NCBI GenBank assembly: GCA_001567185.1
Contig: LNFR01000052.1
Span: 1-64,000 of the forward strand
Length of the DNA stretch: 64,000 nt
Direction of reading: 5' to 3'
From: Bacteroidetes bacterium OLB12
GTDB lineage: Bacteria > Bacteroidota > Bacteroidia > Cytophagales > Cyclobacteriaceae
Part shown: piece after piece, positions 1 through 64,000 of the stretch
How the letters are laid out: each line of letters begins with the position of its first letter
Position numbering within the stretch: the first letter of the stretch is position 1
Position numbers and translations under genes: made by a program
Notes under the pieces: model-generated
What the model was told of the DNA's origin: nothing
The model's database searches: none
What the model saw: only the letters and a program-made list of their open reading frames with translations

Positions 1-330
1 AGGCAACTGGAGGTTACCTCATTCGAAAGAGCTAATGCGCACCCAGATTATGATATGTTATTCAAAAAGTGGGTATGTACGGAGTGTAGTGTAAGAATGC
101 CGATCGAAATAAACATTGGTACAAAGGTTGGAATAAAATCTGTAGGAGAGGTTGAATTAATTTTCTATGATTGGTACCTTTCTATGTACAGTAATACAAT
201 ATTGCTTACTGGCCCTGAAAACGCTCCACCAATCTATCCAGCTTACTATACGTTTGACTTTATAGATAATGGCCGAAAGCTACTTATTAACCATGGAGGG
301 ATAAAAGAACTTTATAAATCGATTAATTAA
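1..330 (+). CDS. Unrecognised protein, 5' end outside window
   Basis: The reading frame is open from the first base of the window and ends in TAA at 328-330, so this is the C-terminal 109 residues of a longer protein; the ATG at 55 is probably internal. It has a CxxC-like pair (CTEC) near the start of the visible part and is otherwise rich in aromatic residues, ending in GIKELYKSIN. I do not recognise a family. It lies upstream of the cell-division cluster but is separated from it by more than 600 bases of repeat-rich DNA, and a strong hairpin begins 10 bases after its stop. It looks like an accessory gene rather than part of the cluster. Confidence 0.55.
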   Translation, partial: RQLEVTSFERANAHPDYDMLFKKWVCTECSVRMPIEINIGTKVGIKSVGEVELIFYDWYLSMYSNTILLTGPENAPPIYPAYYTFDFIDNGRKLLINHGGIKELYKSIN

Positions 331-340
331 CCCCTTCGCC

Positions 341-365
341 CACGTTGGAGTTCTTCTCCAACGTG
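341..365. repeat. Perfect hairpin with TTCTT loop
   Basis: A 10-bp perfect stem (CACGTTGGAG / CTCCAACGTG) encloses the loop TTCTT, directly after the stop codon of the upstream gene. There is no T-run, so it is not a canonical intrinsic terminator, although it could protect a 3' end. The same five-base loop with a different stem occurs at 27737-27759. Confidence 0.8.
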
Positions 366-478
366 CATGATGAAAGTTAATAACCGATAAATGGTTTCAA
401 TTTAAACCCCTTTGTTGTTGTAGGCCGCCTGACCTCCGGAGTTTCCCGGTTGTACTTGCCTTACGGGATGTGACCCGC
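362..478 (+). repeat. Direct repeat, copy 1 (about 115 bp)
   Basis: This stretch and 648-756 share GCATGATGAAAGTTAATAAC, a GTTGTTG...GCCTGACC-like module, and a GTACTTGCCTTACxGGATG block in the same order and orientation. Copy 1 is preceded by the full TTCTT hairpin; in copy 2 the hairpin is missing, leaving only its flanks. No reading frame is shared, so the repeat is taken as non-coding. Confidence 0.7.
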
Positions 479-647
479 TAATTATTTTGTAATTTGTCGT
501 TCGTAAAATATTTTGGTTAAGCGGTGTTCTGAGGTATAGAAATCGCTTTTAGACGGGATATATTTATATATGGGTGAATATGCATGGATTTAAAAAATCC
601 TTTCGTTGTTGCAGGTCGCCTGACCTGAACGTGAATCCCCCCACGAC

Positions 648-756
648 CGTGCATGATGAAAGTTAATAACCGATAGATGGTCTCAATTATAAGCCATTTG
701 TTGTTTCAGGTTGCCTGAGTTTCCCGACTGTACTTGCCTTACCGGATGTGGCCCGC
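648..756 (+). repeat. Direct repeat, copy 2
   Basis: Second copy of the block at 362-478. Between the copies, 604-625 carries a module (CGTTGTTGCAGGTCGCCTGACC in two halves, with inner palindrome AGGTC-GCCT-GACCT) that recurs exactly at 27701-27722, ahead of another repeat family. The rest of 479-647 and 757-878 shows no gene that I can support. Confidence 0.65.
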
Positions 757-878
757 GACCCGTTTTTTTTGAAGCTAATCCACTTATTTGTTAAATATCT
801 GATTATCAGTTATTTAATTAAGTTCGACCATTTTTATGGCTTGTATTGTGGGCTTTTGTGCAAGAAAAATGCAAAAAA

Positions 879-918
879 GTGGGTTAAAGTGGTTGGAAGT
901 GGTTGAAAGTTACTTAAG
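879..918 (+). promoter_or_regulatory. MraZ operator (10-bp phased direct repeats)
   Basis: Four consecutive 10-bp units read AGTGGGTTAA, AGTGGTTGGA, AGTGGTTGAA and AGTTACTTAA, starting at 879, 889, 899 and 909, the last being degenerate. MraZ is known to bind tandem TGGGN-type direct repeats at 10-bp spacing upstream of its own gene, so position, period and core sequence all fit autoregulation of the dcw cluster. The site lies 36-75 bases before the mraZ ATG. Confidence 0.8.
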
Positions 919-953
919 TTTGCTTAGGAGAAATAGACAACCACTACAAAGTC

Positions 954-1403
954 ATGACTTTCTTCACCAGTGAATATGAGTGTAAGCTTGATGCCAAAGG
1001 CAGAATAGTGCTGCCTGCGCGGATCAAAGCCCAGCTCCCCGAGCCGGAAGGTGGGGTGCAGGAGCTTGTGATCAGGCGTGGTTTTGAGCAATGCCTTATT
1101 ATTTACCCCATGGTGGAGTTTAAAAAGGTCTTCTCAAAAATTTCCGGACTCAGCGAGTTTAACAAAGAGTTTCGCGATTTGCAGCGCAGCTTTTTGTCGG
1201 GGGTAGTAACCATAGAACTGGACAGCAATGGCCGGTTTCTTATTCCCAAAAACATGCTGGCTTATGCCCAGGTCGATAAAGAAGCGATGTTGGTAGGCAC
1301 GGGCAGTAAAGTTGAAGTTTGGAACCCCACCGTGTATGAGAAGCACCTCATCCAAGACCCAGGTGAATTGTCTAAGCTGGCCGAGAAGTATTTGAACGAA
1401 TAA
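954..1403 (+). CDS. mraZ: Transcriptional regulator MraZ
   Basis: MraZ is a ring-forming DNA-binding protein that regulates the division and cell-wall cluster it heads. The 149-residue product has the two expected SpoVT/AbrB-like swapped-hairpin domains: one near the N terminus (SEYECKLDAKGRIVLPARIK) and one near residues 80-105 (ELDSNGRFLIPKNM). The ATG at 954 gives the usual N terminus; the only purine-rich stretch (AGGAG at 926-930) is too far upstream to be a normal ribosome site, which is common in this phylum. It is followed by a 174-base gap in which I see nothing, then rsmH. The operator repeats upstream are probably its own target. Confidence 0.97.
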   Translation: MTFFTSEYECKLDAKGRIVLPARIKAQLPEPEGGVQELVIRRGFEQCLIIYPMVEFKKVFSKISGLSEFNKEFRDLQRSFLSGVVTIELDSNGRFLIPKNMLAYAQVDKEAMLVGTGSKVEVWNPTVYEKHLIQDPGELSKLAEKYLNE

Positions 1404-1577
1404 CGCATGGAGATGAGCTTTCAAAGTAAATGCTTTGAATACGGCTCCATAAAAGCTGCAGATTACAGGCTTCACACTCCAGGTTTTATTTAAAGCGGGA
1501 AGCGAAGTGACGTGTGATCTAAGTTCATTGAAAGACTTGAAAACGAATTGTAGCATGTAGCCTGAAGCTTACAGCCT

Positions 1578-2477
1578 ATGTACCACAAACCAGTTATGTT
1601 GAACGAGTGTATTGAGGGATTGCAAATAAATCCATCAGGCACCTATGTAGATGTAACGTTTGGTGGTGGCGGCCATAGTATAAAAATTCTTGAAAACCTG
1701 CGCGAAGGAAAGTTAATAGCCTTCGATCAGGATGAAGATGCAAAGCGACAGGCTGAAAATATTCATAGTCGTTCTTTTACATTTTGTCAAACAAACTTTC
1801 GGTACATGAAACAGTACCTGAAGTTGAATGGAGTAACTCAGGTAGATGGTATTCTGGCCGATCTGGGCATTTCATCGCACCAGATTGATTCACCGGAACG
1901 AGGTTTCTCAACCCGGTTTGAAGGTCCGCTGGATATGCGCATGGATCGCAACAGCAAACAAACAGCTAACACCGTTCTAAACGAATACAGTGAGGAGGAG
2001 CTGCATCGGATTTTTGGCATGTATGGCGAATTGAAAAATGCACGTACCGCAGCCAAAGCAGTTATCGTTGCCCGGTCGCAAAAGCCATTAACTACCACGC
2101 TCGAATTAAAAAACGCCTTGCAAAGCATTGCTCCCCGTGGTAAGGAGCACAAATATTTCGCCCAGGTGTTTCAGGCGCTGCGCATCGAAGTAAATGCGGA
2201 GATGAAAGCGCTTGAAGATTTTTTGCACCAATGTGGCGAAGTGGTAAAGCCGGGTGGCAGGCTGGTCATGATGAGTTATCATTCATTGGAAGACAGGATG
2301 GTAAAAAATTATATCAACACCGGAAAGGTGTTCGGAGCGTTGGAAAAAGATTTCTACGGCAATCCGATTAAACCTTTTCGGGCAATAAACCGAAAGCCAA
2401 TCGAAGCTTCGGAAAAAGAAGTAGAAGAAAATAAACGCGCCCGCAGCGCAAAACTGCGGATAGCGGAGAGAATATGA
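1578..2477 (+). CDS. rsmH: 16S rRNA (cytosine(1402)-N(4))-methyltransferase RsmH
   Basis: RsmH uses S-adenosylmethionine to methylate the N4 position of C1402 in the 16S rRNA decoding centre. The 299-residue length is normal. The protein begins with the family-typical MYHKPVMLNECIEGL, followed by the SAM-binding glycine motif (DVTFGGGGHS, about residues 25-35) and the signature GISSHQIDSPERGFS followed by DMRMD. It sits second in the dcw cluster, as in most bacteria, and is followed after 15 bases by the FtsL-like gene. Formerly called MraW. Confidence 0.97.
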   Translation: MYHKPVMLNECIEGLQINPSGTYVDVTFGGGGHSIKILENLREGKLIAFDQDEDAKRQAENIHSRSFTFCQTNFRYMKQYLKLNGVTQVDGILADLGISSHQIDSPERGFSTRFEGPLDMRMDRNSKQTANTVLNEYSEEELHRIFGMYGELKNARTAAKAVIVARSQKPLTTTLELKNALQSIAPRGKEHKYFAQVFQALRIEVNAEMKALEDFLHQCGEVVKPGGRLVMMSYHSLEDRMVKNYINTGKVFGALEKDFYGNPIKPFRAINRKPIEASEKEVEENKRARSAKLRIAERI

Positions 2478-2492
2478 AAGAGTAGAAGACTT

Positions 2493-2903
2493 ATGAGCGA
2501 GAACAAATTCAGAGTAATGGAGCCCTCAAAAGGAAATGAAGCGAGGGTGAAAGAGAAAACGGCCACCGCGGGCTCCAGCATTTTTTCTGGTTTAGAAAAA
2601 AGAATGAAACTCGAAGCCTATTTCGAAGAAGGTTTTCCGGTTCAATACCTGCCAAAAGTATTGTTTGTGGTGTTGTTGAGTTTAATCTACATCAGCAATA
2701 CACACTTTGCCGAAAAGACTACGCGTAAGATTGATAAAATTCAATCTGAGGTAGAGGACCTGCGTGCAGATTATACTACGCTGAAAGCGGATATCATGTA
2801 TGCCAGTAAGCAAAGTGAAGTGGCACGAAGAGTTAAAGAAATGGGATTGAGGGAAAGCTTAAATCCACCCTATAAAGTTGTAGTTGACGGAAGTGAATAT
2901 TAA
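2493..2903 (+). CDS. ftsL: FtsL-like cell division protein
   Basis: A 136-residue bitopic protein: a charged cytoplasmic N terminus of about 50 residues, one membrane segment (LPKVLFVVLLSLIYIS, about residues 54-70), then a heptad-rich stretch (about 75-115) that fits a periplasmic coiled coil. Position between rsmH and ftsI, topology and length match the FtsL-like proteins of Bacteroidota, which share little sequence with Escherichia coli FtsL. FtsL normally forms the FtsQ-FtsL-FtsB complex that activates septal synthesis. Its last 20 bases overlap the start of ftsI if the TTG start is used, suggesting coupled translation. Confidence 0.85.
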   Translation: MSENKFRVMEPSKGNEARVKEKTATAGSSIFSGLEKRMKLEAYFEEGFPVQYLPKVLFVVLLSLIYISNTHFAEKTTRKIDKIQSEVEDLRADYTTLKADIMYASKQSEVARRVKEMGLRESLNPPYKVVVDGSEY

Positions 2904-4983
2904 AAAATCCATATTAATCCGGGTTCGGGTAGCCTTTTTAGGTGTGATGATTTTTGCCGTTTGTGTAGCTGCAAAAATTGGTCATATCCAGGTGGTAGAT
3001 GGTGCCAAGTGGGAAAAACTAAGCGAAGAAATTCACTTTGATTACCGAAAAGTAAAAGCTACGCGAGGCAACATTTATTCTGACAATGGAAGTTTGCTGG
3101 CTACCAGTCTGCCATTTTATAAAGTGGCTATCGATCCAACCTTAGCGAAGCAGGAAGTTTTTCGGGCAGGCATCGATTCTCTTAGCCTTTTACTTTCCCG
3201 GTACTATAAAGATCGTTCGGCAGCCGAGTACAAACAGCTTTTAAAAGATGCGCGCGCGTCAGGTAAACAATACCTGGTACTTAACCGCAAGCAAATTAAC
3301 TATCAGGCAAAAAAGGAAATGATGAGCTGGCCTATTTTCCGCGAGGGCCGGTACCGGGGTGGTGTTATTTTCGAAAAGATTGATGTGCGTTACAGGCCCT
3401 TCTCCAACCTGAGTCGCAGAACCGTTGGTTTTGTAAACGAAGATGGAAGAGGCGCTGGCCTGGAATATAGTTTTGATGATGTACTGGGTGGCCAGGATGG
3501 CGAGGCGCTCTTTCAGAAAATTGCCGGGGGTACCTGGAAACCCGTCTTTGATGGCAACAACACCAAGGCCGTTAATGGATTGGATATTCATACTACCATT
3601 GATATTAACCTGCAGGATGTAGCCGAAACTTCCTTGTATCAGGCCATGCTTAAACACAATGCCGATGAAGGTACTGTGGTAGTAATGGAAGTTAAAACAG
3701 GTCACATCAAAGCTATTTCTAATCTGAGCAGCGATGGGAATGGAGGGTTCTACGAAAAATTCAATCATGCGGTGGGAGGTTCGATGGAACCCGGCTCTAC
3801 GTTCAAGCTGGTAACCATGCTTGCGTTGTTGGAAGATACAAACCTGCAGCTAACAGACAGCGTCAACACCGGTAATGGCGAATACACGTTTTATAATCGT
3901 AAGGTGCGCGATCACCATGAGGGGGGATATGGAAAAATTACCGTACAGCAGGCATTTGAACTTTCTTCGAATGTGGCAATGGCAAAACTTACGGATAAAT
4001 ACTTCGGAACAAAGCCATCGCGGTTTTTAGAATATGTAGATAAACTAAAGTTATCAAAGCCATTGGGCGTTCAGGTATCAGGCGAAGCGTATCCAAAAAT
4101 TCCAAGGCCCAATACCAAAGAATGGAGTGGCATTACACTTCCGTGGATGGCCTACGGCTATGGCCTGGAGATGACACCCCTGCATACACTTACACTATAC
4201 AATGCCATAGCCAACGATGGTAAAATGATCAAACCTGTTTTTGTTACCTCGGTAAGCAAAGCCGATAATGTAAAACAGGACTTTGAAACCGAACAGATAA
4301 CCGGAAAAATCTGCTCGAATAAAACATTGGATAAACTTAAACTTTTGCTGGAAGGTGTGGTGGAAAATGGTACAGCCATGAATTTGAAAAACACACATTA
4401 CCGCATTGCTGGTAAAACAGGTACCGCGCAGATATTGATAAACGGTCGCTACGAAAAGAGGTACATCACTTCATTTGTAGGATATTTTCCGGCCCACGCT
4501 CCAAAGTATTCAGCAATTGTGCTCATCAAAAACCCACGGGGTTTTTATCAATACGGTAACAATGTGGCCGGCCCGGTGTTTAAAGATATAGCCGATAATA
4601 TTTATTCGCGCAACATCAACCTGCATTTGGCCATGGAAAAAAGCCAGGTACAGGAACCCGGAGTGTTTCCGGTAATCCGTGCCGGTAACCAGGAAGAGCT
4701 TACCCGCATCAGCAACGAACTGGGGGTAACGAATCATTCCGCAACGGATGAAGAGTGGATAAGAGCAACTAAAAATGGTAACGCGGTAGTGTGGAAAAAT
4801 AATCCGGTTGTAAAAGATCTGGTGCCGGATGTAACCGGCATGACTTATCGCGATGCCGTTTACCTGCTGGAAAAATCCGGATTGCAGGTTTCGTTTGAAG
4901 GGAAAGGACGCGTAACGCAACAATCGCTTGCACCGGGAACTAAAATATCAAAGGGATCCAGAATTTATGTTCGATTAGGCTAA
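2884..4983 (+). CDS. ftsI: Septal peptidoglycan transpeptidase (FtsI/PBP3) with PASTA domain
   Basis: Class B penicillin-binding protein that cross-links septal peptidoglycan. It has one N-terminal membrane anchor (about residues 12-32), a dimerisation domain, and a transpeptidase domain with all three active-site motifs: STFK with Ser305 and Lys308, SSN at 361-363, and KTG at 511-513. The last 60 residues form one PASTA domain (beginning VPDVTGMTYRDAV). The frame has no ATG near the start; TTG at 2884 or GTG at 2893 are candidates, both inside the ftsL end. Its stop overlaps the murE ATG by one base. It is intact despite being one of the longest genes here. Confidence 0.95.
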   Translation: MTEVNIKKSILIRVRVAFLGVMIFAVCVAAKIGHIQVVDGAKWEKLSEEIHFDYRKVKATRGNIYSDNGSLLATSLPFYKVAIDPTLAKQEVFRAGIDSLSLLLSRYYKDRSAAEYKQLLKDARASGKQYLVLNRKQINYQAKKEMMSWPIFREGRYRGGVIFEKIDVRYRPFSNLSRRTVGFVNEDGRGAGLEYSFDDVLGGQDGEALFQKIAGGTWKPVFDGNNTKAVNGLDIHTTIDINLQDVAETSLYQAMLKHNADEGTVVVMEVKTGHIKAISNLSSDGNGGFYEKFNHAVGGSMEPGSTFKLVTMLALLEDTNLQLTDSVNTGNGEYTFYNRKVRDHHEGGYGKITVQQAFELSSNVAMAKLTDKYFGTKPSRFLEYVDKLKLSKPLGVQVSGEAYPKIPRPNTKEWSGITLPWMAYGYGLEMTPLHTLTLYNAIANDGKMIKPVFVTSVSKADNVKQDFETEQITGKICSNKTLDKLKLLLEGVVENGTAMNLKNTHYRIAGKTGTAQILINGRYEKRYITSFVGYFPAHAPKYSAIVLIKNPRGFYQYGNNVAGPVFKDIADNIYSRNINLHLAMEKSQVQEPGVFPVIRAGNQEELTRISNELGVTNHSATDEEWIRATKNGNAVVWKNNPVVKDLVPDVTGMTYRDAVYLLEKSGLQVSFEGKGRVTQQSLAPGTKISKGSRIYVRLG

Positions 4984-6446
4984 TGGCTGAACTGAAAGAC
5001 ATATTATATAAAGTACACATTACTTCTACCTCGGGTAACATGGGTGTGGCGGTAAAGGGTATTGCGTTCGATTCACGCAAAGTGCAACCTGGGTTTTTAT
5101 TTATTGCAGTAACAGGAACTCAATCAGATGGACACAGTTTTATTGAAAAGTCAGTAACGAGTGGTGCCATTGCAGTGGTATGTGAAAAACTGCCGGAAGT
5201 AATTTCGGAAAACGTTACTTACGTAACAGTAAAGGAGAGCAAGAAGGCGCTGGGCATTATTGCAGGAAACTTTTATGGTAACCCGTCTGCTAAATTAAAA
5301 CTGGTGGGTGTAACCGGAACGAATGGTAAAACAACCGTTGCTACGTTGTTGTTTAAGTTATTTTCAACATTAGGTTACCGATGCGGAATGTTATCCACAG
5401 TTGTGAATAAAATTGTGGATAAGGAGATACCAGCCACGCATACCACTCCCGATCCCATTCAGATTAATGAATTGTTAATACAAATGCTGGCAGAAAACTG
5501 CACGCATTGTTTTATGGAGGTTAGCTCGCATGCGGCAGACCAGGGTAGGATTGAAGGATTAAATTTTGCAGGTGCGCTGTTCACTAACATTACACACGAT
5601 CACCTGGATTACCACCGCACGTTTGAAAGTTATATCCGGGCCAAAAAGGGTTTCTTCGATAATCTATCGGCCGATGCGTTTGCTTTGGTAAATGTAGATG
5701 ACAAGCGCGGCATGGTGATGTTGCAAAATACAAAGGCTCGTAAACTTACCTACGGCCTTAAAAAAATGGCCGACTTCAAAGGGAAAATCATCACCAACTC
5801 AATTGAAGGTTTGGAAATTGAAATAGCTGAGCGCAGCGTTTGGTTTAAGCTGATCGGTGATTTTAATGCATACAATTTACTGGCTGTTTATGGTACCGCT
5901 TGCTTGCTGGGCGAAGATTCTGAAATGGTATTGATGAAGCTTTCCGCCTTAACCGGTGCTTCGGGCCGATTTGAGTTGGTGTTGCCCGGTTCCAGGTTTA
6001 CGGCTATTGTTGACTATGCCCATACTCCCGATGCATTGAAAAACGTATTGGAAACCATCGAGCATTTCCGCTCCGGAAACGAGCAGGTAATTTCAGTAGT
6101 TGGCTGTGGAGGCGATCGCGATAAAACCAAACGTCCGCTAATGGCAGCAATAGCCTGTAAATATTCGAACAAAGTGATTCTTACTTCCGATAACCCGCGC
6201 AGCGAAGATCCGATGGAAATAATTCGTGATATGCAGAAAGGAGTTGGGCCTGGCGATGCAAAAAAAACATTGGTGATGGTAGATCGGGAAGAAGCTATTA
6301 AAACTGCCTGCATGATGGCGCGTGAAAAAGATATTGTGTTGGTGGCAGGAAAAGGGCATGAGAATTACCAGGAGGTAAAGGGTGTAAAACATCCATTTGA
6401 TGATAAAGAGGTATTGTTACGAATGATTAAGCTGTTTAGTAATTAA
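4983..6446 (+). CDS. murE: UDP-MurNAc-tripeptide synthetase MurE
   Basis: ATP-dependent ligase adding the third amino acid to UDP-MurNAc-L-Ala-D-Glu. The 487-residue protein has the Mur ligase N domain, the ATP-binding loop (VTGTNGKTT, about residues 108-117) and the central motif HDHLDYH. The motif DNPR at 403-406 is the established signature for meso-diaminopimelate specificity, so the third residue is predicted to be meso-DAP, as expected for a Gram-negative. The ATG overlaps the ftsI stop (TAATG) and its stop overlaps the mraY ATG, which indicates a single transcript with coupled translation. Confidence 0.97.
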
Positions 6447-7673
6447 TGCTGTATTATTTATTCGACTATATCGAAAAGAATTTTGATCTGCCAGGGGCGG
6501 GATTATTTCAGTACATCTCGTTTCGTGCCGGTGCCGCAGCGGTATTGTCGTTAATGATCACGATCCTGTTCGGAAAATCATTAATCAACTACTTACGCAA
6601 AAAGCAGGTAGGTGAAGACATTCGCGATCTTGGGCTGGAAGGCCAGTTACAGAAGAAGGGCACACCTACCATGGGGGGGCTGATCATCCTGGCAGCCATT
6701 CTAATACCCACCTTATTGATGGCGCGCCTCGATAATGTATATGTAGTCTTACTAATCGCCACTACCCTCTGGTTAGGGTTAATTGGATTTCTGGATGACT
6801 ACATTAAAGTATTTAAGAAAAACAAAGAAGGCCTTGCCGGCCGATTTAAGATTGTAGGCCAGGTAACCATCGGGTTGATTGTAGGCCTTACCTTATACTT
6901 TAATGAAAATGTGGTAATACGGGAAGTGCGCCCCGCAACCAACGTAAGCACGCTGGTGATTGAACCAACCGAAGGTACAAAACTGGAATACCGCGATGTT
7001 AAATCCACTTCTACTACTGTTCCGTTTTTTAAGAACAATGAATTTGACTACAGCGATATACTTCCGTTTTTAGATAAGAACTATACGTGGATTGTGTTTA
7101 CGTTGATCGTTATCCTTATCATCACGGCAGTTTCAAATGGCGCTAACATAACCGATGGGATTGATGGACTGGCGGCCGGTACATCGGCCATTATCGGATT
7201 AACGCTTGCCATCTTCGCTTACCTGTCAGGTCGGGTTGACTTTAGTTCTTACCTCAACATCATGTACATTCCCAACCTGGGTGAATTGGTAATTTTCTGT
7301 ACTGCTTTTGTTGGAGCATGTTTGGGATTTCTTTGGTACAATGCTTATCCCGCTCAGGTGTTTATGGGCGATACCGGCAGTTTATCGCTGGGTGGTATTA
7401 TCGCAGTACTGGCCTTAGCAGTACGAAAAGAACTCATGATTCCACTGTTGTGCGGAGTTTTTTTTGGTAGAAAACTTATCAGTGATTGTGCAGGTATCGT
7501 ACTTCAAGTACACGAAAAAGAAATACGGTGAAGGGCGTAGAATTTTACTGATGTCGCCTTTACATCATCACTATCAAAAGAAAAATATTCACGAAGCTAA
7601 AATCGTAACCCGGTTTTGGATTGTAGGAATACTGTTGGCTATTCTTTCACTCGCAATGTTAAAACTAAGATGA
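6446..7673 (+). CDS. mraY: Phospho-MurNAc-pentapeptide transferase MraY (frame broken once)
   Basis: MraY transfers phospho-MurNAc-pentapeptide to undecaprenyl phosphate, forming lipid I at the inner membrane. The first frame runs to 7531 and carries the N terminus, the FLDDYIK motif, the Asp-rich [11 protein letters not shown] and the [11 protein letters not shown] motif. After the run of eight T at 7458-7465 the conserved C terminus continues in another frame (VENLSVIVQ, then [12 protein letters not shown]) to TGA at 7671-7673. Removing one T restores a 408-residue enzyme. A roughly 50-residue insertion after the fourth membrane segment is typical of the phylum. mraY is essential, so either the run is mis-assembled or the frame is corrected during expression. 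Confidence 0.93.
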
Positions 7674-9022
7674 ACAAGAAAGTTGTCATAGTAGGTGCAG
7701 GCGAAAGCGGAACGGGTGCAGCTTTACTCGCGAAGGTGAAGGGCTATGATGTTTTTGTTTCAGATCAGGGATTGATTAAAGACAAATACAAAACCGAATT
7801 ACTAACAGCAAAAATTGCTTTTGAAGAAGGAGCACATACTTCGGAAAAAATTCTTGCGGCTGATTTAATCATTAAAAGTCCAGGTATTCCGGATAAGGCC
7901 GATTTGATTAAACAAGCTAAAGCAAAAGGTATTGAAGTAATTGACGAGCTGGAGTTTGCTTTCCGCTACCTCACCGGTAAAGTGATTGCTATAACCGGAA
8001 CGAATGGAAAAACCACCACTACGTTACTTACTTTTCACCTCATGAAGACGGCCGGGTTTAAGGTGGCCCTGGCTGGCAACGTGGGCGAGAGCCTGGCACG
8101 AAAAGTTGCCGCGGGTGCTCATGATTGGTATGTGATTGAAATCAGCAGTTTTCAATTGGATGGGACAAAATCGTTTCGCCCTGAGATTGGGATACTAACC
8201 AACATTACACCCGATCACCTGGATCGGTACGAGTATAAAATGGAGAATTATATCAACTCCAAGTTTCAGTTGGTGCGCAACATGACAGAAAATAACTTCT
8301 TCATCTACTATGCAGATGATGCTGTTACAAGCCAACAACTGCAGCAGCGTACTATTGCTCCGGTTAAAATTCCGGTATCGTTAACAGACAACTCCGGTTC
8401 AATTCATTACGATGGCGAGAAAATGATATGGACGTTTGGTGAAACTACATTTGCTGTACGGCAGTCTGAAACCACGTTAAAAGGTCCGCACAACCTGATC
8501 AATACCATGATGTCCGTAGCAGCTGTTTACCTGGCAGGCGGAAGTATTCAATCCATAAAAGAAGGTCTTGGAACGTTTACAAATGCACCCCATCGCCTGG
8601 AGTCGGTAGGTATGATAAAAGGAGTTGAGTTTGTGAATGATTCAAAAGCCACCAACGTAGATTCGGTGGTGTATGCACTTGGAAGTTATGCGCAACCTTT
8701 AATATGGATAGCCGGAGGTATTGATAAAGGAAATGATTACAACATCATAAAAGCGGAGGTAGCTAAAAAAGTAAAGACGCTAATCTGCCTGGGTAAAGAC
8801 AATACCAAACTGAAGGAGTTTTTTAAAAATGTTGTTTCTGAAATTCATGAAGTACAAACAACAAAAGATCTCGTAAGAGTTGCATTGAAAGCCGCGCATG
8901 AGGGCGATGTGGTATTGCTTTCTCCGGCTTGTGCCAGTTTCGATTTGTTTAAGAATTATGAAGATAGAGGGAATCAGTTTAGAGCGGCCGTGCTTGAGTT
9001 GAAGCGGGAAGTTGAATCCTAA
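7670..9022 (+). CDS. murD: UDP-MurNAc-L-alanine:D-glutamate ligase MurD
   Basis: ATP-dependent ligase adding D-glutamate to UDP-MurNAc-L-Ala in the cytoplasm. The ATG at 7670 overlaps the mraY stop (ATGA) and gives a 450-residue protein starting [14 protein letters not shown], a Rossmann-like N domain. An upstream TTG/ATG extension would only read back through mraY and is rejected. The P-loop TGTNGKTT lies at about 109-116, followed by ITPDHLDRY, and the C domain ends with [12 protein letters not shown], typical of MurD. It is followed by ftsW after 12 bases. Confidence 0.97.
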
Positions 9023-9034
9023 AAGCGATACAGT

Positions 9035-10231
9035 ATGAAACTTAGTAAAATAAAAGAATGGGCTGATAAAAACCTGCAGGGCGACCGGGTAATCTGGGCG
9101 GTGGTGTTTGCGCTTTCGCTGATCAGCATCCTGGTGGTGTATAGTTCAATCGGCACCCTGGCCTACAAGCGCTCGACCAGCCCCGAAGTGTTTTTGATTA
9201 AGCACACATTCATGGTATTTCTGGGCCTGGCGGCTATGTGGTTTGCGCACAAGATAGATTATCGCTACTACTCCAAGTTGTCGCGGTTGGCGTTGTGGGT
9301 AAGTGTTCCGCTTTTGATTTATGCATTTACCAATGGGGTAAGTATAAACGGAGCTGCCCGGTGGATATCCATTCCTGTGTTTGGTTCATTTCAGCCATCA
9401 GATTTTGCAAGCCTGGCTTTGATTATCAACCTGGCCAGTATGCTTTCCAAGAAGCAACAAAATATTACTGACATTGCAGAATCTCTATTTCCGATTCTGA
9501 TCTGGTGTGGTGTAATATGTGGTTTGATTGCACTCACCAACCTGTCAACCGCCATATTGGTGTTTGCTACTTGTATGCTCATCATGTTTATTGGCCGTGT
9601 ACCGGTTCGGTACCTTGCCATGCTGGTGTTAATCGGATTATTGTTTGGCACGGCCGGGCTTTATTTCGGCCAACGATTTGAAACAGCCATCAGTCGGGTA
9701 AAGAATTTTTACTCGCACGTGGTAGAAGGAAAAGAATTACCATTTCAGGCAAAGCATGGAATGATTGCCGTTGCAACGGGTGGTTTATTTGGAAAGGGCC
9801 CTGGCAATAGCGAGCAACGTAACATTTTACCACATCCTTATTCTGATTTTGTGTATGCTATTGTAATTGAAGAGTATGGATTGGTGGGTGGTATTACAGT
9901 TCTGATTCTCTATTTGATTTTACTGCATCGGGGAATGAAAGCGGCCTATAACAGCGAGCGCGCCTTTGGCGGATTGCTCTCGGCCGGGCTTGCTTTTGAT
10001 CTTGTGTGCCAGGCTATGGTAAATATGGGCGTGGTAGTGGGGCTTGGGCCCATTACCGGACAACCGTTGCCATTGATTAGCATGGGAGGTACAGCCATGG
10101 TGTTTACCGGTTTGTCGGTGGGTATAATTCTAAGTGTAAGCCGGGGCGAACAAGAGCAGAATTGGGGTCAGCAGAAAACAGCAGGTGAAGAAAAATTGAA
10201 AGAGAAAAATTTAGACGCAAAAGCAGCTTAA
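9035..10231 (+). CDS. ftsW: Septal peptidoglycan polymerase FtsW (SEDS family)
   Basis: FtsW is the SEDS-family glycosyltransferase that polymerises lipid II at the septum together with FtsI. The 398-residue product has about ten membrane segments and the family signatures, among them GAARWI followed by QPSDFA, and near the C terminus GPITGQPLPLISMGGT. The presence of ftsI in the same operon makes FtsW rather than RodA the natural call. The charged C-terminal tail (about 30 residues) is presumably cytoplasmic. murG follows after three bases. Confidence 0.96.
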   Translation: MKLSKIKEWADKNLQGDRVIWAVVFALSLISILVVYSSIGTLAYKRSTSPEVFLIKHTFMVFLGLAAMWFAHKIDYRYYSKLSRLALWVSVPLLIYAFTNGVSINGAARWISIPVFGSFQPSDFASLALIINLASMLSKKQQNITDIAESLFPILIWCGVICGLIALTNLSTAILVFATCMLIMFIGRVPVRYLAMLVLIGLLFGTAGLYFGQRFETAISRVKNFYSHVVEGKELPFQAKHGMIAVATGGLFGKGPGNSEQRNILPHPYSDFVYAIVIEEYGLVGGITVLILYLILLHRGMKAAYNSERAFGGLLSAGLAFDLVCQAMVNMGVVVGLGPITGQPLPLISMGGTAMVFTGLSVGIILSVSRGEQEQNWGQQKTAGEEKLKEKNLDAKAA

Positions 10232-10234
10232 TAC

Positions 10235-11344
10235 TTGAACGCAAAGCAACCATATCGATTAATCATTACCGGTGGCGGAACTGGCGGCCACATCTTTCCT
10301 GCATTGGCTATTGCCAATGAGTTTAAGAGCCGCTATGCCGATGCGGAAATTTTATTTGTAGGTGCCCAGGGCCGGATGGAAATGACACGTGTGCCTGAAG
10401 CTGGGTATAAAATTGTGGGTTTGTGGATAAGCGGGTTGCAACGCAAGCTAACCCTATCTAACCTGTTGTTTCCGTTCAAGCTTATTGCCAGCTACTTTAA
10501 AGCGCGCACCATTCTTAAAAAATTTAATCCCCATGTGGTGGTGGGCACCGGTGGTTATGCAAGCGGTCCTATTTTATTGGCTTCAACAAAGAAAAAAATA
10601 CCATCGCTTATTCAGGAACAAAATTCATATGCGGGGCTTACCAACAAACAGGTAGGGCACAACGTGCAACGCATTTGTGTGGCTTATGCAGGAATGGAGA
10701 AATATTTTCCGAAGGAAAAAATCGCATTAACAGGAAATCCGGTTCGGAAAGATATTCTTGACTTAGCCAACAAAAAGGAAAAAGCACTCAACCACTTTGG
10801 ATTTACCTGCAGCGAAAAAACACTTTTAATAGTAGGAGGAAGTTTAGGAGCCCGTACAATTAACGAGAGTGTAATGGAGGGGATTGATAAACTGATTGAT
10901 GCCCGGGTGCAGGTAATCTGGCAAACCGGAAAAGTATATTATGAAAGCGTTAAAGCCCAGGTTCAAAATAAAGACTTACGCAGCATCCGCATTTATGATT
11001 TTCTGAAGCAGATGGATTTGGCCTATGCCGCATCGGATGTGGTGGTTTCGCGTGCGGGCGCGTTGGCTATTTCTGAGTTGTGTATTGCCGGACGGCCCAG
11101 CATTCTGGTTCCTTCGCCAAATGTGGCTGAGGATCACCAAACAAAAAATGCACGTACACTGGTAAATTCAAACGCAGCCTGCATGGTTAAAGACATTGAA
11201 GCAAAGTCCTTGCTTATCAGCGAATCGTTGAAATTGCTTTTTGATGAAGAGCAGTGTGAAACACTTCGCAAAAACATTATAAAACTGGGTAAGCCTCGTG
11301 CTACCGAAGAGATAGTAAACGAAATTGAAAAACTGATTGTATAA
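10235..11344 (+). CDS. murG: Lipid II synthase MurG
   Basis: Membrane-associated GT28 glycosyltransferase that adds GlcNAc to lipid I to form lipid II. The 369-residue protein opens with the glycine-rich loop ITGGGTGGHIFPALAIA, has GTGGYASGP at about residue 105, QEQNSYAGLTNK (the acceptor/donor region), and a C-terminal Rossmann domain beginning LLIVGGSLGAR. The start is TTG at 10235, three bases after ftsW; there is no ATG before the conserved glycine loop. The next gene, murC, begins five bases after its stop. Confidence 0.97.
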   Translation: MNAKQPYRLIITGGGTGGHIFPALAIANEFKSRYADAEILFVGAQGRMEMTRVPEAGYKIVGLWISGLQRKLTLSNLLFPFKLIASYFKARTILKKFNPHVVVGTGGYASGPILLASTKKKIPSLIQEQNSYAGLTNKQVGHNVQRICVAYAGMEKYFPKEKIALTGNPVRKDILDLANKKEKALNHFGFTCSEKTLLIVGGSLGARTINESVMEGIDKLIDARVQVIWQTGKVYYESVKAQVQNKDLRSIRIYDFLKQMDLAYAASDVVVSRAGALAISELCIAGRPSILVPSPNVAEDHQTKNARTLVNSNAACMVKDIEAKSLLISESLKLLFDEEQCETLRKNIIKLGKPRATEEIVNEIEKLIV

Positions 11345-11349
11345 AAGCA

Positions 11350-12738
11350 GTGAAACTGGAGCAATACGATAGCATTTATTTTTTAGGTATTGGCGGTATC
11401 GGCATGAGTGCATTGGCCCGTTGGTTTAAACACAAAGGCTTGCGCGTAGCTGGCTACGACCGTACACCCACTCCGCTTACACACGAGTTGATTGAAGAAG
11501 GAATGGAAATTCACTTTGATGATAAAGTAGAATTTATTCCGGGGTATATCAGTAAAGAAACCACCCTGGTGGTGTTTACCCCGGCTATTCCCAAAACGCA
11601 CGTGGAATATAACTACCTGAAGGCACAGGGCTACACCATTCTGAAACGTTCGGAAGTGTTAGGCTTGCTTACCAAAAATTATAAAACCATTGCGGTGGCA
11701 GGTACACACGGTAAAACCACCACCTCATCGCTCATTGCCCATATTCTAAAGACTGCTGGAAAAAATATGGTTGCATTTTTAGGTGGCATAACGGCCAACT
11801 ACGAATCAAACCTGGTTATGCATGGCGAGGTAAACAAGGACACACTGGTTGTAGCAGAAGCCGATGAGTTTGATCGTTCCTTCTTGCGTTTATTCCCACA
11901 CACTGCAGTAGTTACTTCAGCCGATGCAGATCATCTGGATATATATGGTGATCATTTGCAAATGCTGAGTTCGTATAAAGAGTTCATGAACCAGATTATC
12001 CGCAGAGGAAATCTGATCCTGCATGAATCCATTGCACTGCTGGCAAATGAAATTCAGCATGTAACTAAAGAAACCTATGGTATGAGCCGGGGACAGTTTT
12101 TTGCCGGCAACATTGTTCCGCTAGGGCGGGATGGATTTTTTGAATTCGACCTCCTGGGATTGGACAGGAAGTTCGATAAGATCAAGCTCGGTGTCCCCGG
12201 TTTTCATAACATGGAAAATGCGATTGCTGCCATACTGGTAGCGCGCAAGTTTGGCGTGGACGATAAAACCATTCGCGAAGCACTCACTTCATTCCGTGGA
12301 GTAAAACGCAGGTTTGAATTTATTATCCGTACCGAAAACCTGGTTTATATCGATGACTATGCCCATCACCCTACCGAGATTGAAGCCTTTCTAAAATCGT
12401 TAAAGGAAATGTACAAAGGCAAAAAGATAACGGTAATCTTCCAGCCACATTTATTTACGCGTACGCGCGATTTTGCCGAAGGATTTTCAAAAAGCCTAAG
12501 CCTGGCCGATGAAGTATTGCTGATGGATATTTATCCGGCCCGCGAGGAGCCAATACCAGGAGTTACATCAGATATGTTATTTAAGGACATCACCAGCCCG
12601 GTAAAAATCCGTTGCTCTAAAAAAGATGTGCTTCAAAAACTGGAAGATCTAAACGTGGAGGTATTAGCTACTGTTGGAGCTGGCGATATTGATACGTTTG
12701 TAAAACCCATTAAGGAATTATTGAGCAGAAAAAAATGA
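11350..12738 (+). CDS. murC: UDP-MurNAc:L-alanine ligase MurC
   Basis: Attaches L-alanine to UDP-MurNAc, the first committed step of stem-peptide assembly. The 462-residue protein has the N-terminal FLGIGGIGMSALARW loop, the P-loop AGTHGKTTTSSL at about residues 116-127, EADEFDRSFL, and the C-terminal DDYAHHPTEIEAFL signature. It uses a GTG start at 11350. Its stop overlaps the ftsQ ATG (ATGA at 12735-12738). Mpl or MurE could share some motifs, but EADEFDRSF and YAHHPTEI fit MurC, and MurE is accounted for elsewhere in the cluster. Confidence 0.97.
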   Translation: MKLEQYDSIYFLGIGGIGMSALARWFKHKGLRVAGYDRTPTPLTHELIEEGMEIHFDDKVEFIPGYISKETTLVVFTPAIPKTHVEYNYLKAQGYTILKRSEVLGLLTKNYKTIAVAGTHGKTTTSSLIAHILKTAGKNMVAFLGGITANYESNLVMHGEVNKDTLVVAEADEFDRSFLRLFPHTAVVTSADADHLDIYGDHLQMLSSYKEFMNQIIRRGNLILHESIALLANEIQHVTKETYGMSRGQFFAGNIVPLGRDGFFEFDLLGLDRKFDKIKLGVPGFHNMENAIAAILVARKFGVDDKTIREALTSFRGVKRRFEFIIRTENLVYIDDYAHHPTEIEAFLKSLKEMYKGKKITVIFQPHLFTRTRDFAEGFSKSLSLADEVLLMDIYPAREEPIPGVTSDMLFKDITSPVKIRCSKKDVLQKLEDLNVEVLATVGAGDIDTFVKPIKELLSRKK

Positions 12739-13496
12739 AGTGGAAGCTGAACATACGGACGGAAGTAAAAGTGGTAACAGCCCTGTTGGCCATTTCATGT
12801 TTGATTGCCTTTAGCGAACGCAAGCGGAGCACCGTGGTATGTAAAGATATTGTGATTGAACTGGATAATGCCAGCGAAAATCATTTCATGGATGAAGCCG
12901 ATGTGTTACGCCTGGTTGAAAGCAGCAGTCAATCCATTAAAGGAACTAGCCTGGATCGTATTGATTTTAGAACCATTGAGAAAAAACTGAAGCAAGACAA
13001 ACACATTTTAGATGCCGATCTGTATGGCGACCTGAAAGGTAACCTGGTTGTGAATGTGAAACTGAGAAGACCGCTTGCGCGAATCGTGCAGTCCGATGCA
13101 CCTGATGCCTATATCGCACAAGATGGCGTAGTGATGCCCGTATCTGATAAATATACATCGCGGGTTGTATTGATAAGCGGGGCTTATGCAAACAACTGCT
13201 GGAGTGGGAAGATTTGAACACAAAGAAGAGGGAGGGAACTGTTAAAAATGATTGCATTTATTCAGCGCGATAAATTCTGGAAGGCCCAGGTGGCCCAATT
13301 GGATATGAACAGCCGGGGAGAGATTACCATTTTACCACAGGTTACCGGGCAACTGGTAGAATTTGGAAGCGCTGTTGATTTTGAAAACAAGTTTCGGAAG
13401 TTGATGATATTTTACAAAGAGATACTTCCAACGCGTGGCTGGACACGCTATAAACGGATAAACCTGGAATACGATGGACAAATAATAGCAGAATAA
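12735..13496 (+). CDS. ftsQ: Cell division protein FtsQ (broken by compensating indels)
   Basis: FtsQ is a bitopic membrane protein that recruits FtsL and FtsB to the septum. The first part (to TGA at 13215-13217) carries the short cytoplasmic N terminus, one membrane segment (about 12-28), the POTRA domain and the start of the beta domain; the second, in the same frame from about 13218, carries the rest (RDKFWKAQVAQLD to EYDGQIIAE). Between 13188 and 13240 the expected sequence, resembling KLLEWEDLNTK, is readable only in another frame, so at least one missing and one extra base (A-run near 13190 and G-rich stretch near 13231) disturb it. Net length, 253 residues, is right for the family. 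Confidence 0.88.
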
Positions 13497-13551
13497 CTTT
13501 TTAATCATAAAACACCAAACAAATAACAACCACTAACAAAGAATAAAGATC

Positions 13552-14856
13552 ATGGAAAACGAAAAAATAGTTGTAGGTCTTGATATTGGAACTACCAAGA
13601 TCTGCGCCATTGTAGGTCGCAAAAATGAATTTGGAAAACTCGAAGTGTTGGGCCTGGGCAAAGCCGAATCAGAAGGGGTAATAAAAGGTATTGTTACCAA
13701 TATCGACAAAACGGTGTTTGCCATTGAAAAGGCTATTAAAGAAGCCAGCGATATGTCGGGTATAGATATAGGTGTGGTAAATGTGGGCATAGCCGGCCAG
13801 CACATCCGCAGTTCCATACACCATGGCAGCATTACCCGCACTTCTAAAGATGATGAGGTGAGCATTGAAGATGTGAATCGCCTTACGGAAGATATGTACC
13901 GTATTGTAATTCCGCCCGGCAGCGAAATTATTCACGTAATGCCTCAGGATTACATGGTGGATTATGAAGAAGGAATTAAAGATCCGGTTGGTATGAGTGG
14001 TGTAAAACTCGAAGCCGACTTCCACATCATTACCGCCCAAACCAGTGCGATCAACAACATTAATAAATGTGTGCGCAGGGGTGGCCTTGAGATTGATGAT
14101 CTGATTCTGGAGCCCCTGGCCTCCAGCCTCGCTGTGTTGAGCGAAGAGGAAAAGGAAGCAGGTGTTTGTTTAATTGATATTGGTGGTGGCACCACCGACA
14201 TTGCTGTGTTTCATGATAACATCATTCGCCATACAGCAGTAATTCCTTTCGGAGGAAATATTCTCACTACCGATATTCAGCATGGATTAATGGTAATGGC
14301 AAAACAAGCCGAACAATTAAAGGTGCGATTTGGTAAAGCCATTGCTGAAGAAGCCAGCCCGAATGAGATCGTTTCCATACCGGGCATTCGCAACAGAACC
14401 GCCAAAGAAATTTCAGTAAAAAATCTTTCAAGCATTATTCAGGCGCGTATGGAAGAAATTATTGAGATGGCCCACACCGAAATCATCAACTCGGGTTATG
14501 AAAACAGGTTGGCCGGTGGCATTGTAATTACCGGGGGCGGCTCACAACTCAGTTGCCTGAAGCAGTTGGTGGAATACATGACAGGTATGGATGCACGTAT
14601 TGGCTATCCGAATGAACATTTGGGTAAAAGCAAACTGGAAGCGGTGAAGAGCCCGATGTATGCTACGGCAGTTGGGCTGGTACTTTCCGGATTCCGTTCG
14701 CTGGACGAACGCGAAGAGCGGTATAAAGAAAAATCGAATCAGAAACAGCCGGTGAAGGTGAAAAAGGAAAAATCAACATCTGATTTCTTTACCAATATTT
14801 TAAATAAAACAAAAGGACTTTTGATCGATGACCTCGATGGAAAGAACGAATACTAA
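13552..14856 (+). CDS. ftsA: Cell division ATPase FtsA
   Basis: Actin-like ATPase that anchors the FtsZ ring to the membrane. The 434-residue protein has the phosphate-1 loop VVGLDIGTTKICAIVG at the N terminus, the SHS2-type 1C insertion, phosphate-2 (CLIDIGGGTTDIAVF, about 205-219) and the adenosine motif (GIVITGGGSQLSCL, about 324-337). The C terminus ends in a short helix (FTNILNKTKGLLIDDL) that may be the membrane-targeting segment; it is less amphipathic than in Escherichia coli. A 55-base gap separates it from ftsQ and 31 bases from ftsZ. Confidence 0.97.
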   Translation: MENEKIVVGLDIGTTKICAIVGRKNEFGKLEVLGLGKAESEGVIKGIVTNIDKTVFAIEKAIKEASDMSGIDIGVVNVGIAGQHIRSSIHHGSITRTSKDDEVSIEDVNRLTEDMYRIVIPPGSEIIHVMPQDYMVDYEEGIKDPVGMSGVKLEADFHIITAQTSAINNINKCVRRGGLEIDDLILEPLASSLAVLSEEEKEAGVCLIDIGGGTTDIAVFHDNIIRHTAVIPFGGNILTTDIQHGLMVMAKQAEQLKVRFGKAIAEEASPNEIVSIPGIRNRTAKEISVKNLSSIIQARMEEIIEMAHTEIINSGYENRLAGGIVITGGGSQLSCLKQLVEYMTGMDARIGYPNEHLGKSKLEAVKSPMYATAVGLVLSGFRSLDEREERYKEKSNQKQPVKVKKEKSTSDFFTNILNKTKGLLIDDLDGKNEY

Positions 14857-14887
14857 ACAAATGACCAATCACTAAATCATAACAGTC

Positions 14888-16474
14888 ATGTTTGAACCAG
14901 TAACAGGATATAAATTTGACCTTCCCAAACACCACAAGTCGATTATAAAAGTGATCGGTGTAGGTGGCGGAGGTAGCAACGCGGTGAACCACATGTTTCG
15001 GCAAGGCATCAAGGATGTCGAGTTTGTAGTGGCCAACACCGATCTGCAGGCGCTTAACAGCAGCCCGGTGCCACATAAACTTCAATTGGGTGCAAACCTT
15101 ACCGAAGGGTTGGGGTGTGGCGCCAATCCGGAAGTGGGTCGTGCGGCAGCCATCGAAAGCAAGGAACAGATTCGCGAAATGTTGGCAGGTACCAAAATGG
15201 TATTTGTAACGGCCGGTATGGGTGGTGGCACGGGTACAGGTGCTGCTCCAGTAATTGCCAAGATTGCCAAAGATATGGACATCCTTACCGTAGGTATTGT
15301 AACAGCTCCTTTCTCGTTTGAAGGAAAGAAGAAGATGAACCAGGCTGAGTTGGGTATTGAAGCATTCCGCTCAAGCTGCGATACGGTGCTGGTAATTCTT
15401 AATGACAAGCTGCGCGAGATTTACGGAAACCTTGCCATCGGCCAGGCATTTGCCGAAGCGGATACGGTGTTAACCACTGCTGCAAAAGGTATTGCAGAAA
15501 TTATTACGTGTGCAGGTTACGTAAACGTTGACTTTCAGGATGTGCGCACGGTAATGTGGAATGCCGGTGCTGCCGTGATGGGCTCAGCCGAAACCCGTGG
15601 CGATAATCGTGCGATCAAAGCTGCCCAACAGGCGCTTGCTTCGCCCTTGCTGGATAACAAAGATATTATGGGAGCGAAGAAAATCCTGCTCTCCATAATC
15701 TCGGGCGAAGAGGCAGAATTGCAAATGGATGAACTAACCACCATTACCGAGTACATTCAAGAACAAGCCGGAGATGAAGCGGAAGTGATTTTTGGGCATG
15801 GTGTAGATAGTGGTTTGGGCGATCGCATCCGGGTAACCGTTATTGCTACCGGCTTTATCGCAGAAGGAAAAATCAAAAAGAAGGAAGAAAAGAAAGTTCA
15901 CGAACTTGATAAGTCGCAGATTCCTTTATTCGGTGCTGTTGATAACTCGGTGAATCAGCAAAGTGCGGAGTTACAATTAAAAATAAAGCCCGATGGTGAT
16001 AAACCCATTTTAAAAGAAACGCCCAAGGAAGAAACAGAGGTTGAAAAACAGGAAACTCCTGGCGAGGTGAAAGAAGAGCGCTCTTATACCTTCGAGATAT
16101 TTAATAAGAACGAGCAACAGAATGAGCAGGAGGAGGGTGAAGAGAGTTTGTTTAGTGAAGAAGAGGAGTTTGAAGTTGGAAAAGAAATTTCGGCCGATCA
16201 GGTAATTAATGAAGATGGAATGATGGAAGTGCGCAAGACCAAAGCACGGCTGGAACAACAAGCGAAGGAACGCAGGGAAAAGCTTAAGAACAAAAAACAG
16301 GAAATGTCTAAAGAGGATTTTAATGAAAAGTGGTCGGCACCGGCATACATACGCAGGGGCGTAAAGATGGATAACGTGCCGCACTCCTCAGAGTCATTTA
16401 TCTCGCGTTATAATCTGAATGATGATAACAACTTGTTAGGCAACAATAAGTTTTTGCACGACAATGTGGATTAA
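14888..16474 (+). CDS. ftsZ: Cell division GTPase FtsZ with long acidic linker
   Basis: Tubulin-like GTPase that forms the division ring. It has the nucleotide-binding VGGGGSNAVNHM near residue 25 and the tubulin signature GMGGGTGTGAAP at about 109-120. The globular part ends near residue 325; the remaining 200 residues are a Glu/Lys-rich, probably disordered linker with a coiled-coil-like stretch, then a conserved-looking tail (RRGVKMDNVPHSSES, SRYNLNDDN). At 528 residues it is much longer than the 383-residue Escherichia coli protein, because of the linker. It is the last gene of the cluster and a strong terminator follows. Confidence 0.98.
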   Translation: MFEPVTGYKFDLPKHHKSIIKVIGVGGGGSNAVNHMFRQGIKDVEFVVANTDLQALNSSPVPHKLQLGANLTEGLGCGANPEVGRAAAIESKEQIREMLAGTKMVFVTAGMGGGTGTGAAPVIAKIAKDMDILTVGIVTAPFSFEGKKKMNQAELGIEAFRSSCDTVLVILNDKLREIYGNLAIGQAFAEADTVLTTAAKGIAEIITCAGYVNVDFQDVRTVMWNAGAAVMGSAETRGDNRAIKAAQQALASPLLDNKDIMGAKKILLSIISGEEAELQMDELTTITEYIQEQAGDEAEVIFGHGVDSGLGDRIRVTVIATGFIAEGKIKKKEEKKVHELDKSQIPLFGAVDNSVNQQSAELQLKIKPDGDKPILKETPKEETEVEKQETPGEVKEERSYTFEIFNKNEQQNEQEEGEESLFSEEEEFEVGKEISADQVINEDGMMEVRKTKARLEQQAKERREKLKNKKQEMSKEDFNEKWSAPAYIRRGVKMDNVPHSSESFISRYNLNDDNNLLGNNKFLHDNVD

Positions 16475-16640
16475 CAGAAAACAATCCACCGGTAATGATC
16501 AACGGTGGGTTTAAAGACATGGCATATCCGGCACGACTGGTTTTTACTCCATTCGTAGTGGTTGTTGGTGGTAAATATTTTTTGCCGGTGCCGGAGTGCC
16601 TTATTTTTTAAACTGAGTTTAACCCATTTTTTAAACTCAA

Positions 16641-16670
16641 AAAATCCCCCCGACTTGTCGGGGGGATTTT
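16641..16670 (+). terminator. Intrinsic terminator of the dcw cluster
   Basis: A nearly perfect palindrome (arms of 14 bases, AAAATCCCCCCGAC and its complement, two-base centre) with an A-rich 5' arm and T-rich 3' arm. It is 167 bases after the ftsZ stop and could terminate in either direction. The stretch 16475-16640 before it contains no gene that I can support, only imperfect repeats of TTTTTTAAACT. Confidence 0.85.
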
Positions 16671-16808
16671 CATTTGTAACTGATTGATAATCTGTTTCCT
16701 GATTTCAGGAAATTGAGCACTTGGAAACGCTGTTGGCATAACTACCAAACCAGAGCAAGCAGGTTTGGCGCGAGGCTTGCATTTACACGTTGTAAACTGT
16801 TATCAATT

Positions 16809-17219
16809 ATGAAAACCACACGTTTACTCTTCGTTGTCCTGGCGCTTGTTTTTTCTGCCTGCGAGATTACCGTAGTAGAACCCCGGTATGATGATCGTGA
16901 CCAGGTGGTAGGCTCTTACCGGTTGGAGGAGTACAGTCAATCGTGGCGCGTGTATTCCAACTTCACCATTAATATCCGGAAAGTTGGCACCGGCTACGGA
17001 TCGGATGAAATACGGATCGAAAATTTTTACAATGCCGGTATTACTGTAATGGCCCGTGTGTATGGGAATAGTATCACCATTCCGTTGCAATATGTAAACG
17101 GATATGAGGTAGAGGGTTCTGCTTCGGTTTATCTGAATGAAATTTCATTTACCTACCGGGTGCGCGATACCTATACCCGCTCGAGCCCTGATTATTGCCA
17201 GGCCACAGCATGGTTTTAA
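16809..17219 (+). CDS. Small predicted lipoprotein, function unknown
   Basis: A 136-residue protein with a clear type II signal peptide: MKTTRLLFVVLALVFSAC, lipobox FSAC with Cys18. The mature part (about 118 residues) is rich in aromatic residues and alternating polar/hydrophobic residues, suggesting a small beta-sandwich or barrel anchored in a membrane. The ATG at 16809 is preferred over an earlier in-frame start at 16713 because it begins exactly at the signal peptide. It is monocistronic, with terminators on both sides. I do not recognise a family. Confidence 0.8.
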   Translation: MKTTRLLFVVLALVFSACEITVVEPRYDDRDQVVGSYRLEEYSQSWRVYSNFTINIRKVGTGYGSDEIRIENFYNAGITVMARVYGNSITIPLQYVNGYEVEGSASVYLNEISFTYRVRDTYTRSSPDYCQATAWF

Positions 17220-17225
17220 AAACAA

Positions 17226-17255
17226 AAAAGAGATTGGCGTAAGCCAATCTCTTTT
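17226..17255 (+). terminator. Intrinsic terminator after the lipoprotein gene
   Basis: A 13-bp stem (AAAAGAGATTGGC / GCCAATCTCTTTT) with loop GTAA, starting 6 bases after the stop codon and ending in a T-rich arm. The inner arm GAGATTGGC recurs in the hairpin at 17686-17707. Confidence 0.85.
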
Positions 17256-17290
17256 GTTCTTGTTTCGTTCACCACGAAAAACAAATCTTA

Positions 17291-17617
17291 CTAAGTACCG
17301 TACTTAATTTTCTTCATAGTAATAGGAGTAGTCAATTCCTTAATGCCGTTGTAATCCAGCATATCGGCCAAACGCTTTTTACCATCAGGAGCAAGAAATT
17401 TCAACTGGGTAGTGGCACTAACCACTTCACTATTTTCTTTTTTTAGCTTCGCTTTCAAGTATTTCCAATAGTTGCGGGTCTTAGAATAGTCACTTTGGTT
17501 AGTGAGTACAGCCACGATATCCAATACACTAAACCACCACTTGGATTTTTCTTCATCCCAAACAGCACGCACTTCGCGGTCGTTAAAGAAACGAATTGAA
17601 ATTTTTTGATTGCTCAT
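17291..17617 (-). pseudogene. Truncated Bro-N (antirepressor-like) protein
   Basis: 108 residues matching in style the N-terminal Bro-N domain found in phage antirepressors and in Fic or DNA-damage-type proteins of Bacteroidota: REVRAVWDEEKSKWWFSVLD, then a DYSKTRNYWKYLKAKLKKE stretch, and APDGKKRLADMLDYNGI. In relatives I recall, the chain continues for another 100-180 residues after DYNGI; here it changes to an unrelated TTPITMKKIKYGT and stops, so it looks like a decayed remnant. Family assignment is from memory of the motif, not a search. It lies between two near-identical hairpins, which suggests that it arrived or was trimmed as a unit. Confidence 0.55.
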
Positions 17618-17685
17618 CCTGTGGTTTTGCAGTAATTAATTAAGTGCGCCCTTTGATCTTTTATAAATATACCTAAAAAACAAAA

Positions 17686-17707
17686 GAGATTGGCTCTTGC
17701 CAATCTC
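17686..17707 (-). terminator. Intrinsic terminator of trxA
   Basis: A 9-bp stem (GAGATTGGC / GCCAATCTC) with loop TCTT. Read on the minus strand, the 3' arm is followed by TTTTGTTTTTTAG, so it fits the terminator for thioredoxin, whose stop is 72 bases upstream in transcription. Confidence 0.75.
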
Positions 17708-17778
17708 CAGTGTTTATTTTGCTGTCAATTTTTTGTGTTGACACGCCTGTTTTCGTGCTACCACGAGAACATTTTGTT

Positions 17779-18102
17779 TTACCCCACCTGTGCCTGCAGT
17801 TTCTGCGAAAGCACAGACTTGGGTACTGCGCCTACTTGCTTATCTACCACCTGGCCATTTTTAAATACCAGCAGGGTAGGGATATTGCGCACGCCAAAAC
17901 GCGCAGTAACCTGCGGGTTTTCATCTACATTCAGTTTTGCCACAACGGCTTTGCCTTCGTAGTCGCCAGCTAATTCTTCCACCACGGGGCCTATCATTTT
18001 ACAGGGGCCGCACCATTCGGCCCAAAAATCTACTAACACTGGCTTTTCGGAGTTAATTGCCTGATCAAAAGTTGAATCGGTGAGTTCTATTGTTTTACCC
18101 AT
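17779..18102 (-). CDS. trxA: Thioredoxin
   Basis: General cytosolic disulfide reductase, recycled by thioredoxin reductase. The 107-residue length is standard, and the active site [13 protein letters not shown] places the redox pair at Cys31 and Cys34. The cis-proline stretch is [13 protein letters not shown] at about 74-86. It is 28 bases downstream of dnaE on the same strand and could be co-transcribed with it, with its own terminator downstream. Confidence 0.96.
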
Positions 18103-18130
18103 GGTTTATAAAGATTAAAGTGTTTTTTTG

Positions 18131-21100
18131 TCAATCTACTGGTTCCAACATAAAGGTAGAAGAAAATGTTCCAACTTCAGTATTTTCTGTTCCAACTGTT
18201 TTTTGAACCACATCTGAGAGCCAGCGTGTTTCCGATTTGTCGGTAATAATGCCCACTTCAGTATGTCGTTTAAGTTCATTAATAAAGTCGTTGCTTACTT
18301 TAACGCGTTGGGCCCTGGCCAATAACTCGGTTTGAATTCCTTCGGCATCATCGCGTACAATTAACCGAAGCGTTGAATTGCCAGAATTTTTCTTACAGAT
18401 TTTTTCAAGGGTTTCTACAAAATCTTCCGAAATGGCATCAACAGAACAGCGCAAAGCCAAACCCTGCACACGTTTGCCTGCCAGTTCGTTCAGTAATTCG
18501 ATGGTTCGGATTTTAAATTCCAGTTGCTGATCGCCCCAGCTTTTGCGCACTACATTTCCTTCCACAAAAAGGAAAAGCCCCGGCATCAGGTAGGCTTTGA
18601 ATTTCATGTAGTCATCACTCCACAGGGTAAACTCGAATTTGCCGCTGTAATCTTCCAGCACCAGCTTGCCAAATGGCCGGCCGGTTTTTGTCATGCGGTG
18701 TTCTACACCCGAAACAATACCGCCCACTTTACATTCCATGTTTACTAAACTGTTCAGGTCGGTAAGCGATGCAAGGTTTGCGGTACAAAATGAATCCATC
18801 TCAAATTTAAAATTATCTAACGGATGGCCGGAGATATACACGCCCACCACTTCTTTTTCGAAGTGAAGTTTTTCAATTTCGCTGAAGGGCTCTACCGGGT
18901 CAATCTTGGGTGGTGGCATGGCGGTGCCGGTGGCTTCGCCAAACAAGCTGGCTTGTGCGCTTTGTGCCTCCTGTTGCATTTTGCCGGCATAGCGAATTAC
19001 TTTTTCGGTAAGCGAAAGATCGCCTTCTTTGGCGGCCATGTATTGCCTGCGGTGGTATTCCGTAAAGCAATCAAAGGCCCCGCTCAGCGCCAGGCATTCA
19101 AATGTTTTTTTATTTACCGCGCGGTTGCTTAAGCGTTTGGCGAAATCGAAAATGTCTTTGAAAGAACCGTGGGCATCGCGTTCTTTAATAATAGCCTCTA
19201 CCGCTGCTTCGCCTGCTCCTTTAATAGCGCCCAATCCAAACCGGATTTTACCTTCTTTGTTTACTTCAAAATTCACACCCGATTCATTCACGTGTGGCCC
19301 CAACACTTCAATACCTTGCTTGCGACTGTCTTCAATAAAGTAGGTAACATTATCTAAGTTGCTTTGCGAGTGGGTGAGAATCGCGGCCATGTATTCTGCC
19401 GGATAGTTTGCCTTTAAATACGCTGTATGATATGCGACCAGCGAGTAACACGTTGAGTGCGATTTGTTAAATGCATACTGGGCAAACGCTTCCCAATCTT
19501 TCCAGATTTTTTCTGCCACTTCTGAGTGGTGCCCGTTGGTTTTACAACCTTCAATGAATTTATCTTTCATTTTGTCGAGCACTTCTTTCTGCTTCTTACC
19601 CATGGCTTTACGCAACACATCGGCATCGCCTTTCGAGAAGTTGGCCAGCTTTTGCGAAAGCAGCATCACCTGCTCCTGGTACACCGTAATTCCATACGTG
19701 TCTTTCAGGTATTCTTCCATTACGGGCAAATCGTACTTGATCGGCTCGCGGCCATTTTTGCGCGCTATAAAAGCGGGAATGTATTCCATAGGCCCTGGCC
19801 GGTACAAGGCGTTCATGGCAATCAGGTCTTCAAACTTATCGGGCTTTAGCCCCCGTAAGTAACTTTGCATGCCGTGCGATTCAAACTGGAATGTACCGGT
19901 GGTATCGCCCCGCTGGTAGAGTTGATAGGTTTTGGCATCGTCAAGCGGAACAGAATCAATATCAATGTCAATCCCTTTTGTTCTTTTAATATTGCGGATG
20001 GCTGTTTTAATGATGGAGAGGGTGGTGAGTCCGAGAAAGTCCATCTTCAAAAGGCCCGCACTTTCTACCACGCTGTTATCGAACTGGGTTACCAGCATCT
20101 CCGAATCTTTTGCAGTAGATACCGGTACAAACTGTGTTAGCTCATCGGGCGTAATGATCACCCCGCACGCATGGGTACCTGTGTTGCGCAACGAGCCCTC
20201 CAGTACAATGGCTTGCTTCAGTACCTGTGCTTTCAGATCGCTTCCGTTCTTTAGTTCTTTCAGTTCTTTTACTTCTTCAAATGCTTTTTCAAGCGAAGTA
20301 CCCGGCCTTTCCGGAACCATCTTTGCCAGGTTATTGGCTTCTGCCAGCGGCAGCTCCATTACGCGGGCGCAATCGCGAATGGAAGATTTTGCAGCCATGG
20401 TACCGTATGTAATTATTTGCGCTACCTGCGTGTGGCCGTATTTCTCAATTACATACCGCAATACTTTATCGCGGCCTTCATCATCAAAGTCAATATCAAT
20501 ATCGGGCAGCGATACGCGGTCCGGATTTAAGAAACGCTCGAACAGTAAATCGTACGCAACAGGATCTACGTTGGTAATGCCAATACAAAATGCAACAGCC
20601 GAACCGGCAGCTGAACCACGTCCGGGCCCTACGCTCACACCCATCTCGCGCGCCTTCGAAGTAAAATCCTGTACAATCAGAAAGTAGCCGGGATACCCGG
20701 TTTTTTTTATGGTCTCCAGTTCAAAGTCAAGGCGCTCGCGTATCTCCGTTGTTACTTCTTTATACTTTCGTTTCGCGCCTTCGTAGGTAAGATGGCGCAG
20801 GTAATCGTCTTCGGTTTTAAATTCCGCTGGAATCTGAAACCGGGGCAGCAACACCGACCGCTTCAACTCATAGGTTTCTACTTTATCAATTATTTCCTGA
20901 ATGGTATCAAACGCCTGGGGCAAATCGCGGAAGAGCATTTTCATTTCGTCTTGCGATTTGAAATAATAATTGTTGTTGGGTAACCCATAGCGGGTGCCAC
21001 GCCCCGTGCCGATAGGGGTAGATTGAAACTCGCCTTCTTTTATACAGAGCAATACATCGTGTGCATTCGATTCGTCTTTCTCCAGGTAAAAGCACTCGTT

Positions 21101-22420
21101 GGCTGCAAAGTATTTCACATTGTATTTTTTCGAAAACTTAAGCAGGGTTTCGTTCACGCGATCTTCTTCACGTGTATCGTGGCGGTTTAATTCAATGTAG
21201 AAGTTATCGCCAAATAGGCGATGCCACCAAACAAAGGCATCTTCGGCCTGCCGCTCGCCCACATTCAAAATCAGGTAGGGTATTTCGCTGCCAATACCAC
21301 CGGTGGTAGCCATCAGCCCTTCGCTATGTTGCGTAACTAATTCTTTATCAATGCGCGGATAGATTCCGTAAAGTCCTTCAATAAAACCGATGGAACTAAG
21401 CTTGGCCAGGTTCTGGTACCCGGTTTTATTGCGGGCCATCAATACCTGTGTAAATCGTTTGTCCGGGTTGTCTTTGGTGAACTTTAGTTTTTTCCGATCG
21501 TCCGACAAATAAAATTCGCAACCTACAATCGGCTTAATGCCATGTTTCAGTGCTTCGCTCACAAACTTGAAAGCACCATACATATTACCGAAGTCGGTAA
21601 TAGCCACAGCAGGCATTTTTTGTTCGATGGCCTTGGCAATAATTTCGCTCATATCGGGCACAGCCTGCAGCACAGAGAATTGTGAGTGTACATGCAGATG
21701 GCAGAAGAGTTTATCCGTTAAATCGGATTCAACGTGATTGCTGTAATCAACGCCCTTTATCGTTTGCCTCTTACCGGAGTTGCCCGCCTCCAGGTCGGGT
21801 TCTTCATAAACAAGTTTGTCGGGCGCAAAGCCATCAAAGGTTGGGATGATTTTCTTTTGCAGTAACCCAAAGAACGATCGCGCAGTAGCGGCTACATCAT
21901 AACTCGCATCGTGGGCGTCTTCAAACGGTTTTCCAAAAAGTTTTTCGTGCAGTTCGGTTAGCCGCGGCATTTTCAACTTTCCACCCAGCCCACCTGATAG
22001 TTGACAGAACTCGGTTGCACTTATGCCGGTGTCAATTTTATTCAGCGCCAGAAAATTTTCGATGGCTATGCCTTTGCGGATAAACTCGGCCCCTATAATA
22101 TTAATATCGAACTCAATGTTATGCCCTACCAGAACCTGAGTGCGTTCTAAGTCTTTTAGGAATTCAGCTAATACCAATTCCAGGTCGCGGCCTTCGTCAA
22201 GAGCCCGTTGGGTAGAGATGCCGTGTACTTGTTCTGCGTTGAAGGGAATATCAAACCCATCGGGTTTTATAATAGCATTGTTGCGCGATACTAGTTTGCC
22301 GGTACCATCATGCAGTTGCCAGGCAAATTGTACCAGCCGGGGCCAGTTGTCCAGATCGGTAAGGGGCGCAGTTTTATTACGCGGAATACCCGTGGTTTCC
22401 GTATCAAAAATCAGGTACAT
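18131..22420 (-). CDS. dnaE: DNA polymerase III alpha subunit with fused DnaQ-like exonuclease
   Basis: Replicative polymerase catalytic subunit of 1429 residues. Residues 1-190 are a DEDDh exonuclease domain: FDTETTG with Asp6 and Glu8, HNIEFD at 100-105, and HDASYD at 170-175. A PHP domain starts at HLHVHS (241-246), followed by the C-family polymerase core with the catalytic PDIDIDF near residue 640, helix-hairpin-helix and beta-clamp-binding regions, and a C-terminal OB-fold. In Escherichia coli, proofreading is a separate protein (DnaQ); here polymerase and proofreader are one chain. The gene is intact although it contains an in-frame run of eight A (20701-20708 on the plus strand). Confidence 0.96.
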   Translation of the reverse strand: MYLIFDTETTGIPRNKTAPLTDLDNWPRLVQFAWQLHDGTGKLVSRNNAIIKPDGFDIPFNAEQVHGISTQRALDEGRDLELVLAEFLKDLERTQVLVGHNIEFDINIIGAEFIRKGIAIENFLALNKIDTGISATEFCQLSGGLGGKLKMPRLTELHEKLFGKPFEDAHDASYDVAATARSFFGLLQKKIIPTFDGFAPDKLVYEEPDLEAGNSGKRQTIKGVDYSNHVESDLTDKLFCHLHVHSQFSVLQAVPDMSEIIAKAIEQKMPAVAITDFGNMYGAFKFVSEALKHGIKPIVGCEFYLSDDRKKLKFTKDNPDKRFTQVLMARNKTGYQNLAKLSSIGFIEGLYGIYPRIDKELVTQHSEGLMATTGGIGSEIPYLILNVGERQAEDAFVWWHRLFGDNFYIELNRHDTREEDRVNETLLKFSKKYNVKYFAANECFYLEKDESNAHDVLLCIKEGEFQSTPIGTGRGTRYGLPNNNYYFKSQDEMKMLFRDLPQAFDTIQEIIDKVETYELKRSVLLPRFQIPAEFKTEDDYLRHLTYEGAKRKYKEVTTEIRERLDFELETIKKTGYPGYFLIVQDFTSKAREMGVSVGPGRGSAAGSAVAFCIGITNVDPVAYDLLFERFLNPDRVSLPDIDIDFDDEGRDKVLRYVIEKYGHTQVAQIITYGTMAAKSSIRDCARVMELPLAEANNLAKMVPERPGTSLEKAFEEVKELKELKNGSDLKAQVLKQAIVLEGSLRNTGTHACGVIITPDELTQFVPVSTAKDSEMLVTQFDNSVVESAGLLKMDFLGLTTLSIIKTAIRNIKRTKGIDIDIDSVPLDDAKTYQLYQRGDTTGTFQFESHGMQSYLRGLKPDKFEDLIAMNALYRPGPMEYIPAFIARKNGREPIKYDLPVMEEYLKDTYGITVYQEQVMLLSQKLANFSKGDADVLRKAMGKKQKEVLDKMKDKFIEGCKTNGHHSEVAEKIWKDWEAFAQYAFNKSHSTCYSLVAYHTAYLKANYPAEYMAAILTHSQSNLDNVTYFIEDSRKQGIEVLGPHVNESGVNFEVNKEGKIRFGLGAIKGAGEAAVEAIIKERDAHGSFKDIFDFAKRLSNRAVNKKTFECLALSGAFDCFTEYHRRQYMAAKEGDLSLTEKVIRYAGKMQQEAQSAQASLFGEATGTAMPPPKIDPVEPFSEIEKLHFEKEVVGVYISGHPLDNFKFEMDSFCTANLASLTDLNSLVNMECKVGGIVSGVEHRMTKTGRPFGKLVLEDYSGKFEFTLWSDDYMKFKAYLMPGLFLFVEGNVVRKSWGDQQLEFKIRTIELLNELAGKRVQGLALRCSVDAISEDFVETLEKICKKNSGNSTLRLIVRDDAEGIQTELLARAQRVKVSNDFINELKRHTEVGIITDKSETRWLSDVVQKTVGTENTEVGTFSSTFMLEPVD

Positions 22421-22829
22421 GAATTAAACGTAGTGGTGGGGTAAAATTAGCCCTAAATGAGGTTCTGACCAATTGCTCCCACTGTGGGAATTTTTGGGGT
22501 GTTTTAAGAAAATCGGATCCATAATTTTATCGTAATACCCTGTATTTCAATTATTTGATTTCTGTGCTGGTTTTTTGCGATGCAAGTAGATAAGAAGAAA
22601 AATTTCAAGAAATGAAACGCTTGCTAAACAGGATTAAGAAAGAGTGGTTTTGGTAGTGATGCTTACTACAATTGCCCTGATATTATATGTAGCAAGTTTG
22701 TTTTGAGTTAGCCCTCGATGCATTATCCTATTTAGAACATTTCAAATTCACCAATCAATTGTTTGGTAGAGCGCTGGGAAGTAATTTTGGTTCGATTCAA
22801 TTCAAATCAATTACGTTCAACCGAAAACT
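22421..22829. other. Intergenic region between dnaE and sdhC with possible micro-ORF
   Basis: The divergent promoters of dnaE and sdhC must lie here. At 22612 an ATG begins MKRLLNRIKKEWFW and stops; shifting one base near 22646-22650 continues into LVVMLTTIALILYVASLF and TGA at 22704-22706, which would be a 31-residue single-span membrane protein. Given how many single-base indels this window has, a real broken micro-gene is possible but unproven. The segment 22763-22798 resembles pieces of a tRNA D-arm and T-loop but cannot fold as a tRNA. Nothing else is supported. Confidence 0.35.
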
Positions 22830-23513
22830 ATGAAATGGTTTCTAGATCTCTTCTCAAGTTCGCTTGGAAGAAAAGTGCTCATGGCCTTAACGGGCATCTT
22901 CCTGATTCTCTTTTTGGCGGTACACCTGGCCGGTAATCTTCAATTACTGAAAGATGATGCCGGTAAATCATTCAACATTTATGCTGACTTTATGGGGCAC
23001 AACCCGCTGATTCAGCTTATATCTAAAGGAAATTTTGCCTTTATCCTGCTGCATGCCATCTGGGGTATTATGCTTACCATCAAAAACCGAAAGGCACGCG
23101 GACCTGAAAGGGTATGCGGTTACCAACAAAAGCTCAATCTGGCTTCGCGCAACATGGGTATTTTGGGTACGCTTATCCTCATCTTCCTGGTTATTCACTT
23201 AAAAGATTTTTATGGGCAGGCACATTTCGGAAGTTTGAGTACCCAGGTGTATGATGGCAAAACCGTAACCGATCTTTACACACAGGTTGCCTATTGGTTT
23301 AAGGTAGAGTGGTACGTTATACTTTATGTAGTATGTATGGGCGCCCTGGCCTTTCACCTGTGGCATGGCTTTACCAGCGCTTTTCAAACGCTTGGTCTAA
23401 ATCACATGAAATACAATCCTGTAATAAAATTTGTAGGTAAGGTATTTGCCGTTGTGGTTCCAATTGCTTTTGCCATCATCCCGGTATTTATGTACCTGGG
23501 CATAACAATTTAA
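22830..23513 (+). CDS. sdhC: Succinate dehydrogenase cytochrome b subunit
   Basis: Membrane anchor that binds haem and quinone for the SdhA-SdhB catalytic pair. The 227-residue protein has five predicted membrane segments and histidines within or next to them (HLAGN, LLHAIWG, VIHLKDF, AFHLWHGF), fitting the single-polypeptide, two-haem type B anchor known from Wolinella, Bacillus and Bacteroidota. The FQTLGLNH stretch after the fourth segment is typical. It opens a three-gene operon with gaps of 32 bases and 1 base. Confidence 0.95.
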   Translation: MKWFLDLFSSSLGRKVLMALTGIFLILFLAVHLAGNLQLLKDDAGKSFNIYADFMGHNPLIQLISKGNFAFILLHAIWGIMLTIKNRKARGPERVCGYQQKLNLASRNMGILGTLILIFLVIHLKDFYGQAHFGSLSTQVYDGKTVTDLYTQVAYWFKVEWYVILYVVCMGALAFHLWHGFTSAFQTLGLNHMKYNPVIKFVGKVFAVVVPIAFAIIPVFMYLGITI

Positions 23514-23545
23514 TCTCTGTTTTCTATAATCATTAAACATACACC

Positions 23546-25468
23546 ATGAAGCTAGAATCTAAAATTCCGGAAGGACCCTTAGCCGAAAAGTGGACAAAAC
23601 ATAAATTTAATCTGAAGCTGGTTAACCCGGCAAACAAAAGAAAGTACGATGTAATTGTAGTGGGTACGGGCCTGGCCGGGGCATCGGCAGCGGCTTCGCT
23701 TGGCGAGTTGGGTTACAATGTAAAAGCATTTTGTTTTCAGGATAGCCCGCGCAGGGCACACAGCATTGCCGCGCAAGGTGGTATTAATGCAGCCAAAAAT
23801 TATCAGAACGATGGCGACAGTGTGTACCGGTTGTTTTATGATACCATTAAAGGTGGTGACTACCGCGCCCGCGAAGGCAACGTATATCGGTTGGCCGAAG
23901 TGAGCGTAGATATTATTGACCAGTGCGTGGCACAAGGAGTGCCGTTTGCACGCGAGTACGGTGGCTTATTAGCCAACCGTTCATTTGGTGGGGCACAGGT
24001 ATCGCGCACATTTTATGCACGTGGCCAAACCGGGCAGCAGTTATTATTAGGTGCTTATGGTGCCCTCAATCGGCAGATCGCCAATGGAAAAGTAAAAATG
24101 TATAACCGCACCGAAATGCTGGATGTGGTGGTAGTTGATGGCAAGGCCCGTGGTATTATTACCCGCGATTTAATTACCGGAAAAATAGAATCGCATAGTG
24201 CGCATGCTGTGTTGTTGTGTACGGGTGGTTATGGAAACGTATTTTATCTTTCCACAAACGCAAAGGGCTCGAATGTAACAGCCGCCTGGCGCGCACACAA
24301 GAAAGGCGCATTCTTTGGCAATCCATGCTTTACGCAGATTCACCCTACGTGTATTCCGGTTTCGGGCACACACCAATCCAAGCTTACGCTCATGTCTGAA
24401 TCGTTGCGTAACGATGGCCGTGTGTGGGTTCCTAAAAAAGCAATGCCGGGATTGAAATCCAAAGATGCGATGAACCTGCCTGAATCTGAGCGCGATTATT
24501 TCTTAGAGAGAAAATACCCTTCGTTCGGAAACCTTGTTCCGCGCGATGTGGCTTCACGCAATGCCAAACAAGTATGCGATGAAGGCCGCGGGGTAGGTTC
24601 CGGCCTGGCGGTGTTCCTGGATTTTACCGATGCCATTAAGCGCGATGGCGAAGATACCATTCGTGCCAAGTATGGAAACCTGTTTGATATGTATGAGCAG
24701 ATCACAGGTGAAAATCCCTACAAAGGCCCGATGATGATTTACCCGGCCGTGCATTATACCATGGGCGGCTTGTGGGTTGATTACAATTTGATGACAACCG
24801 TGCCCGGGTTGTATGCCTTGGGCGAAGCAAACTTTTCAGATCACGGTGCAAACCGGTTAGGAGCCAGCGCGCTGATGCAAGGGTTGGCCGATGGGTATTT
24901 TGTAATTCCCTACACCATTGGCGATTACTTAGCTTCCATTGGCTGGAACGATAAAGTAGGAACCGATCATCCGGCTTTTAAAGAAGCTATTGATGCGGTG
25001 AATGAGCGGATCAACAAACTCGTCAGCATCAAAGGCAAGAAAACGGTTGATGAATTTCATCGCCAACTGGGCCTTACCATGTGGGAGTATTGCGGTATGT
25101 CGCGCAATGAAGCCGGCCTGAAGAAAGCAAAACAGATTATTCGGGACTTGAAAGCCGAGTTTTGGACCAACGTAAATGTATTGGGTGGCGCTAACGAACT
25201 GAATCAGGAATTGGAAAAGGCCGGGCGGGTTGCTGATTTTTTTGAGTTGGGCGAATTGATGGTAGATGATGCGCTCCATCGCTCGGAATCGTGTGGCGGT
25301 CACTTTCGTGAAGAATCCCAAACTCCGGAAGGAGAGGCCATGCGTAAGGATGAAGAATTTACCTACGCTGCTGCGTGGGAATATAAAGGCGACAACCAAC
25401 CGGAAGTGTTGCACAAAGAAGAATTGAAATTTGAAAATGTAAAACTTACTCAACGTAGCTATAAATAA
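23546..25468 (+). CDS. sdhA: Succinate dehydrogenase flavoprotein subunit
   Basis: Oxidises succinate to fumarate using covalently bound FAD. The 640-residue chain has the FAD-binding loop [15 protein letters not shown] (about 37-51), the flavinylation-site region [15 protein letters not shown], the capping-domain motif [10 protein letters not shown], the catalytic Arg region (GLWVDYNL and [14 protein letters not shown]), and a C-terminal helical domain. As in other Bacteroidota it could also work as fumarate reductase under low oxygen. The sdhB start is one base after its stop. Confidence 0.97.
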
Positions 25469-25469
25469 T

Positions 25470-26240
25470 ATGAAGATTACGTTAAAAGTCTGGAGACAAA
25501 AAGACAACAAAAGTAAAGGGGCTTTCAAAACCTATCAGCACGATCATGTATCGCCCGATATGTCATTTTTGGAAATGATTGATGTGTTGAATGAGGAACT
25601 TACCCGCAAGGGGGAAGAGCCCATCGCCTTCGATCATGATTGCCGCGAAGGTATTTGTGGTATGTGTAGTTTGTATATTAATGGTCGCCCGCACGGGCCC
25701 CTTCAAACTACTACCTGCCAGTTGCACATGCGCTCGTTTACCGATGGTGAAGTAATTACTGTTGAGCCCTGGCGCGCCAATGCTTTTCCGGTTGTAAAGG
25801 ATTTAGTGGTTGACCGCACCGCTTTTGACCGGATTCAGCAAGCAGGTGGCTATGTAAATGTAAACACCGGTGGTGTACCCGATGCAAACGTAATTCCCAT
25901 TCCTAAAAAGGTAGCGGATGAAGCGTTTGATGCGGCCACCTGTATTGGATGTGGTGCCTGTGTGGCAGCTTGTAAAAATGCCTCGGCTATGTTGTTTGTT
26001 AGTGCCAAGATTTCGCAGTTTGCGTTACTTCCGCAAGGAAAAGTTGAAAGTAAAGAACGCGCTGAGAAAATGGTAGCGCAAATGGATGCTGAAGGTTTTG
26101 GTTCGTGTACGAATACCTATGCGTGCGAAGCCGAATGCCCGAAAGGAATTAAGGTTACCAACATTGCGCGCATGAACCGCGAATATCTTACCGCCATGTT
26201 AAGTTCGTATCAGGTAGAAACGAAGGGTGGGGGGGATTGA
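25470..26240 (+). CDS. sdhB: Succinate dehydrogenase iron-sulfur subunit
   Basis: Carries electrons from FAD to quinone through three iron-sulfur clusters. In the 256-residue protein the N-terminal plant-ferredoxin-like domain has CREGICGMC plus a downstream Cys for [2Fe-2S]; the C-terminal domain has [11 protein letters not shown] and CEAECPKGI for [4Fe-4S] and [3Fe-4S]. It is the last gene of the operon; a terminator begins 26 bases after the stop codon. Confidence 0.97.
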
Positions 26241-26265
26241 GTAGCCGATGAGGAGAAAATAAGAG

Positions 26266-26297
26266 AGAGACTGTCAAAAAAAGACAGTCTCTTTTTA
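26266..26297 (+). terminator. Intrinsic terminator of sdhCAB
   Basis: A 10-bp stem (AGAGACTGTC at 26266-26275, GACAGTCTCT at 26283-26292) with an A7 loop, followed by a T-rich tail. It lies 26 bases after the sdhB stop. Confidence 0.9.
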
Positions 26298-26308
26298 TTT
26301 TTTAGTAA

Positions 26309-26685
26309 CCCCGCCATTGCCGGTGTTCTTCCGGTAACTTTGGTGTCAAATCAAATTGATTGTGAGTGCTTGGAAGCACCACCCCTCATACCCTGTCATT
26401 GCGGGCAAGCAAACGAGTTTGAATTTGTTGAAAAAATCGTATGAGTATCGTTGAGTCAGTTTTTAATCTCAGACCCTGCGCGTTCCGTAATCCCGCAAAT
26501 GTTATTAAAATTCCTTCTCAGTTTCCCGCCTTGGCCCGGCTCGCAGGAGGGACTCAGTATTTGAAAAAGCTAAATGCGTCTGTGTATGTAAGCAATGAAA
26601 TGCTATCTTGGAGATGTGTGGAAACCCTTTCCCCGAGTCGAGAGACTCCATGGAATTAGCCGGTGAAGAACACCGGCAAGGGCAT
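26309..26685. repeat. Interspersed non-coding repeat, copy A (complete)
   Basis: About 375 bases shared in order with copies B and C. It opens with a TTGCCGG...CCGGTAA hairpin containing TGTTCTT and closes with the same hairpin inverted (GCCGGTG-AAGAA-CACCGGC at 26659-26677), so the copy has terminal inverted repeats. Internal landmarks are TTGAGTCAG, GCGCGTTCCG, CCGCCTTGGCCCGGCTCGCA and GATGTGTGGAAACC. A 72-residue open frame inside is not kept in copy B, so the element is taken as non-coding. It has the architecture of a miniature inverted-repeat element. Confidence 0.75.
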
Positions 26686-26845
26686 GGGGGCCTAAATGAA
26701 ATGAAACATGTCTATAAGTTGGTTGGGAAAACTGCAGAAATATTTGGTTATAAAACAGTGAGTTAAGTAAATTGGCAGATGAGTTAAAAAAATAAGCACT
26801 TTGCTACTCATTTTAAGTTTAATCACGCCTCCTTATTAGAGTACC

Positions 26846-27687
26846 ATGAATGCAAAACTTTTATCCATTATAGGGCTTTGTTCAATCATCTTATCCTTTC
26901 AATCACCGCGTTCATATGAAATGAAGGAGTTTCCAATAAAACTACTTAAAGGTTATGGGACTGTTCCTGCTGGATTTATAAGGCTCAAGGAGTTGGGAGG
27001 TACTGACGATTTGATGCATGAGCTATAAGGCAAAATATTACGGGAATTCCAAAGAATTGGACAAGTATTAGTATTAAGTTTATCTTATTTGAACCTAATC
27101 AGTTTGTGTTTCAAAGTTATAAACAGGGGTTAGTCAGTGAAGAGTATTTCAACGATTTTAAAAAAAGGCGGTACGCAAATTTTGAGAAAAGACCACTATC
27201 TGAGGAACCAATAAAATGTTTGGTCTATGTTCTTTATGGTAGAGACGAGAAAGGTATTTGGAAACATAAAGTAGATGCAAATAACAATTATAATTTTGCT
27301 GATGACTCTGAAATTTTACCGCCTAAAGTAGATTGGACTAAATTGGATTCACTTGCAAAAGAATATTCTTTTGAAGTAAAATATGAATCATTCAGAAATG
27401 GAAAAATAGTTGAATTATCAGCTCCAGTACTAATAGTTGACTTAGATAATGGATTTTTTGGAGTAAATATTCCACAACACGGTGAAACTGAAATCGATGG
27501 AACTAAAATACTTATTTCTTCCCAAGGTTTTACAACAACCGATTATGATTCAGTAAGCGTTTATAACCTAAATAGAATTGATGAGCGTATAAATGAGAAG
27601 GAATACATTACTATTGGTTCACATGCTTATCGAAACTTGGGCTGTAATATTAACAAAATGGTTTTACAGCTAGAGAAATTGGATTAA
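26846..27687 (+). CDS. Unrecognised secreted protein, frame broken once
   Basis: The N terminus (MNAKLLSIIGLCSIILSF) is a signal peptide, and the frame runs to TAA at 27026-27028. From about 27019 the next frame is open (IRQNITGIPKNWT onwards) to TAA at 27685-27687. One missing base near 27020 would join them into about 280 residues, and the GTG at 27106 is then internal. The mature part is rich in Asn, Lys and aromatic residues and in predicted beta-strands. Base composition is more AT-rich than the core genes around it, and it lies between two copies of the interspersed repeat. I do not recognise the family. Gene reality is supported by the long open second part; the join is inference. Confidence 0.55.
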
Positions 27688-27700
27688 CGGCAGCGTACCT

Positions 27701-28026
27701 CGTTGTTGCAGGTCGCCTGACCGGCAACCCCCGCCATTGCCGGTGTTCTTCACCGGCAACTTTGGTGTCAACTCAAATTAAATTGAATTAAATTGATTGT
27801 GAGTGTTTAGGAAGCACCGCCATCATACCCTGTCATTGCGGACAAGCAAACGAGCTTAAATTTGAAATCGTGATGAGTATTGTTGAGTCAGTTTTCAATC
27901 TCAGAACCTTGCGCGTTCCGCAATCCCGCAAGTGTTATTAAAAACCCTTTCTCAGTTTCCCGCCTTGGCCCGGCTCGCAGGAGGGACTCAGTATTTGAAA
28001 AAGCTAAATGCGTTTGTGTATGTAAG
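27701..28026. repeat. Interspersed repeat, copy B, left part
   Basis: Begins 13 bases after the upstream stop with the GTTGTTGCAGGTCGCCTGACC module also found at 604-625, then the perfect hairpin TTGCCGGTG-TTCTT-CACCGGCAA (27737-27759), then the body of the repeat up to GTATGTAAG, where the IS element interrupts it. Copy A is uninterrupted at the corresponding point. Confidence 0.8.
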
Positions 28027-28097
28027 GGTACTAGGCTGCTTTTTTTGAACAGGTTAAAAGTAGAGTTTTTTTAACTTTAACCTAACAAAAACAGCAA

Positions 28098-28373
28098 ATG
28101 AAGAAAATGCGCTTTACAGAAGCCCAGATCATTGGGATTCTCAACGAACAATCACAGCAAGATCAAAAAGTTTCAGAAATATGCCGCAAGCATGGGATCA
28201 GCGAGGCCACGTTTTACAACTGGCGTAGCAAATATGCAGGCATGAAGGTAGACGAACTTAAGCGCCTTAAGGAACTGGAGTATGAGAATGCCAGGCTTAA
28301 GAAAATTGTAGCCAACCAGAGCCTGGAGATCGATGCTATAAAGGATTTACTCACAAAAAGTTTTAACGCCTGA
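28098..28373 (+). CDS. IS3-family transposase OrfA
   Basis: 91-residue product with a helix-turn-helix (VSEICRKHGISEATFYNWRS, about residues 24-43) and a leucine-zipper-like C-terminal helix (ELKRLKELEYENARLKKI), the usual OrfA layout. As written it reads to TGA at 28371-28373. If the A5 at 28355-28359 were A6, it would end LLTKKF and stop at 28364-28366, and A-AAA-AAG would form the slippery heptamer used for -1 frameshifting into orfB, which is the standard arrangement of the family. Confidence 0.9.
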   Translation: MKKMRFTEAQIIGILNEQSQQDQKVSEICRKHGISEATFYNWRSKYAGMKVDELKRLKELEYENARLKKIVANQSLEIDAIKDLLTKSFNA

Positions 28374-29171
28374 GCAAAAAGAACACGGCTTGGAGTATCT
28401 GGCAGAGCACCACCAGATGAGCCATGCCCAGGCGTGTAAGGTGGTGGGCTGTTCGCGAACCAAAAGTACTACCAAAAGCGAATGCCCGCCAAGGATGCCG
28501 TAGTAAAAAAAGCGATTGAAGAAGTTATTGGCAGCAGCCGTAAAGGAAGAACGAAAGTGATTAAGCTGGTACAGAAAAAACATCCGGAATTAGGCGATAG
28601 CAAAATCCGCAGGGTCTATGAGAACGAAGGGTTTTCGTTGAGCAAAAGACTACGCAGGCGCATTAAGGACAATCCCGCTAATCCCATCTCTATTCCGCTC
28701 AAAGCCAATCAGGAATGGGCTATGGACTTCATGAGTGACGCGCTGGACAACGGACGAAGGATTCGCACCTTGAATATCATCGATCACTTCAACCGACAGT
28801 GTAAAGGCATTGAAGCAGATCTCAACTTACCGGCTCGTAGGGTGATCGAAATTCTTGAGCGTACTATCGAGCGTCATGGAAAACCCTTACGAATACGAAC
28901 CGACAATGGACCGGAGTTTCGCTCTAAACGATTTCAATTATGGATGAAAAACAACCACATAGAATGGAGTCGTATTCAAAAAGGAAAGCCACAACAAAAT
29001 GCCATCATCGAACGCTTCAATAAAACCTATCGTGAAGATGTATTGGACGCCAACTTGTTTTATTCCATTGAACAGGCTAATGAAGTAACAGCAAAGTGGG
29101 TAGATGATTACAACCAGGAAAGGCCACATCAATCGCTCAACTATCAAACTCCGATGGCGTATGCAGCGTAA
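28360..29171 (+). pseudogene. IS3-family transposase OrfB (DDE integrase), frame broken once
   Basis: The frame starts at VLTPEQKEHGLEYLAEHH from the expected frameshift point, reads to CSRTK, and loses frame at AAAAG (28462-28466). The rest is open from ATG 28482 to TAA 29169-29171. The integrase core is complete in that part: WAMDFMSDAL with the first Asp, RTDNGPEF with the second, and IIERFNKTYREDVL with the Glu, followed by a typical C terminus (WVDDYNQERPHQSL). Adding one A near 28462 restores the usual HTH_21-rve protein. Whether this copy is dead or merely mis-assembled cannot be decided here. Confidence 0.88.
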
Positions 29172-29372
29172 GGTTTTCTTAGGCATACAAACTCTTGGAA
29201 TGATCCAAAAGAAAAGCCCCGCACAAAAGGCAGGGCTTGACCATTCCAGTCGGTTGAACCTAACCCTGTCAGGTTGCTCCTCAGCAGAGCCTACTTCCGT
29301 TTCAGTTCAACAATGCAAAATTCAAATCATTAATCTATATTTACAACCTGTCAAAATTATCAGCCATTTACC

Positions 29373-29473
29373 TAAGCAATGAAAATGCTATCTTGGAGAT
29401 GTGTGGAAACCTACCCCACGGAGTCCCTGCCAGCCTCAGGCAAGCCCGAGGCGGGAGACTCCGCCTGGAATAG
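29373..29473. repeat. Interspersed repeat, copy B, right part
   Basis: Continues copy B after the IS element: CAATGAAAATGCTATCTTGG and GATGTGTGGAAACC match copy A directly after its TAAG. The end carries an inverted repeat (CGGAGTCCCTGCC against GGCGGGAGACTCCG). It stops a few bases before the next gene. Confidence 0.8.
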
Positions 29474-29476
29474 TAA

Positions 29477-30439
29477 TTGAAATTATTTAATGTGTCCCAA
29501 AGTTGTATTTTACTTTTTTTATTGCTTGTAAACTTGCCATTATCAGCGCAAGAAATAAGAGGATTGAAAGGATATGTTTTGACTTTTGATAATATTCCGA
29601 TTTCGGATGTGCACATCTATATTGGAAATACTTCTAATTTGAGTTGTATTTCAAATACAGATGGCAGTTTTGAAATGAGAAGCTCAGTTCTTGAGCCTAA
29701 CACTGTTATTCATTTTGAACATATTTCGTATAAGGAATTATCATTATCCTATTACGAGATACTACAAGCAGAAGGAATAGTTCAAATGCAGGAATCCGTA
29801 CGATTTCTGGACCAAGTAACCGTACACCCATTAACTGCAAAACAAATGTTTCTAGCGGCTATGGAGAATATGAGAAAGGTAAGTATAAACAACCCATTGT
29901 TTTCAATACATACTACCTGGAAAGCCAATGCCATGGTTAATGATTCTATACATATCCAATCATTATTGGATTCATTAAATAGAAATACTTTGCAAATCCC
30001 TATTCTAGATACGATTGGTACTGAGGGTTACTTTGATTATGTCAGATCTCAAGCGGCCGTATTTAATAGTACAAACCAGGATGATTATTCTTTTGAGTAC
30101 GTAAATTCTGATACATTATCACCTGTTCATACACTAATAAAATGCTCTAATAGGAATATCAGAGGAAACGAATTTCTAGTAACAGTAAATAATAACGATT
30201 TCAGTATACGAAAGGTCGGATTCCGTTATTTGTGGATTGGGGCCTCTCATATATTGACAAAAGATTTGCGGTACAGAATCTCTACTTTGTGTGGCGAATC
30301 TGTCTATGATGTAGAGTCAAAAGGCCTTGTTAGCATAGAGGCCAAGGCAGTTGTCTTTATTGGTATTTATGACTCCATAAATCGAAAGTTTAAACCTATA
30401 ATGACTGCGGAGAAAGAGTATTATGGGAGGCAGTTATAA
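29477..30439 (+). CDS. Secreted protein with carboxypeptidase-regulatory-like domain
   Basis: 320 residues with a signal peptide (ILLFLLLVNLPLSAQ, cleavage after about residue 24) followed by a CarboxypepD_reg-like beta-sandwich (LKGYVLTFDNIPISDVHIYI, then NTDGSFEM and HISYKELSL, about 30-110), the domain that also opens TonB-dependent receptors in this phylum. The remaining 200 residues are unassigned. It is too short to be a receptor barrel. The start is TTG at 29477 or GTG at 29492; an ATG is lacking. It lies directly downstream of repeat copy B, is AT-rich, and is followed by repeat copy C after 20 bases. Confidence 0.7.
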   Translation: MKLFNVSQSCILLFLLLVNLPLSAQEIRGLKGYVLTFDNIPISDVHIYIGNTSNLSCISNTDGSFEMRSSVLEPNTVIHFEHISYKELSLSYYEILQAEGIVQMQESVRFLDQVTVHPLTAKQMFLAAMENMRKVSINNPLFSIHTTWKANAMVNDSIHIQSLLDSLNRNTLQIPILDTIGTEGYFDYVRSQAAVFNSTNQDDYSFEYVNSDTLSPVHTLIKCSNRNIRGNEFLVTVNNNDFSIRKVGFRYLWIGASHILTKDLRYRISTLCGESVYDVESKGLVSIEAKAVVFIGIYDSINRKFKPIMTAEKEYYGRQL

Positions 30440-30458
30440 CAGGCTTTGGAATACGCTC

Positions 30459-30667
30459 CCCCACTACTGCCGGTGTTCTTCCCAGCTTTGGTCAAATCAA
30501 ATTAAGTTGAACTGAATTAATTGTGAGTGTCTAGGAAGCATCCCCCATCATTCCCTGTCATTGCGGACAAGCAAACGAGCTTGAATTTGAAATCGTAATG
30601 AGTATTGTTGAGTCAGTTTTCAATCTCAGAACCTTGCGCGTTCCGCAATCCCGCGCACGGTATTAAA
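30459..30667. repeat. Interspersed repeat, copy C (left half only)
   Basis: Matches copies A and B from the GCCGGTGTTCTT hairpin arm through TTGAGTCAGTTTTCAATCTC and GCGCGTTCCGCAATCCCGC, then ends at CACGGTATTAAA. The right half is absent, and the hairpin's second arm is eroded (CCCAGC). It again starts directly after an accessory gene. Confidence 0.75.
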
Positions 30668-30690
30668 TTTCTTTTCAGCAAACACAAGGA

Positions 30691-31200
30691 TTAATAATCC
30701 TTTGTTACTTCATAGAGAAAAAATGGTGGCACCCTGTTGTAGGTTATTTTTTTGGTAGCAAAATTTAGCCTGATTACGTTAACACCATCCTTTACCTTGT
30801 AGTTTATTCTTTTTAAGTAATAGGAATTCAATGTCTCAAAAATATCCTGATCAAAACTGTATCTCTTTCGTACCAAAACTCCATTCCGATACTCTAATAC
30901 AATACTGGAGGGTTGTGTATTCAGGAAATTGAAGCCGGGATAATCAGCTGTGTAGAAATCCAATAAATCCCCATCAATAAATTGTCCATAATGATGGTAG
31001 TATTTTAAGTCAGCGTCAATTAAGGCAGAACCTAGCTGAACATCTTTAGCAAACAGATTAAACATGTAAGGCTCAGACTTTGCTACTTTGGCTGTTTCAA
31101 AATTTTCGATTTCCTGAACTATTTCAGGTGAGGGCTCACAGGATAAGCAAAGTAAAGCCAAGCAGAATAGGATACTATGCGTTTGCAAGATTACTGACAC
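30691..31200 (-). CDS. Predicted lipoprotein, function unknown
   Basis: 169 residues with a type II signal peptide ending LALLCLSC (Cys21 as the lipidation site). The mature part is rich in aromatic and charged residues and has no motif I recognise. It converges with the secreted protein gene upstream, repeat copy C lying between their 3' ends. Probably membrane-anchored and accessory. Confidence 0.7.
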   Translation of the reverse strand: MSVILQTHSILFCLALLCLSCEPSPEIVQEIENFETAKVAKSEPYMFNLFAKDVQLGSALIDADLKYYHHYGQFIDGDLLDFYTADYPGFNFLNTQPSSIVLEYRNGVLVRKRYSFDQDIFETLNSYYLKRINYKVKDGVNVIRLNFATKKITYNRVPPFFLYEVTKDY

Positions 31201-31250
31201 CGATTAATACTATACTGTGAGATAGCTAATTTAGTAATCTTGCTAAGTTT

Positions 31251-32897
31251 TTACAACGATACCCCTCTTTTCCACGGAATAAAATCATCTTGTTGTAGTT
31301 GCACCGCCTTGGGTTTAATGCGGCCGCTGGCTACTTCAATGATAAAATCAAGAATCTCAGCACCCAGTTGGTCTATCGTTTTTTCACCCGAAATGATGGG
31401 CCCGCAATTAATGTCAATAATGTCGGGCATTTTTTGTGCAAGCTTTGTATTGGATGAAAGTTTGATCACCGGCACAACCGGGTTTCCGGTTGGAGTTCCT
31501 AAACCGGTGGTAAACAACATCACATTGGCACCGGCACCGGCCATGGCCGTGGTGCTTTCCACATCGTTGCCGGGTGTGCATAATAGTGTAAGTCCGGAAG
31601 TTTTTACGTACTCACCATAATCCAATACATTGGTGATGGGCGAGGTGCCACCCTTCTTGGCCGCTCCGGCCGATTTCATGGCATCGGTAATCAAACCATC
31701 TTTAATATTGCCGGGCGAGGGGTTCATATCAAAACCAGAACCAACTGATTCGGCAGCCCGTGCATACGCCTTCATCAATTGAGTAAACCGGTTGGCTACC
31801 GTATCGTTTATGGTGCGGTTAATCAACTCCTGTTCCACTCCACACAACTCCGGAAACTCCGACAGAATGGTGGCTCCACCCAGGGCAGCAATCAGATCAG
31901 AAGTATGCCCAATAGCCGGATTGGCCGAGATGCCCGAAAACCCATCGGAACCACCACACTCTAACCCTACCACTAATTTGCTAAGGGGTAGGGGTTGGCG
32001 TGTTTGCCGGTTTACTTCCGTTAATGCTAAGAAAGTTTCGCGTATCGCGCGCGCCAGTAACTCTTGTTCAGTACCTTCGGTTTGTTGTTCAAACACAAGT
32101 AATGGTTTTGCAAAGCCCGGGTTATGTTGCTGAAGTTGCTGGCGCAGAATACTTGCCTGTGCATGCTGGCAGCCTAAACTCAACACAGTAGCTCCGGCTA
32201 CATTCGGGTTATTAATGTATCCGGCCAGCAAGGCGCACAACGCATCCGAATCCTGGCGCGTGCCCCCGCAACCGCCTTCGTGGGTTAAAAATTTTATTCC
32301 ATCCAGGTTGGGAAAAAGTTTCTGCTGGGTGGTTTCTTCAAAAGTTCGTAAGGATGTGCCGGGAATTTTATTTTCTTCTCCCTTGCGGTATAGGTGTACC
32401 AGTTCCTGCACATAGTTTTTATACACGTTGTGCTTTCCAAAGCCGAGTGCTTCTTCAAATGCTTCGCGTATCACATTCACATTCCGGTTTTCACAAAATA
32501 CCAGCGGTACCACTATCCAGTAATTGGCCGTACCTGCCTGCCCATCCGGGCGCAGGTACCCCATAAAGGTTTTATCTAACCACGGACTTACATCCGGAGG
32601 TTGCCAGGTAACAGTTTTAGTTCTTCCTTCGTAAGGGGCAGCTTCGTGTTTTACATTTTGCGTGGTGATGGCATCCCCGGCTGAAATGGTAGTGATTGCT
32701 TTTCCTACAACTACCCCATACATAATTATCGCTTCTCCGGGTTGCAGGGTATGTTCGGTAAACTTGTGTTTGGCCGGAATGGTGTGCCTGAGTGTAACCT
32801 TGTTGCCATTGCAATTAATTGTTTCGCCAGCGGGCAAATCGGTTAGCGCAACCCAAACGGTATCGGCCGGGTTAATCTTTAGCACACGTACGCTCAT
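31251..32897 (-). CDS. uxaA: Altronate dehydratase (UxaA family)
   Basis: UxaA dehydrates D-altronate to 2-keto-3-deoxygluconate in galacturonate breakdown. The 548-residue protein is full length: an N-terminal SAF-like domain (about 1-95), then the main domain with GYLRPDGQAGTANYW, THEGGCGGTRQDSDAL and the family signature ECGGSDGFSGISANPAIG. Galactarate dehydratase (GarD) is a close relative, so the exact sugar acid is inferred. The gene is divergent from a KDG kinase and a KDPG aldolase, and the 71-base gap between them must hold both promoters; that context favours a hexuronate pathway. Confidence 0.88.
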   Translation of the reverse strand: MSVRVLKINPADTVWVALTDLPAGETINCNGNKVTLRHTIPAKHKFTEHTLQPGEAIIMYGVVVGKAITTISAGDAITTQNVKHEAAPYEGRTKTVTWQPPDVSPWLDKTFMGYLRPDGQAGTANYWIVVPLVFCENRNVNVIREAFEEALGFGKHNVYKNYVQELVHLYRKGEENKIPGTSLRTFEETTQQKLFPNLDGIKFLTHEGGCGGTRQDSDALCALLAGYINNPNVAGATVLSLGCQHAQASILRQQLQQHNPGFAKPLLVFEQQTEGTEQELLARAIRETFLALTEVNRQTRQPLPLSKLVVGLECGGSDGFSGISANPAIGHTSDLIAALGGATILSEFPELCGVEQELINRTINDTVANRFTQLMKAYARAAESVGSGFDMNPSPGNIKDGLITDAMKSAGAAKKGGTSPITNVLDYGEYVKTSGLTLLCTPGNDVESTTAMAGAGANVMLFTTGLGTPTGNPVVPVIKLSSNTKLAQKMPDIIDINCGPIISGEKTIDQLGAEILDFIIEVASGRIKPKAVQLQQDDFIPWKRGVSL

Positions 32898-32968
32898 GGT
32901 AATCTTATTGATGTGAAGGTATAAATTTTTAATGTTTAAGATGTACTTTTAAAACGGATTACCAACAA

Positions 32969-33964
32969 ATGAAAAACGTTATTTCACTAGGCGATGTGAT
33001 GATGCGCCTTTCCACCCCGGGCCACGCTCGCTTTATTCAGTCAGAAAGCTTTCAGGTGCGGTATGCCGGCTCGGAAGCGAACGTAGCCGCTGCGCTGGCT
33101 GGCTGGGGTATTTCTTCGGCACACGTAACACGCTTCCCTGAAAATGATTTTGGCCGGGCCGCCACCGAAGCCTTGCGAAGATATGGTGTGAATACTTCAC
33201 ATATTATTTACGGGCCTGAACGATTAGGCGTATATTTTTTGGAGAACGGAGCCATGCAACGGGCTTCCCGCATTGTTTACGACCGGTACGATTCGGCTTT
33301 TAGTTTTATTAAACCCGGCATGCTAGATTGGGATGCTATCATGCAAAACGCTTCGTGGTTTCATTGGTCGGGAATAACACCGGCACTCTCGCAAGGTGCA
33401 GCCGATGTGTGTCGGCAAGCTATTGAAAGTGCCCGTAAGCACAACGTTCCGGTATCGGGCGATATTAACTATCGCAGAAACCTGTGGCAGTATGGGAAAC
33501 AACCCAATGAAATTATGCCGGCCCTCATCAGCCTGTGCGATTTGATTGTGGGCGATGTTCCTGATTTTGAAAATTGCCTGGGTATTTCCGGAAACGATTT
33601 TGAGTCGGTATGTAAAGCAGTAATAAAAGCAAACCCGGCCATTAAGCGCATCGCGGCCACCACGCGCGAGTCAATCAGTTCATCGCATAATAAAATTTCG
33701 GCATCCCTGTTTACAGGCAAGTCCGTTATCCAATCCAAAACGTACAACCTTACCCACATTGTGGATCGGGTTGGTGCAGGCGATGCTTTTATGGCGGGTC
33801 TGATTTATGGTTGGCTGCAATCAAAACCGGATGCAGATGCGCTGGAATTTGCAACAGCCTCCTGTGCTTTGAAACATACCATTGAAGGCGATGTAAACCT
33901 TTGTTCGGTTGAAGAAATTGAGGCCCTCGTTCGCGATGAAAATATTGGTAAACTTTTGCGCTGA
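32969..33964 (+). CDS. kdgK: 2-keto-3-deoxygluconate kinase (PfkB family)
   Basis: Phosphorylates KDG to KDPG. The 331-residue PfkB fold shows the N-terminal substrate region (GDVMMRLSTPG, then GSEANVAAALAGWG) and the anion-hole/catalytic motif DRVGAGDAFMAGLIYG near residues 265-280, with Asp as base. Neighbours UxaA and an aldolase make KDG the likely substrate among the sugars used by PfkB kinases. Its TGA overlaps the ATG of the aldolase (TGATG). Confidence 0.88.
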   Translation: MKNVISLGDVMMRLSTPGHARFIQSESFQVRYAGSEANVAAALAGWGISSAHVTRFPENDFGRAATEALRRYGVNTSHIIYGPERLGVYFLENGAMQRASRIVYDRYDSAFSFIKPGMLDWDAIMQNASWFHWSGITPALSQGAADVCRQAIESARKHNVPVSGDINYRRNLWQYGKQPNEIMPALISLCDLIVGDVPDFENCLGISGNDFESVCKAVIKANPAIKRIAATTRESISSSHNKISASLFTGKSVIQSKTYNLTHIVDRVGAGDAFMAGLIYGWLQSKPDADALEFATASCALKHTIEGDVNLCSVEEIEALVRDENIGKLLR

Positions 33965-34638
33965 TGAATTTTAGTAAACAGCAAATACTTTCCGCTATTC
34001 AGGAAACAGGTTTTGTGCCCTTGTTGTCGCACAACAATGCAGCGCTGGCACAACATGCCATGGAAGCGGCTTACCGGGGTGGTGTGCGTGCATTTGAATA
34101 TACCAACCGGCAACCCAATTCTTTTGAAGTGTTTACGCACTTGTTGAAAGCAGCAGCGCAACTTCCCGGACTAACCTTAGGCATAGGCACGATAATGGAT
34201 GCACCAACAACTGAAAAATATATTCAGGCTGGTGCGCACTTTATTATTTCGCCTGTTCTAAAACCGGAAATGGCATCGGTGTGTCATGCACACGATAAAC
34301 TTTGGATACCCGGTTGTGCTACCCTAACGGAAATAGTTACCGCAAAAGAATTAGGTGCTGCGTTAATAAAACTCTTTCCGGGGTCGGTATTGGGGCCGGG
34401 TTTTGTTAAAGCCATCATGCCGGTGGTGCCGGATCTAAAGTTGATGATAACGGGTGGTGTTGAACCCACAGAAAAAAGTATTTCCGAATGGTTTGGTGCC
34501 GGGGCCACGTGCGTGGGATTAGGCTCGCAGTTATTTACCAAAGATGTTTTTGAAAAACAGGATTGGAATAAATTGGAGCAAACAGTACGGTTTGTACTGG
34601 AGTTAATCCGGAGTATAAATCCTAAAACCACGGCATAG
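33964..34638 (+). CDS. eda: KDPG / KHG aldolase
   Basis: Class I aldolase that splits KDPG into pyruvate and glyceraldehyde 3-phosphate. The 224-residue beta-barrel keeps the catalytic Glu in VRAFEYTNRQ and the Schiff-base Lys in ALIKLFPGSVLGPGF; the phosphate-binding end is MITGGVEP and GLGSQLF. With kdgK and the divergent uxaA it completes the route altronate - KDG - KDPG - pyruvate plus triose phosphate. Isomerase and oxidoreductase steps for hexuronates are not in this window. Confidence 0.92.
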   Translation: MNFSKQQILSAIQETGFVPLLSHNNAALAQHAMEAAYRGGVRAFEYTNRQPNSFEVFTHLLKAAAQLPGLTLGIGTIMDAPTTEKYIQAGAHFIISPVLKPEMASVCHAHDKLWIPGCATLTEIVTAKELGAALIKLFPGSVLGPGFVKAIMPVVPDLKLMITGGVEPTEKSISEWFGAGATCVGLGSQLFTKDVFEKQDWNKLEQTVRFVLELIRSINPKTTA

Positions 34639-34688
34639 CCTGGTTCAAACTGGCTATGTTAGTGAAAGGCATTATACCCCGGTATAAT
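34634..34688. terminator. Two hairpins between convergent eda and purB
   Basis: CATAGCC (34634-34640) pairs with GGCTATG (34652-34658) across the eda stop codon, and ATTATACC-CC-GGTATAAT (34671-34688) is a perfect palindrome over the purB stop codon. Neither has a clear T-run. Their place between convergent ends suggests a 3'-end role. Confidence 0.4.
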
Positions 34689-36009
34689 TAAACGGTGAAA
34701 TTGCTTTTAGTCTTTCTTTCAATTCGTTTGTTACCTCCAGGCCATCGATAAACTGATGAATGCTGGCCTGGGTAATTTTTTCGTTTGTACGGGTAAGGGC
34801 TTTTAACGCTTCGTACGGGTTGGGATAATTTTCTTTCCGAAGCACAGTCTGGATAGCTTCGGCTACTACGGCCCAGTTTTCTTCCAGGTCAGCATCAATA
34901 GCCGCTTTGTTTAATTCCAATTTACCAATTCCTTTTTCGAGCGATTTAAGTGCAAGCAGGGTATGGCCGATAGGCACTCCAATGTTTCGCAATACCGTTG
35001 AGTCGGTAAGGTCGCGTTGCAGGCGCGAGATGGGAAGTTTGGCCGCGAGGTGTTCATACAAGGCGTTGGCGATTCCGAGGTTGCCCTCTGCGTTTTCAAA
35101 GTCAATCGGGTTTACCTTGTGCGGCATGGCACTGGAACCTACTTCTCCTGCTTTTATTTTCTGCTTGAAATAATTCATCGAAACATATTGCCATACATCG
35201 CGACTAAAATCTATCAGAATGGTATTAATGCGTTTCAGATTATCAAACAAGGCAGCCAGGTTATCGTAATGTTCAATTTGTGTAGTAGGGTTGCTGCGTT
35301 GTAACCCCAACTGCCGGTTCACAAAATCATCGGCAAATTCAACCCAATTGATTTGCGGATAAGCAATGTGGTGTGCATTAAAATTGCCGGTAGCGCCACC
35401 AAACTTGGCGGCATGGGGGATTGTATTCAGTAACTCAACTTGCTTTTGTAACCGAACCGCAAACACCTGAATTTCTTTTCCGAGGCGGGTGGGCGAAGCG
35501 GGTTGGCCATGCGTGCGGGCCAGCATGGCAATGTCTTTCCAGTCGCCAGCCAGTTTATTTAACGTGGTAATGATATTGGTAAAGCCGGGTAATAGCACCG
35601 CATCTAATGCTTCCTTCGCGGAAAGGGGAATAGCGGTATTGTTTACATCCTGCGAGGTGAGGCCAAAGTGAATGAACTCTTTAAATGCAGGAAGCCCCAG
35701 TTCGTCAAATTTTTTCTTAATAAAATACTCAACCGCTTTTACATCGTGGTTGGTTGTTTTTTCTATTTCCTTTACCGTCAAGGCATCTGCTTCGCTAAAG
35801 TTTTTATAGATGCTTCTCAGGGCTGCTATTTTATCGGTAGGAAATTTTTTCAGATCGGGCAAAACTGCCGTGAGGGCAATCAGGTATTCTATTTCTACCC
35901 GCACGCGGTAATGGATCAGGCCATATTCCGAGAAGTAGGGTGAAAGCGATTGGGTAGCAGAAGCGTACCGCCCATCAAGGGGCGAAAGAGCATGAAGCGA
36001 TGCGGACAC
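34672..36009 (-). CDS. purB: Adenylosuccinate lyase
   Basis: Catalyses two fumarate-releasing steps of purine synthesis (SAICAR to AICAR, and adenylosuccinate to AMP). The 445-residue fumarase-superfamily protein starts LHALSPLDGRYAS, has the TSQDVNNTA and ARTHGQPASPTRLGKE regions, and the signature SSAMPHKVNPIDFENAEGN with the mobile catalytic loop. Monocistronic as far as visible. Confidence 0.97.
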   Translation of the reverse strand: MSASLHALSPLDGRYASATQSLSPYFSEYGLIHYRVRVEIEYLIALTAVLPDLKKFPTDKIAALRSIYKNFSEADALTVKEIEKTTNHDVKAVEYFIKKKFDELGLPAFKEFIHFGLTSQDVNNTAIPLSAKEALDAVLLPGFTNIITTLNKLAGDWKDIAMLARTHGQPASPTRLGKEIQVFAVRLQKQVELLNTIPHAAKFGGATGNFNAHHIAYPQINWVEFADDFVNRQLGLQRSNPTTQIEHYDNLAALFDNLKRINTILIDFSRDVWQYVSMNYFKQKIKAGEVGSSAMPHKVNPIDFENAEGNLGIANALYEHLAAKLPISRLQRDLTDSTVLRNIGVPIGHTLLALKSLEKGIGKLELNKAAIDADLEENWAVVAEAIQTVLRKENYPNPYEALKALTRTNEKITQASIHQFIDGLEVTNELKERLKAISPFNYTGV

Positions 36010-36225
36010 GAGTTATCTGTTAAGGTGTAAAGATACAAAATTCAAGTTATCCGGTAAGCCAGCACCTGTTAGTGCATCTTAACCAGGTTGCGGTGCAGGT
36101 CATCTGTAATTTTTTTAAGACTTTTACCCGGTTGTTTAACATCCCCTTAACACCGTTCGTCAAAAACTCAAGAACTTTGCACTGATGCGGCCGTATAACG
36201 CTTTAACCTAATCTGCTTCCTATTC

Positions 36226-38496
36226 ATGACCCCTCACTTTCTCAGTATAGTTATTCTGGTTCTGCTTCCGTTTGTTTTGCCGGCCCAAAACAAACCCGGC
36301 ACTCCTTTGCCTATTAATAGGGCTGTAGATGCTATTGTGTTGGATGGTAAACTTGATGAGGTTACCTGGCAAAAAGCATTTAGCGCCACCAACTTTTACA
36401 TGAATTACCCCTACGATACGGCATTAGCTCCTTACCAGACAGAAGCCCGCCTTGCTTTTGATGAACATATGCTTTACGTGTCGTTTGTATGTTATGATGA
36501 CGATACACCCGATCTGATGCAGTCTTTGCGCAGAGATTTTGATTTTGAACGTACCGATAATATCGGGATTTACCTGGGTACGTATAACGACCGCATCAAT
36601 GGATTCTTTTTCCAGGTAACACCGTATGGTGTGCAAGCCGAAGGGGTTGTTTCAAACGGTGGAACAAATGATCAAAGTTTTAACGACACCTGGGATAACA
36701 AGTGGTACTCAAAAGTTGTGCGTGAGAAGGACAAGTGGATAGCCGAACTGGCAATTCCTTTTAAAAGTTTCCGCTACAAAAGTATTGCCGAATGGAACGT
36801 AACCTTCATGCGGTGGGATCGCAAACGTAACTTTGCCTCCAGTTGGATTGCAACGCCTATTCAATTTATACCGGCATCGCTCGCCTACTCGGGCCAGCTT
36901 ACATGGAGTGAACTACCGCCCAGAAGCAAAGGCAATGTGTCCATTATTCCCTATGTGGCAGGGGGTGCTTCACGCGATAGCCAAGGTACACCCACCACCC
37001 GCAGCACCGATTTTCAGGCAGGCTTTGATGCGAAGATTGGAATTACCCCAGCCCTTAATCTCGACTTAACTGTTAATCCGGATTTCTCGCAGGTGGAAGT
37101 AGATCGGCAGGTAATTAATCTTACCCGTTTCGAATTCCAGTTTCCTGAACGCAGACAATTTTTCTTAGAAAACAACGATTTGTTTGCCGGTGCCGGATTT
37201 CCGGAGGCCCGTCCTTTTTTCTCGCGCAGAATAGGAATTGCCAGGGATAGTACCGGTACCTTAACCCGTGTACCTATTTTGTATGGAGCAAGGCTTAGTG
37301 GGTCATTAAATGAAAACTGGCGATTAAGTGTTCTCAACATGCACACAAAAGAGAAACTTTCGGCCGGATTGCCCGCTCAAAACTATACAGTAGCAGCCGT
37401 GCAACGAAACTTCTGGAAGCAAAGTAGCTTTACACTCATGTATGTGGATAAGCAATCGTTGGGGGTAAACGATAGTGATACACTGAAATATTTTCACGAA
37501 GACTTATTAAAATACAAGGTGCAGGGTAATGATACCGTGCCAGCCTTTAGCCGGTACAATCGTGTACTCACAGCCGATTTGGACATGCGCAGTGCCAACA
37601 ATACCTGGACGGTTAATTTTTATTATACCGGTTCTTTTGCACCCATGGTTACGGATAAGCGAATGTCGGGGGGTGGATTTATTACCTATACCAAGCGTAA
37701 AGTTAATGTGTTTGGAGGTAGCACGTTTGTTCAAAAGAATTATAACGCAGAAGCTGGTTTTGTTCCCAGCAGGAATGTGTACCCGGGTGTAATCAGCTAT
37801 TTTGGAGGAGGTGAGTACACCATGTTTCCAAAACTGCCGCAATTGGTAAATATGGGTGTGCGGTCTGAAATCAACATGAGTTCGATTCCGGGGGGCATGA
37901 TTACAGACAGGTCGTACAACTTAGGTTATGGGTTAAATTTTCGAAATACTTCCGAACTGGAGGCCTATTATTTCAGAACCTATCAGCAACTCACTCATTC
38001 GTTCAACCCGATTGATAGTGAACGGTACACAGAATTTATAGCGGGTGAAGAATACACATGGAATGGAGTGGGGGTTGAGTTTAATTCGGATCAGCGAAAG
38101 CGATTCTTTTATGAGCTCGAGGCCCGTTATGGTGGTTTTTACAACGGAAAAAGTTTTAACCTGGAAGGTGAGTTGAATTACCGGTATCAACCGTATGGAA
38201 GCGTGGCTGTAAGGTTTGATTATAACGATTTGAGACTGGCAACTGGTTACGGGAAGGAAAAATTGATGTTAGTCGGACCCAGAATAGATTTTACATTTAC
38301 AGATAAACTCTTTCTTACCACCTTCATACAATACAATAACCTGGCAGACAATGTGAACCTCAATGCGCGCTTTCAATGGCGTTACAAACCAGCCAGTGAT
38401 TTTTTTGTAGTTTATACCGAGAACTACCTGCCCGAAAATCTGTATAGCAAAAACAGGGCATTGGTGTTTAAATTCACCTATTGGCTCAATTTGTAA
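36226..38496 (+). CDS. DUF5916 outer-membrane protein with CBM9-like domain
   Basis: 756 residues with a signal peptide (SIVILVLLPFVLPAQ, about 5-20). Residues about 30-220 form a family 9 carbohydrate-binding-like beta-sandwich (AIVLDGKLDEVTWQKA, NDRINGFFFQVTPYGVQ, WIAELAIPFKSFRY). The rest fits a DUF5916 beta-barrel-like region beginning with the conserved NPDFSQVEVDRQVINLTRFE followed by FPERRQFFLEN, and ends in an aromatic terminal strand (VFKFTYWLNL). Such proteins are common in Bacteroidota; the substrate is unknown to me. Single gene with its own upstream region. Confidence 0.85.
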   Translation: MTPHFLSIVILVLLPFVLPAQNKPGTPLPINRAVDAIVLDGKLDEVTWQKAFSATNFYMNYPYDTALAPYQTEARLAFDEHMLYVSFVCYDDDTPDLMQSLRRDFDFERTDNIGIYLGTYNDRINGFFFQVTPYGVQAEGVVSNGGTNDQSFNDTWDNKWYSKVVREKDKWIAELAIPFKSFRYKSIAEWNVTFMRWDRKRNFASSWIATPIQFIPASLAYSGQLTWSELPPRSKGNVSIIPYVAGGASRDSQGTPTTRSTDFQAGFDAKIGITPALNLDLTVNPDFSQVEVDRQVINLTRFEFQFPERRQFFLENNDLFAGAGFPEARPFFSRRIGIARDSTGTLTRVPILYGARLSGSLNENWRLSVLNMHTKEKLSAGLPAQNYTVAAVQRNFWKQSSFTLMYVDKQSLGVNDSDTLKYFHEDLLKYKVQGNDTVPAFSRYNRVLTADLDMRSANNTWTVNFYYTGSFAPMVTDKRMSGGGFITYTKRKVNVFGGSTFVQKNYNAEAGFVPSRNVYPGVISYFGGGEYTMFPKLPQLVNMGVRSEINMSSIPGGMITDRSYNLGYGLNFRNTSELEAYYFRTYQQLTHSFNPIDSERYTEFIAGEEYTWNGVGVEFNSDQRKRFFYELEARYGGFYNGKSFNLEGELNYRYQPYGSVAVRFDYNDLRLATGYGKEKLMLVGPRIDFTFTDKLFLTTFIQYNNLADNVNLNARFQWRYKPASDFFVVYTENYLPENLYSKNRALVFKFTYWLNL

Positions 38497-38557
38497 AGTT
38501 CCTGCTGCTAAGAATATTGGCTTCCGGGTAGTACCTTTGCCTAAATATTAATTCGAT

Positions 38558-39682
38558 ATGGCATTTGGTTTTTTTAAGAAGAGCGATAAGACCGAGAAGA
38601 AGGAAACACTAACCGGCCCTCATTATTTTAACCTGGTTGTAAAACAGGTAGTACAGGAAACAAAAGACGCAATCAGTATTGTTTTTGAACAGCCTGAAAA
38701 AAAGATAGTCTATAAGGCGGGTCAGTTTCTTACGCTGATCGTTACCATGGCCGGTAAAGAGGTGCGCAGAGCGTATTCTATTAATACATCACCTGTTACA
38801 GACGCGGATTTATCAGTAACCGTAAAACGGGTTGAGGGCGGCCTCATGTCAAACTGGTTGCCCGATAATATTAAGGCCGGCAGTTCCATTAAAGTAATGG
38901 AGGCGATGGGGCACTTCACTACTGAATTTAAGAAAGATAATAAGCGCCACCTGGTAATGTTTGCCGGTGGTTCGGGTATCACACCCATGATGTCTATTAT
39001 TAAAACCACGCTGGTAGAGGAACCGGATAGCATCTGTTCGCTTATTTATGCCAATCGCGATATTGACAGTATCATTTTTAAAAACACCTTCGATCAGTTG
39101 CAAACTCAGTATGAAGGTCGCCTGCACGTAATTCACGTGCTGGACAATGCACCCGTAAACTGGCAGGGGCATTCAGGTTTGCTCAATCATGAAATGCTCA
39201 CAAAAATTCTGGAGCGTATTCCGGATTGGGGCATCAGCAACACTACCTACCTGATGTGTGGCCCGGAAGGCATGATGAAAAATGTGCAAACCTTATTGGA
39301 AGCACGGCAAATACCCACCGATAAAATTTTTAAGGAAAGTTTTGTTCAGGGCACCATCGATAAGGAAGCTAAAAAAGAATCTGAACCTGCCCCGAAAAGC
39401 AACACAGGTGCGCACGAAGTAACCGTGCGTTATGATGGCCAGGAATATAAATTTATGGTTGAGCCCAACCGCACAATTCTTGAAACAGCCTTAGATAATG
39501 GTATTGATTTACCTTATTCCTGCCAAAGTGGTTTGTGCACCGCATGCCGCGGCAAGGCGTTAAGTGGTCAGGTTAAATTAGACGAAGAAGAAGGGCTGTC
39601 ACAATCAGAAAGGGCAGAAGGATACGTGCTCACCTGTGTGGGCCATCCTTTAAGTGATGATGTAGTAATTGAAATCGGGTAA
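38558..39682 (+). CDS. Ferredoxin-NADP reductase-like oxidoreductase with C-terminal 2Fe-2S domain
   Basis: Three-domain electron-transfer protein of 374 residues: FAD-binding barrel (about 20-125, with RRAYSINTSP), NAD(P)-binding domain (about 128-260, with FAGGSGITPMMS and LMCGPEGMM), and a plant-type [2Fe-2S] ferredoxin domain (about 290-374) with SCQSGLCTACRG and a final TCVGHP cysteine. The layout is that of PaaE (phenylacetyl-CoA epoxidase reductase) and related oxygenase reductases. No paa genes are near, so a general reductase role is likelier. It ends three bases from the convergent head-GIN gene. Confidence 0.88.
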   Translation: MAFGFFKKSDKTEKKETLTGPHYFNLVVKQVVQETKDAISIVFEQPEKKIVYKAGQFLTLIVTMAGKEVRRAYSINTSPVTDADLSVTVKRVEGGLMSNWLPDNIKAGSSIKVMEAMGHFTTEFKKDNKRHLVMFAGGSGITPMMSIIKTTLVEEPDSICSLIYANRDIDSIIFKNTFDQLQTQYEGRLHVIHVLDNAPVNWQGHSGLLNHEMLTKILERIPDWGISNTTYLMCGPEGMMKNVQTLLEARQIPTDKIFKESFVQGTIDKEAKKESEPAPKSNTGAHEVTVRYDGQEYKFMVEPNRTILETALDNGIDLPYSCQSGLCTACRGKALSGQVKLDEEEGLSQSERAEGYVLTCVGHPLSDDVVIEIG

Positions 39683-39685
39683 TCT

Positions 39686-40432
39686 CTAGTAGGCACGATC
39701 TACAGCACCCGATCCGTACACTTTCTTGGTTACGCTTTTGGTATTGCCTTTGTGCTTAACCGATCCACTTCCCAAAACAGTTGCATCTAACGAAGCCGAT
39801 GCGGAAAGTTCGCAAACACCTGAACCGCTCATTTTTACCTTCGCATTTTCAAGTTCACAGGCGTAGCTATTCAACGATCCGCTTCCACTCATTACAATAT
39901 CATTGGTTGAAGCATAACCTTTTAAGGTAACATTACCCGAACCGCTGATTTCTGTTTTTACATTATTACCCTTCAAATCCAGATCAATTCCGCCACTACC
40001 CGATACAGCCAGGCTTATATAATCTGCGGCAATTGAGTTTTCCGAAATAATTTTACCACCACCGTTTACCTGAAGTTCGTTCAGATTTTTTACACTTACC
40101 ATAATTTTCATGGTAGGGCGAATCTTTATGTCGTCAATCTTCGACCAGATGCTTTTGTTTGGATTGTCTGGTTTACGCTCTACGTTAACCAGCAAAACTC
40201 CGTTTTCAACCTTTACAGTAGTTAACTCCCAAATTTCGGTAAGCGCCTCTACCGTAACTTCCTGCTTGTTGCTTTGCTTAACATACACGGTATAATTCGA
40301 GTTCACATAAATACTCTTGAACTCCGGAAGCTCTAAGGTCTTTTTGGTAGTTTGTGCAAATGTGAAGGATGCTACCGACAGCAGTACTAACGAAACAAGG
40401 ATAATGGCAAACAGGAAATTAATTTTTCTCAT
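39686..40432 (-). CDS. Head-GIN (DUF2807) secreted beta-helix-like protein
   Basis: About 248 residues starting MRKINFLFAIILVSLVLL, a signal peptide, followed by a DUF2807 domain (LPEFKSIYVNSNYTVYVKQ) and then repeated GSG units (SGSGGIDLDLK, ISGSGNVTLKG, SGSGSLNSY, SGSGVCELS, LGSGSVKHKG, YGSGAVDRAY), as in the parallel beta-roll of this family. An earlier in-frame ATG at 40462 would add ten residues ahead of the signal peptide and is less likely. Probably in the periplasm or on the outer membrane; no enzymatic role known. Confidence 0.85.
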   Translation of the reverse strand: MRKINFLFAIILVSLVLLSVASFTFAQTTKKTLELPEFKSIYVNSNYTVYVKQSNKQEVTVEALTEIWELTTVKVENGVLLVNVERKPDNPNKSIWSKIDDIKIRPTMKIMVSVKNLNELQVNGGGKIISENSIAADYISLAVSGSGGIDLDLKGNNVKTEISGSGNVTLKGYASTNDIVMSGSGSLNSYACELENAKVKMSGSGVCELSASASLDATVLGSGSVKHKGNTKSVTKKVYGSGAVDRAY

Positions 40433-40521
40433 CGTAAGTAAATTAGGAGTACCAAACTGCAAAGCTTTATCAATTGCAGAATTAATAATTCGATAAAGAT
40501 ACCAACCGGCAGATTAACTGA

Positions 40522-40653
40522 CTAAACCGGAGTTAAACTTATTCTGCCCATGTTATTTTTCCTGAAAATGTAGCGGAAAAGCACCAGAAAAAGGGCTAAT
40601 CCAACGCACATAATGAAAAAAACCATGGGGGTAATGAGTTTTACAGCGTGCAT
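40522..40653 (-). CDS. Small single-span membrane protein, 43 residues
   Basis: An intact 44-codon frame starting 12 bases after the stop of the helix-hairpin-helix/barrel gene on the same strand. It reads MHAVKLITPMVFFIMCVGLA, continues through a hydrophobic stretch to LFRYIFRKN, and ends GRISLTPV. One membrane segment (about residues 9-30) followed by a basic cytoplasmic stretch gives a sensible inside-positive topology. The run of seven T in the coding strand is in frame. It is below usual annotation cut-offs. I know no family; the operon position suggests a link to the outer-membrane proteins upstream. Confidence 0.55.
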   Translation of the reverse strand: MHAVKLITPMVFFIMCVGLALFLVLFRYIFRKNNMGRISLTPV

Positions 40654-40665
40654 AGATTTGGATGG

Positions 40666-42712
40666 TTACAGCCTGAATCGGGCCTGAAATTTAAGATCAT
40701 TCTTTGTATTTCCATCAATCATTTCGCTGCCAGAACCAAGGGTCTCGGTGTTGGAATAGGTGCGGGCCCAGCGCATCCAAAGCATTAGGGAGGGCGAAAC
40801 CTGGTATTGAACTAACACATAACTTCGTACGCCAACCCCGTAATATGCTGGAAAAGAGAATGCAAGCCATGCATCTTTTTCAAAAACATATAGCCGGTTG
40901 TCATAATCGTCTGTGTCGAACAATGCATACCGGCTGTTTATAGTAAGCCTTTTATGTTGAAAAGTGATGTCCTGAATGAGTGCCAGCCCTCGGGTTGATC
41001 TTCCTGAAAATTGAAAAGTGCTGAATTGGGCCCGGGTTCGTAATGACAGGGAAGAAGTAGCCTGATAATCGGCATTAAGCCAATAGTTGCGTTTGGTACC
41101 AGGTGCTGTCAGGTACAAGTTAGTTTCGCTTGCCTGATTTCTGATTTTGGTTTCTTCGCGCAATTGTGCAAAAAAACTTACATGGCGTGTGGGCTTGTAG
41201 TTTAGCCGGAGAAGCCATTCCGTACCCTCCGAGGGGCTATAACTCCGGTAACGCAACCAATTAAACCGAAACCAATCGAAGTAGCCGCTGGCCCAATATT
41301 TTTTGCTGAAGGCGTATTTCCAACCCCAGTACAGGGCACGTTCATTCTGGGGTGTGGAGTTTTCGCTAATTGCATTGCTGTAAAAGGTAATATAATTGCG
41401 ACTGTAGTTGCGATAAAGCACGGCCACATCCAGCGCAGATGTTAAACTTACTGCGCTTCCGGCAATGGCGGCTGCGCCATGGTTGAACGTGTAAGCAGCT
41501 TCGCTAAAAACAGAAACATTGCGATAAGCATAGTTGATATACAAACTGCTGTTGGTATTGGCATCACCTTGAAAATAAAACTGATTATAAAGCGTGGCAC
41601 TACGCTGCAGCGGAACACTGAATTGGGTGTGGTGCAATGTGAGACCCGCATCCAGCCGTTGATGTTTAAATGAAATAACACCACCGGTATTCATCTCCTG
41701 TATGGTGTTCTGATTGCTGCGTTCATTTTGAGTGCGATGCAAACCGGTTGTACTTAAAGATGACACACGCCAGGCATCGCTGGAGTCCGCCTGCAGATTT
41801 CCATCGCGCCAGCGCAAGGAATAGAAACCATGAATGGTTACGGATTTGGAAATAGCATAGCTGGTAGCTGCGCCCCTTAAGTATCCGGCTTCATAGGCCG
41901 AAGTATAGGGCATAAAACCAAGCGTGGCTCTGCGCGTGGTAGAAACTGCTTCGGCATTTTTGCCAATTCCAAAGGCTGAGCCCAGTACCAATCCCTGTCC
42001 AAACTGCGCCTGGTAATCGCCAATAATCAGATTCCTGAGTTTCTTTTTGTTCAACACTTGCGCATGAAACGAAAGAAAATCGGGACCGTACTGTTTGCGC
42101 TGTGGTGCCCACTCCATTTTTTCTCCGGCATCTTTCTCAGCTGTAAAACCCAAACTAAAATCTCCGGGCCTGCTGGTGCGAAAGCGGGTATATAATCTTT
42201 CGGGGGAGCCTGGTACCGGCTGGCATCAGAACTGGTCTTGCTGTATCCAACTTTTTCTTCAAGCGTTCTATCCAAACGAAGCAGGAGGTAGTTATTCTTT
42301 TCTGATAGAATTCGTTTCAACAACGAACGGTTAACCATGCTATGCGGGTCGATAATAGTTATAAATTGAGTTAACCGCTCAAATGCTTGCCGATCCAGTT
42401 GCGGAATGGATTGCAACTCATATAATGAAATGAATGGCCCCGTTTTTTCGCGATAATCCAGTATAGCTTGTATCTGCGTTTCGCTGAGAATGTATAGCGC
42501 GCGCAATTGTTCGGCTGTAACCTGGTTCAGGTCGGCCGGCTGTGCAAGCAGCAGGGCAAGGTTTTCGTATAACTCTTCATAATTAAAATCTTCATCCTGT
42601 CCGGCCAGCAACTCATCCACCAATTTTTCAAGGTCCACTTCTTTACGGATTATTTCCTGTGCAAAACAGGTAAAAGAAACAGTTGCTGCCAGGCAAGAAA
42701 AAGCACTCTCAT
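40666..42712 (-). CDS. Helix-hairpin-helix / beta-barrel protein, frame broken twice
   Basis: The expected product is about 682 residues: a signal peptide, a ComEA-like helix-hairpin-helix region (about 50-125, with LNQVTAEQLRALY and LQSIPQLDRQAFERL), and a long C-terminal part of alternating aromatic strands that looks like an outer-membrane barrel. Related proteins are known to me from Bacteroidota, without function. The ATG at 42712 overlaps the stop of the preceding gene (ATGA). Frame is lost in the signal peptide at the T-run (42698-42702 on the plus strand, five where six are needed) and again at five G (42202-42206, six needed), after which LGFTAEKDAGEKMEW continues. Confidence 0.75.
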
Positions 42713-43535
42713 ATTTTCCTGCTTTTAAGCCGGTAGGTTACCGATGCCTGATGGCTGGCTCCGGTTATAGAATTTAACTGGATGGCATAGTCAGCCTGCA
42801 GTAATTTTTTTGTGGTACCCAACCCAAAAAAACCGCTGGCGGGTTGCAGATTAAAACCGGTTCGAGCAAAAAAAATTGGGTTTGATTTCATACTCCAGGC
42901 CGGTGCGCCAGGCAACCGGAAAAAGCAAATCTTTTTCTAACTCGGTAGCAGCCCGGATTTTCTCACTGAGGCGGAAGGTAAGCCCTGCCGTTAATCGGGT
43001 TGGTAAAATTTCATCTCCATTTTCAAAATTTAATTTAGACTGGGTTAGGTTGTTGATACTGGCCGAAATGGTAATTACATCACTTAGCTGAGTAATACCT
43101 CCAAAGTCAATGCTCAAAGCCCGGTGTGTATCAAACCCCTGCGCCTGGTATTGAATGTAATTTACCTTTATCCCGAGGGAGGTGATACCGAATTTATTGG
43201 CAAAGCCGGCACTTACCATTTGTTCGTTGTACAAATCATCGCCAAAACGGAAGGCACCCACAGAAACAACACCTTTTTTAAGTGGCGAGTTATACGCAAA
43301 GGCCATTCGGTTTGCGTTAACAAGCCGTGCCTGTACCTGGTAGGCTGCCGAAGCGGAAGATTCAGTTAATAAACCAATGGAACCGATGTTATGGAATAAA
43401 CCCCATTCATAGGCTAAACCGTTGGTAGCATTTCCCATTCCCAATCCGCGCGCCCCCCATCTGTGTGGATGTACTTTGAGCATTTGCTATCTTTACAATC
43501 CCAAATGAGAACAGGAAGATCAACAACCGTTTCAC
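42709..43535 (-). CDS. PorV/PorQ-like outer-membrane barrel protein, frame broken twice
   Basis: Expected length is 274 residues. The signal peptide (KRLLIFLFSFGIVKIANAQ, from GTG 43535) is in one frame. After six G/C (43453-43458) the body continues in the next (ARGLGMGNATNGLAYEW to GLEYEIKPNFF), and after eight A on the plus strand (42868-42875) the last 60 residues follow in a third (ARTGFNLQPASGFFGLG to YRLKSRKI). Removing one base at each run joins all three. Short amphipathic strands, the GLGMG start and the barrel-like end fit the PorV/PorQ group of type IX secretion-associated barrels, but assignment to a specific member is not safe. First gene of a three-gene unit. Confidence 0.7.
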
Positions 43536-44164
43536 AAGCCAGGGTTTATTTACCTAAGATAATTTTTTTTATTATACTTTTTATGTTTGGTCCCGAAATC
43601 TACTCGCAGGAAGTAAAGGAGTATTATGCCACAGGCACACTAAAGGCCGTAGGTGTAAAAGAAGCGGATGTGAAGACGGGGCAATGGATGTATTATTATC
43701 CGAACGGGCAGCAGAGTGCCATTGAGTTTTTTGAAAACGGATTATTGCACGGGCAGGTAACATACTTTTATCCGGATGGCAAGTTGCAGGGAAAGGAGCA
43801 CTGGAAGGCCGGAGCATTAACAGACTCTGCCTGGTATTATCATCCATCGGGTAAGTTGCAGCGTAAGGGCAGGTATGAACACAGCGAGTATGCTGGCAGA
43901 TGGATGCATTACTTTGAGAATGGAAAGGTTGAGCGTGTGGTGAATTATGAGTTTGGAATGCCCGAAGGCCCAACGTGGGTGTATAACGAAGCAGGAGTAT
44001 TAATCCAGGAAGGAGGGTATGTGCAAGGTAAAGAAGATGGCGAGTGGAAATTCTATTCCGAAACCGGAGAGCTTGAGTTTACCGGAAGTTACAGGCAAGG
44101 GAAAGAATCCGGAACCTGGTACCGGTTTGAGAAAGGAAAGAAGAAAATCTATAAACGATATTGA
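43505..44164 (+). CDS. MORN-repeat protein (YwqK-like)
   Basis: About 219 residues with a hydrophobic export signal (PKIIFFIILFMFGPEIYSQ) and then six to seven repeats of about 23 residues with the consensus G.W.YYYPNG.....E.F.NG (GQWMYYYPNGQQ, GQVTYFYPDGKL, AWYYHPSGKL, GRWMHYFENGKV, GEWKFYSETGEL, GTWYRFEKG). Databases often label such proteins YwqK-family antitoxin; nothing here suggests a toxin-antitoxin role. The start at 43505 would overlap the divergent barrel gene by 31 bases, so a later non-ATG start is possible. A run of eight T (43563-43570) is in frame as written. It ends exactly where the convergent gene ends. Confidence 0.8.
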   Translation: MRTGRSTTVSQARVYLPKIIFFIILFMFGPEIYSQEVKEYYATGTLKAVGVKEADVKTGQWMYYYPNGQQSAIEFFENGLLHGQVTYFYPDGKLQGKEHWKAGALTDSAWYYHPSGKLQRKGRYEHSEYAGRWMHYFENGKVERVVNYEFGMPEGPTWVYNEAGVLIQEGGYVQGKEDGEWKFYSETGELEFTGSYRQGKESGTWYRFEKGKKKIYKRY

Positions 44165-45580
44165 TCAGAATTCTTTCTTCATGTGAAGGAAAAGCCCCTG
44201 AGTTTTCTCTCTGGTAAAGGTGTACTCCAGGCGAAGCACGGCATCATATGCGGTAACAATATCAATACCCGCACCCGTTCCGGCCAGCAACCGGTTAGAC
44301 AGGCGGGTATTTAAGTTCATATCTTCATAATACGGATAGTTACCTACATAACCCATATCCAGGTAGCCCTTCAGGTAGATGGCTAATGGGAGATACCTAA
44401 ACTGTTCTATTGGAAATCCATCCAACTCCCATGTTCTTGAAAAGATTTTTTTCCGGAATGTACTTTTATTCAGAAAGAAAAAGGGACCTTCAATTACATA
44501 AATCTCGTATCCTTTTACCAGTTGGCGCCTGTAGCCTAATGCATTGTATAAATTGTAGGGCTGATTATCTGGCGAACTGGCGTATGCCGATGAGTAGTTT
44601 GAAAAATAATAGTCGTGGCCAAGGTTTATATAACGCGAATAACTGGCGCTCCATTCCCACTGGTTAACTTTTCCAAATCCTAATCCTGATTTGGAGATCA
44701 TGGTGGTAAACTGATATCCTTTTAAAGGATAGGCAAAGACATCGCGGTGGTCGGCATTAAAGAAATAGCGTATGATGCTGTAGGATTGTGTTTTGCTGCC
44801 GGCACCAAAGTAGTTAGGGTTGTAAAAGGCAATAGAATCAGAAATGGTGTGTTGTTGGTTTTGAAACAGGAATGAATGTGTCTGATAAAAGTTTTTGCGG
44901 AAGGTGTAAGAAATACCGGTAATGTAGGAGCTGCGCAAGCGCTGTTGGTCGCGCCTGAAAACAAGTTTGTGATCATCGGTATAGTAAGCCAGGTTACGAG
45001 GCCCACTATAGCTGAAATCGAAACTTAAACCATGTTTTTGTTTCTGATCGATATAGGGAATGCGATAGCTGAGCTCGAAACGCCTGGTAAAACCAAATTG
45101 AGTCGTGAGGCGTAAGGTTTCGTTCCGTCCGCGAAAATTGTATTGAAACAACCGCAGCCCATAGTTTATACGCCTGAAGTCGTGATGATAGTTTTGCCAC
45201 CATTCATTAAAGTTTCGATCGGATAATTCGAAGATAGGAACGGGAAAGGTGTACCATCGTTCGTTTACATCGATCAGCAGATCTACCTGATGCTGTGTAA
45301 CGGGCAGCCACCGTATTTCAACTTTGTTGAACAAGCGCAGGTTATAAATTTTTTGACGGTCCTGCTCCAGGATTTTTGTAAGTCTTTTGATGCTGATCGT
45401 ATCCCCCGATTTTACATCCAACTCCCTGGAGATAATGTTTGCCCGCGTAATCTTGTTGCCAACAATCAGAATGCGATTTACAGTTACTACCCGATTTGTG
45501 GTATCGCTAAGCGGACGAAGCGTATCAGGGGCAACCGGTTGCGCTGTGAATCCAAACAAACCAACTATCAATGCCCACAT
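44165..45580 (-). CDS. BamA/TamA-like outer-membrane protein with one POTRA domain
   Basis: 471 residues: a short signal segment (WALIVGLFGFTAQP), one POTRA-like domain (VNRILIVGNKITRANIISRE, KRLTKILEQDRQKIYNLRLF, VDLLIDVNERWY, about 35-115), and a surface-antigen (Omp85-type) barrel that ends in KEF. It is far shorter than BamA (about 800 residues, five POTRA) and resembles the many small Omp85-like paralogues of Bacteroidota. Substrate unknown. It follows lgt after 22 bases on the same strand, so it may be co-transcribed. Confidence 0.85.
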   Translation of the reverse strand: MWALIVGLFGFTAQPVAPDTLRPLSDTTNRVVTVNRILIVGNKITRANIISRELDVKSGDTISIKRLTKILEQDRQKIYNLRLFNKVEIRWLPVTQHQVDLLIDVNERWYTFPVPIFELSDRNFNEWWQNYHHDFRRINYGLRLFQYNFRGRNETLRLTTQFGFTRRFELSYRIPYIDQKQKHGLSFDFSYSGPRNLAYYTDDHKLVFRRDQQRLRSSYITGISYTFRKNFYQTHSFLFQNQQHTISDSIAFYNPNYFGAGSKTQSYSIIRYFFNADHRDVFAYPLKGYQFTTMISKSGLGFGKVNQWEWSASYSRYINLGHDYYFSNYSSAYASSPDNQPYNLYNALGYRRQLVKGYEIYVIEGPFFFLNKSTFRKKIFSRTWELDGFPIEQFRYLPLAIYLKGYLDMGYVGNYPYYEDMNLNTRLSNRLLAGTGAGIDIVTAYDAVLRLEYTFTREKTQGLFLHMKKEF

Positions 45581-45602
45581 GTGCTGCCACCCTGGCCGTT
45601 CA

Positions 45603-46715
45603 TTAAATGTTAGTTTTTTCTTTATTGCGAAGCGACCAGATCAAAATGAGAATACCGGCAATAAAAAGTGGTATGCTAAGTATCTGGCCCATGTTGAGTG
45701 CCATTCCTGCTTCAAAGTCAACCTGATCTTCTTTCAGAAACTCGTAGGCAAAGCGCAACCCCCACAGAATAATCATGAATAAACCAAAGATTAAACCGGT
45801 AGGTGTATTTTCTTTTTTGCGATTCCAGATCAGGAACAGGATTACGAATAGTACTACGCATGATATAGACTCGTAAAGTTGTGCCGGATGCCGGGCAATA
45901 CCAAACGTACTGATGCGGGCCGTATAATTTCCATCGCCATCGATATCGGCTTTGTATTTTAATGCTGCCCCCTGGTTATCGATATGCTCGTTGAAGTAGT
46001 TGAGGTAATATTGTACATCACTCTCCAGGTAATTTTTTGCAATCATTTGCTCCACGTTGGGCTTAAAAACCACGTAGATGTAAATGGGTACACGGCCGTT
46101 TGCCCCTTCGGGCAAATCTTTGTTGCGTTCTACCTTTACATATTGTACAGGGCTATCCTTTTTTGAAATAATACTTTCAGTTACCCGGTTTACAAACACC
46201 ACACTTAGCGGATTGTTGGAGGGCAGCCCTATAATTTCCGAATTGAAGAAATTACCCAACCGGATCAAAGCACCGGTAAGGGCAACAACTATTACAATCC
46301 GGTCTAATACCTGCAAATAATTTTGACCAGGTTTTTTCTTTCGGCTGTACAACCACAACGCAAATAAAATTCCTATGGCACCGCCATGGCTGGCCAATCC
46401 CTGTAATCCGGTAAACCGGAATGGAGAAAATTCAAATGGCAGTAAAATGCTAAGCGGGTCTTCAATAAAAAGTTCGGGCTGATAAAAAATGACATGACCC
46501 AAACGGGCACCTAAAATTGTAGCCACTACCATATAGATGGTGAGTGTATCTACGTCCTTTTCTGGTTTGCCTTCTTTTCGATAGATGTAATACAACACTT
46601 GCTGGCTCAATAAAAAACCCACTGCGAAAAGCAATCCATACCAGCGCAGGCCAAACGACCCCATGGAGAAGATTTCAGGACTTGTGTTCCAGATTATATA
46701 ACTTAAGAATGCCAT
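45603..46715 (-). CDS. lgt: Prolipoprotein diacylglyceryl transferase
   Basis: Integral inner-membrane enzyme that adds diacylglycerol to the lipobox cysteine, the first step of lipoprotein maturation. The 370-residue chain has the family motifs: the N-terminal SFGLRWYGLLFAVGF, HGGAIGILFALW, the catalytic region GNFFNSEIIG, and the conserved RHPAQLYES. An insertion of about 80 residues between the GNFFNSE motif and RHPAQLYE (with KKDSPVQYVKVERN) accounts for the greater length compared with the 290-residue Escherichia coli enzyme; such insertions occur in Bacteroidota. Confidence 0.96.
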   Translation of the reverse strand: MAFLSYIIWNTSPEIFSMGSFGLRWYGLLFAVGFLLSQQVLYYIYRKEGKPEKDVDTLTIYMVVATILGARLGHVIFYQPELFIEDPLSILLPFEFSPFRFTGLQGLASHGGAIGILFALWLYSRKKKPGQNYLQVLDRIVIVVALTGALIRLGNFFNSEIIGLPSNNPLSVVFVNRVTESIISKKDSPVQYVKVERNKDLPEGANGRVPIYIYVVFKPNVEQMIAKNYLESDVQYYLNYFNEHIDNQGAALKYKADIDGDGNYTARISTFGIARHPAQLYESISCVVLFVILFLIWNRKKENTPTGLIFGLFMIILWGLRFAYEFLKEDQVDFEAGMALNMGQILSIPLFIAGILILIWSLRNKEKTNI

Positions 46716-46814
46716 AGTCTGTTAATTTTAGCCAACTTCTGTATCAGCAAAGGGCAAATATAAGGGCTATTTGCTCAATCGCCACAGTCTTTAACCTGCC
46801 GATAGGTGTTGATT

Positions 46815-48671
46815 TTAAAGGTTCTCCAACTCGTCCAATTCAACCTTAAAACCTGCCGAAAGGATAGGAAACCGGCACCAACTGCGCGGGTCAACGTTCC
46901 ACTCGTCAAGGTGGAAGGAGGGAGCTAACCGCTCGCGCTTCCATTGATTGGCAGCCCACATTCTGAAAAATTTATGAATGTATGTTTTCAGCGCATGTGC
47001 ACTTGGGTTGCCCGGCAACTCGTGTTTTTGAAGTTGCAGGTAAACCTGAACAGGGGCGAGGCGCTGTTGAATGGCCAATCGTTCTATTTCCAATAAAATG
47101 GGGTAGGGCATCAGGTCTTTTTCATCGGTCTGGGCCCGATCGCCCGGTCGTAATTCGGCCGTAGGTGTAAGGTTGTTTACATAGCGAAGGGCGTCATAGC
47201 CTAATTCTTTTTCGGCCCATGTTAACCATTGCAGAATAAACGGTTTATCAATTCCGGCTATGGGGGCAAGGCTGCCGCTGGTATCTCCATCCATGGTGGC
47301 ATAACCTACATCGCCTTCGCTGCGGTTTGATGTGGTGAGTAAAATCGCTTGTTTAATGTTAGCCAACAACCAGATGATTGGTGAGCGGCTTCGGGCCTGA
47401 ATATTTTGCCGCGCTATATCGTCCTGATCCCAGGTAAGTTTACGGCCTAATACTTTTTCAATTTTACTTTCGTACGATGCTACCTCCTCATCTATTGACC
47501 AATGATGAAACCCTGCCCCAATAGATTGAGCTAATTGCTGCGAGGATATAAAGGTTGCTTCCGATGAATTTTTGGTACGCTGATAGGCACAGGTTAGGAG
47601 TATTCCAGTAATTTCTTTTACAGCGGCTGTTGCCGGAATATTTACTGCCTCACAAAATTTTTCAGCACCTAATTCCGCTACCCCGCGCCTTACCATTTCG
47701 GCAACCAATATGGCACAAAGGGACGAATCCGCTCCACCACTCAGGCTTAGTACATACCCTTTCGCTTTGCTTTTGCGCAGGTAGTCGAACAAGGCCAGCG
47801 ATGTGGCTTTCACAAATTCTTCGTTCTTGTTTTTGCTATCGGTTAACTTGTGTTTTTCTGTTTTATCAGAATCTGAAAAATTCACATCGCACCAAAGCAG
47901 GTTGAATGGCTTTAACGACAACCGGTTATTCAGGTGAATGATTTCACCTTTCAAACCAAAAATAATATCGCCATCGTAAATCATGCGGCCGGCTTCATTA
48001 CCCAACAGGTTAACAAAAAGGTAAGCGCAGTTAAATTTTTTTGATCCGTCTTTAACAGCCTCCTGTTCGCGTAGTTGGCTTTTGCCCATAGCAAAGTGGC
48101 TGGCGCTGGGGTTTAAAATAAGACGCACACCACGCTGAGCCAGCCGGTTTCCCGGGCGGTTTTCTTTTCGCCAGGCATCTTCACAGATTTCAAATCCGAA
48201 TTTGATCCCTTCCAACTCAAAAATAAGATCACCCACCGGAAAGGTGTGGTTATCTCTTGTTAGTTCAATAACGGTGTTTGGTTTCCAGGCATTGAACCAA
48301 CGCGGTTCATAGTGCACTCCATCACGGGCCATATTTTGTTTCAGTACAATGCCCAGTATTTTCTTGTTACTGATTACACATGCTCCATTATAAGTAATGT
48401 TGTCCAAGCGTAACGGTAAACCTACGCAGGCTGTAATATTGGTTGTGTGCGGAATAATTTCGAGCAGCACCTGCCAGGCTTTTTCGCTCAGCCAATCGCT
48501 TAGAAATAAATCTTCGCAGCCATACCCGGTAATGCTTAACTCCGGAAAGCAAAGAAGTTTAACCTGATTGGCTTTAGCAGCTTCAATGGCATCAATTATA
48601 TGAGTTTTGTTTCCCTGCCAGTCTAAGGGAGTTTGGTTTACGGTAGCGCCACCAATTCTAATCGTGCTCAT
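46815..48671 (-). CDS. nadE: Glutamine-dependent NAD+ synthetase
   Basis: Final step of NAD synthesis: amidation of nicotinate adenine dinucleotide with ammonia from glutamine. The 618-residue protein has a nitrilase-type glutaminase domain (1-270) with Glu in CFPELSITGYGCEDLF, Lys in LKQNMARDG and the nucleophile Cys in FEICEDAW, then the synthetase domain with SGGADSSLCAILV (PP-loop) and TSNRSEGDVGYATMDGD. The length fits the two-domain enzyme of Mycobacterium and Bacteroidota type. It begins 11 bases after rnc. Confidence 0.95.
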   Translation of the reverse strand: MSTIRIGGATVNQTPLDWQGNKTHIIDAIEAAKANQVKLLCFPELSITGYGCEDLFLSDWLSEKAWQVLLEIIPHTTNITACVGLPLRLDNITYNGACVISNKKILGIVLKQNMARDGVHYEPRWFNAWKPNTVIELTRDNHTFPVGDLIFELEGIKFGFEICEDAWRKENRPGNRLAQRGVRLILNPSASHFAMGKSQLREQEAVKDGSKKFNCAYLFVNLLGNEAGRMIYDGDIIFGLKGEIIHLNNRLSLKPFNLLWCDVNFSDSDKTEKHKLTDSKNKNEEFVKATSLALFDYLRKSKAKGYVLSLSGGADSSLCAILVAEMVRRGVAELGAEKFCEAVNIPATAAVKEITGILLTCAYQRTKNSSEATFISSQQLAQSIGAGFHHWSIDEEVASYESKIEKVLGRKLTWDQDDIARQNIQARSRSPIIWLLANIKQAILLTTSNRSEGDVGYATMDGDTSGSLAPIAGIDKPFILQWLTWAEKELGYDALRYVNNLTPTAELRPGDRAQTDEKDLMPYPILLEIERLAIQQRLAPVQVYLQLQKHELPGNPSAHALKTYIHKFFRMWAANQWKRERLAPSFHLDEWNVDPRSWCRFPILSAGFKVELDELENL

Positions 48672-48682
48672 TTTTATTACTA

Positions 48683-49403
48683 TCAGATGTTCAACAACTG
48701 GCAGGTTTTTTCAGCGGCATCCTGTTCTGCCTTTTTCTTGGATAACCCGAACCCCTGGCCAAATGCTTCATCGCCCAGGTAAACCTGGGCGGAGAACTCG
48801 CGCGAGTGGCGGCCTTTTTTTATTTCTTCAACTTCAAATCGAATTTCTTTGTTGTTGCGTTGAGCCCATTCAATAACCTTGCTTTTATGGTTGGAGTTTG
48901 AATTTACCACTACTTCCAGATCGAAGTAAGGCTGAATAAGTTTATCAAGAACAAATTTTTTGGTGCGCAGGTACCCTTTGTCCAGGTAGATGGCGCCCAC
49001 CAATGCTTCGAGCGTGTTTCCTAAAATAACGTTTTGTAGTTGAATGTTCTTGTTATCGAATTGCACGATAGCGGCAACACCAATTTTTTTTGCCAGGTGA
49101 TTCAACGATTCGCGGTTTACAATACGCGATCGGATTTCGGTAAGAAAGCCTTCGTCTTTGAAAGGATATTTTTTGAAAAGGTAATCAGCAACGGCTGCAC
49201 CCAGAATGGCATCGCCTAAGTATTCTAATCTTTCGTTGGATTCGCGAAAGCCGTTTTTTTTCTTTGCTGCGCGAACTGTGCAGCGTGGCAAGTTTATATA
49301 AAGCCAGATTGCCTGGTGCAAAGCCGGCAATGGTTTTAATTGCCGTAATTAATTTTTTGTCTTCTTTTGAGTTTGATTTGGCTAAGGAAAGTAAGGTCCA
49401 CAC
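48683..49403 (-). CDS. rnc: Ribonuclease III, frame broken once
   Basis: Double-strand-specific endonuclease for rRNA and mRNA processing. The GTG at 49403, three bases after the fabF stop, starts WTLLSLAKSNSKEDKKL and reads to HSSRSKEK. At eight A on the coding strand (49254-49261 on the plus strand) the frame shifts and the catalytic signature NGFRESNERLEYLGDAILG continues to the end, including the dsRNA-binding domain (VIEWAQRNNKEIRFEVEE, GFGLSKKKAEQDAAEK). Removing one A gives 239 residues, the normal size. Neither part alone is a complete enzyme. Confidence 0.92.
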
Positions 49404-49406
49404 GGC

Positions 49407-50657
49407 TTACTCGGCCTTTTTCAATATAATAGAGGCATTGTGGCCACCAAATCCAAACGTATTGCTAAGCGCAACTTTGATTTCGCGCTTTTGCGCTTTG
49501 TTAAACGTAAGGTTCAGCCGCGAATCCAGGCCATCGTCATCGGTAAAGTGATTGATGGTAGGTGCAACGATGCCTTCTTTTAATGCCATAATGCAAGCCA
49601 GCGCTTCTATGGCTCCTGCTGCTCCTAACAAGTGGCCTGTCATTGATTTGGTAGAGCTGATGTTCATTTTATAAGCTTGCTCTCCAAACACAGCCTGTAT
49701 GGCTTTTATTTCTCCAATATCGCCCAGCGGGGTGGAGGTTCCGTGCGTATTGATATAATCTACTTCTTCGGGTTTTATGCCGGCTTCATCCAGCGCATTT
49801 TGCATTACTTTAATAATGCCGGCTCCTTCCGGATGGGGTGCGGTAATGTGATAGGCATCGGCCGAAAGGCCACCACCAATTACTTCGGCATAAATTTTAG
49901 CGCCTCGTTTTTTGGCATGCTCATATTCTTCCAGAATCAATGCCCCGGCTCCTTCACCTAATACAAAACCATCGCGGTCTTTGTCGTACGGTCGGGATGC
50001 CGTTTCGGGCGAATCGTTTCTTTCGGATAAGGCTTTCATGGCATTAAATCCACCCACGCCTGCCTCGCATACGGCCGCTTCCGATCCACCCGTAACAATT
50101 ACATCGGCTTTGCCTAATCGTAAATAGGTAAAAGCATCGTAAATGGCGTTGGTAGAAGAGGCGCAGGCCGATACGGTTACAAAGTTTGGCCCGCGAAATC
50201 CGTATTTGATTGAAATGTGCCCGGCACTTAAGTCGGCAATCATCTTCGGAATGAAGAACGGATTGAACCGGGGGGTGCCATCGCCTTTGGCGAATGATTT
50301 AACTTCTTCCTGAAAAGTAAACAACCCTCCGATACCTGAACCCCAAATTACCCCCACACGGTCGGGGTTAAGTTCAGTTAGCGGAAGGTTGGAATCAGCT
50401 ATAGCTTCGTCAGCTACTACCATGGCGTATTGTGCGAACGGGTCAAGTTTGCGTCCTTCTTTGCGATCCATAAAGTCTTCAATCTTGAAGTCTTTAACCT
50501 CGCAGGCAAACCTGGTTTTAAAAAGAGAAGCATTAAAGCGTGTAATAGGGGCAGCACCACTCTTTCCGGCTTTTAAACCTTCCCAGTATTGCTGAAGGTT
50601 GTTTCCGATAGGGGTTAATGCGCCTGCACCTGTAACTACTACTCTTTTAAATGTCAT
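49407..50657 (-). CDS. fabF: 3-oxoacyl-ACP synthase II
   Basis: Condensing enzyme that elongates acyl-ACP with malonyl-ACP. The 416-residue thiolase fold has the nucleophile Cys in [15 protein letters not shown] (about residues 161-175), the two catalytic His in [11 protein letters not shown] and [15 protein letters not shown], and the C-terminal [14 protein letters not shown]. It is flanked by acpP (38 bases upstream) and rnc (3 bases downstream), the classical arrangement. Confidence 0.97.
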
Positions 50658-50695
50658 ACAATCCGTTAATGGAGCAAAAGAACTGACGAAACCTA

Positions 50696-50934
50696 TTATT
50701 TCTTAACGTTCTCTTCGAGGTAAGAAATCGCCTGCCTACGGTGGCAATGTTTTCGGCCTGGTCGTCAGGTATGGAAATGTTAAATTCTTTTTCGAACTCC
50801 ATAATAAGTTCTACGGTGTCCAGCGAGTCGGCACCAAGGTCGTTGGTGAAACTTGCTTCAGGAGTAACTTCAGATTCTTCTACGCCAAGTTTGTCGATGA
50901 TGATCTGTTTTACTTTTTGTGCGATTTCAGACAT
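50696..50934 (-). CDS. acpP: Acyl carrier protein, frame broken once
   Basis: Carries growing fatty acids on phosphopantetheine. The N-terminal 60 residues are standard ([20 protein letters not shown]) with the attachment Ser in [11 protein letters not shown]. After ATVG the frame as written runs into [13 protein letters not shown], unlike any ACP; one additional C near 50738 (GGC-CAG instead of GGCAG) gives [12 protein letters not shown] and TAA at 50696-50698, a normal 79-residue protein. acpP is essential, so the missing base is very probably not real. Confidence 0.93.
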
Positions 50935-51043
50935 GTTTTTAAAGTTTAGAGGATTCAAAAAATCTGTGCAAATAAAGAGATTTGATGCAATATTGTCAAA
51001 ACATTTAAAACTAGCGTTGCTATTGCAAAACAGGTGGCAAAAA

Positions 51044-51467
51044 ATGAAGAAAAAAGCGGCTTGAAATCGAATATTCATTCGATTTTGAGTTAATCGGCAT
51101 AATTTCGTCTGCCAAGGGCTACAAGTTAGCCTGGGAAGTAAATCATATTATGGGTAGCCGGCTTGTTCGCCAGCCCGATTTAACGGTGCTTTTAGATAAA
51201 GATTCTTTTGCCAGTTATGTGTATTATGCCTTTGAAAACGAGGTTAATGTATTAAAACTGTTCCGGAACAAGCCGAATGAGGCCGATCAGATTAAAAATT
51301 TATTAGTACCGGAATTTCCACACTTCGATTACATTTTACTTACCCAGGGCGAGGCCCACATGTCCAGCAATCGATTGCAGGAACTCTTAAAAAATATTCC
51401 TTCCATCGAACTAACTGCTTTTATACCTTTACCGGCCTTAAAATCGAAGGATAACTTTATTTTCTAA
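51044..51467 (+). CDS. IPExxxVDY family protein, frame broken near start
   Basis: Small protein family of unknown function found in Bacteroidota, usually beside pyk and the fatty-acid genes as here. The motif appears as VPEFPHFDY. The frame is open upstream of the ATG at 51150, giving [20 protein letters not shown], but has no start; the ATG at 51044 (MKKK) reaches it if the A6 at 51050-51055 were A5. That yields 140 residues, the size I expect for the family. The gene is divergent from acpP and 17 bases ahead of pyk. Confidence 0.82.
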
Positions 51468-51484
51468 CCCCACCTCAATCGCGC

Positions 51485-52915
51485 ATGGAACAACGTGTTT
51501 CGTATAACAAAACCAAGATCGTAGCAACTATTGGCCCGGCCTCTAACAATAAGGAAATGTTAAAAGCCCTTGCCCGCGAAGGGGTAGATGTATTCAGACT
51601 TAACTTTTCGCACGGCAAGCACGAAGATCACCAAAAGGTGGTGAACTACATTCGTGAAATAAATGATGAGTTGGGAACGCACATTGCCATTTTGCAGGAT
51701 TTGCAAGGTCCCAAAATCCGGGTAAACGAAATGCAGCCCGGAGTTGAGATTAAAGCGGGCGATACCATTATAATTACCACCAAAGAGGTTTTAGGAACGA
51801 AAGACCTTGTTAGTACATCGTACGAAGGGTTGCCTAATGATGTGAAGATTGGTGACATGATTCTGATTGACGATGGTAAGATTGAATTACGGGTTAAAGA
51901 TGTGCGAGGTGTAGAAGTTACGTGTACCATTATCTATGGTGGCCCCCTCAAATCCAGAAAAGGAATAAACCTGCCTTTTACTAAGGTATCAGCTCCATCG
52001 CTTACCGAAAAAGATCTGGAAGACCTGGAGTTTGGTTTGAAAAACAGAGTGGATTGGGTAGCGCTCTCTTTTGTGCGCAAAGCCAAGGATATTGAAACGT
52101 TACGGGCTATCATTAATGCCCACAAGTCAACTACGCGCATCGTAGCTAAAATTGAAAAGCCAGAGGCACTTGAAAATATTGATGAAGTAATTGCCGCTAC
52201 CGATGCGGTGATGGTGGCCCGTGGCGATTTGGGTGTGGAGATATGGATGGAAGAAGTACCTATGGTGCAAAAGATGTTGGTTGAAAAATGCAACCGGGCA
52301 TCTAAACCGGTAATTGTGGCTACTCAAATGATGGAAAGCATGATTGAGAACCCGCGGCCTACCCGTGCCGAAACCAACGATGTTGCGAATGCCGTTATGG
52401 ACGGAGCCGATGCCCTGATGCTTTCGGCCGAAACGGCTGCCGGTAAATACCCGGTGGAGGTAATCCGAAGCATGGTGCGCACCATTGGATCAGTAGAAAA
52501 ACAAGGTAACATTTATTTCCGCTTTCGCGGACTGGATGTGGATTCTCCCAACTACTTTAACGATAGCTTGATTTTAACGGCCTGCAAACTGGCGCAGGAT
52601 GTTAATGCCAAGGCAATTGTTGGCATGACCCAATTAGGCTATGCCGCACTAAAGGCAGCTTCGCACAGACCCAATGCCAATATTTTTGCATTTACCAGCA
52701 ACGATACTATTCTGAATACAATGAACCTGGTGTGGGCCACGCGTGCTTACCATTACGACAAAGCCAGCAGCACCGATGAAACCATTGCCGATGTTGAAAA
52801 GATTCTGAAACGCGATGGCCATGTTAAAACCGGAGATATCTTTATTATTCTGGCCAGCATGCCTATTCAGGAGCGTGGTCGCTCAAATATGATTAAGGTG
52901 CACGTGGTAAATTAA
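51485..52915 (+). CDS. pyk: Pyruvate kinase
   Basis: Last step of glycolysis, phosphoenolpyruvate plus ADP to pyruvate plus ATP. The 476-residue protein contains the TKIVATIGPAS N terminus, RLNFSHGKHEDH, the active-site signature RIVAKIEKPEALENIDE with catalytic Lys, MVARGDLGVEI, and ATQMMESMIENPRPTRAE. The allosteric C-terminal domain is present. It probably forms an operon with the IPExxxVDY gene. Confidence 0.97.
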   Translation: MEQRVSYNKTKIVATIGPASNNKEMLKALAREGVDVFRLNFSHGKHEDHQKVVNYIREINDELGTHIAILQDLQGPKIRVNEMQPGVEIKAGDTIIITTKEVLGTKDLVSTSYEGLPNDVKIGDMILIDDGKIELRVKDVRGVEVTCTIIYGGPLKSRKGINLPFTKVSAPSLTEKDLEDLEFGLKNRVDWVALSFVRKAKDIETLRAIINAHKSTTRIVAKIEKPEALENIDEVIAATDAVMVARGDLGVEIWMEEVPMVQKMLVEKCNRASKPVIVATQMMESMIENPRPTRAETNDVANAVMDGADALMLSAETAAGKYPVEVIRSMVRTIGSVEKQGNIYFRFRGLDVDSPNYFNDSLILTACKLAQDVNAKAIVGMTQLGYAALKAASHRPNANIFAFTSNDTILNTMNLVWATRAYHYDKASSTDETIADVEKILKRDGHVKTGDIFIILASMPIQERGRSNMIKVHVVN

Positions 52916-52947
52916 ATCTGTTTCTGGTTTTAGGTAACCAAAAGCGT

Positions 52948-54477
52948 TTAAAGTTTAGGCGCTACCAGAATTACCTGTTCCTTCTCAACCACTACAGCAC
53001 CGGCCGGATCGCCCTTTCGCTTGCGCACAAACTTTTTGGATGTAACAATAACCGGACAAAGCGAATCGGTTTTGCGTTTGGAGTTGTAGGCAGCTAATTG
53101 CGCAGCCCGTTCAATTACATCTTTAGGAAACTTTTTTCCAGCCTGGTGCTTGATGAGTACGTGCGAACCAGCCACATCTTTGGCATGCAGCCACAAGTCT
53201 TCTTTATAGGCCAGTTTTAAGGTAAGCACATCGTTTGCTTCGGCATTTCGCCCTACCCAAATTCGAAAACCCTTGTGTTCAAACTCATGATAGGGAAGGA
53301 TTTCGTTCTTAGACTTAGGTGTTTGGGAAGCAGGTTGTTTAAGTTGCTTGAGGTCGGTCGTTTTTTCGACATCGGCCAATTGCTGATTCAATTTTTGAAG
53401 CTCGCGGGTTTTTAGCTCAATGGTTCTTTTTAGTTGGTTGATTTCGATTTGTTGATTCTTCGCCTTGCGATAAAATATCTCCGCATTTTTTTGTGGCGAT
53501 AGTTCGGGCTTTAGTTTTATAGTAATCGGTTGGTGGTCGTAAAAACTTATTAGGGTGGTTTGGCTTAATCCGCTGGTAAGTTGATGGAGGTTGGCCATCA
53601 GCAAATCGCCCCAAAGCTGGTAATGCGTGTCGTGCTGAAGTTCTGTTAATTTTTGTTGATTCTTCTTAATGTAATTCTGCCCCGCTTTAATCTGATTATG
53701 CAATGTGGTTGTCTGTTGCTGCTTGCGTGAAGTAAAAGCCTGCTGATATACATACGCTGCAAAAAATGAGTTTAACGCTTCCAGCGGATTATCAAATTGT
53801 TTTAAAACATGGCCAACCGGCAATAGGGAGAGATGAAGGTTGTTTGAATTTTCAACCAGATAATACGTGGGCGACTCCAATGCCTGAATGAGTTGACAGA
53901 ATGCGGGCCACAAATCTTTTTGAGGTAATTCCGTTGTTTTACCTTTCCAATATTGCCACACTAATTTGCCAAACGTAAAGTAATAGACAGGTAGGTCTGC
54001 CTGATGTTTCCAAAAAACAGACTCGCTGAAATCCAGCGGACGGTTTAGTTCAATGAGCGAAAGCGTTAAGTCCTGCTTCAGATGGCCGCGAAAAATGGAT
54101 TTTGCAACTCCCGCGTAAAACAGAATAACGTTAGCCCGGTTACCATGCATTTTAAACAATACGGTTAGCTGGTCTTCCAGTTCCATAGCCAGGCAACGCT
54201 CATTGTCAAAATGGTAGATTTGTTTAACGGGCTTCAGAATAATTTCTGTAAAGAGATCGATGCTGTTTTTGCGTGCGCGATTAAACTGATCGGGAAACGA
54301 CAGGCAGCAAAAAGTGGACTGCAGACTTGCTTTCAGAAAGAAAGACTCGTGCGTATTGTTAAATTCCAATATCAGTTCGTCTTTATTCTGGCTAAAGCAG
54401 GCCACTACCCGATAACCTGAAAGCTTCTGGTGCAATTGCTTGCCGAGTTGTTTTAAGAAATAATAATTGTTGTGCAC
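52948..54477 (-). CDS. NFACT family protein (RqcH/Rqc2-like)
   Basis: 509 residues with the three-part layout of NFACT proteins: an N-terminal domain (about 1-210, including MHGNRANVILF), a long coiled coil (about 245-395), and the C-terminal NFACT-R RNA-binding domain (FRIWVGRNAEANDVLTLKLA, LWLHAKDVAGSHVLIKHQ). In Bacillus, RqcH senses stalled 60S-like subunits and adds alanine tails; whether this shorter form does so is not known to me. It was formerly annotated as a fibronectin-binding protein, which is misleading. MBL hydrolase and a small gene lie upstream on the same strand. Confidence 0.9.
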   Translation of the reverse strand: MHNNYYFLKQLGKQLHQKLSGYRVVACFSQNKDELILEFNNTHESFFLKASLQSTFCCLSFPDQFNRARKNSIDLFTEIILKPVKQIYHFDNERCLAMELEDQLTVLFKMHGNRANVILFYAGVAKSIFRGHLKQDLTLSLIELNRPLDFSESVFWKHQADLPVYYFTFGKLVWQYWKGKTTELPQKDLWPAFCQLIQALESPTYYLVENSNNLHLSLLPVGHVLKQFDNPLEALNSFFAAYVYQQAFTSRKQQQTTTLHNQIKAGQNYIKKNQQKLTELQHDTHYQLWGDLLMANLHQLTSGLSQTTLISFYDHQPITIKLKPELSPQKNAEIFYRKAKNQQIEINQLKRTIELKTRELQKLNQQLADVEKTTDLKQLKQPASQTPKSKNEILPYHEFEHKGFRIWVGRNAEANDVLTLKLAYKEDLWLHAKDVAGSHVLIKHQAGKKFPKDVIERAAQLAAYNSKRKTDSLCPVIVTSKKFVRKRKGDPAGAVVVEKEQVILVAPKL

Positions 54478-54480
54478 AAA

Positions 54481-55242
54481 TCAGGCTTCTATAGTCAGGC
54501 CATCGTAAGCCAAAGCTACTGAATTAGGCAACTCGCGTTCAACAATTTTATGACAGCCCAATTTATGGCTGATGTGAATGAAATAGGTTTGTTTGGCTCC
54601 AATGCGTTCGGCCATAGCCAATGCTTCTTCCAGGTTAAAGTGCGAAAGGTGTTTTTCGCGCTGCAGGGCATTTAAAACCAACGTTTCTGTGCCCTTCAAT
54701 AAATCTAAAGTGGATGCAGGTATTTGGTTGGCATCGGTAATGTAGCTGAAGTTATGGATTCGAAAACCCAACACCGGCAATTGATAATGTAAAACAGGTA
54801 AGGGCTGAATTTTAACTGAACCAATACTAAACAACTCATGATTCAGTTCATGAAGTTTTAGTTGTGGAATGCCAGGATACTTGTTCTTTTCAAATGCGTA
54901 GTAAAATTCGGTTTTGAGTTGCGCCAAAACATCGGCATTTCCATACACCGGCATGTCTTTTTTTTGCAGGTAGTTATAAGCCCGCACATCATCCAGCCCG
55001 GCAATATGATCTTTGTGGCTGTGTGTAAACAGTACTGCATCCAGTTTGTGAATATGCTCGCGCAACATTTGCTGGCGGAAGTCCGGCCCGGTATCAATAA
55101 CCAGGCTAAGCTCATTTACCTGTAGGTGTATAGATGAACGTAACCGTTTGTCGCGGTAATCCAACGATTGGCAAACCTCGCACCCACACCCAATTACAGG
55201 TACACCTTGCGAAGTTCCGGTTCCTAAAAATGTAATTTTCAA
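54481..55242 (-). CDS. MBL-fold metallo-hydrolase (PhnP-like)
   Basis: 253 residues with the beta-lactamase-fold start MKITFLGTGTSQGVPVIGC, a Cys pair (GCGCEVC) typical of PhnP-like phosphodiesterases, and the metal-binding motif THSHKDHIAGLDD (about 77-89), with further His at PVLHYQLP and HFNLEEAL. PhnP acts on cyclic phosphates; the substrate here is not determined. It begins upstream of, and runs into, the NFACT gene with a three-base gap. Confidence 0.9.
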   Translation of the reverse strand: MKITFLGTGTSQGVPVIGCGCEVCQSLDYRDKRLRSSIHLQVNELSLVIDTGPDFRQQMLREHIHKLDAVLFTHSHKDHIAGLDDVRAYNYLQKKDMPVYGNADVLAQLKTEFYYAFEKNKYPGIPQLKLHELNHELFSIGSVKIQPLPVLHYQLPVLGFRIHNFSYITDANQIPASTLDLLKGTETLVLNALQREKHLSHFNLEEALAMAERIGAKQTYFIHISHKLGCHKIVERELPNSVALAYDGLTIEA

Positions 55243-55297
55243 AAAACTAAAACTGGTAAGTTTATTTTTTTACGGGCATTAAAAATGCCCAGGTTGT

Positions 55298-55573
55298 TTA
55301 GTCGTTCTTTACTTCAGCAGCGTGTAGCTCATCGTATAACTTTTTACTCTTTTCAGAAAACCGGGTAGGGTCAAGTTCCAGGTTTTTCAAAATGTCCAAC
55401 AGGGCATTTATTTTTCCTTCTACGGTAAAGAACTTGTTCACAATCATGATCTTCTGCTCTTTCAGCAGGCAATAACCCGATTTGAAATTCCCTTTTTCGT
55501 AGCGCAGGATGTAATCCGATTCGGCAATCAGATCTTCCAGCTTGGTTAAAAATTGATTGGTGTACTTAATCAT
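55298..55573 (-). CDS. Small conserved-looking protein, function unknown
   Basis: 91 residues, mostly helical by composition, without signal peptide or membrane segment. The central VEGKINALLDILKNLELD and the YEKGNFKSGYCLLKE stretch look like a folded soluble protein rather than random frame. It is 55 bases upstream of the MBL hydrolase gene on the same strand, and divergent from miaA. I recall similar small proteins in Cytophagales at comparable positions, but cannot name a family. Confidence 0.7.
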   Translation of the reverse strand: MIKYTNQFLTKLEDLIAESDYILRYEKGNFKSGYCLLKEQKIMIVNKFFTVEGKINALLDILKNLELDPTRFSEKSKKLYDELHAAEVKND

Positions 55574-55679
55574 TCGTAGTGGCGAATTTTAGCTGGCAAG
55601 ATAATCTTAAATTTATGATTTAGGAATTGTGATTAGCGAATTACCATTTGATTGGTTCAATCGTAATTTGTAATTCGTA

Positions 55680-56576
55680 ATGAAATCGATGAAAAAACTA
55701 ATTGTTATTGTTGGCCCAACCGCGGTTGGTAAAACGGCACTGGCTATCCGGCTGGCTCAATTCCTTCAAACCGAGATTATTTCGGCCGACTCGCGCCAGA
55801 TTTACCGGGAGCTGGAAATTGGCACGGCAAAACCCAGCCCGGCCGAACTGCAACAGGTTAAACATCATTTCATTAATACACATTCAATTACTGACGATTA
55901 CGATGCCGGAGCTTACGGTCGCGATGCACTCGCCCTTATTCATTCATTGTTTCAACACCACAACCACCTGATACTTTGTGGAGGCTCTGGTTTGTATGTG
56001 AAGGCTGTGCTGGAGGGTTTTGATGAAATGCCGCCCGTACCGGAAGGCATGCGGGAAGCAATTATTGCTGAATACGAAACGCATGGATTGGCATGGCTTC
56101 AAACCCAGGTAAAGGAGGTTGATCCGGACTATTTTGATGTAGTGGATAGCCAGAATCCGCACCGGCTAATCCGCGCCTTGGAATTGTACCGGGCCTGGCA
56201 AAAGCCGATGCATGAACTGCGCAAACAAAAGAAACTGGAACATCCGTTTCAGATTGTAAAAATAGGATTGGAGGTGGAACGGGAAGAACTCTATAATCGC
56301 ATTGATACGCGCATGGATGCCATGATTGCGGAAGGGTTGTTTGAAGAAGCAGAAAAGTTTTACCCATTCCGGCATCTGAATGCTTTGCAAACAGTAGGCT
56401 ATCGCGAAATTTTTGGGTTGATGGATGGGCTGTATGATAAAGAAGAAGCGATTAGGCTGTTGAAGCGCAACTCAAGGCATTATGCCAAACGGCAGTTAAC
56501 CTGGTTTAAAAAAGATATGGATACGAAATGGTTCAGGCCAGATCAGTTTGATGAAATTATCGCCCACCTGGAGTAA
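55680..56576 (+). CDS. miaA: tRNA dimethylallyltransferase
   Basis: Adds an isopentenyl group to A37 of tRNAs reading UNN codons. The 298-residue protein has the P-loop IVGPTAVGKTALA, the SADSRQIYRELEIGTAKP signature, DYDAGAYGRDA, and GGSGLYVKAVLEG. Start ATG 55680 or the second ATG at 55689, which gives the more typical MKKLIVIVGPT; the ribosome-site evidence does not decide. Confidence 0.95.
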   Translation: MKSMKKLIVIVGPTAVGKTALAIRLAQFLQTEIISADSRQIYRELEIGTAKPSPAELQQVKHHFINTHSITDDYDAGAYGRDALALIHSLFQHHNHLILCGGSGLYVKAVLEGFDEMPPVPEGMREAIIAEYETHGLAWLQTQVKEVDPDYFDVVDSQNPHRLIRALELYRAWQKPMHELRKQKKLEHPFQIVKIGLEVEREELYNRIDTRMDAMIAEGLFEEAEKFYPFRHLNALQTVGYREIFGLMDGLYDKEEAIRLLKRNSRHYAKRQLTWFKKDMDTKWFRPDQFDEIIAHLE

Positions 56577-56630
56577 ATATTTAAACAAGATTACTTACGG
56601 CCTACTTCCAACTGCCTATTTTTGTTTATT

Positions 56631-57932
56631 ATGACTAAGCGCGTGCTCATTATTACCTACTATTGGCCACCCTCCGGGGGAAGTGGTGTGCAGCGTTGGC
56701 TAAAGTTTGTAAAGTATCTTTCTCAAAAAGGTTGGGAGCCTTACGTCTTTACTCCCGAAAATCCACACTTCGCTATTCAGGATGCCTCGTTGTTGAAAGA
56801 TGTGCCACCTCCGGTTGAAGTAATCCGCTTTCCGATCTGGGAGCCCTATCGATTATTTAACCGGCTTACTTCCATTTTTTCAGGTAAGAAAGTAGAGCAA
56901 GTTGATTTTGTTGCTACGGAAAGGAGAAGCTGGTTCCAAAATTTTGGAATGTGGGTGCGCGGAAATTTTTTTATTCCCGATGCACGAAAGTTTTGGATAA
57001 AACCATCAGTTGAATACCTGATTGATTTTGTGCAACGAAATAAAATTGATAAAATAATAACCACCGGTCCTCCCCACAGCATCCACTTGATCGGGAGAAA
57101 TCTTAAAAGAAAAAATGCGGCTTTAAAATGGGTTGCCGATTTTCGCGATCCGTGGAGTGAGTGGGATCTTTTGGATACGCTGCACTTGTCGGCATGGGCC
57201 AGGCAGCGCCACAAAAAAATGGAAGGCACAGTATTGCAAGAGGCCGACCTGGTGTTAACGGTTACACCGTATTACGTTAAGCAGTTAATGCAATTGGGTG
57301 GAAAAAATGTGCACCTGATAACCAATGGATTTGATGAAGAAGATTTTAAATCTGTTGAACATCAGCGTACCGGTAAATTTACTATCCGTCATATTGGTGG
57401 AGTTGATGAATTGCGCGATCCAAGACCTGCTATGTTGGCCCTCAAACAACTTTGTATTGAACAAACCGATTTTAGTCAATCTGTTTGTGTGGAGTTTGTT
57501 GGCTCCGTAAATGCTGCATTCAAAAAATTTGTGGAGGAAGATAACGTGTTGGCATCGCATGTAACTTTTGTGAACCAGCTTGCACACAGCGAGTTGTTGA
57601 AACTGTACGGAAGCACCGATGTGCTTTTGCTGGTGCTGGCCCATGCAGCTCATGCGTCCGGAAATATACCGGGCAAATTGTTTGAATACCTGGCTTCCGG
57701 TAACGAAATAATTGGTGTGGGTGTGGCCGAGGGCGATTCTGCAACTATTTTAAGGCAGGCGGGAGTCGGTATGGTGTATGATCCTGCCGATGGGCAAGGT
57801 CTTCAGCAAGCCTTTCTCAACTGTTTTGCAAATTGGAAGGCAGCTATAAAACCAAATGCTAAGTCGCTGTCAAAATATTCGCGCAGGGAATTGACGGATA
57901 CCCTGATCTCGTTGCTTGAAAAACTTGATTGA
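56631..57932 (+). CDS. Glycosyltransferase (GT4-like)
   Basis: 433-residue GT-B fold enzyme. It starts MTKRVLIITYYWPPSGGSGV, the usual donor/acceptor cleft loop, has ADFRDPWSEWD and ADLVLTVTPYYVKQL in the middle, and a C-terminal half with GKLFEYLASGNEIIGVG, the glutamate-containing nucleotide-sugar motif. Sugar and acceptor cannot be read from sequence. The ATG at 56631 is preferred over the in-frame TTG at 56622. It is the first of the polysaccharide genes and ends base-to-base against the convergent flippase gene. Confidence 0.88.
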   Translation: MTKRVLIITYYWPPSGGSGVQRWLKFVKYLSQKGWEPYVFTPENPHFAIQDASLLKDVPPPVEVIRFPIWEPYRLFNRLTSIFSGKKVEQVDFVATERRSWFQNFGMWVRGNFFIPDARKFWIKPSVEYLIDFVQRNKIDKIITTGPPHSIHLIGRNLKRKNAALKWVADFRDPWSEWDLLDTLHLSAWARQRHKKMEGTVLQEADLVLTVTPYYVKQLMQLGGKNVHLITNGFDEEDFKSVEHQRTGKFTIRHIGGVDELRDPRPAMLALKQLCIEQTDFSQSVCVEFVGSVNAAFKKFVEEDNVLASHVTFVNQLAHSELLKLYGSTDVLLLVLAHAAHASGNIPGKLFEYLASGNEIIGVGVAEGDSATILRQAGVGMVYDPADGQGLQQAFLNCFANWKAAIKPNAKSLSKYSRRELTDTLISLLEKLD

Positions 57933-59427
57933 TTATTTTTTGCGGCCAATCCCAAAGCGATTGAGTTGTTTTAACAGAAACTCGTTCCCGTCTGGTGTAG
58001 CTTTCGAATAAAAAATCAGTAGAGAGAATAGTATGGTGATGGTTGCGGAGCGAAGGACAATGTCAACAATTGTATTTTCAAATGTTGGAATGAATAGGTT
58101 TAATCCAATCATGATCGCAGCAATAATCAGCACTTTCAGGGAGTTCCAGTCAAAGGGCTGTATCTTTAGTTTATACCAGATGAAGAAGTATTTCAGAACA
58201 TTGAATGAAATCAGCGCCAGTGCAGAACCCATTGCAGCACCGTTGATTCCGTAAACCGGAATCAGGATGTTGTTACTCACAATCACGATAACGGCCAGCA
58301 AGGTGAGTAACAAGATATTGAATGCATAGTATTTTGAGAGCACAATAATCTCACTGCTGGGACCAAACAACATATCCACCAACTTGCCAAACCCAATTAT
58401 AATCACGACCCACTTTCCGGCCTCGTAAATTTCCTGTTTCGGTATAAGCGAAAAGATATTATCGAGATTAATGTACACACCAATCAGCAACAAAGCCCCA
58501 ATAATAAACTGGTTGATAGCAGTTTTTTGGTAAATCGTTTTTATATCAGCCAGATCATTTTTCTCGAAGGCCCGGGCAATCAAGGGCATGGCTACCTGGC
58601 TTAAAGCTCTTTTTGGAATTTCAATAATGGTTGCCATATAAAATGCCGTGGTATAAACCGCATTGGCGGCCAGGCCCAACATGCCCGATACCATCATACT
58701 ATCCACTTTGCCAATCAGGATCATACCTGCCGTGCCCGCAAAACTCAATGAACTGAAAATTACCAGCGATTTTATCTTATCTCCTGGTATGGCCTCAGGT
58801 TAAAAGTGAATGAAAACTTTTGAAGGAAAATGAGATAACCCACCAGCAGCAACAAACAAAACAGATAGCCCAGTACCGTGCCAACAATAAATTGATTGTA
58901 GGTATATAACCTTGAAAATAGGCAAGCACCAATAGCGCCAGCATGAGTCTTACCACAATTTCGCGCAGCAGGCTGGGAAAGATCATTTTTAATAATGAAC
59001 GCGAATATGCTTCCAGCAATGAAGTGATTAATAAAATCAAAGTAAGCCATAGAACTATAGACGCATACTGAATGATTTCACTAGCATTGGCTTGAAAGTA
59101 AGAAAGAATGTTTCCTTCAAATAATTTGAAGGTGATAAAGAAAATAGCGAATCCACTTAAGGCAAGTAGCGTAATCAGGCTGATAAAACCGGCCTCGGTA
59201 GTTTTGTCTTTTACCAGTTGCGGATAAAACCTGAAAATGCTTTGGGCTAATCCAAATGTAGCAAATGGTGCCAGCAGAATGGCAGCATCCTGAATGGTGC
59301 GAAGCAAACCCACTTGCTCCGGTTCCAGAAATTTTGGGAACAGGTACAATAAATTGATATAACCAATTACCGCCCCGGCATAGGAAATAATAGTGGTGTA
59401 AATGCTTTGGCGGATGACGAGGCCCAT
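57933..59427 (-). CDS. Polysaccharide flippase (Wzx/MATE-like), frame broken twice
   Basis: About 498 residues and 12-14 membrane segments are expected. The first frame (MGLVIRQSIYTTIISYAGA to YFQGYIP) runs to about 58908; the second carries YNQFIVGTVLGYLFCLLLLV to FTFNLRP at about 58800; the third carries IPGDKIKSLVIFSSLSFAG to the end (LNRFGIGRKK). One missing C near 58909 and one missing base near 58796 join them. The family moves lipid-linked sugar repeats across the inner membrane. The ATG overlaps the stop of the ATPase gene (TAATG), and its first codons are duplicated upstream of that gene. Confidence 0.85.
59392..59421. repeat. 30-bp direct repeat, copy in flippase start
   Basis: AGTGGTGTAAATGCTTTGGC and the following CGGATGACGAG match 60663-60692 with one mismatch. 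On the minus strand it encodes codons 3-12 of the flippase (LVIRQSIYTT). Confidence 0.88.
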
Positions 59428-60551
59428 TATGAAATAAACGGTTGGTAGTTGTGAGGAGTGATTACGCGATGTTCGCTTTCAGGATAGGCATTTGTAAATG
59501 TTGTCGGGGCTTTCTCTTTTTTTACGGTTCCCCATTTAAATTCGAAAGTATAAAGTTTGCCATCCCGTTCTTCGATGTAATCAATTTCTTGTTGTTGCTT
59601 GGTTCTCCAAAAAAACTTATTCGACCAAAGATTTGTGTAACTCGTAAATTTCAGACGCTCGGTTAGAATAAAATTCTCCCAAAGAGAACCAATATCCTTC
59701 CTGAGTTCTGCTGGTTGAAAGTTGGCGATAATAGCATTACGCACCCCGTTGTCATAAAAATAAATCTTACGGCTTTTCTTCAGTTCATTTCTAAGGTTTC
59801 GGCTAAAAGAAGGCAACCTGTAAACCACCATTGTTTTTTCCAGTAAATCGATGTACCGGCTTACGGTTTGCGGATCGGATTTAACCAGATCAGCTATCTC
59901 GTTGTAGCTTACTTCAGAACCAATTTGAAGGCTTAATGCCTGAAGTATTTTTTCAATAACCTCCGGTTTTCTAACATCTTTAAACGAGAAAAGATCTTTA
60001 TATAGATAGCTGTCAGTAAGATTTTTCAGGATGCTTTTTTCTGAGCCGGGATTATTGACAACATCCGGATACATTCCATAAATCAAACGTGTGGTTAATA
60101 ACCTGTTCTCTTCCAGAAAAGAGTTGTGTTCAATTAATTCGGCCATCGACAACGGGTACATAATGAACTCCCATTTTCTACCTGTCAATGGCTCGTTGAT
60201 TTCATTGGCTAGCTCAAGCGCGGATGAGCCTGAAACAATTAACTGCACAGATGTAAGCTGATCGAGAATGAGCTTGAGGCTCAGGCCAATGTTTTTTACC
60301 CGTTGTGCTTCATCTATAATCACTAATGTATGGTTGCCTATTAGTGCTTTAAGCTCGGTAGAAGTCTTGTTAAAAAGTAAGGTCCGCATATCGGGTTCAT
60401 CGCAGTTGATAAATAATACCTTGTTGCGCCATTTCTCCGAAATGCTCTTCAACAGGGTAGTTTTACCCACCTGGCGCGCCCCAATTACAATTACGGCTTT
60501 TCCTGCGCTTAAGTGCGATTTTACCAATATTTCCAGCTTTCTTGCGATCAT
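59427..60551 (-). CDS. AAA_14 / DUF4143 ATPase
   Basis: 374 residues: an N-terminal AAA+ domain with Walker A GARQVGKTTLL (about 24-34), Walker B LVIIDEAQRV and sensor region VSGSSALEL, then a winged-helix part (YNEIADLVKSDPQTVSRYID) and a C-terminal DUF4143 nuclease-like domain (ENFILTERLKF, EIDYIEERDGKLYTFEFKWG, similar to the E..D..E.K core of PD-(D/E)XK folds). Such ATPases are very numerous in Bacteroidota and archaea; their role is unknown. The gene sits inside a polysaccharide operon between exact repeats, and a 34-bp palindrome covers its start codon. Confidence 0.9.
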   Translation of the reverse strand: MIARKLEILVKSHLSAGKAVIVIGARQVGKTTLLKSISEKWRNKVLFINCDEPDMRTLLFNKTSTELKALIGNHTLVIIDEAQRVKNIGLSLKLILDQLTSVQLIVSGSSALELANEINEPLTGRKWEFIMYPLSMAELIEHNSFLEENRLLTTRLIYGMYPDVVNNPGSEKSILKNLTDSYLYKDLFSFKDVRKPEVIEKILQALSLQIGSEVSYNEIADLVKSDPQTVSRYIDLLEKTMVVYRLPSFSRNLRNELKKSRKIYFYDNGVRNAIIANFQPAELRKDIGSLWENFILTERLKFTSYTNLWSNKFFWRTKQQQEIDYIEERDGKLYTFEFKWGTVKKEKAPTTFTNAYPESEHRVITPHNYQPFIS

Positions 60552-60583
60552 AATCCTATAAAGTTATAACTTTTTTGGATTAT
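60550..60583 (-). promoter_or_regulatory. 34-bp interrupted palindrome at ATPase start
   Basis: Outer arms ATAATCC and GGATTAT lie symmetrically, three bases from each side of a perfect 14-bp palindrome AAAGTTATAACTTT. The element touches the ATPase ATG (60549-60551). Symmetry and position suggest an operator for a dimeric regulator, possibly the ATPase itself through its winged helix, but that is inference. Confidence 0.6.
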
Positions 60584-60662
60584 AATCTTTAAAAAGTCAT
60601 GAAGTGCGCTTATTAGAAATTCAAGGAAGCATGTGCAGCAAAATTGGAGAAACAAATTGCCG

Positions 60663-60692
60663 AGTAGTGTAAATGCTTTGGCGGATGACGAG
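60663..60692. repeat. 30-bp direct repeat, upstream copy (relic of flippase start)
   Basis: Same 30 bases as 59392-59421 with one mismatch. It is preceded, in reading direction, by an ATG at 60697, 22 bases after the methyltransferase stop, where a flippase start would be expected in an uninterrupted operon; ATGAGCTCGTC here parallels ATGGGCCTCGTC at 59427, one base shorter. Confidence 0.85.
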
Positions 60693-60718
60693 CTCATGAG
60701 TCTTGCTTGTGTTATCTT

Positions 60719-61252
60719 TTAGCTTCTACAATATAATACCTGGGGGGTAATATATCGCAGCAACGGACGAACACCGAACACTCCGGTGGGTGAAGTCCAT
60801 TTTTCTGAACGAACTATTTGCCAACCGCTTTTTTCCAATAACCAATCAAACTGCCAGTCTTCAAATTCATGAAAGTGTTGATCCCATCGATCATTTTTAT
60901 TGCGATAGGCTCTGGCAAACCAGAGTGACAAGGGGATGCTTGCATATAATCGTTTTGCCTGCAGATTTTTTAAAACTCCCATTGGATTAATGAGATGCTC
61001 AAGAATTTCAAATGCAAAGGCAGTTTCCGTATTAAATTCACCAACAGATTCAGGATAGATATCCAGATCTTCCCCTTTTGTATTGACTATCGCGTATCCT
61101 GCTTGTTCGAATAGTTTTGAAAGCGGATTGGTTATGCCAATGTCTAGCACCTTACTGCCAGTTGGCAAGGTTTGCTTTACAAAAGCAAGAGTTCTTGTAT
61201 AACGCCTGCTTAATGTTTTATTGCTAAGACTATAGCTTTCAGTAGAATCCAT
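60719..61252 (-). CDS. Class I SAM-dependent methyltransferase
   Basis: 177 residues with the SAM-binding loop GSKVLDIGITNPLSKLFEQ (motif I, about 33-50), acidic loop GEDLDIYPE, and the AFAFEILEHLINP motif typical of Methyltransf_11/23 proteins. Probably modifies a sugar or lipid intermediate of the surface polysaccharide made by its neighbours. The start lies directly after the glycosyltransferase stop. Confidence 0.82.
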   Translation of the reverse strand: MDSTESYSLSNKTLSRRYTRTLAFVKQTLPTGSKVLDIGITNPLSKLFEQAGYAIVNTKGEDLDIYPESVGEFNTETAFAFEILEHLINPMGVLKNLQAKRLYASIPLSLWFARAYRNKNDRWDQHFHEFEDWQFDWLLEKSGWQIVRSEKWTSPTGVFGVRPLLRYITPQVLYCRS

Positions 61253-61253
61253 T

Positions 61254-62469
61254 TTAATACTTGTTGTAGATATTCAAAAGTGCTTCTTGCTCGTGTTCCC
61301 AATTATAGTTTCCTTCCAGAGTTGCTTTTCTGCCATTAGCACCCAACGTAGCACACTGTGCTTTATCCGCATAGAGTTGATTGACTTTTTGTGCGAAATC
61401 CTTTTCATCGCCAGCCGTAAATACCAGGCCGCTGTTGCATGATTCAACTACTCGCTTTAACGGAGCACTTGAACTTACCAGTATGGGTTTGCCAGTCATC
61501 ATCCCCTGAAACAATTTATGGGGAATCGTATGATCTGTATGACCATTCGATTGATGAGGAATCACATTCACATCGGCCAGCGACATATAAGAGAAAAACT
61601 TACTAAAAGGCTGGTAACCCAGAAAGTGAACATTGCTTAGTTTACGCTCAGCAACCAATTGTTGCAAATTCTGCATTACGGCATTACTTCCAAAGCCTAC
61701 AATTACCAGGTGAATATTTTCAGGATTGCTCACATGGCTCATTCCTTTAATTGCCACATCCACGCCACGATGCGGGCCAATGCCACCAGAATAAACTAAT
61801 AAAAACTTGCCTTTCAGGTCTTGATACACCGTGGCGTCCAAGGGTTGCTCAAGAAAGGATTTTTCTTCGGTGTTGGAAACCACTACAACCTTGTCAGGAT
61901 TAAAATCATATTCCTTTACCAACCTGGCTTTCATTTCATCCACCACGGCAATCAATGTGTCTGAATCTTCACATGCTTTTTTCTCCCATTTAGTCCAGCG
62001 ATCCGGATTCATGAAAAGATAATTTTTAAGACGTACAAAGGGGTTGGTTTTCCACGTGAACCAGGTGCGGAGTGCTTCCGGATAATTTTCATGCATGTCG
62101 GCAATTACCTTCAGCGAAAATTCTTTTTTAAGGGCAAGGGCAGTTCCTACCAGGGGCAGGTCATGCACATGCACTAAGTTGATTTGTTCATTTTTTAAAA
62201 TGGTTCTCATGGCCGCTTTAAACTTTGGATGAACGAAAGTCATGGACATGATCACATCCCAAAATGCCAGTTGGTAATTATTTTTTCCTGCATCAATGCG
62301 ATGCACCTGGATTCCCTCCACGAGTTCAGAAGTGGTCTCACCTTTTTTTTCGTCTTAAACAGAGCAGATGTACCTGATGGCCGGCCCTCAGTAATGAACC
62401 TGTTTCCTTTTTAATACGAACATCGGCCGGGTAAGGCGCGTTGAGCAGCATGAGAACTTTAGTAGGCAC
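61254..62469 (-). CDS. Glycosyltransferase family 4, frame broken once
   Basis: About 404 residues are expected. The N terminus (GTG 62469 or ATG 62451: LMLLNAPYPADVRIKKETGS, then GHQVHLLCLRRKK) is interrupted at eight A on the coding strand (62343-62350 on the plus strand); with seven, it continues GETTSELVEGIQVHRIDAG into the long remaining frame. The C-terminal GT-B domain has VYSGGIGPHRGVDVAIKGM, FLGYQPFSKFFSYMSLADV and PHKLFQGMMTGKPILVS. Sugar specificity is not evident. Divergent from the 2-epimerase gene. Confidence 0.85.
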
Positions 62470-62574
62470 AATTACTTTTTCGGCAAAGAAACACAATCGG
62501 GGTGAAGAATTTTAATAAACCAGTAAATCAATGCTTTGTATTATCCTTGATTTTTGCCAGGCATGCAAATAGGC

Positions 62575-62615
62575 ATCCTTGAAAAAGTCAAATGCTATTT
62601 GAAATTTTCAAGGAT
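62575..62615. promoter_or_regulatory. Long hairpin upstream of the 2-epimerase gene
   Basis: ATCCTTGAAAA (62575-62585) pairs with TTTTCAAGGAT (62605-62615); inside, TCAAAT (62588-62593) pairs with ATTTGA (62597-62602) around GCT, leaving a 2x2 internal loop. No T-run follows. It lies in the 335-base gap (62470-62804) between divergent genes; apart from it I see nothing there. It could be a leader structure or a protein-binding site. Confidence 0.5.
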
Positions 62616-62804
62616 GGGTGTACGCAGCGTGAGTGTGGGAATTTTTATCAAAAAATATTTACCAATGCTCAGGTAAACTTACCTTTGCAACGATTTAATG
62701 CAGCGTTTAAGTTTCACCGATTGAAAAGCGTCCTCTATTGTCACGAACCATCAACTAACAAACGACTTGGCCAGTGTCTTTGCACCACAAATATTGTTAA
62801 GCGT

Positions 62805-63893
62805 ATGAGAATTACCCTGATAGCCGGAGCCCGGCCTAACTTTATGAAAATAGCACCCATTATCCGGGCTATTGAGCGGGCACAGAAAGATGGCTATAAA
62901 CTGGACTACCGGCTGGTACACACCGGCCAGCATTATGACGACCGGCTGAGTAAAATCTTTTTTGAACAGTTACAAATACCCGCTGCACATGTTAACCTGG
63001 GGGCAGGATCCGGTACACAGGCCGAACAAACGGCCCGCATCATGATTGAGTTTGAAAAAGACCTGCTCTCCAATCCTACAAACCTTGTAATTGTGGTGGG
63101 CGATGTAACCTCTACCATGGCCTGCACCATTGTGGCCAAAAAACTCAACACAAAAGTAGCCCATGTGGAGGGCGGCATTCGTTCGTTTGACATGACTATG
63201 CCCGAAGAGATTAACCGGATTGTTACCGATTCGCTTGCCGATTATTTCTTTACAACCTCGCAGGTGGCAAATGATAACCTCAGGAAATCGGGCGTAAAAG
63301 ATGAGCAGATATTTTTTGTAGGCAATACCATGATCGATACGCTGCTCACACAACTGCCGCGCACAAAGAAGCCTGAATTGTGGCCTGCGTTTGGTTTGCA
63401 ATCCAAAAATTATTTTGTGCTCACACTCCACCGGCCCAGCAATGTGGACGATCCTGAAAAATTTGCAAAGTGGATGCAGGTTTTGGATGATACCGGGTTA
63501 CCCATTGTTTTTCCGGTGCATCCGCGCACTATGAAAAATTTTTCAACGCTTGCGCAGAAGCCAAAAAATATCCGTGCATGCGATCCGCTCAGCTACCTGG
63601 AGTTTATTTATCTGATAAAAGAATCGAAAGCTGTAATTACCGACTCTGGTGGGGTGCAGGAAGAAACTACCGTGTTGGGTGTGCCGTGCCTCACTTTGCG
63701 AAATAATACCGAACGCCCGGAAACAGTAACGGAAGGAACCAACGAGATGATTGGCGATGATTTTACGGCACTTACCAATGCATTGGAAAAAGTAAAGAAA
63801 GGCGAATGGAAGCAGGGAAAAATTCCGCAGTTGTGGGATGGCAGGACTGCCGAAAGAATTGTGCATGAACTTGTGAGAATCGGTGGTAAGTAA
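62805..63893 (+). CDS. wecB: UDP-N-acetylglucosamine 2-epimerase (non-hydrolysing)
   Basis: Interconverts UDP-GlcNAc and UDP-ManNAc, supplying ManNAc-type sugars for surface polymers. The 362-residue GT-B-like protein starts MRITLIAGARPNFMKIAPII, has HTGQHYDDRLS, HVEGGIRSFDMTMPEEINR, LTLHRPSNVDDP and TDSGGVQEETTVLGVPCL, all family signatures. The frame is open back to 62592, but the ATG at 62805 gives the canonical N terminus, so the extension is rejected. Confidence 0.95.
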   Translation: MRITLIAGARPNFMKIAPIIRAIERAQKDGYKLDYRLVHTGQHYDDRLSKIFFEQLQIPAAHVNLGAGSGTQAEQTARIMIEFEKDLLSNPTNLVIVVGDVTSTMACTIVAKKLNTKVAHVEGGIRSFDMTMPEEINRIVTDSLADYFFTTSQVANDNLRKSGVKDEQIFFVGNTMIDTLLTQLPRTKKPELWPAFGLQSKNYFVLTLHRPSNVDDPEKFAKWMQVLDDTGLPIVFPVHPRTMKNFSTLAQKPKNIRACDPLSYLEFIYLIKESKAVITDSGGVQEETTVLGVPCLTLRNNTERPETVTEGTNEMIGDDFTALTNALEKVKKGEWKQGKIPQLWDGRTAERIVHELVRIGGK

Positions 63894-63899
63894 TCGGTA

Positions 63900-63927
63900 A
63901 TCAGTAATCAGTTTGCCGATTACTGAT
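63900..63927. terminator. Possible bidirectional terminator hairpin
   Basis: ATCAGTAATC (63900-63909) pairs with GATTACTGAT (63918-63927) around an 8-base loop, six bases after the epimerase stop and between it and a convergent partial gene. AT-rich and without a T-run, so only a weak candidate. Confidence 0.4.
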
Positions 63928-63948
63928 CACCAACCACCGAATACCGAT

Positions 63949-64000
63949 TTACTTTCCTCCCGAAACCCGCCCCGGATTTGCTTTAAAGAAAATCGGCCCA
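63949..64000 (-). CDS. C-terminal end of an unidentified gene, cut by the window
   Basis: The minus strand is open from the window edge to TAA at 63949-63951 and reads GPIFFKANPGRVSGGK. It is only about 16 residues, but the frame, the hairpin just beyond its stop, and the absence of another explanation fit a convergent gene that continues outside the window. No family can be named. Confidence 0.35.
   Translation of the reverse strand, partial: GPIFFKANPGRVSGGK

Follow-up and report, generated by a model that had tools for sequence, protein, structure and literature searches.

Evidence for insertion of a one-gene ATPase unit at the start of a flippase gene, with duplication of the target and flanking repeats at related loci

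An AAA_14-DUF4143 ATPase gene of the candidate defence family PDC-S01 stands between two copies of the start of a flippase gene for sugar export in the window, the whole 64,000-nt stretch of DNA analysed here (genome G000). Comparison with related loci supports its insertion as a unit at that start. We document the insertion, the empty sites of relatives, the duplication of the target, the independent repetition of such events, both at the flippase gene and at wecB, and, across the family, an excess of flanking repeats over neighbouring genes. With a probability that we put at roughly 0.58, the ATPase is a one-gene accessory unit that was gained without an integrase, with target duplication, through host recombination of transferred DNA.

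The flippase locus in the window

The genes are read from the minus strand in the order glycosyltransferase, methyltransferase, ATPase, flippase. The features of the locus are:

57933..59427, minus: flippase (Polysacc_synt / MatE likeness), in two ORFs through frame shifts in the assembly
59392..59427, minus: present flippase start, the second repeat copy, overlapping the ATPase stop by one base
59427..60551, minus: AAA_14-DUF4143 ATPase (Pfam; PADLOC PDC-S01)
60549..60583, minus: operator-like palindrome, overlapping with the start codon of the ATPase
60586..60662, minus: left part of the insert, between the relict and the ATPase operator
60663..60697, minus: relict of the flippase start, 35 nt, with likeness to flippase nt 1-36
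60719..61252, minus: methyltransferase upstream of the insertion, with a C-terminal frame shift at a run of C
62576..62614, plus: solo 39-bp palindrome upstream of wecB, like the operators of DUF4143 ATPases in the genus

The repeat copies (59392-59421 and 60663-60692) are 30 nt long, identical at 29/30 positions and spaced by 1271. Their score of 27, ungapped or gapped, compares with maxima of 12 in ten ungapped shuffles and 11 in 200 gapped ones. Read on the minus strand, the copies are alike from the ATG through flippase nt 36. The upstream copy is a dead relict, since in codons 2-3 it has lost one base and changed another (ATGAGC-TCG against ATGGGCCTCG); one further substitution lies near its end. 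Its ATG falls 21 nt past the stop of the methyltransferase ORF as called in the window, and 14 nt past a TAA when the methyltransferase is read as in relatives, the two distances arising because the window frame shifts at the run of C. In G051, which has no ATPase at the locus, the flippase ATG follows the methyltransferase stop after 14 nt, and G023 has the same string of TAA, 14 nt and ATG as the window; both the window and the G023 assemblies show a disturbed frame towards the methyltransferase end. By its sequence and place, then, the upstream copy is a relict, truncated and standing at the flippase's native position. The frame shifts of the window flippase and methyltransferase may be assembly errors or real decay. 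Near codon 175, where the assembly has unknown bases, the G023 flippase likewise changes frame.

Besides the ATPase, the only ORFs of at least 80 aa between the repeats are opposite-strand ones overlapping it, and Pfam found no recombinase, transposase or integrase among them. The first-pass annotation had described a segment bounded by 30-bp repeats with one mismatch, holding an AAA_14/DUF4143 gene and no recombinase, its second repeat copy being the present flippase start overlapping the ATPase stop. All of this stands: Pfam agrees on the domains, the repeats lie beyond the shuffles, and the ATPase stop shares one base with the flippase ATG. Compared with all loci that we fetched, the left parts of the window and G057 inserts had matches only within the same genome.

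Seven PDC-S01 models match the ATPase, the best (PADLOC) over positions 1-373 of 375 with E=3.8e-163, and we place the protein in this family on these matches. Passages of PMC12988326 rank PDC-S01 fourth in frequency among defence systems across prokaryotes, describe an ATPase fused to a PD-(D/E)XK domain, and report that most such defence candidates await validation. Those passages, and those on the family in PMC13356809, deal with abundance and with transfers between domains and do not treat the mode of insertion; a limited literature search found no description of it for the DUF4143/PDC-S01 family. D324, E337 and K339 are invariant in 37/37 aligned ATPase proteins and by our reading may form a PD-(D/E)XK-like set. 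The predicted model (mean pLDDT 89.7) resembles generic AAA+/STAND/ORC/RuvB/TnsC/MuB folds in the PDB, with query TM of 0.22-0.46 among the 50 matches listed; searching the PDB by sequence gave no credible match (best E 0.048). Among plasmids, 87 records have relatives, each below 60% identity.

Empty sites, repeated insertion and operator scars in relatives

Twenty-three loci without this ATPase have the flippase N-terminus, and none of the 13 tested shows its flippase start a second time in the 1.5 kb upstream. It had been set beforehand as a check that relatives lacking the ATPase should not hold both copies, and the insertion came through it; the empty sites also uphold the view that the flippase took in about 1.27 kb at its 5′ end and kept a whole start.

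ATPases at least 75% identical to that of the window stand directly upstream of this flippase at 7 of 7 loci found (the window itself, G023, G009, G066, G050, G057 and L142), behind three different upstream genes. The duplicated start is clear in the window and G057 and reduced to 10 bp in G023, and no relict was detectable at the other four. G023, about 94% identical to the window genome, has the insertion in common with it, and its 10 bp of relict by themselves fall within the shuffle range. G057 (apparently JAHBUB010000058.1) carries a different flippase allele, and it is this allele that is duplicated there (31/31); its upstream gene resembles the glycosyltransferase-like gene that precedes the G021 flippase. 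At L142 the ATPase is 84% identical to the window's and the flippases only 60% over their first 175 residues, so the ATPase gene has moved apart from most of the flippase; this pair stands behind yet another upstream gene. Insertion happened more than once, given the own-allele copy of G057 and the discordant divergence at L142: the same site was occupied independently in G000/G023 and in G057, with indirect evidence for L142.

A second case splits wecB in G009: a distantly related DUF4143 ATPase (about 27% identical) has a 193-bp relict on one side and a complete wecB on the other. The duplication covers the first 193 bp of the gene; its copies are 97% identical and differ by 14.5% from G058. 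The DNA before the relict matches that before wecB in G051 and G058, which places the relict at the native wecB position, and in four relatives (G000, G023, G058 and G051) wecB is single and full-length, with no ATPase there. The copies differ in one 5-base patch, at four bases of which the relict is G051-like. Also in G009 (L223 8700-10066), a glycosyltransferase-methyltransferase tract of the operon is 89-96% identical to G051, against about 64-82% in adjoining steps; to judge from these identities it is a recent exchange, ending shortly before the ATPase (10445).

The operator pattern of the window ATPase, which misses the variants carried by G023 and G057, occurs in 7/62 genomes of the genus, in one place each and always upstream of this flippase. 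In G058, G040 and G008 the ATPase is absent and its operator still lies 22-25 nt before the flippase. Because the pattern always stands at this place, these solo operators are best read as loss scars. Spacer DNA is common to G008 and G009. A second palindrome, of the wecB type, was found in 8/60 genomes: in six it lies directly upstream of a DUF4143-type ATPase (19-58 bases from the ATPase match), among them the one splitting wecB in G009, and in two it stands alone upstream of wecB (window 62576-62614, and G023). The window copy is probably the scar of a second, lost ATPase. Palindromes scoring at least 12 near the gene start mark 28/197 DUF4143 loci against 2/346 neighbouring ORFs. Operator-like stretches on both sides of the ATPase were seen at L211 (70/70), L212, L198, L341, L352 and L329; recombination between such copies would leave one operator by itself. 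Gains and losses can be read from the duplicated flanks and the operator scars.

Flanking repeats across the family and in two control families

We surveyed 203 loci: 80 collected by protein similarity, 80 DUF4143 loci from the taxonomic family and 43 from the genus. They held 210 ATPase ORFs, of which 197 were kept after removal of weak, short-flanked and redundant ones. Flanking direct repeats with a score of at least 24 were found at 38/197 DUF4143 loci and 6/346 other ORFs (p=1.2e-12). By set, the counts for DUF4143 and neighbours are 5/38 vs 0/54 (genus), 20/77 vs 4/173 (similarity) and 13/82 vs 2/119 (family). That other DUF4143 loci should also have duplicated flanks was the other check named beforehand, and the counts agree with it.

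The insert between the copies measures 1.12-1.93 kb, about one gene, and the duplications run from about 30 to more than 400 nt. Gene starts make up six of the 38 repeats (two flippases, wecB, two glycosyltransferases and an aminotransferase, some named by likeness); the L159 repeat pairs the starts of two pilin-like genes, probably paralogues. Several repeats are gene ends (e.g. L089, L164, L204, L310 and L322; also L149, whose flank was too short for the 197-locus survey), and the remainder are mostly non-coding DNA or operator copies. At L220, L162, L173 and L184 the surrounding DNA is rich in repeats, and these four may be unrelated. Insertion at gene starts, which the first-pass annotation had offered as a rule, is therefore not supported as one across the family.

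Two other accessory families served as controls: AAA_21 (50 of about 90 listed places) and HipA (30 of about 100, two dropped for short flanks). Both carry flanking repeats more often than their neighbours, AAA_21 at 5/50 (4/30 earlier; p=0.007) and HipA at 3/28 (p=0.02). Against DUF4143 from the same taxonomic sample the difference is not significant (p=0.25 for AAA_21, p=0.37 for HipA); against all DUF4143 loci the values are p=0.09, p=0.2 and, for both families together, p=0.048. Since the controls have repeats too, flanking duplication does not show the ATPase acting, and the earlier suggestion that the ATPase itself could be responsible for the insertion is not supported. Family-specific transposition as the sole cause was not upheld for the same reason, and the neighbouring-ORF control by itself would have misled on family specificity. 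In these bacteria flanking duplication seems to mark the gain of accessory genes, perhaps more strongly so for DUF4143. Integrase-free gain is thereby measurable here, at 16-19% for DUF4143, 10-11% for the two other accessory families and 1.7% for neighbours.

A tighter criterion, with both copies close to the gene, gives 32/197 for DUF4143 against 1/50 for AAA_21 and 2/28 for HipA (p=0.003), or 11/82 against 3/78 in the matched sample (p=0.03); it was picked after the data had been seen, and we give little weight to its suggestion that DUF4143 genes move alone. The AAA_21 loci with direct repeats are L376, L363, L381, L391 and L375, and in four of these five the downstream copy lies several hundred bases off, as if in larger insertions.

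Route of gain

For the route of gain we infer that recombination by the host is the most likely, ahead of a homing-like process. Operator, promoter and AAA_14-DUF4143 ATPase (PDC-S01) would have been gained as a unit in the common ancestor of the window genome and G023, with the start of the flippase gene as insertion point. The incoming DNA would carry the ATPase joined to a homologous flank, recombine through that flank on one side and have its other end joined illegitimately. About 36 nt of start sequence, the recipient's own, would then stay upstream as a relict and decay, with a complete start downstream, its ATG overlapping the ATPase stop. The enzymes would be the host's and not the ATPase. 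Homology-facilitated illegitimate recombination, in which one end is joined by homology and the other illegitimately with no integrase, is described in PMC3240628 and would give these junctions; no donor molecule was found.

The outcome would be an 'insertion with long target duplication', a pattern known from restriction-modification genes (Nobusato et al. 2000 and Furuta et al. 2010, both as cited in PMC3031569). As there, an accessory gene with no recombinase of its own lies between long, variable direct repeats of a target that is uninterrupted in relatives: we find flanking target repeats, a single target in relatives and no transposase or integrase in the window insert. Unlike that case, the unit here consists of one ATPase-nuclease gene, assigned to a candidate defence family, of which one subfamily recurs at one gene start. 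The arrangement is not that of a DNA transposon: the window insert holds one ATPase gene, and the duplication length is not fixed.

Support for the host route comes from the repeats at other accessory families and from the G009 tract exchanged with G051, which ends near the ATPase. Differences between coding copies at seven loci fall on codon positions 1, 2 and 3 in numbers of 21, 15 and 49 (49/85 third; L161 was excluded, its duplicated stretch lying in no clear gene), so that some copies behave as diverged alleles. The excess is carried mostly by L089 (23/34 at third positions), with 4/4 at L164; at L149, L204 and L096 codon positions do not point to alleles and the copies look like neutral decay. 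Codon positions, the wecB patch and the exchanged tract together favour recombination between strains. Against the host route, the G000/G023 (36 nt) and G057 (31 nt) events end at nearly the same place, a coincidence that a random illegitimate end would not favour and that favours site preference; in G057 one and the same allele makes up both copies, as would follow from a target-site duplication; and no relict was detected at 4/7 flippase-linked ATPases, while the codon test is not allelic at 3/7 loci.

Homing endonuclease genes are nuclease-linked and are found repeatedly at one conserved coding site. The ATPase gene likewise recurs at one coding site, its nuclease proposed from the motif. 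The ATPase-nuclease could recognise the conserved first codons of the flippase and make a staggered break of about 31-36 nt there; its own gene would be copied in, with fill-in regenerating the start and other subfamilies aiming at other genes. Such a process would account for the 7/7 loci directly before this flippase behind three different upstream genes, the discordant ATPase and flippase divergence at L142, the two duplications that arose independently at this place, and the conserved PD-(D/E)XK-like residues. Yet the window locus has a duplication of about 30 bp, and homing is not known to leave one of that size; other subfamilies duplicate gene ends and non-coding DNA, over lengths of about 30 to more than 400 nt that imply no fixed stagger; and other accessory families have repeats at similar rates. 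We consider homing-like insertion unlikely. Vertical inheritance of an ATPase already placed before the flippase in the ancestor of the genus subgroup, the repeat being a later local duplication, seems rather unlikely as well. It gains from the solo operators of G058, G040 and G008 and the spacer DNA of G008 and G009, which suggest an early ATPase that was later lost, and it may hold for G009, G066 and G050. For the window and G057 it fits poorly: the window relict is almost unchanged though the flippases of G000 and G009 differ by 24% in DNA, it stands at the spacing of the clean G051 site, and G057 duplicates its own allele. An assembly chimera or a chance repeat might be suspected from the frame shifts in neighbouring genes, but the arrangement recurs in the G023 assembly (10 bp of relict at the same place) and in G057, which makes either extremely improbable.

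A broader proposal, which we regard as quite doubtful, is that PDC-S01 ATPase-nucleases are self-mobilising one-gene elements, each subfamily aiming its nuclease at the opening codons of one host gene. Insertion with a duplication would restore that gene, the element would couple itself to it, and its loss would leave the operator as a new promoter element. If true, a candidate defence gene that is among the commonest in prokaryotes would be selfish and homing.

As for the target itself, third positions in flippase codons 1-12 are 74% conserved, against 39-61% in the other stretches compared (eight genomes); this is only mildly more, and special conservation was dropped as a sign of targeting. 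The flippase-start site seems open to insertions: in G008 (L024 2750-4600) an opposite-strand ORF of 389 aa lies between methyltransferase and flippase, adjoining the solo operator.
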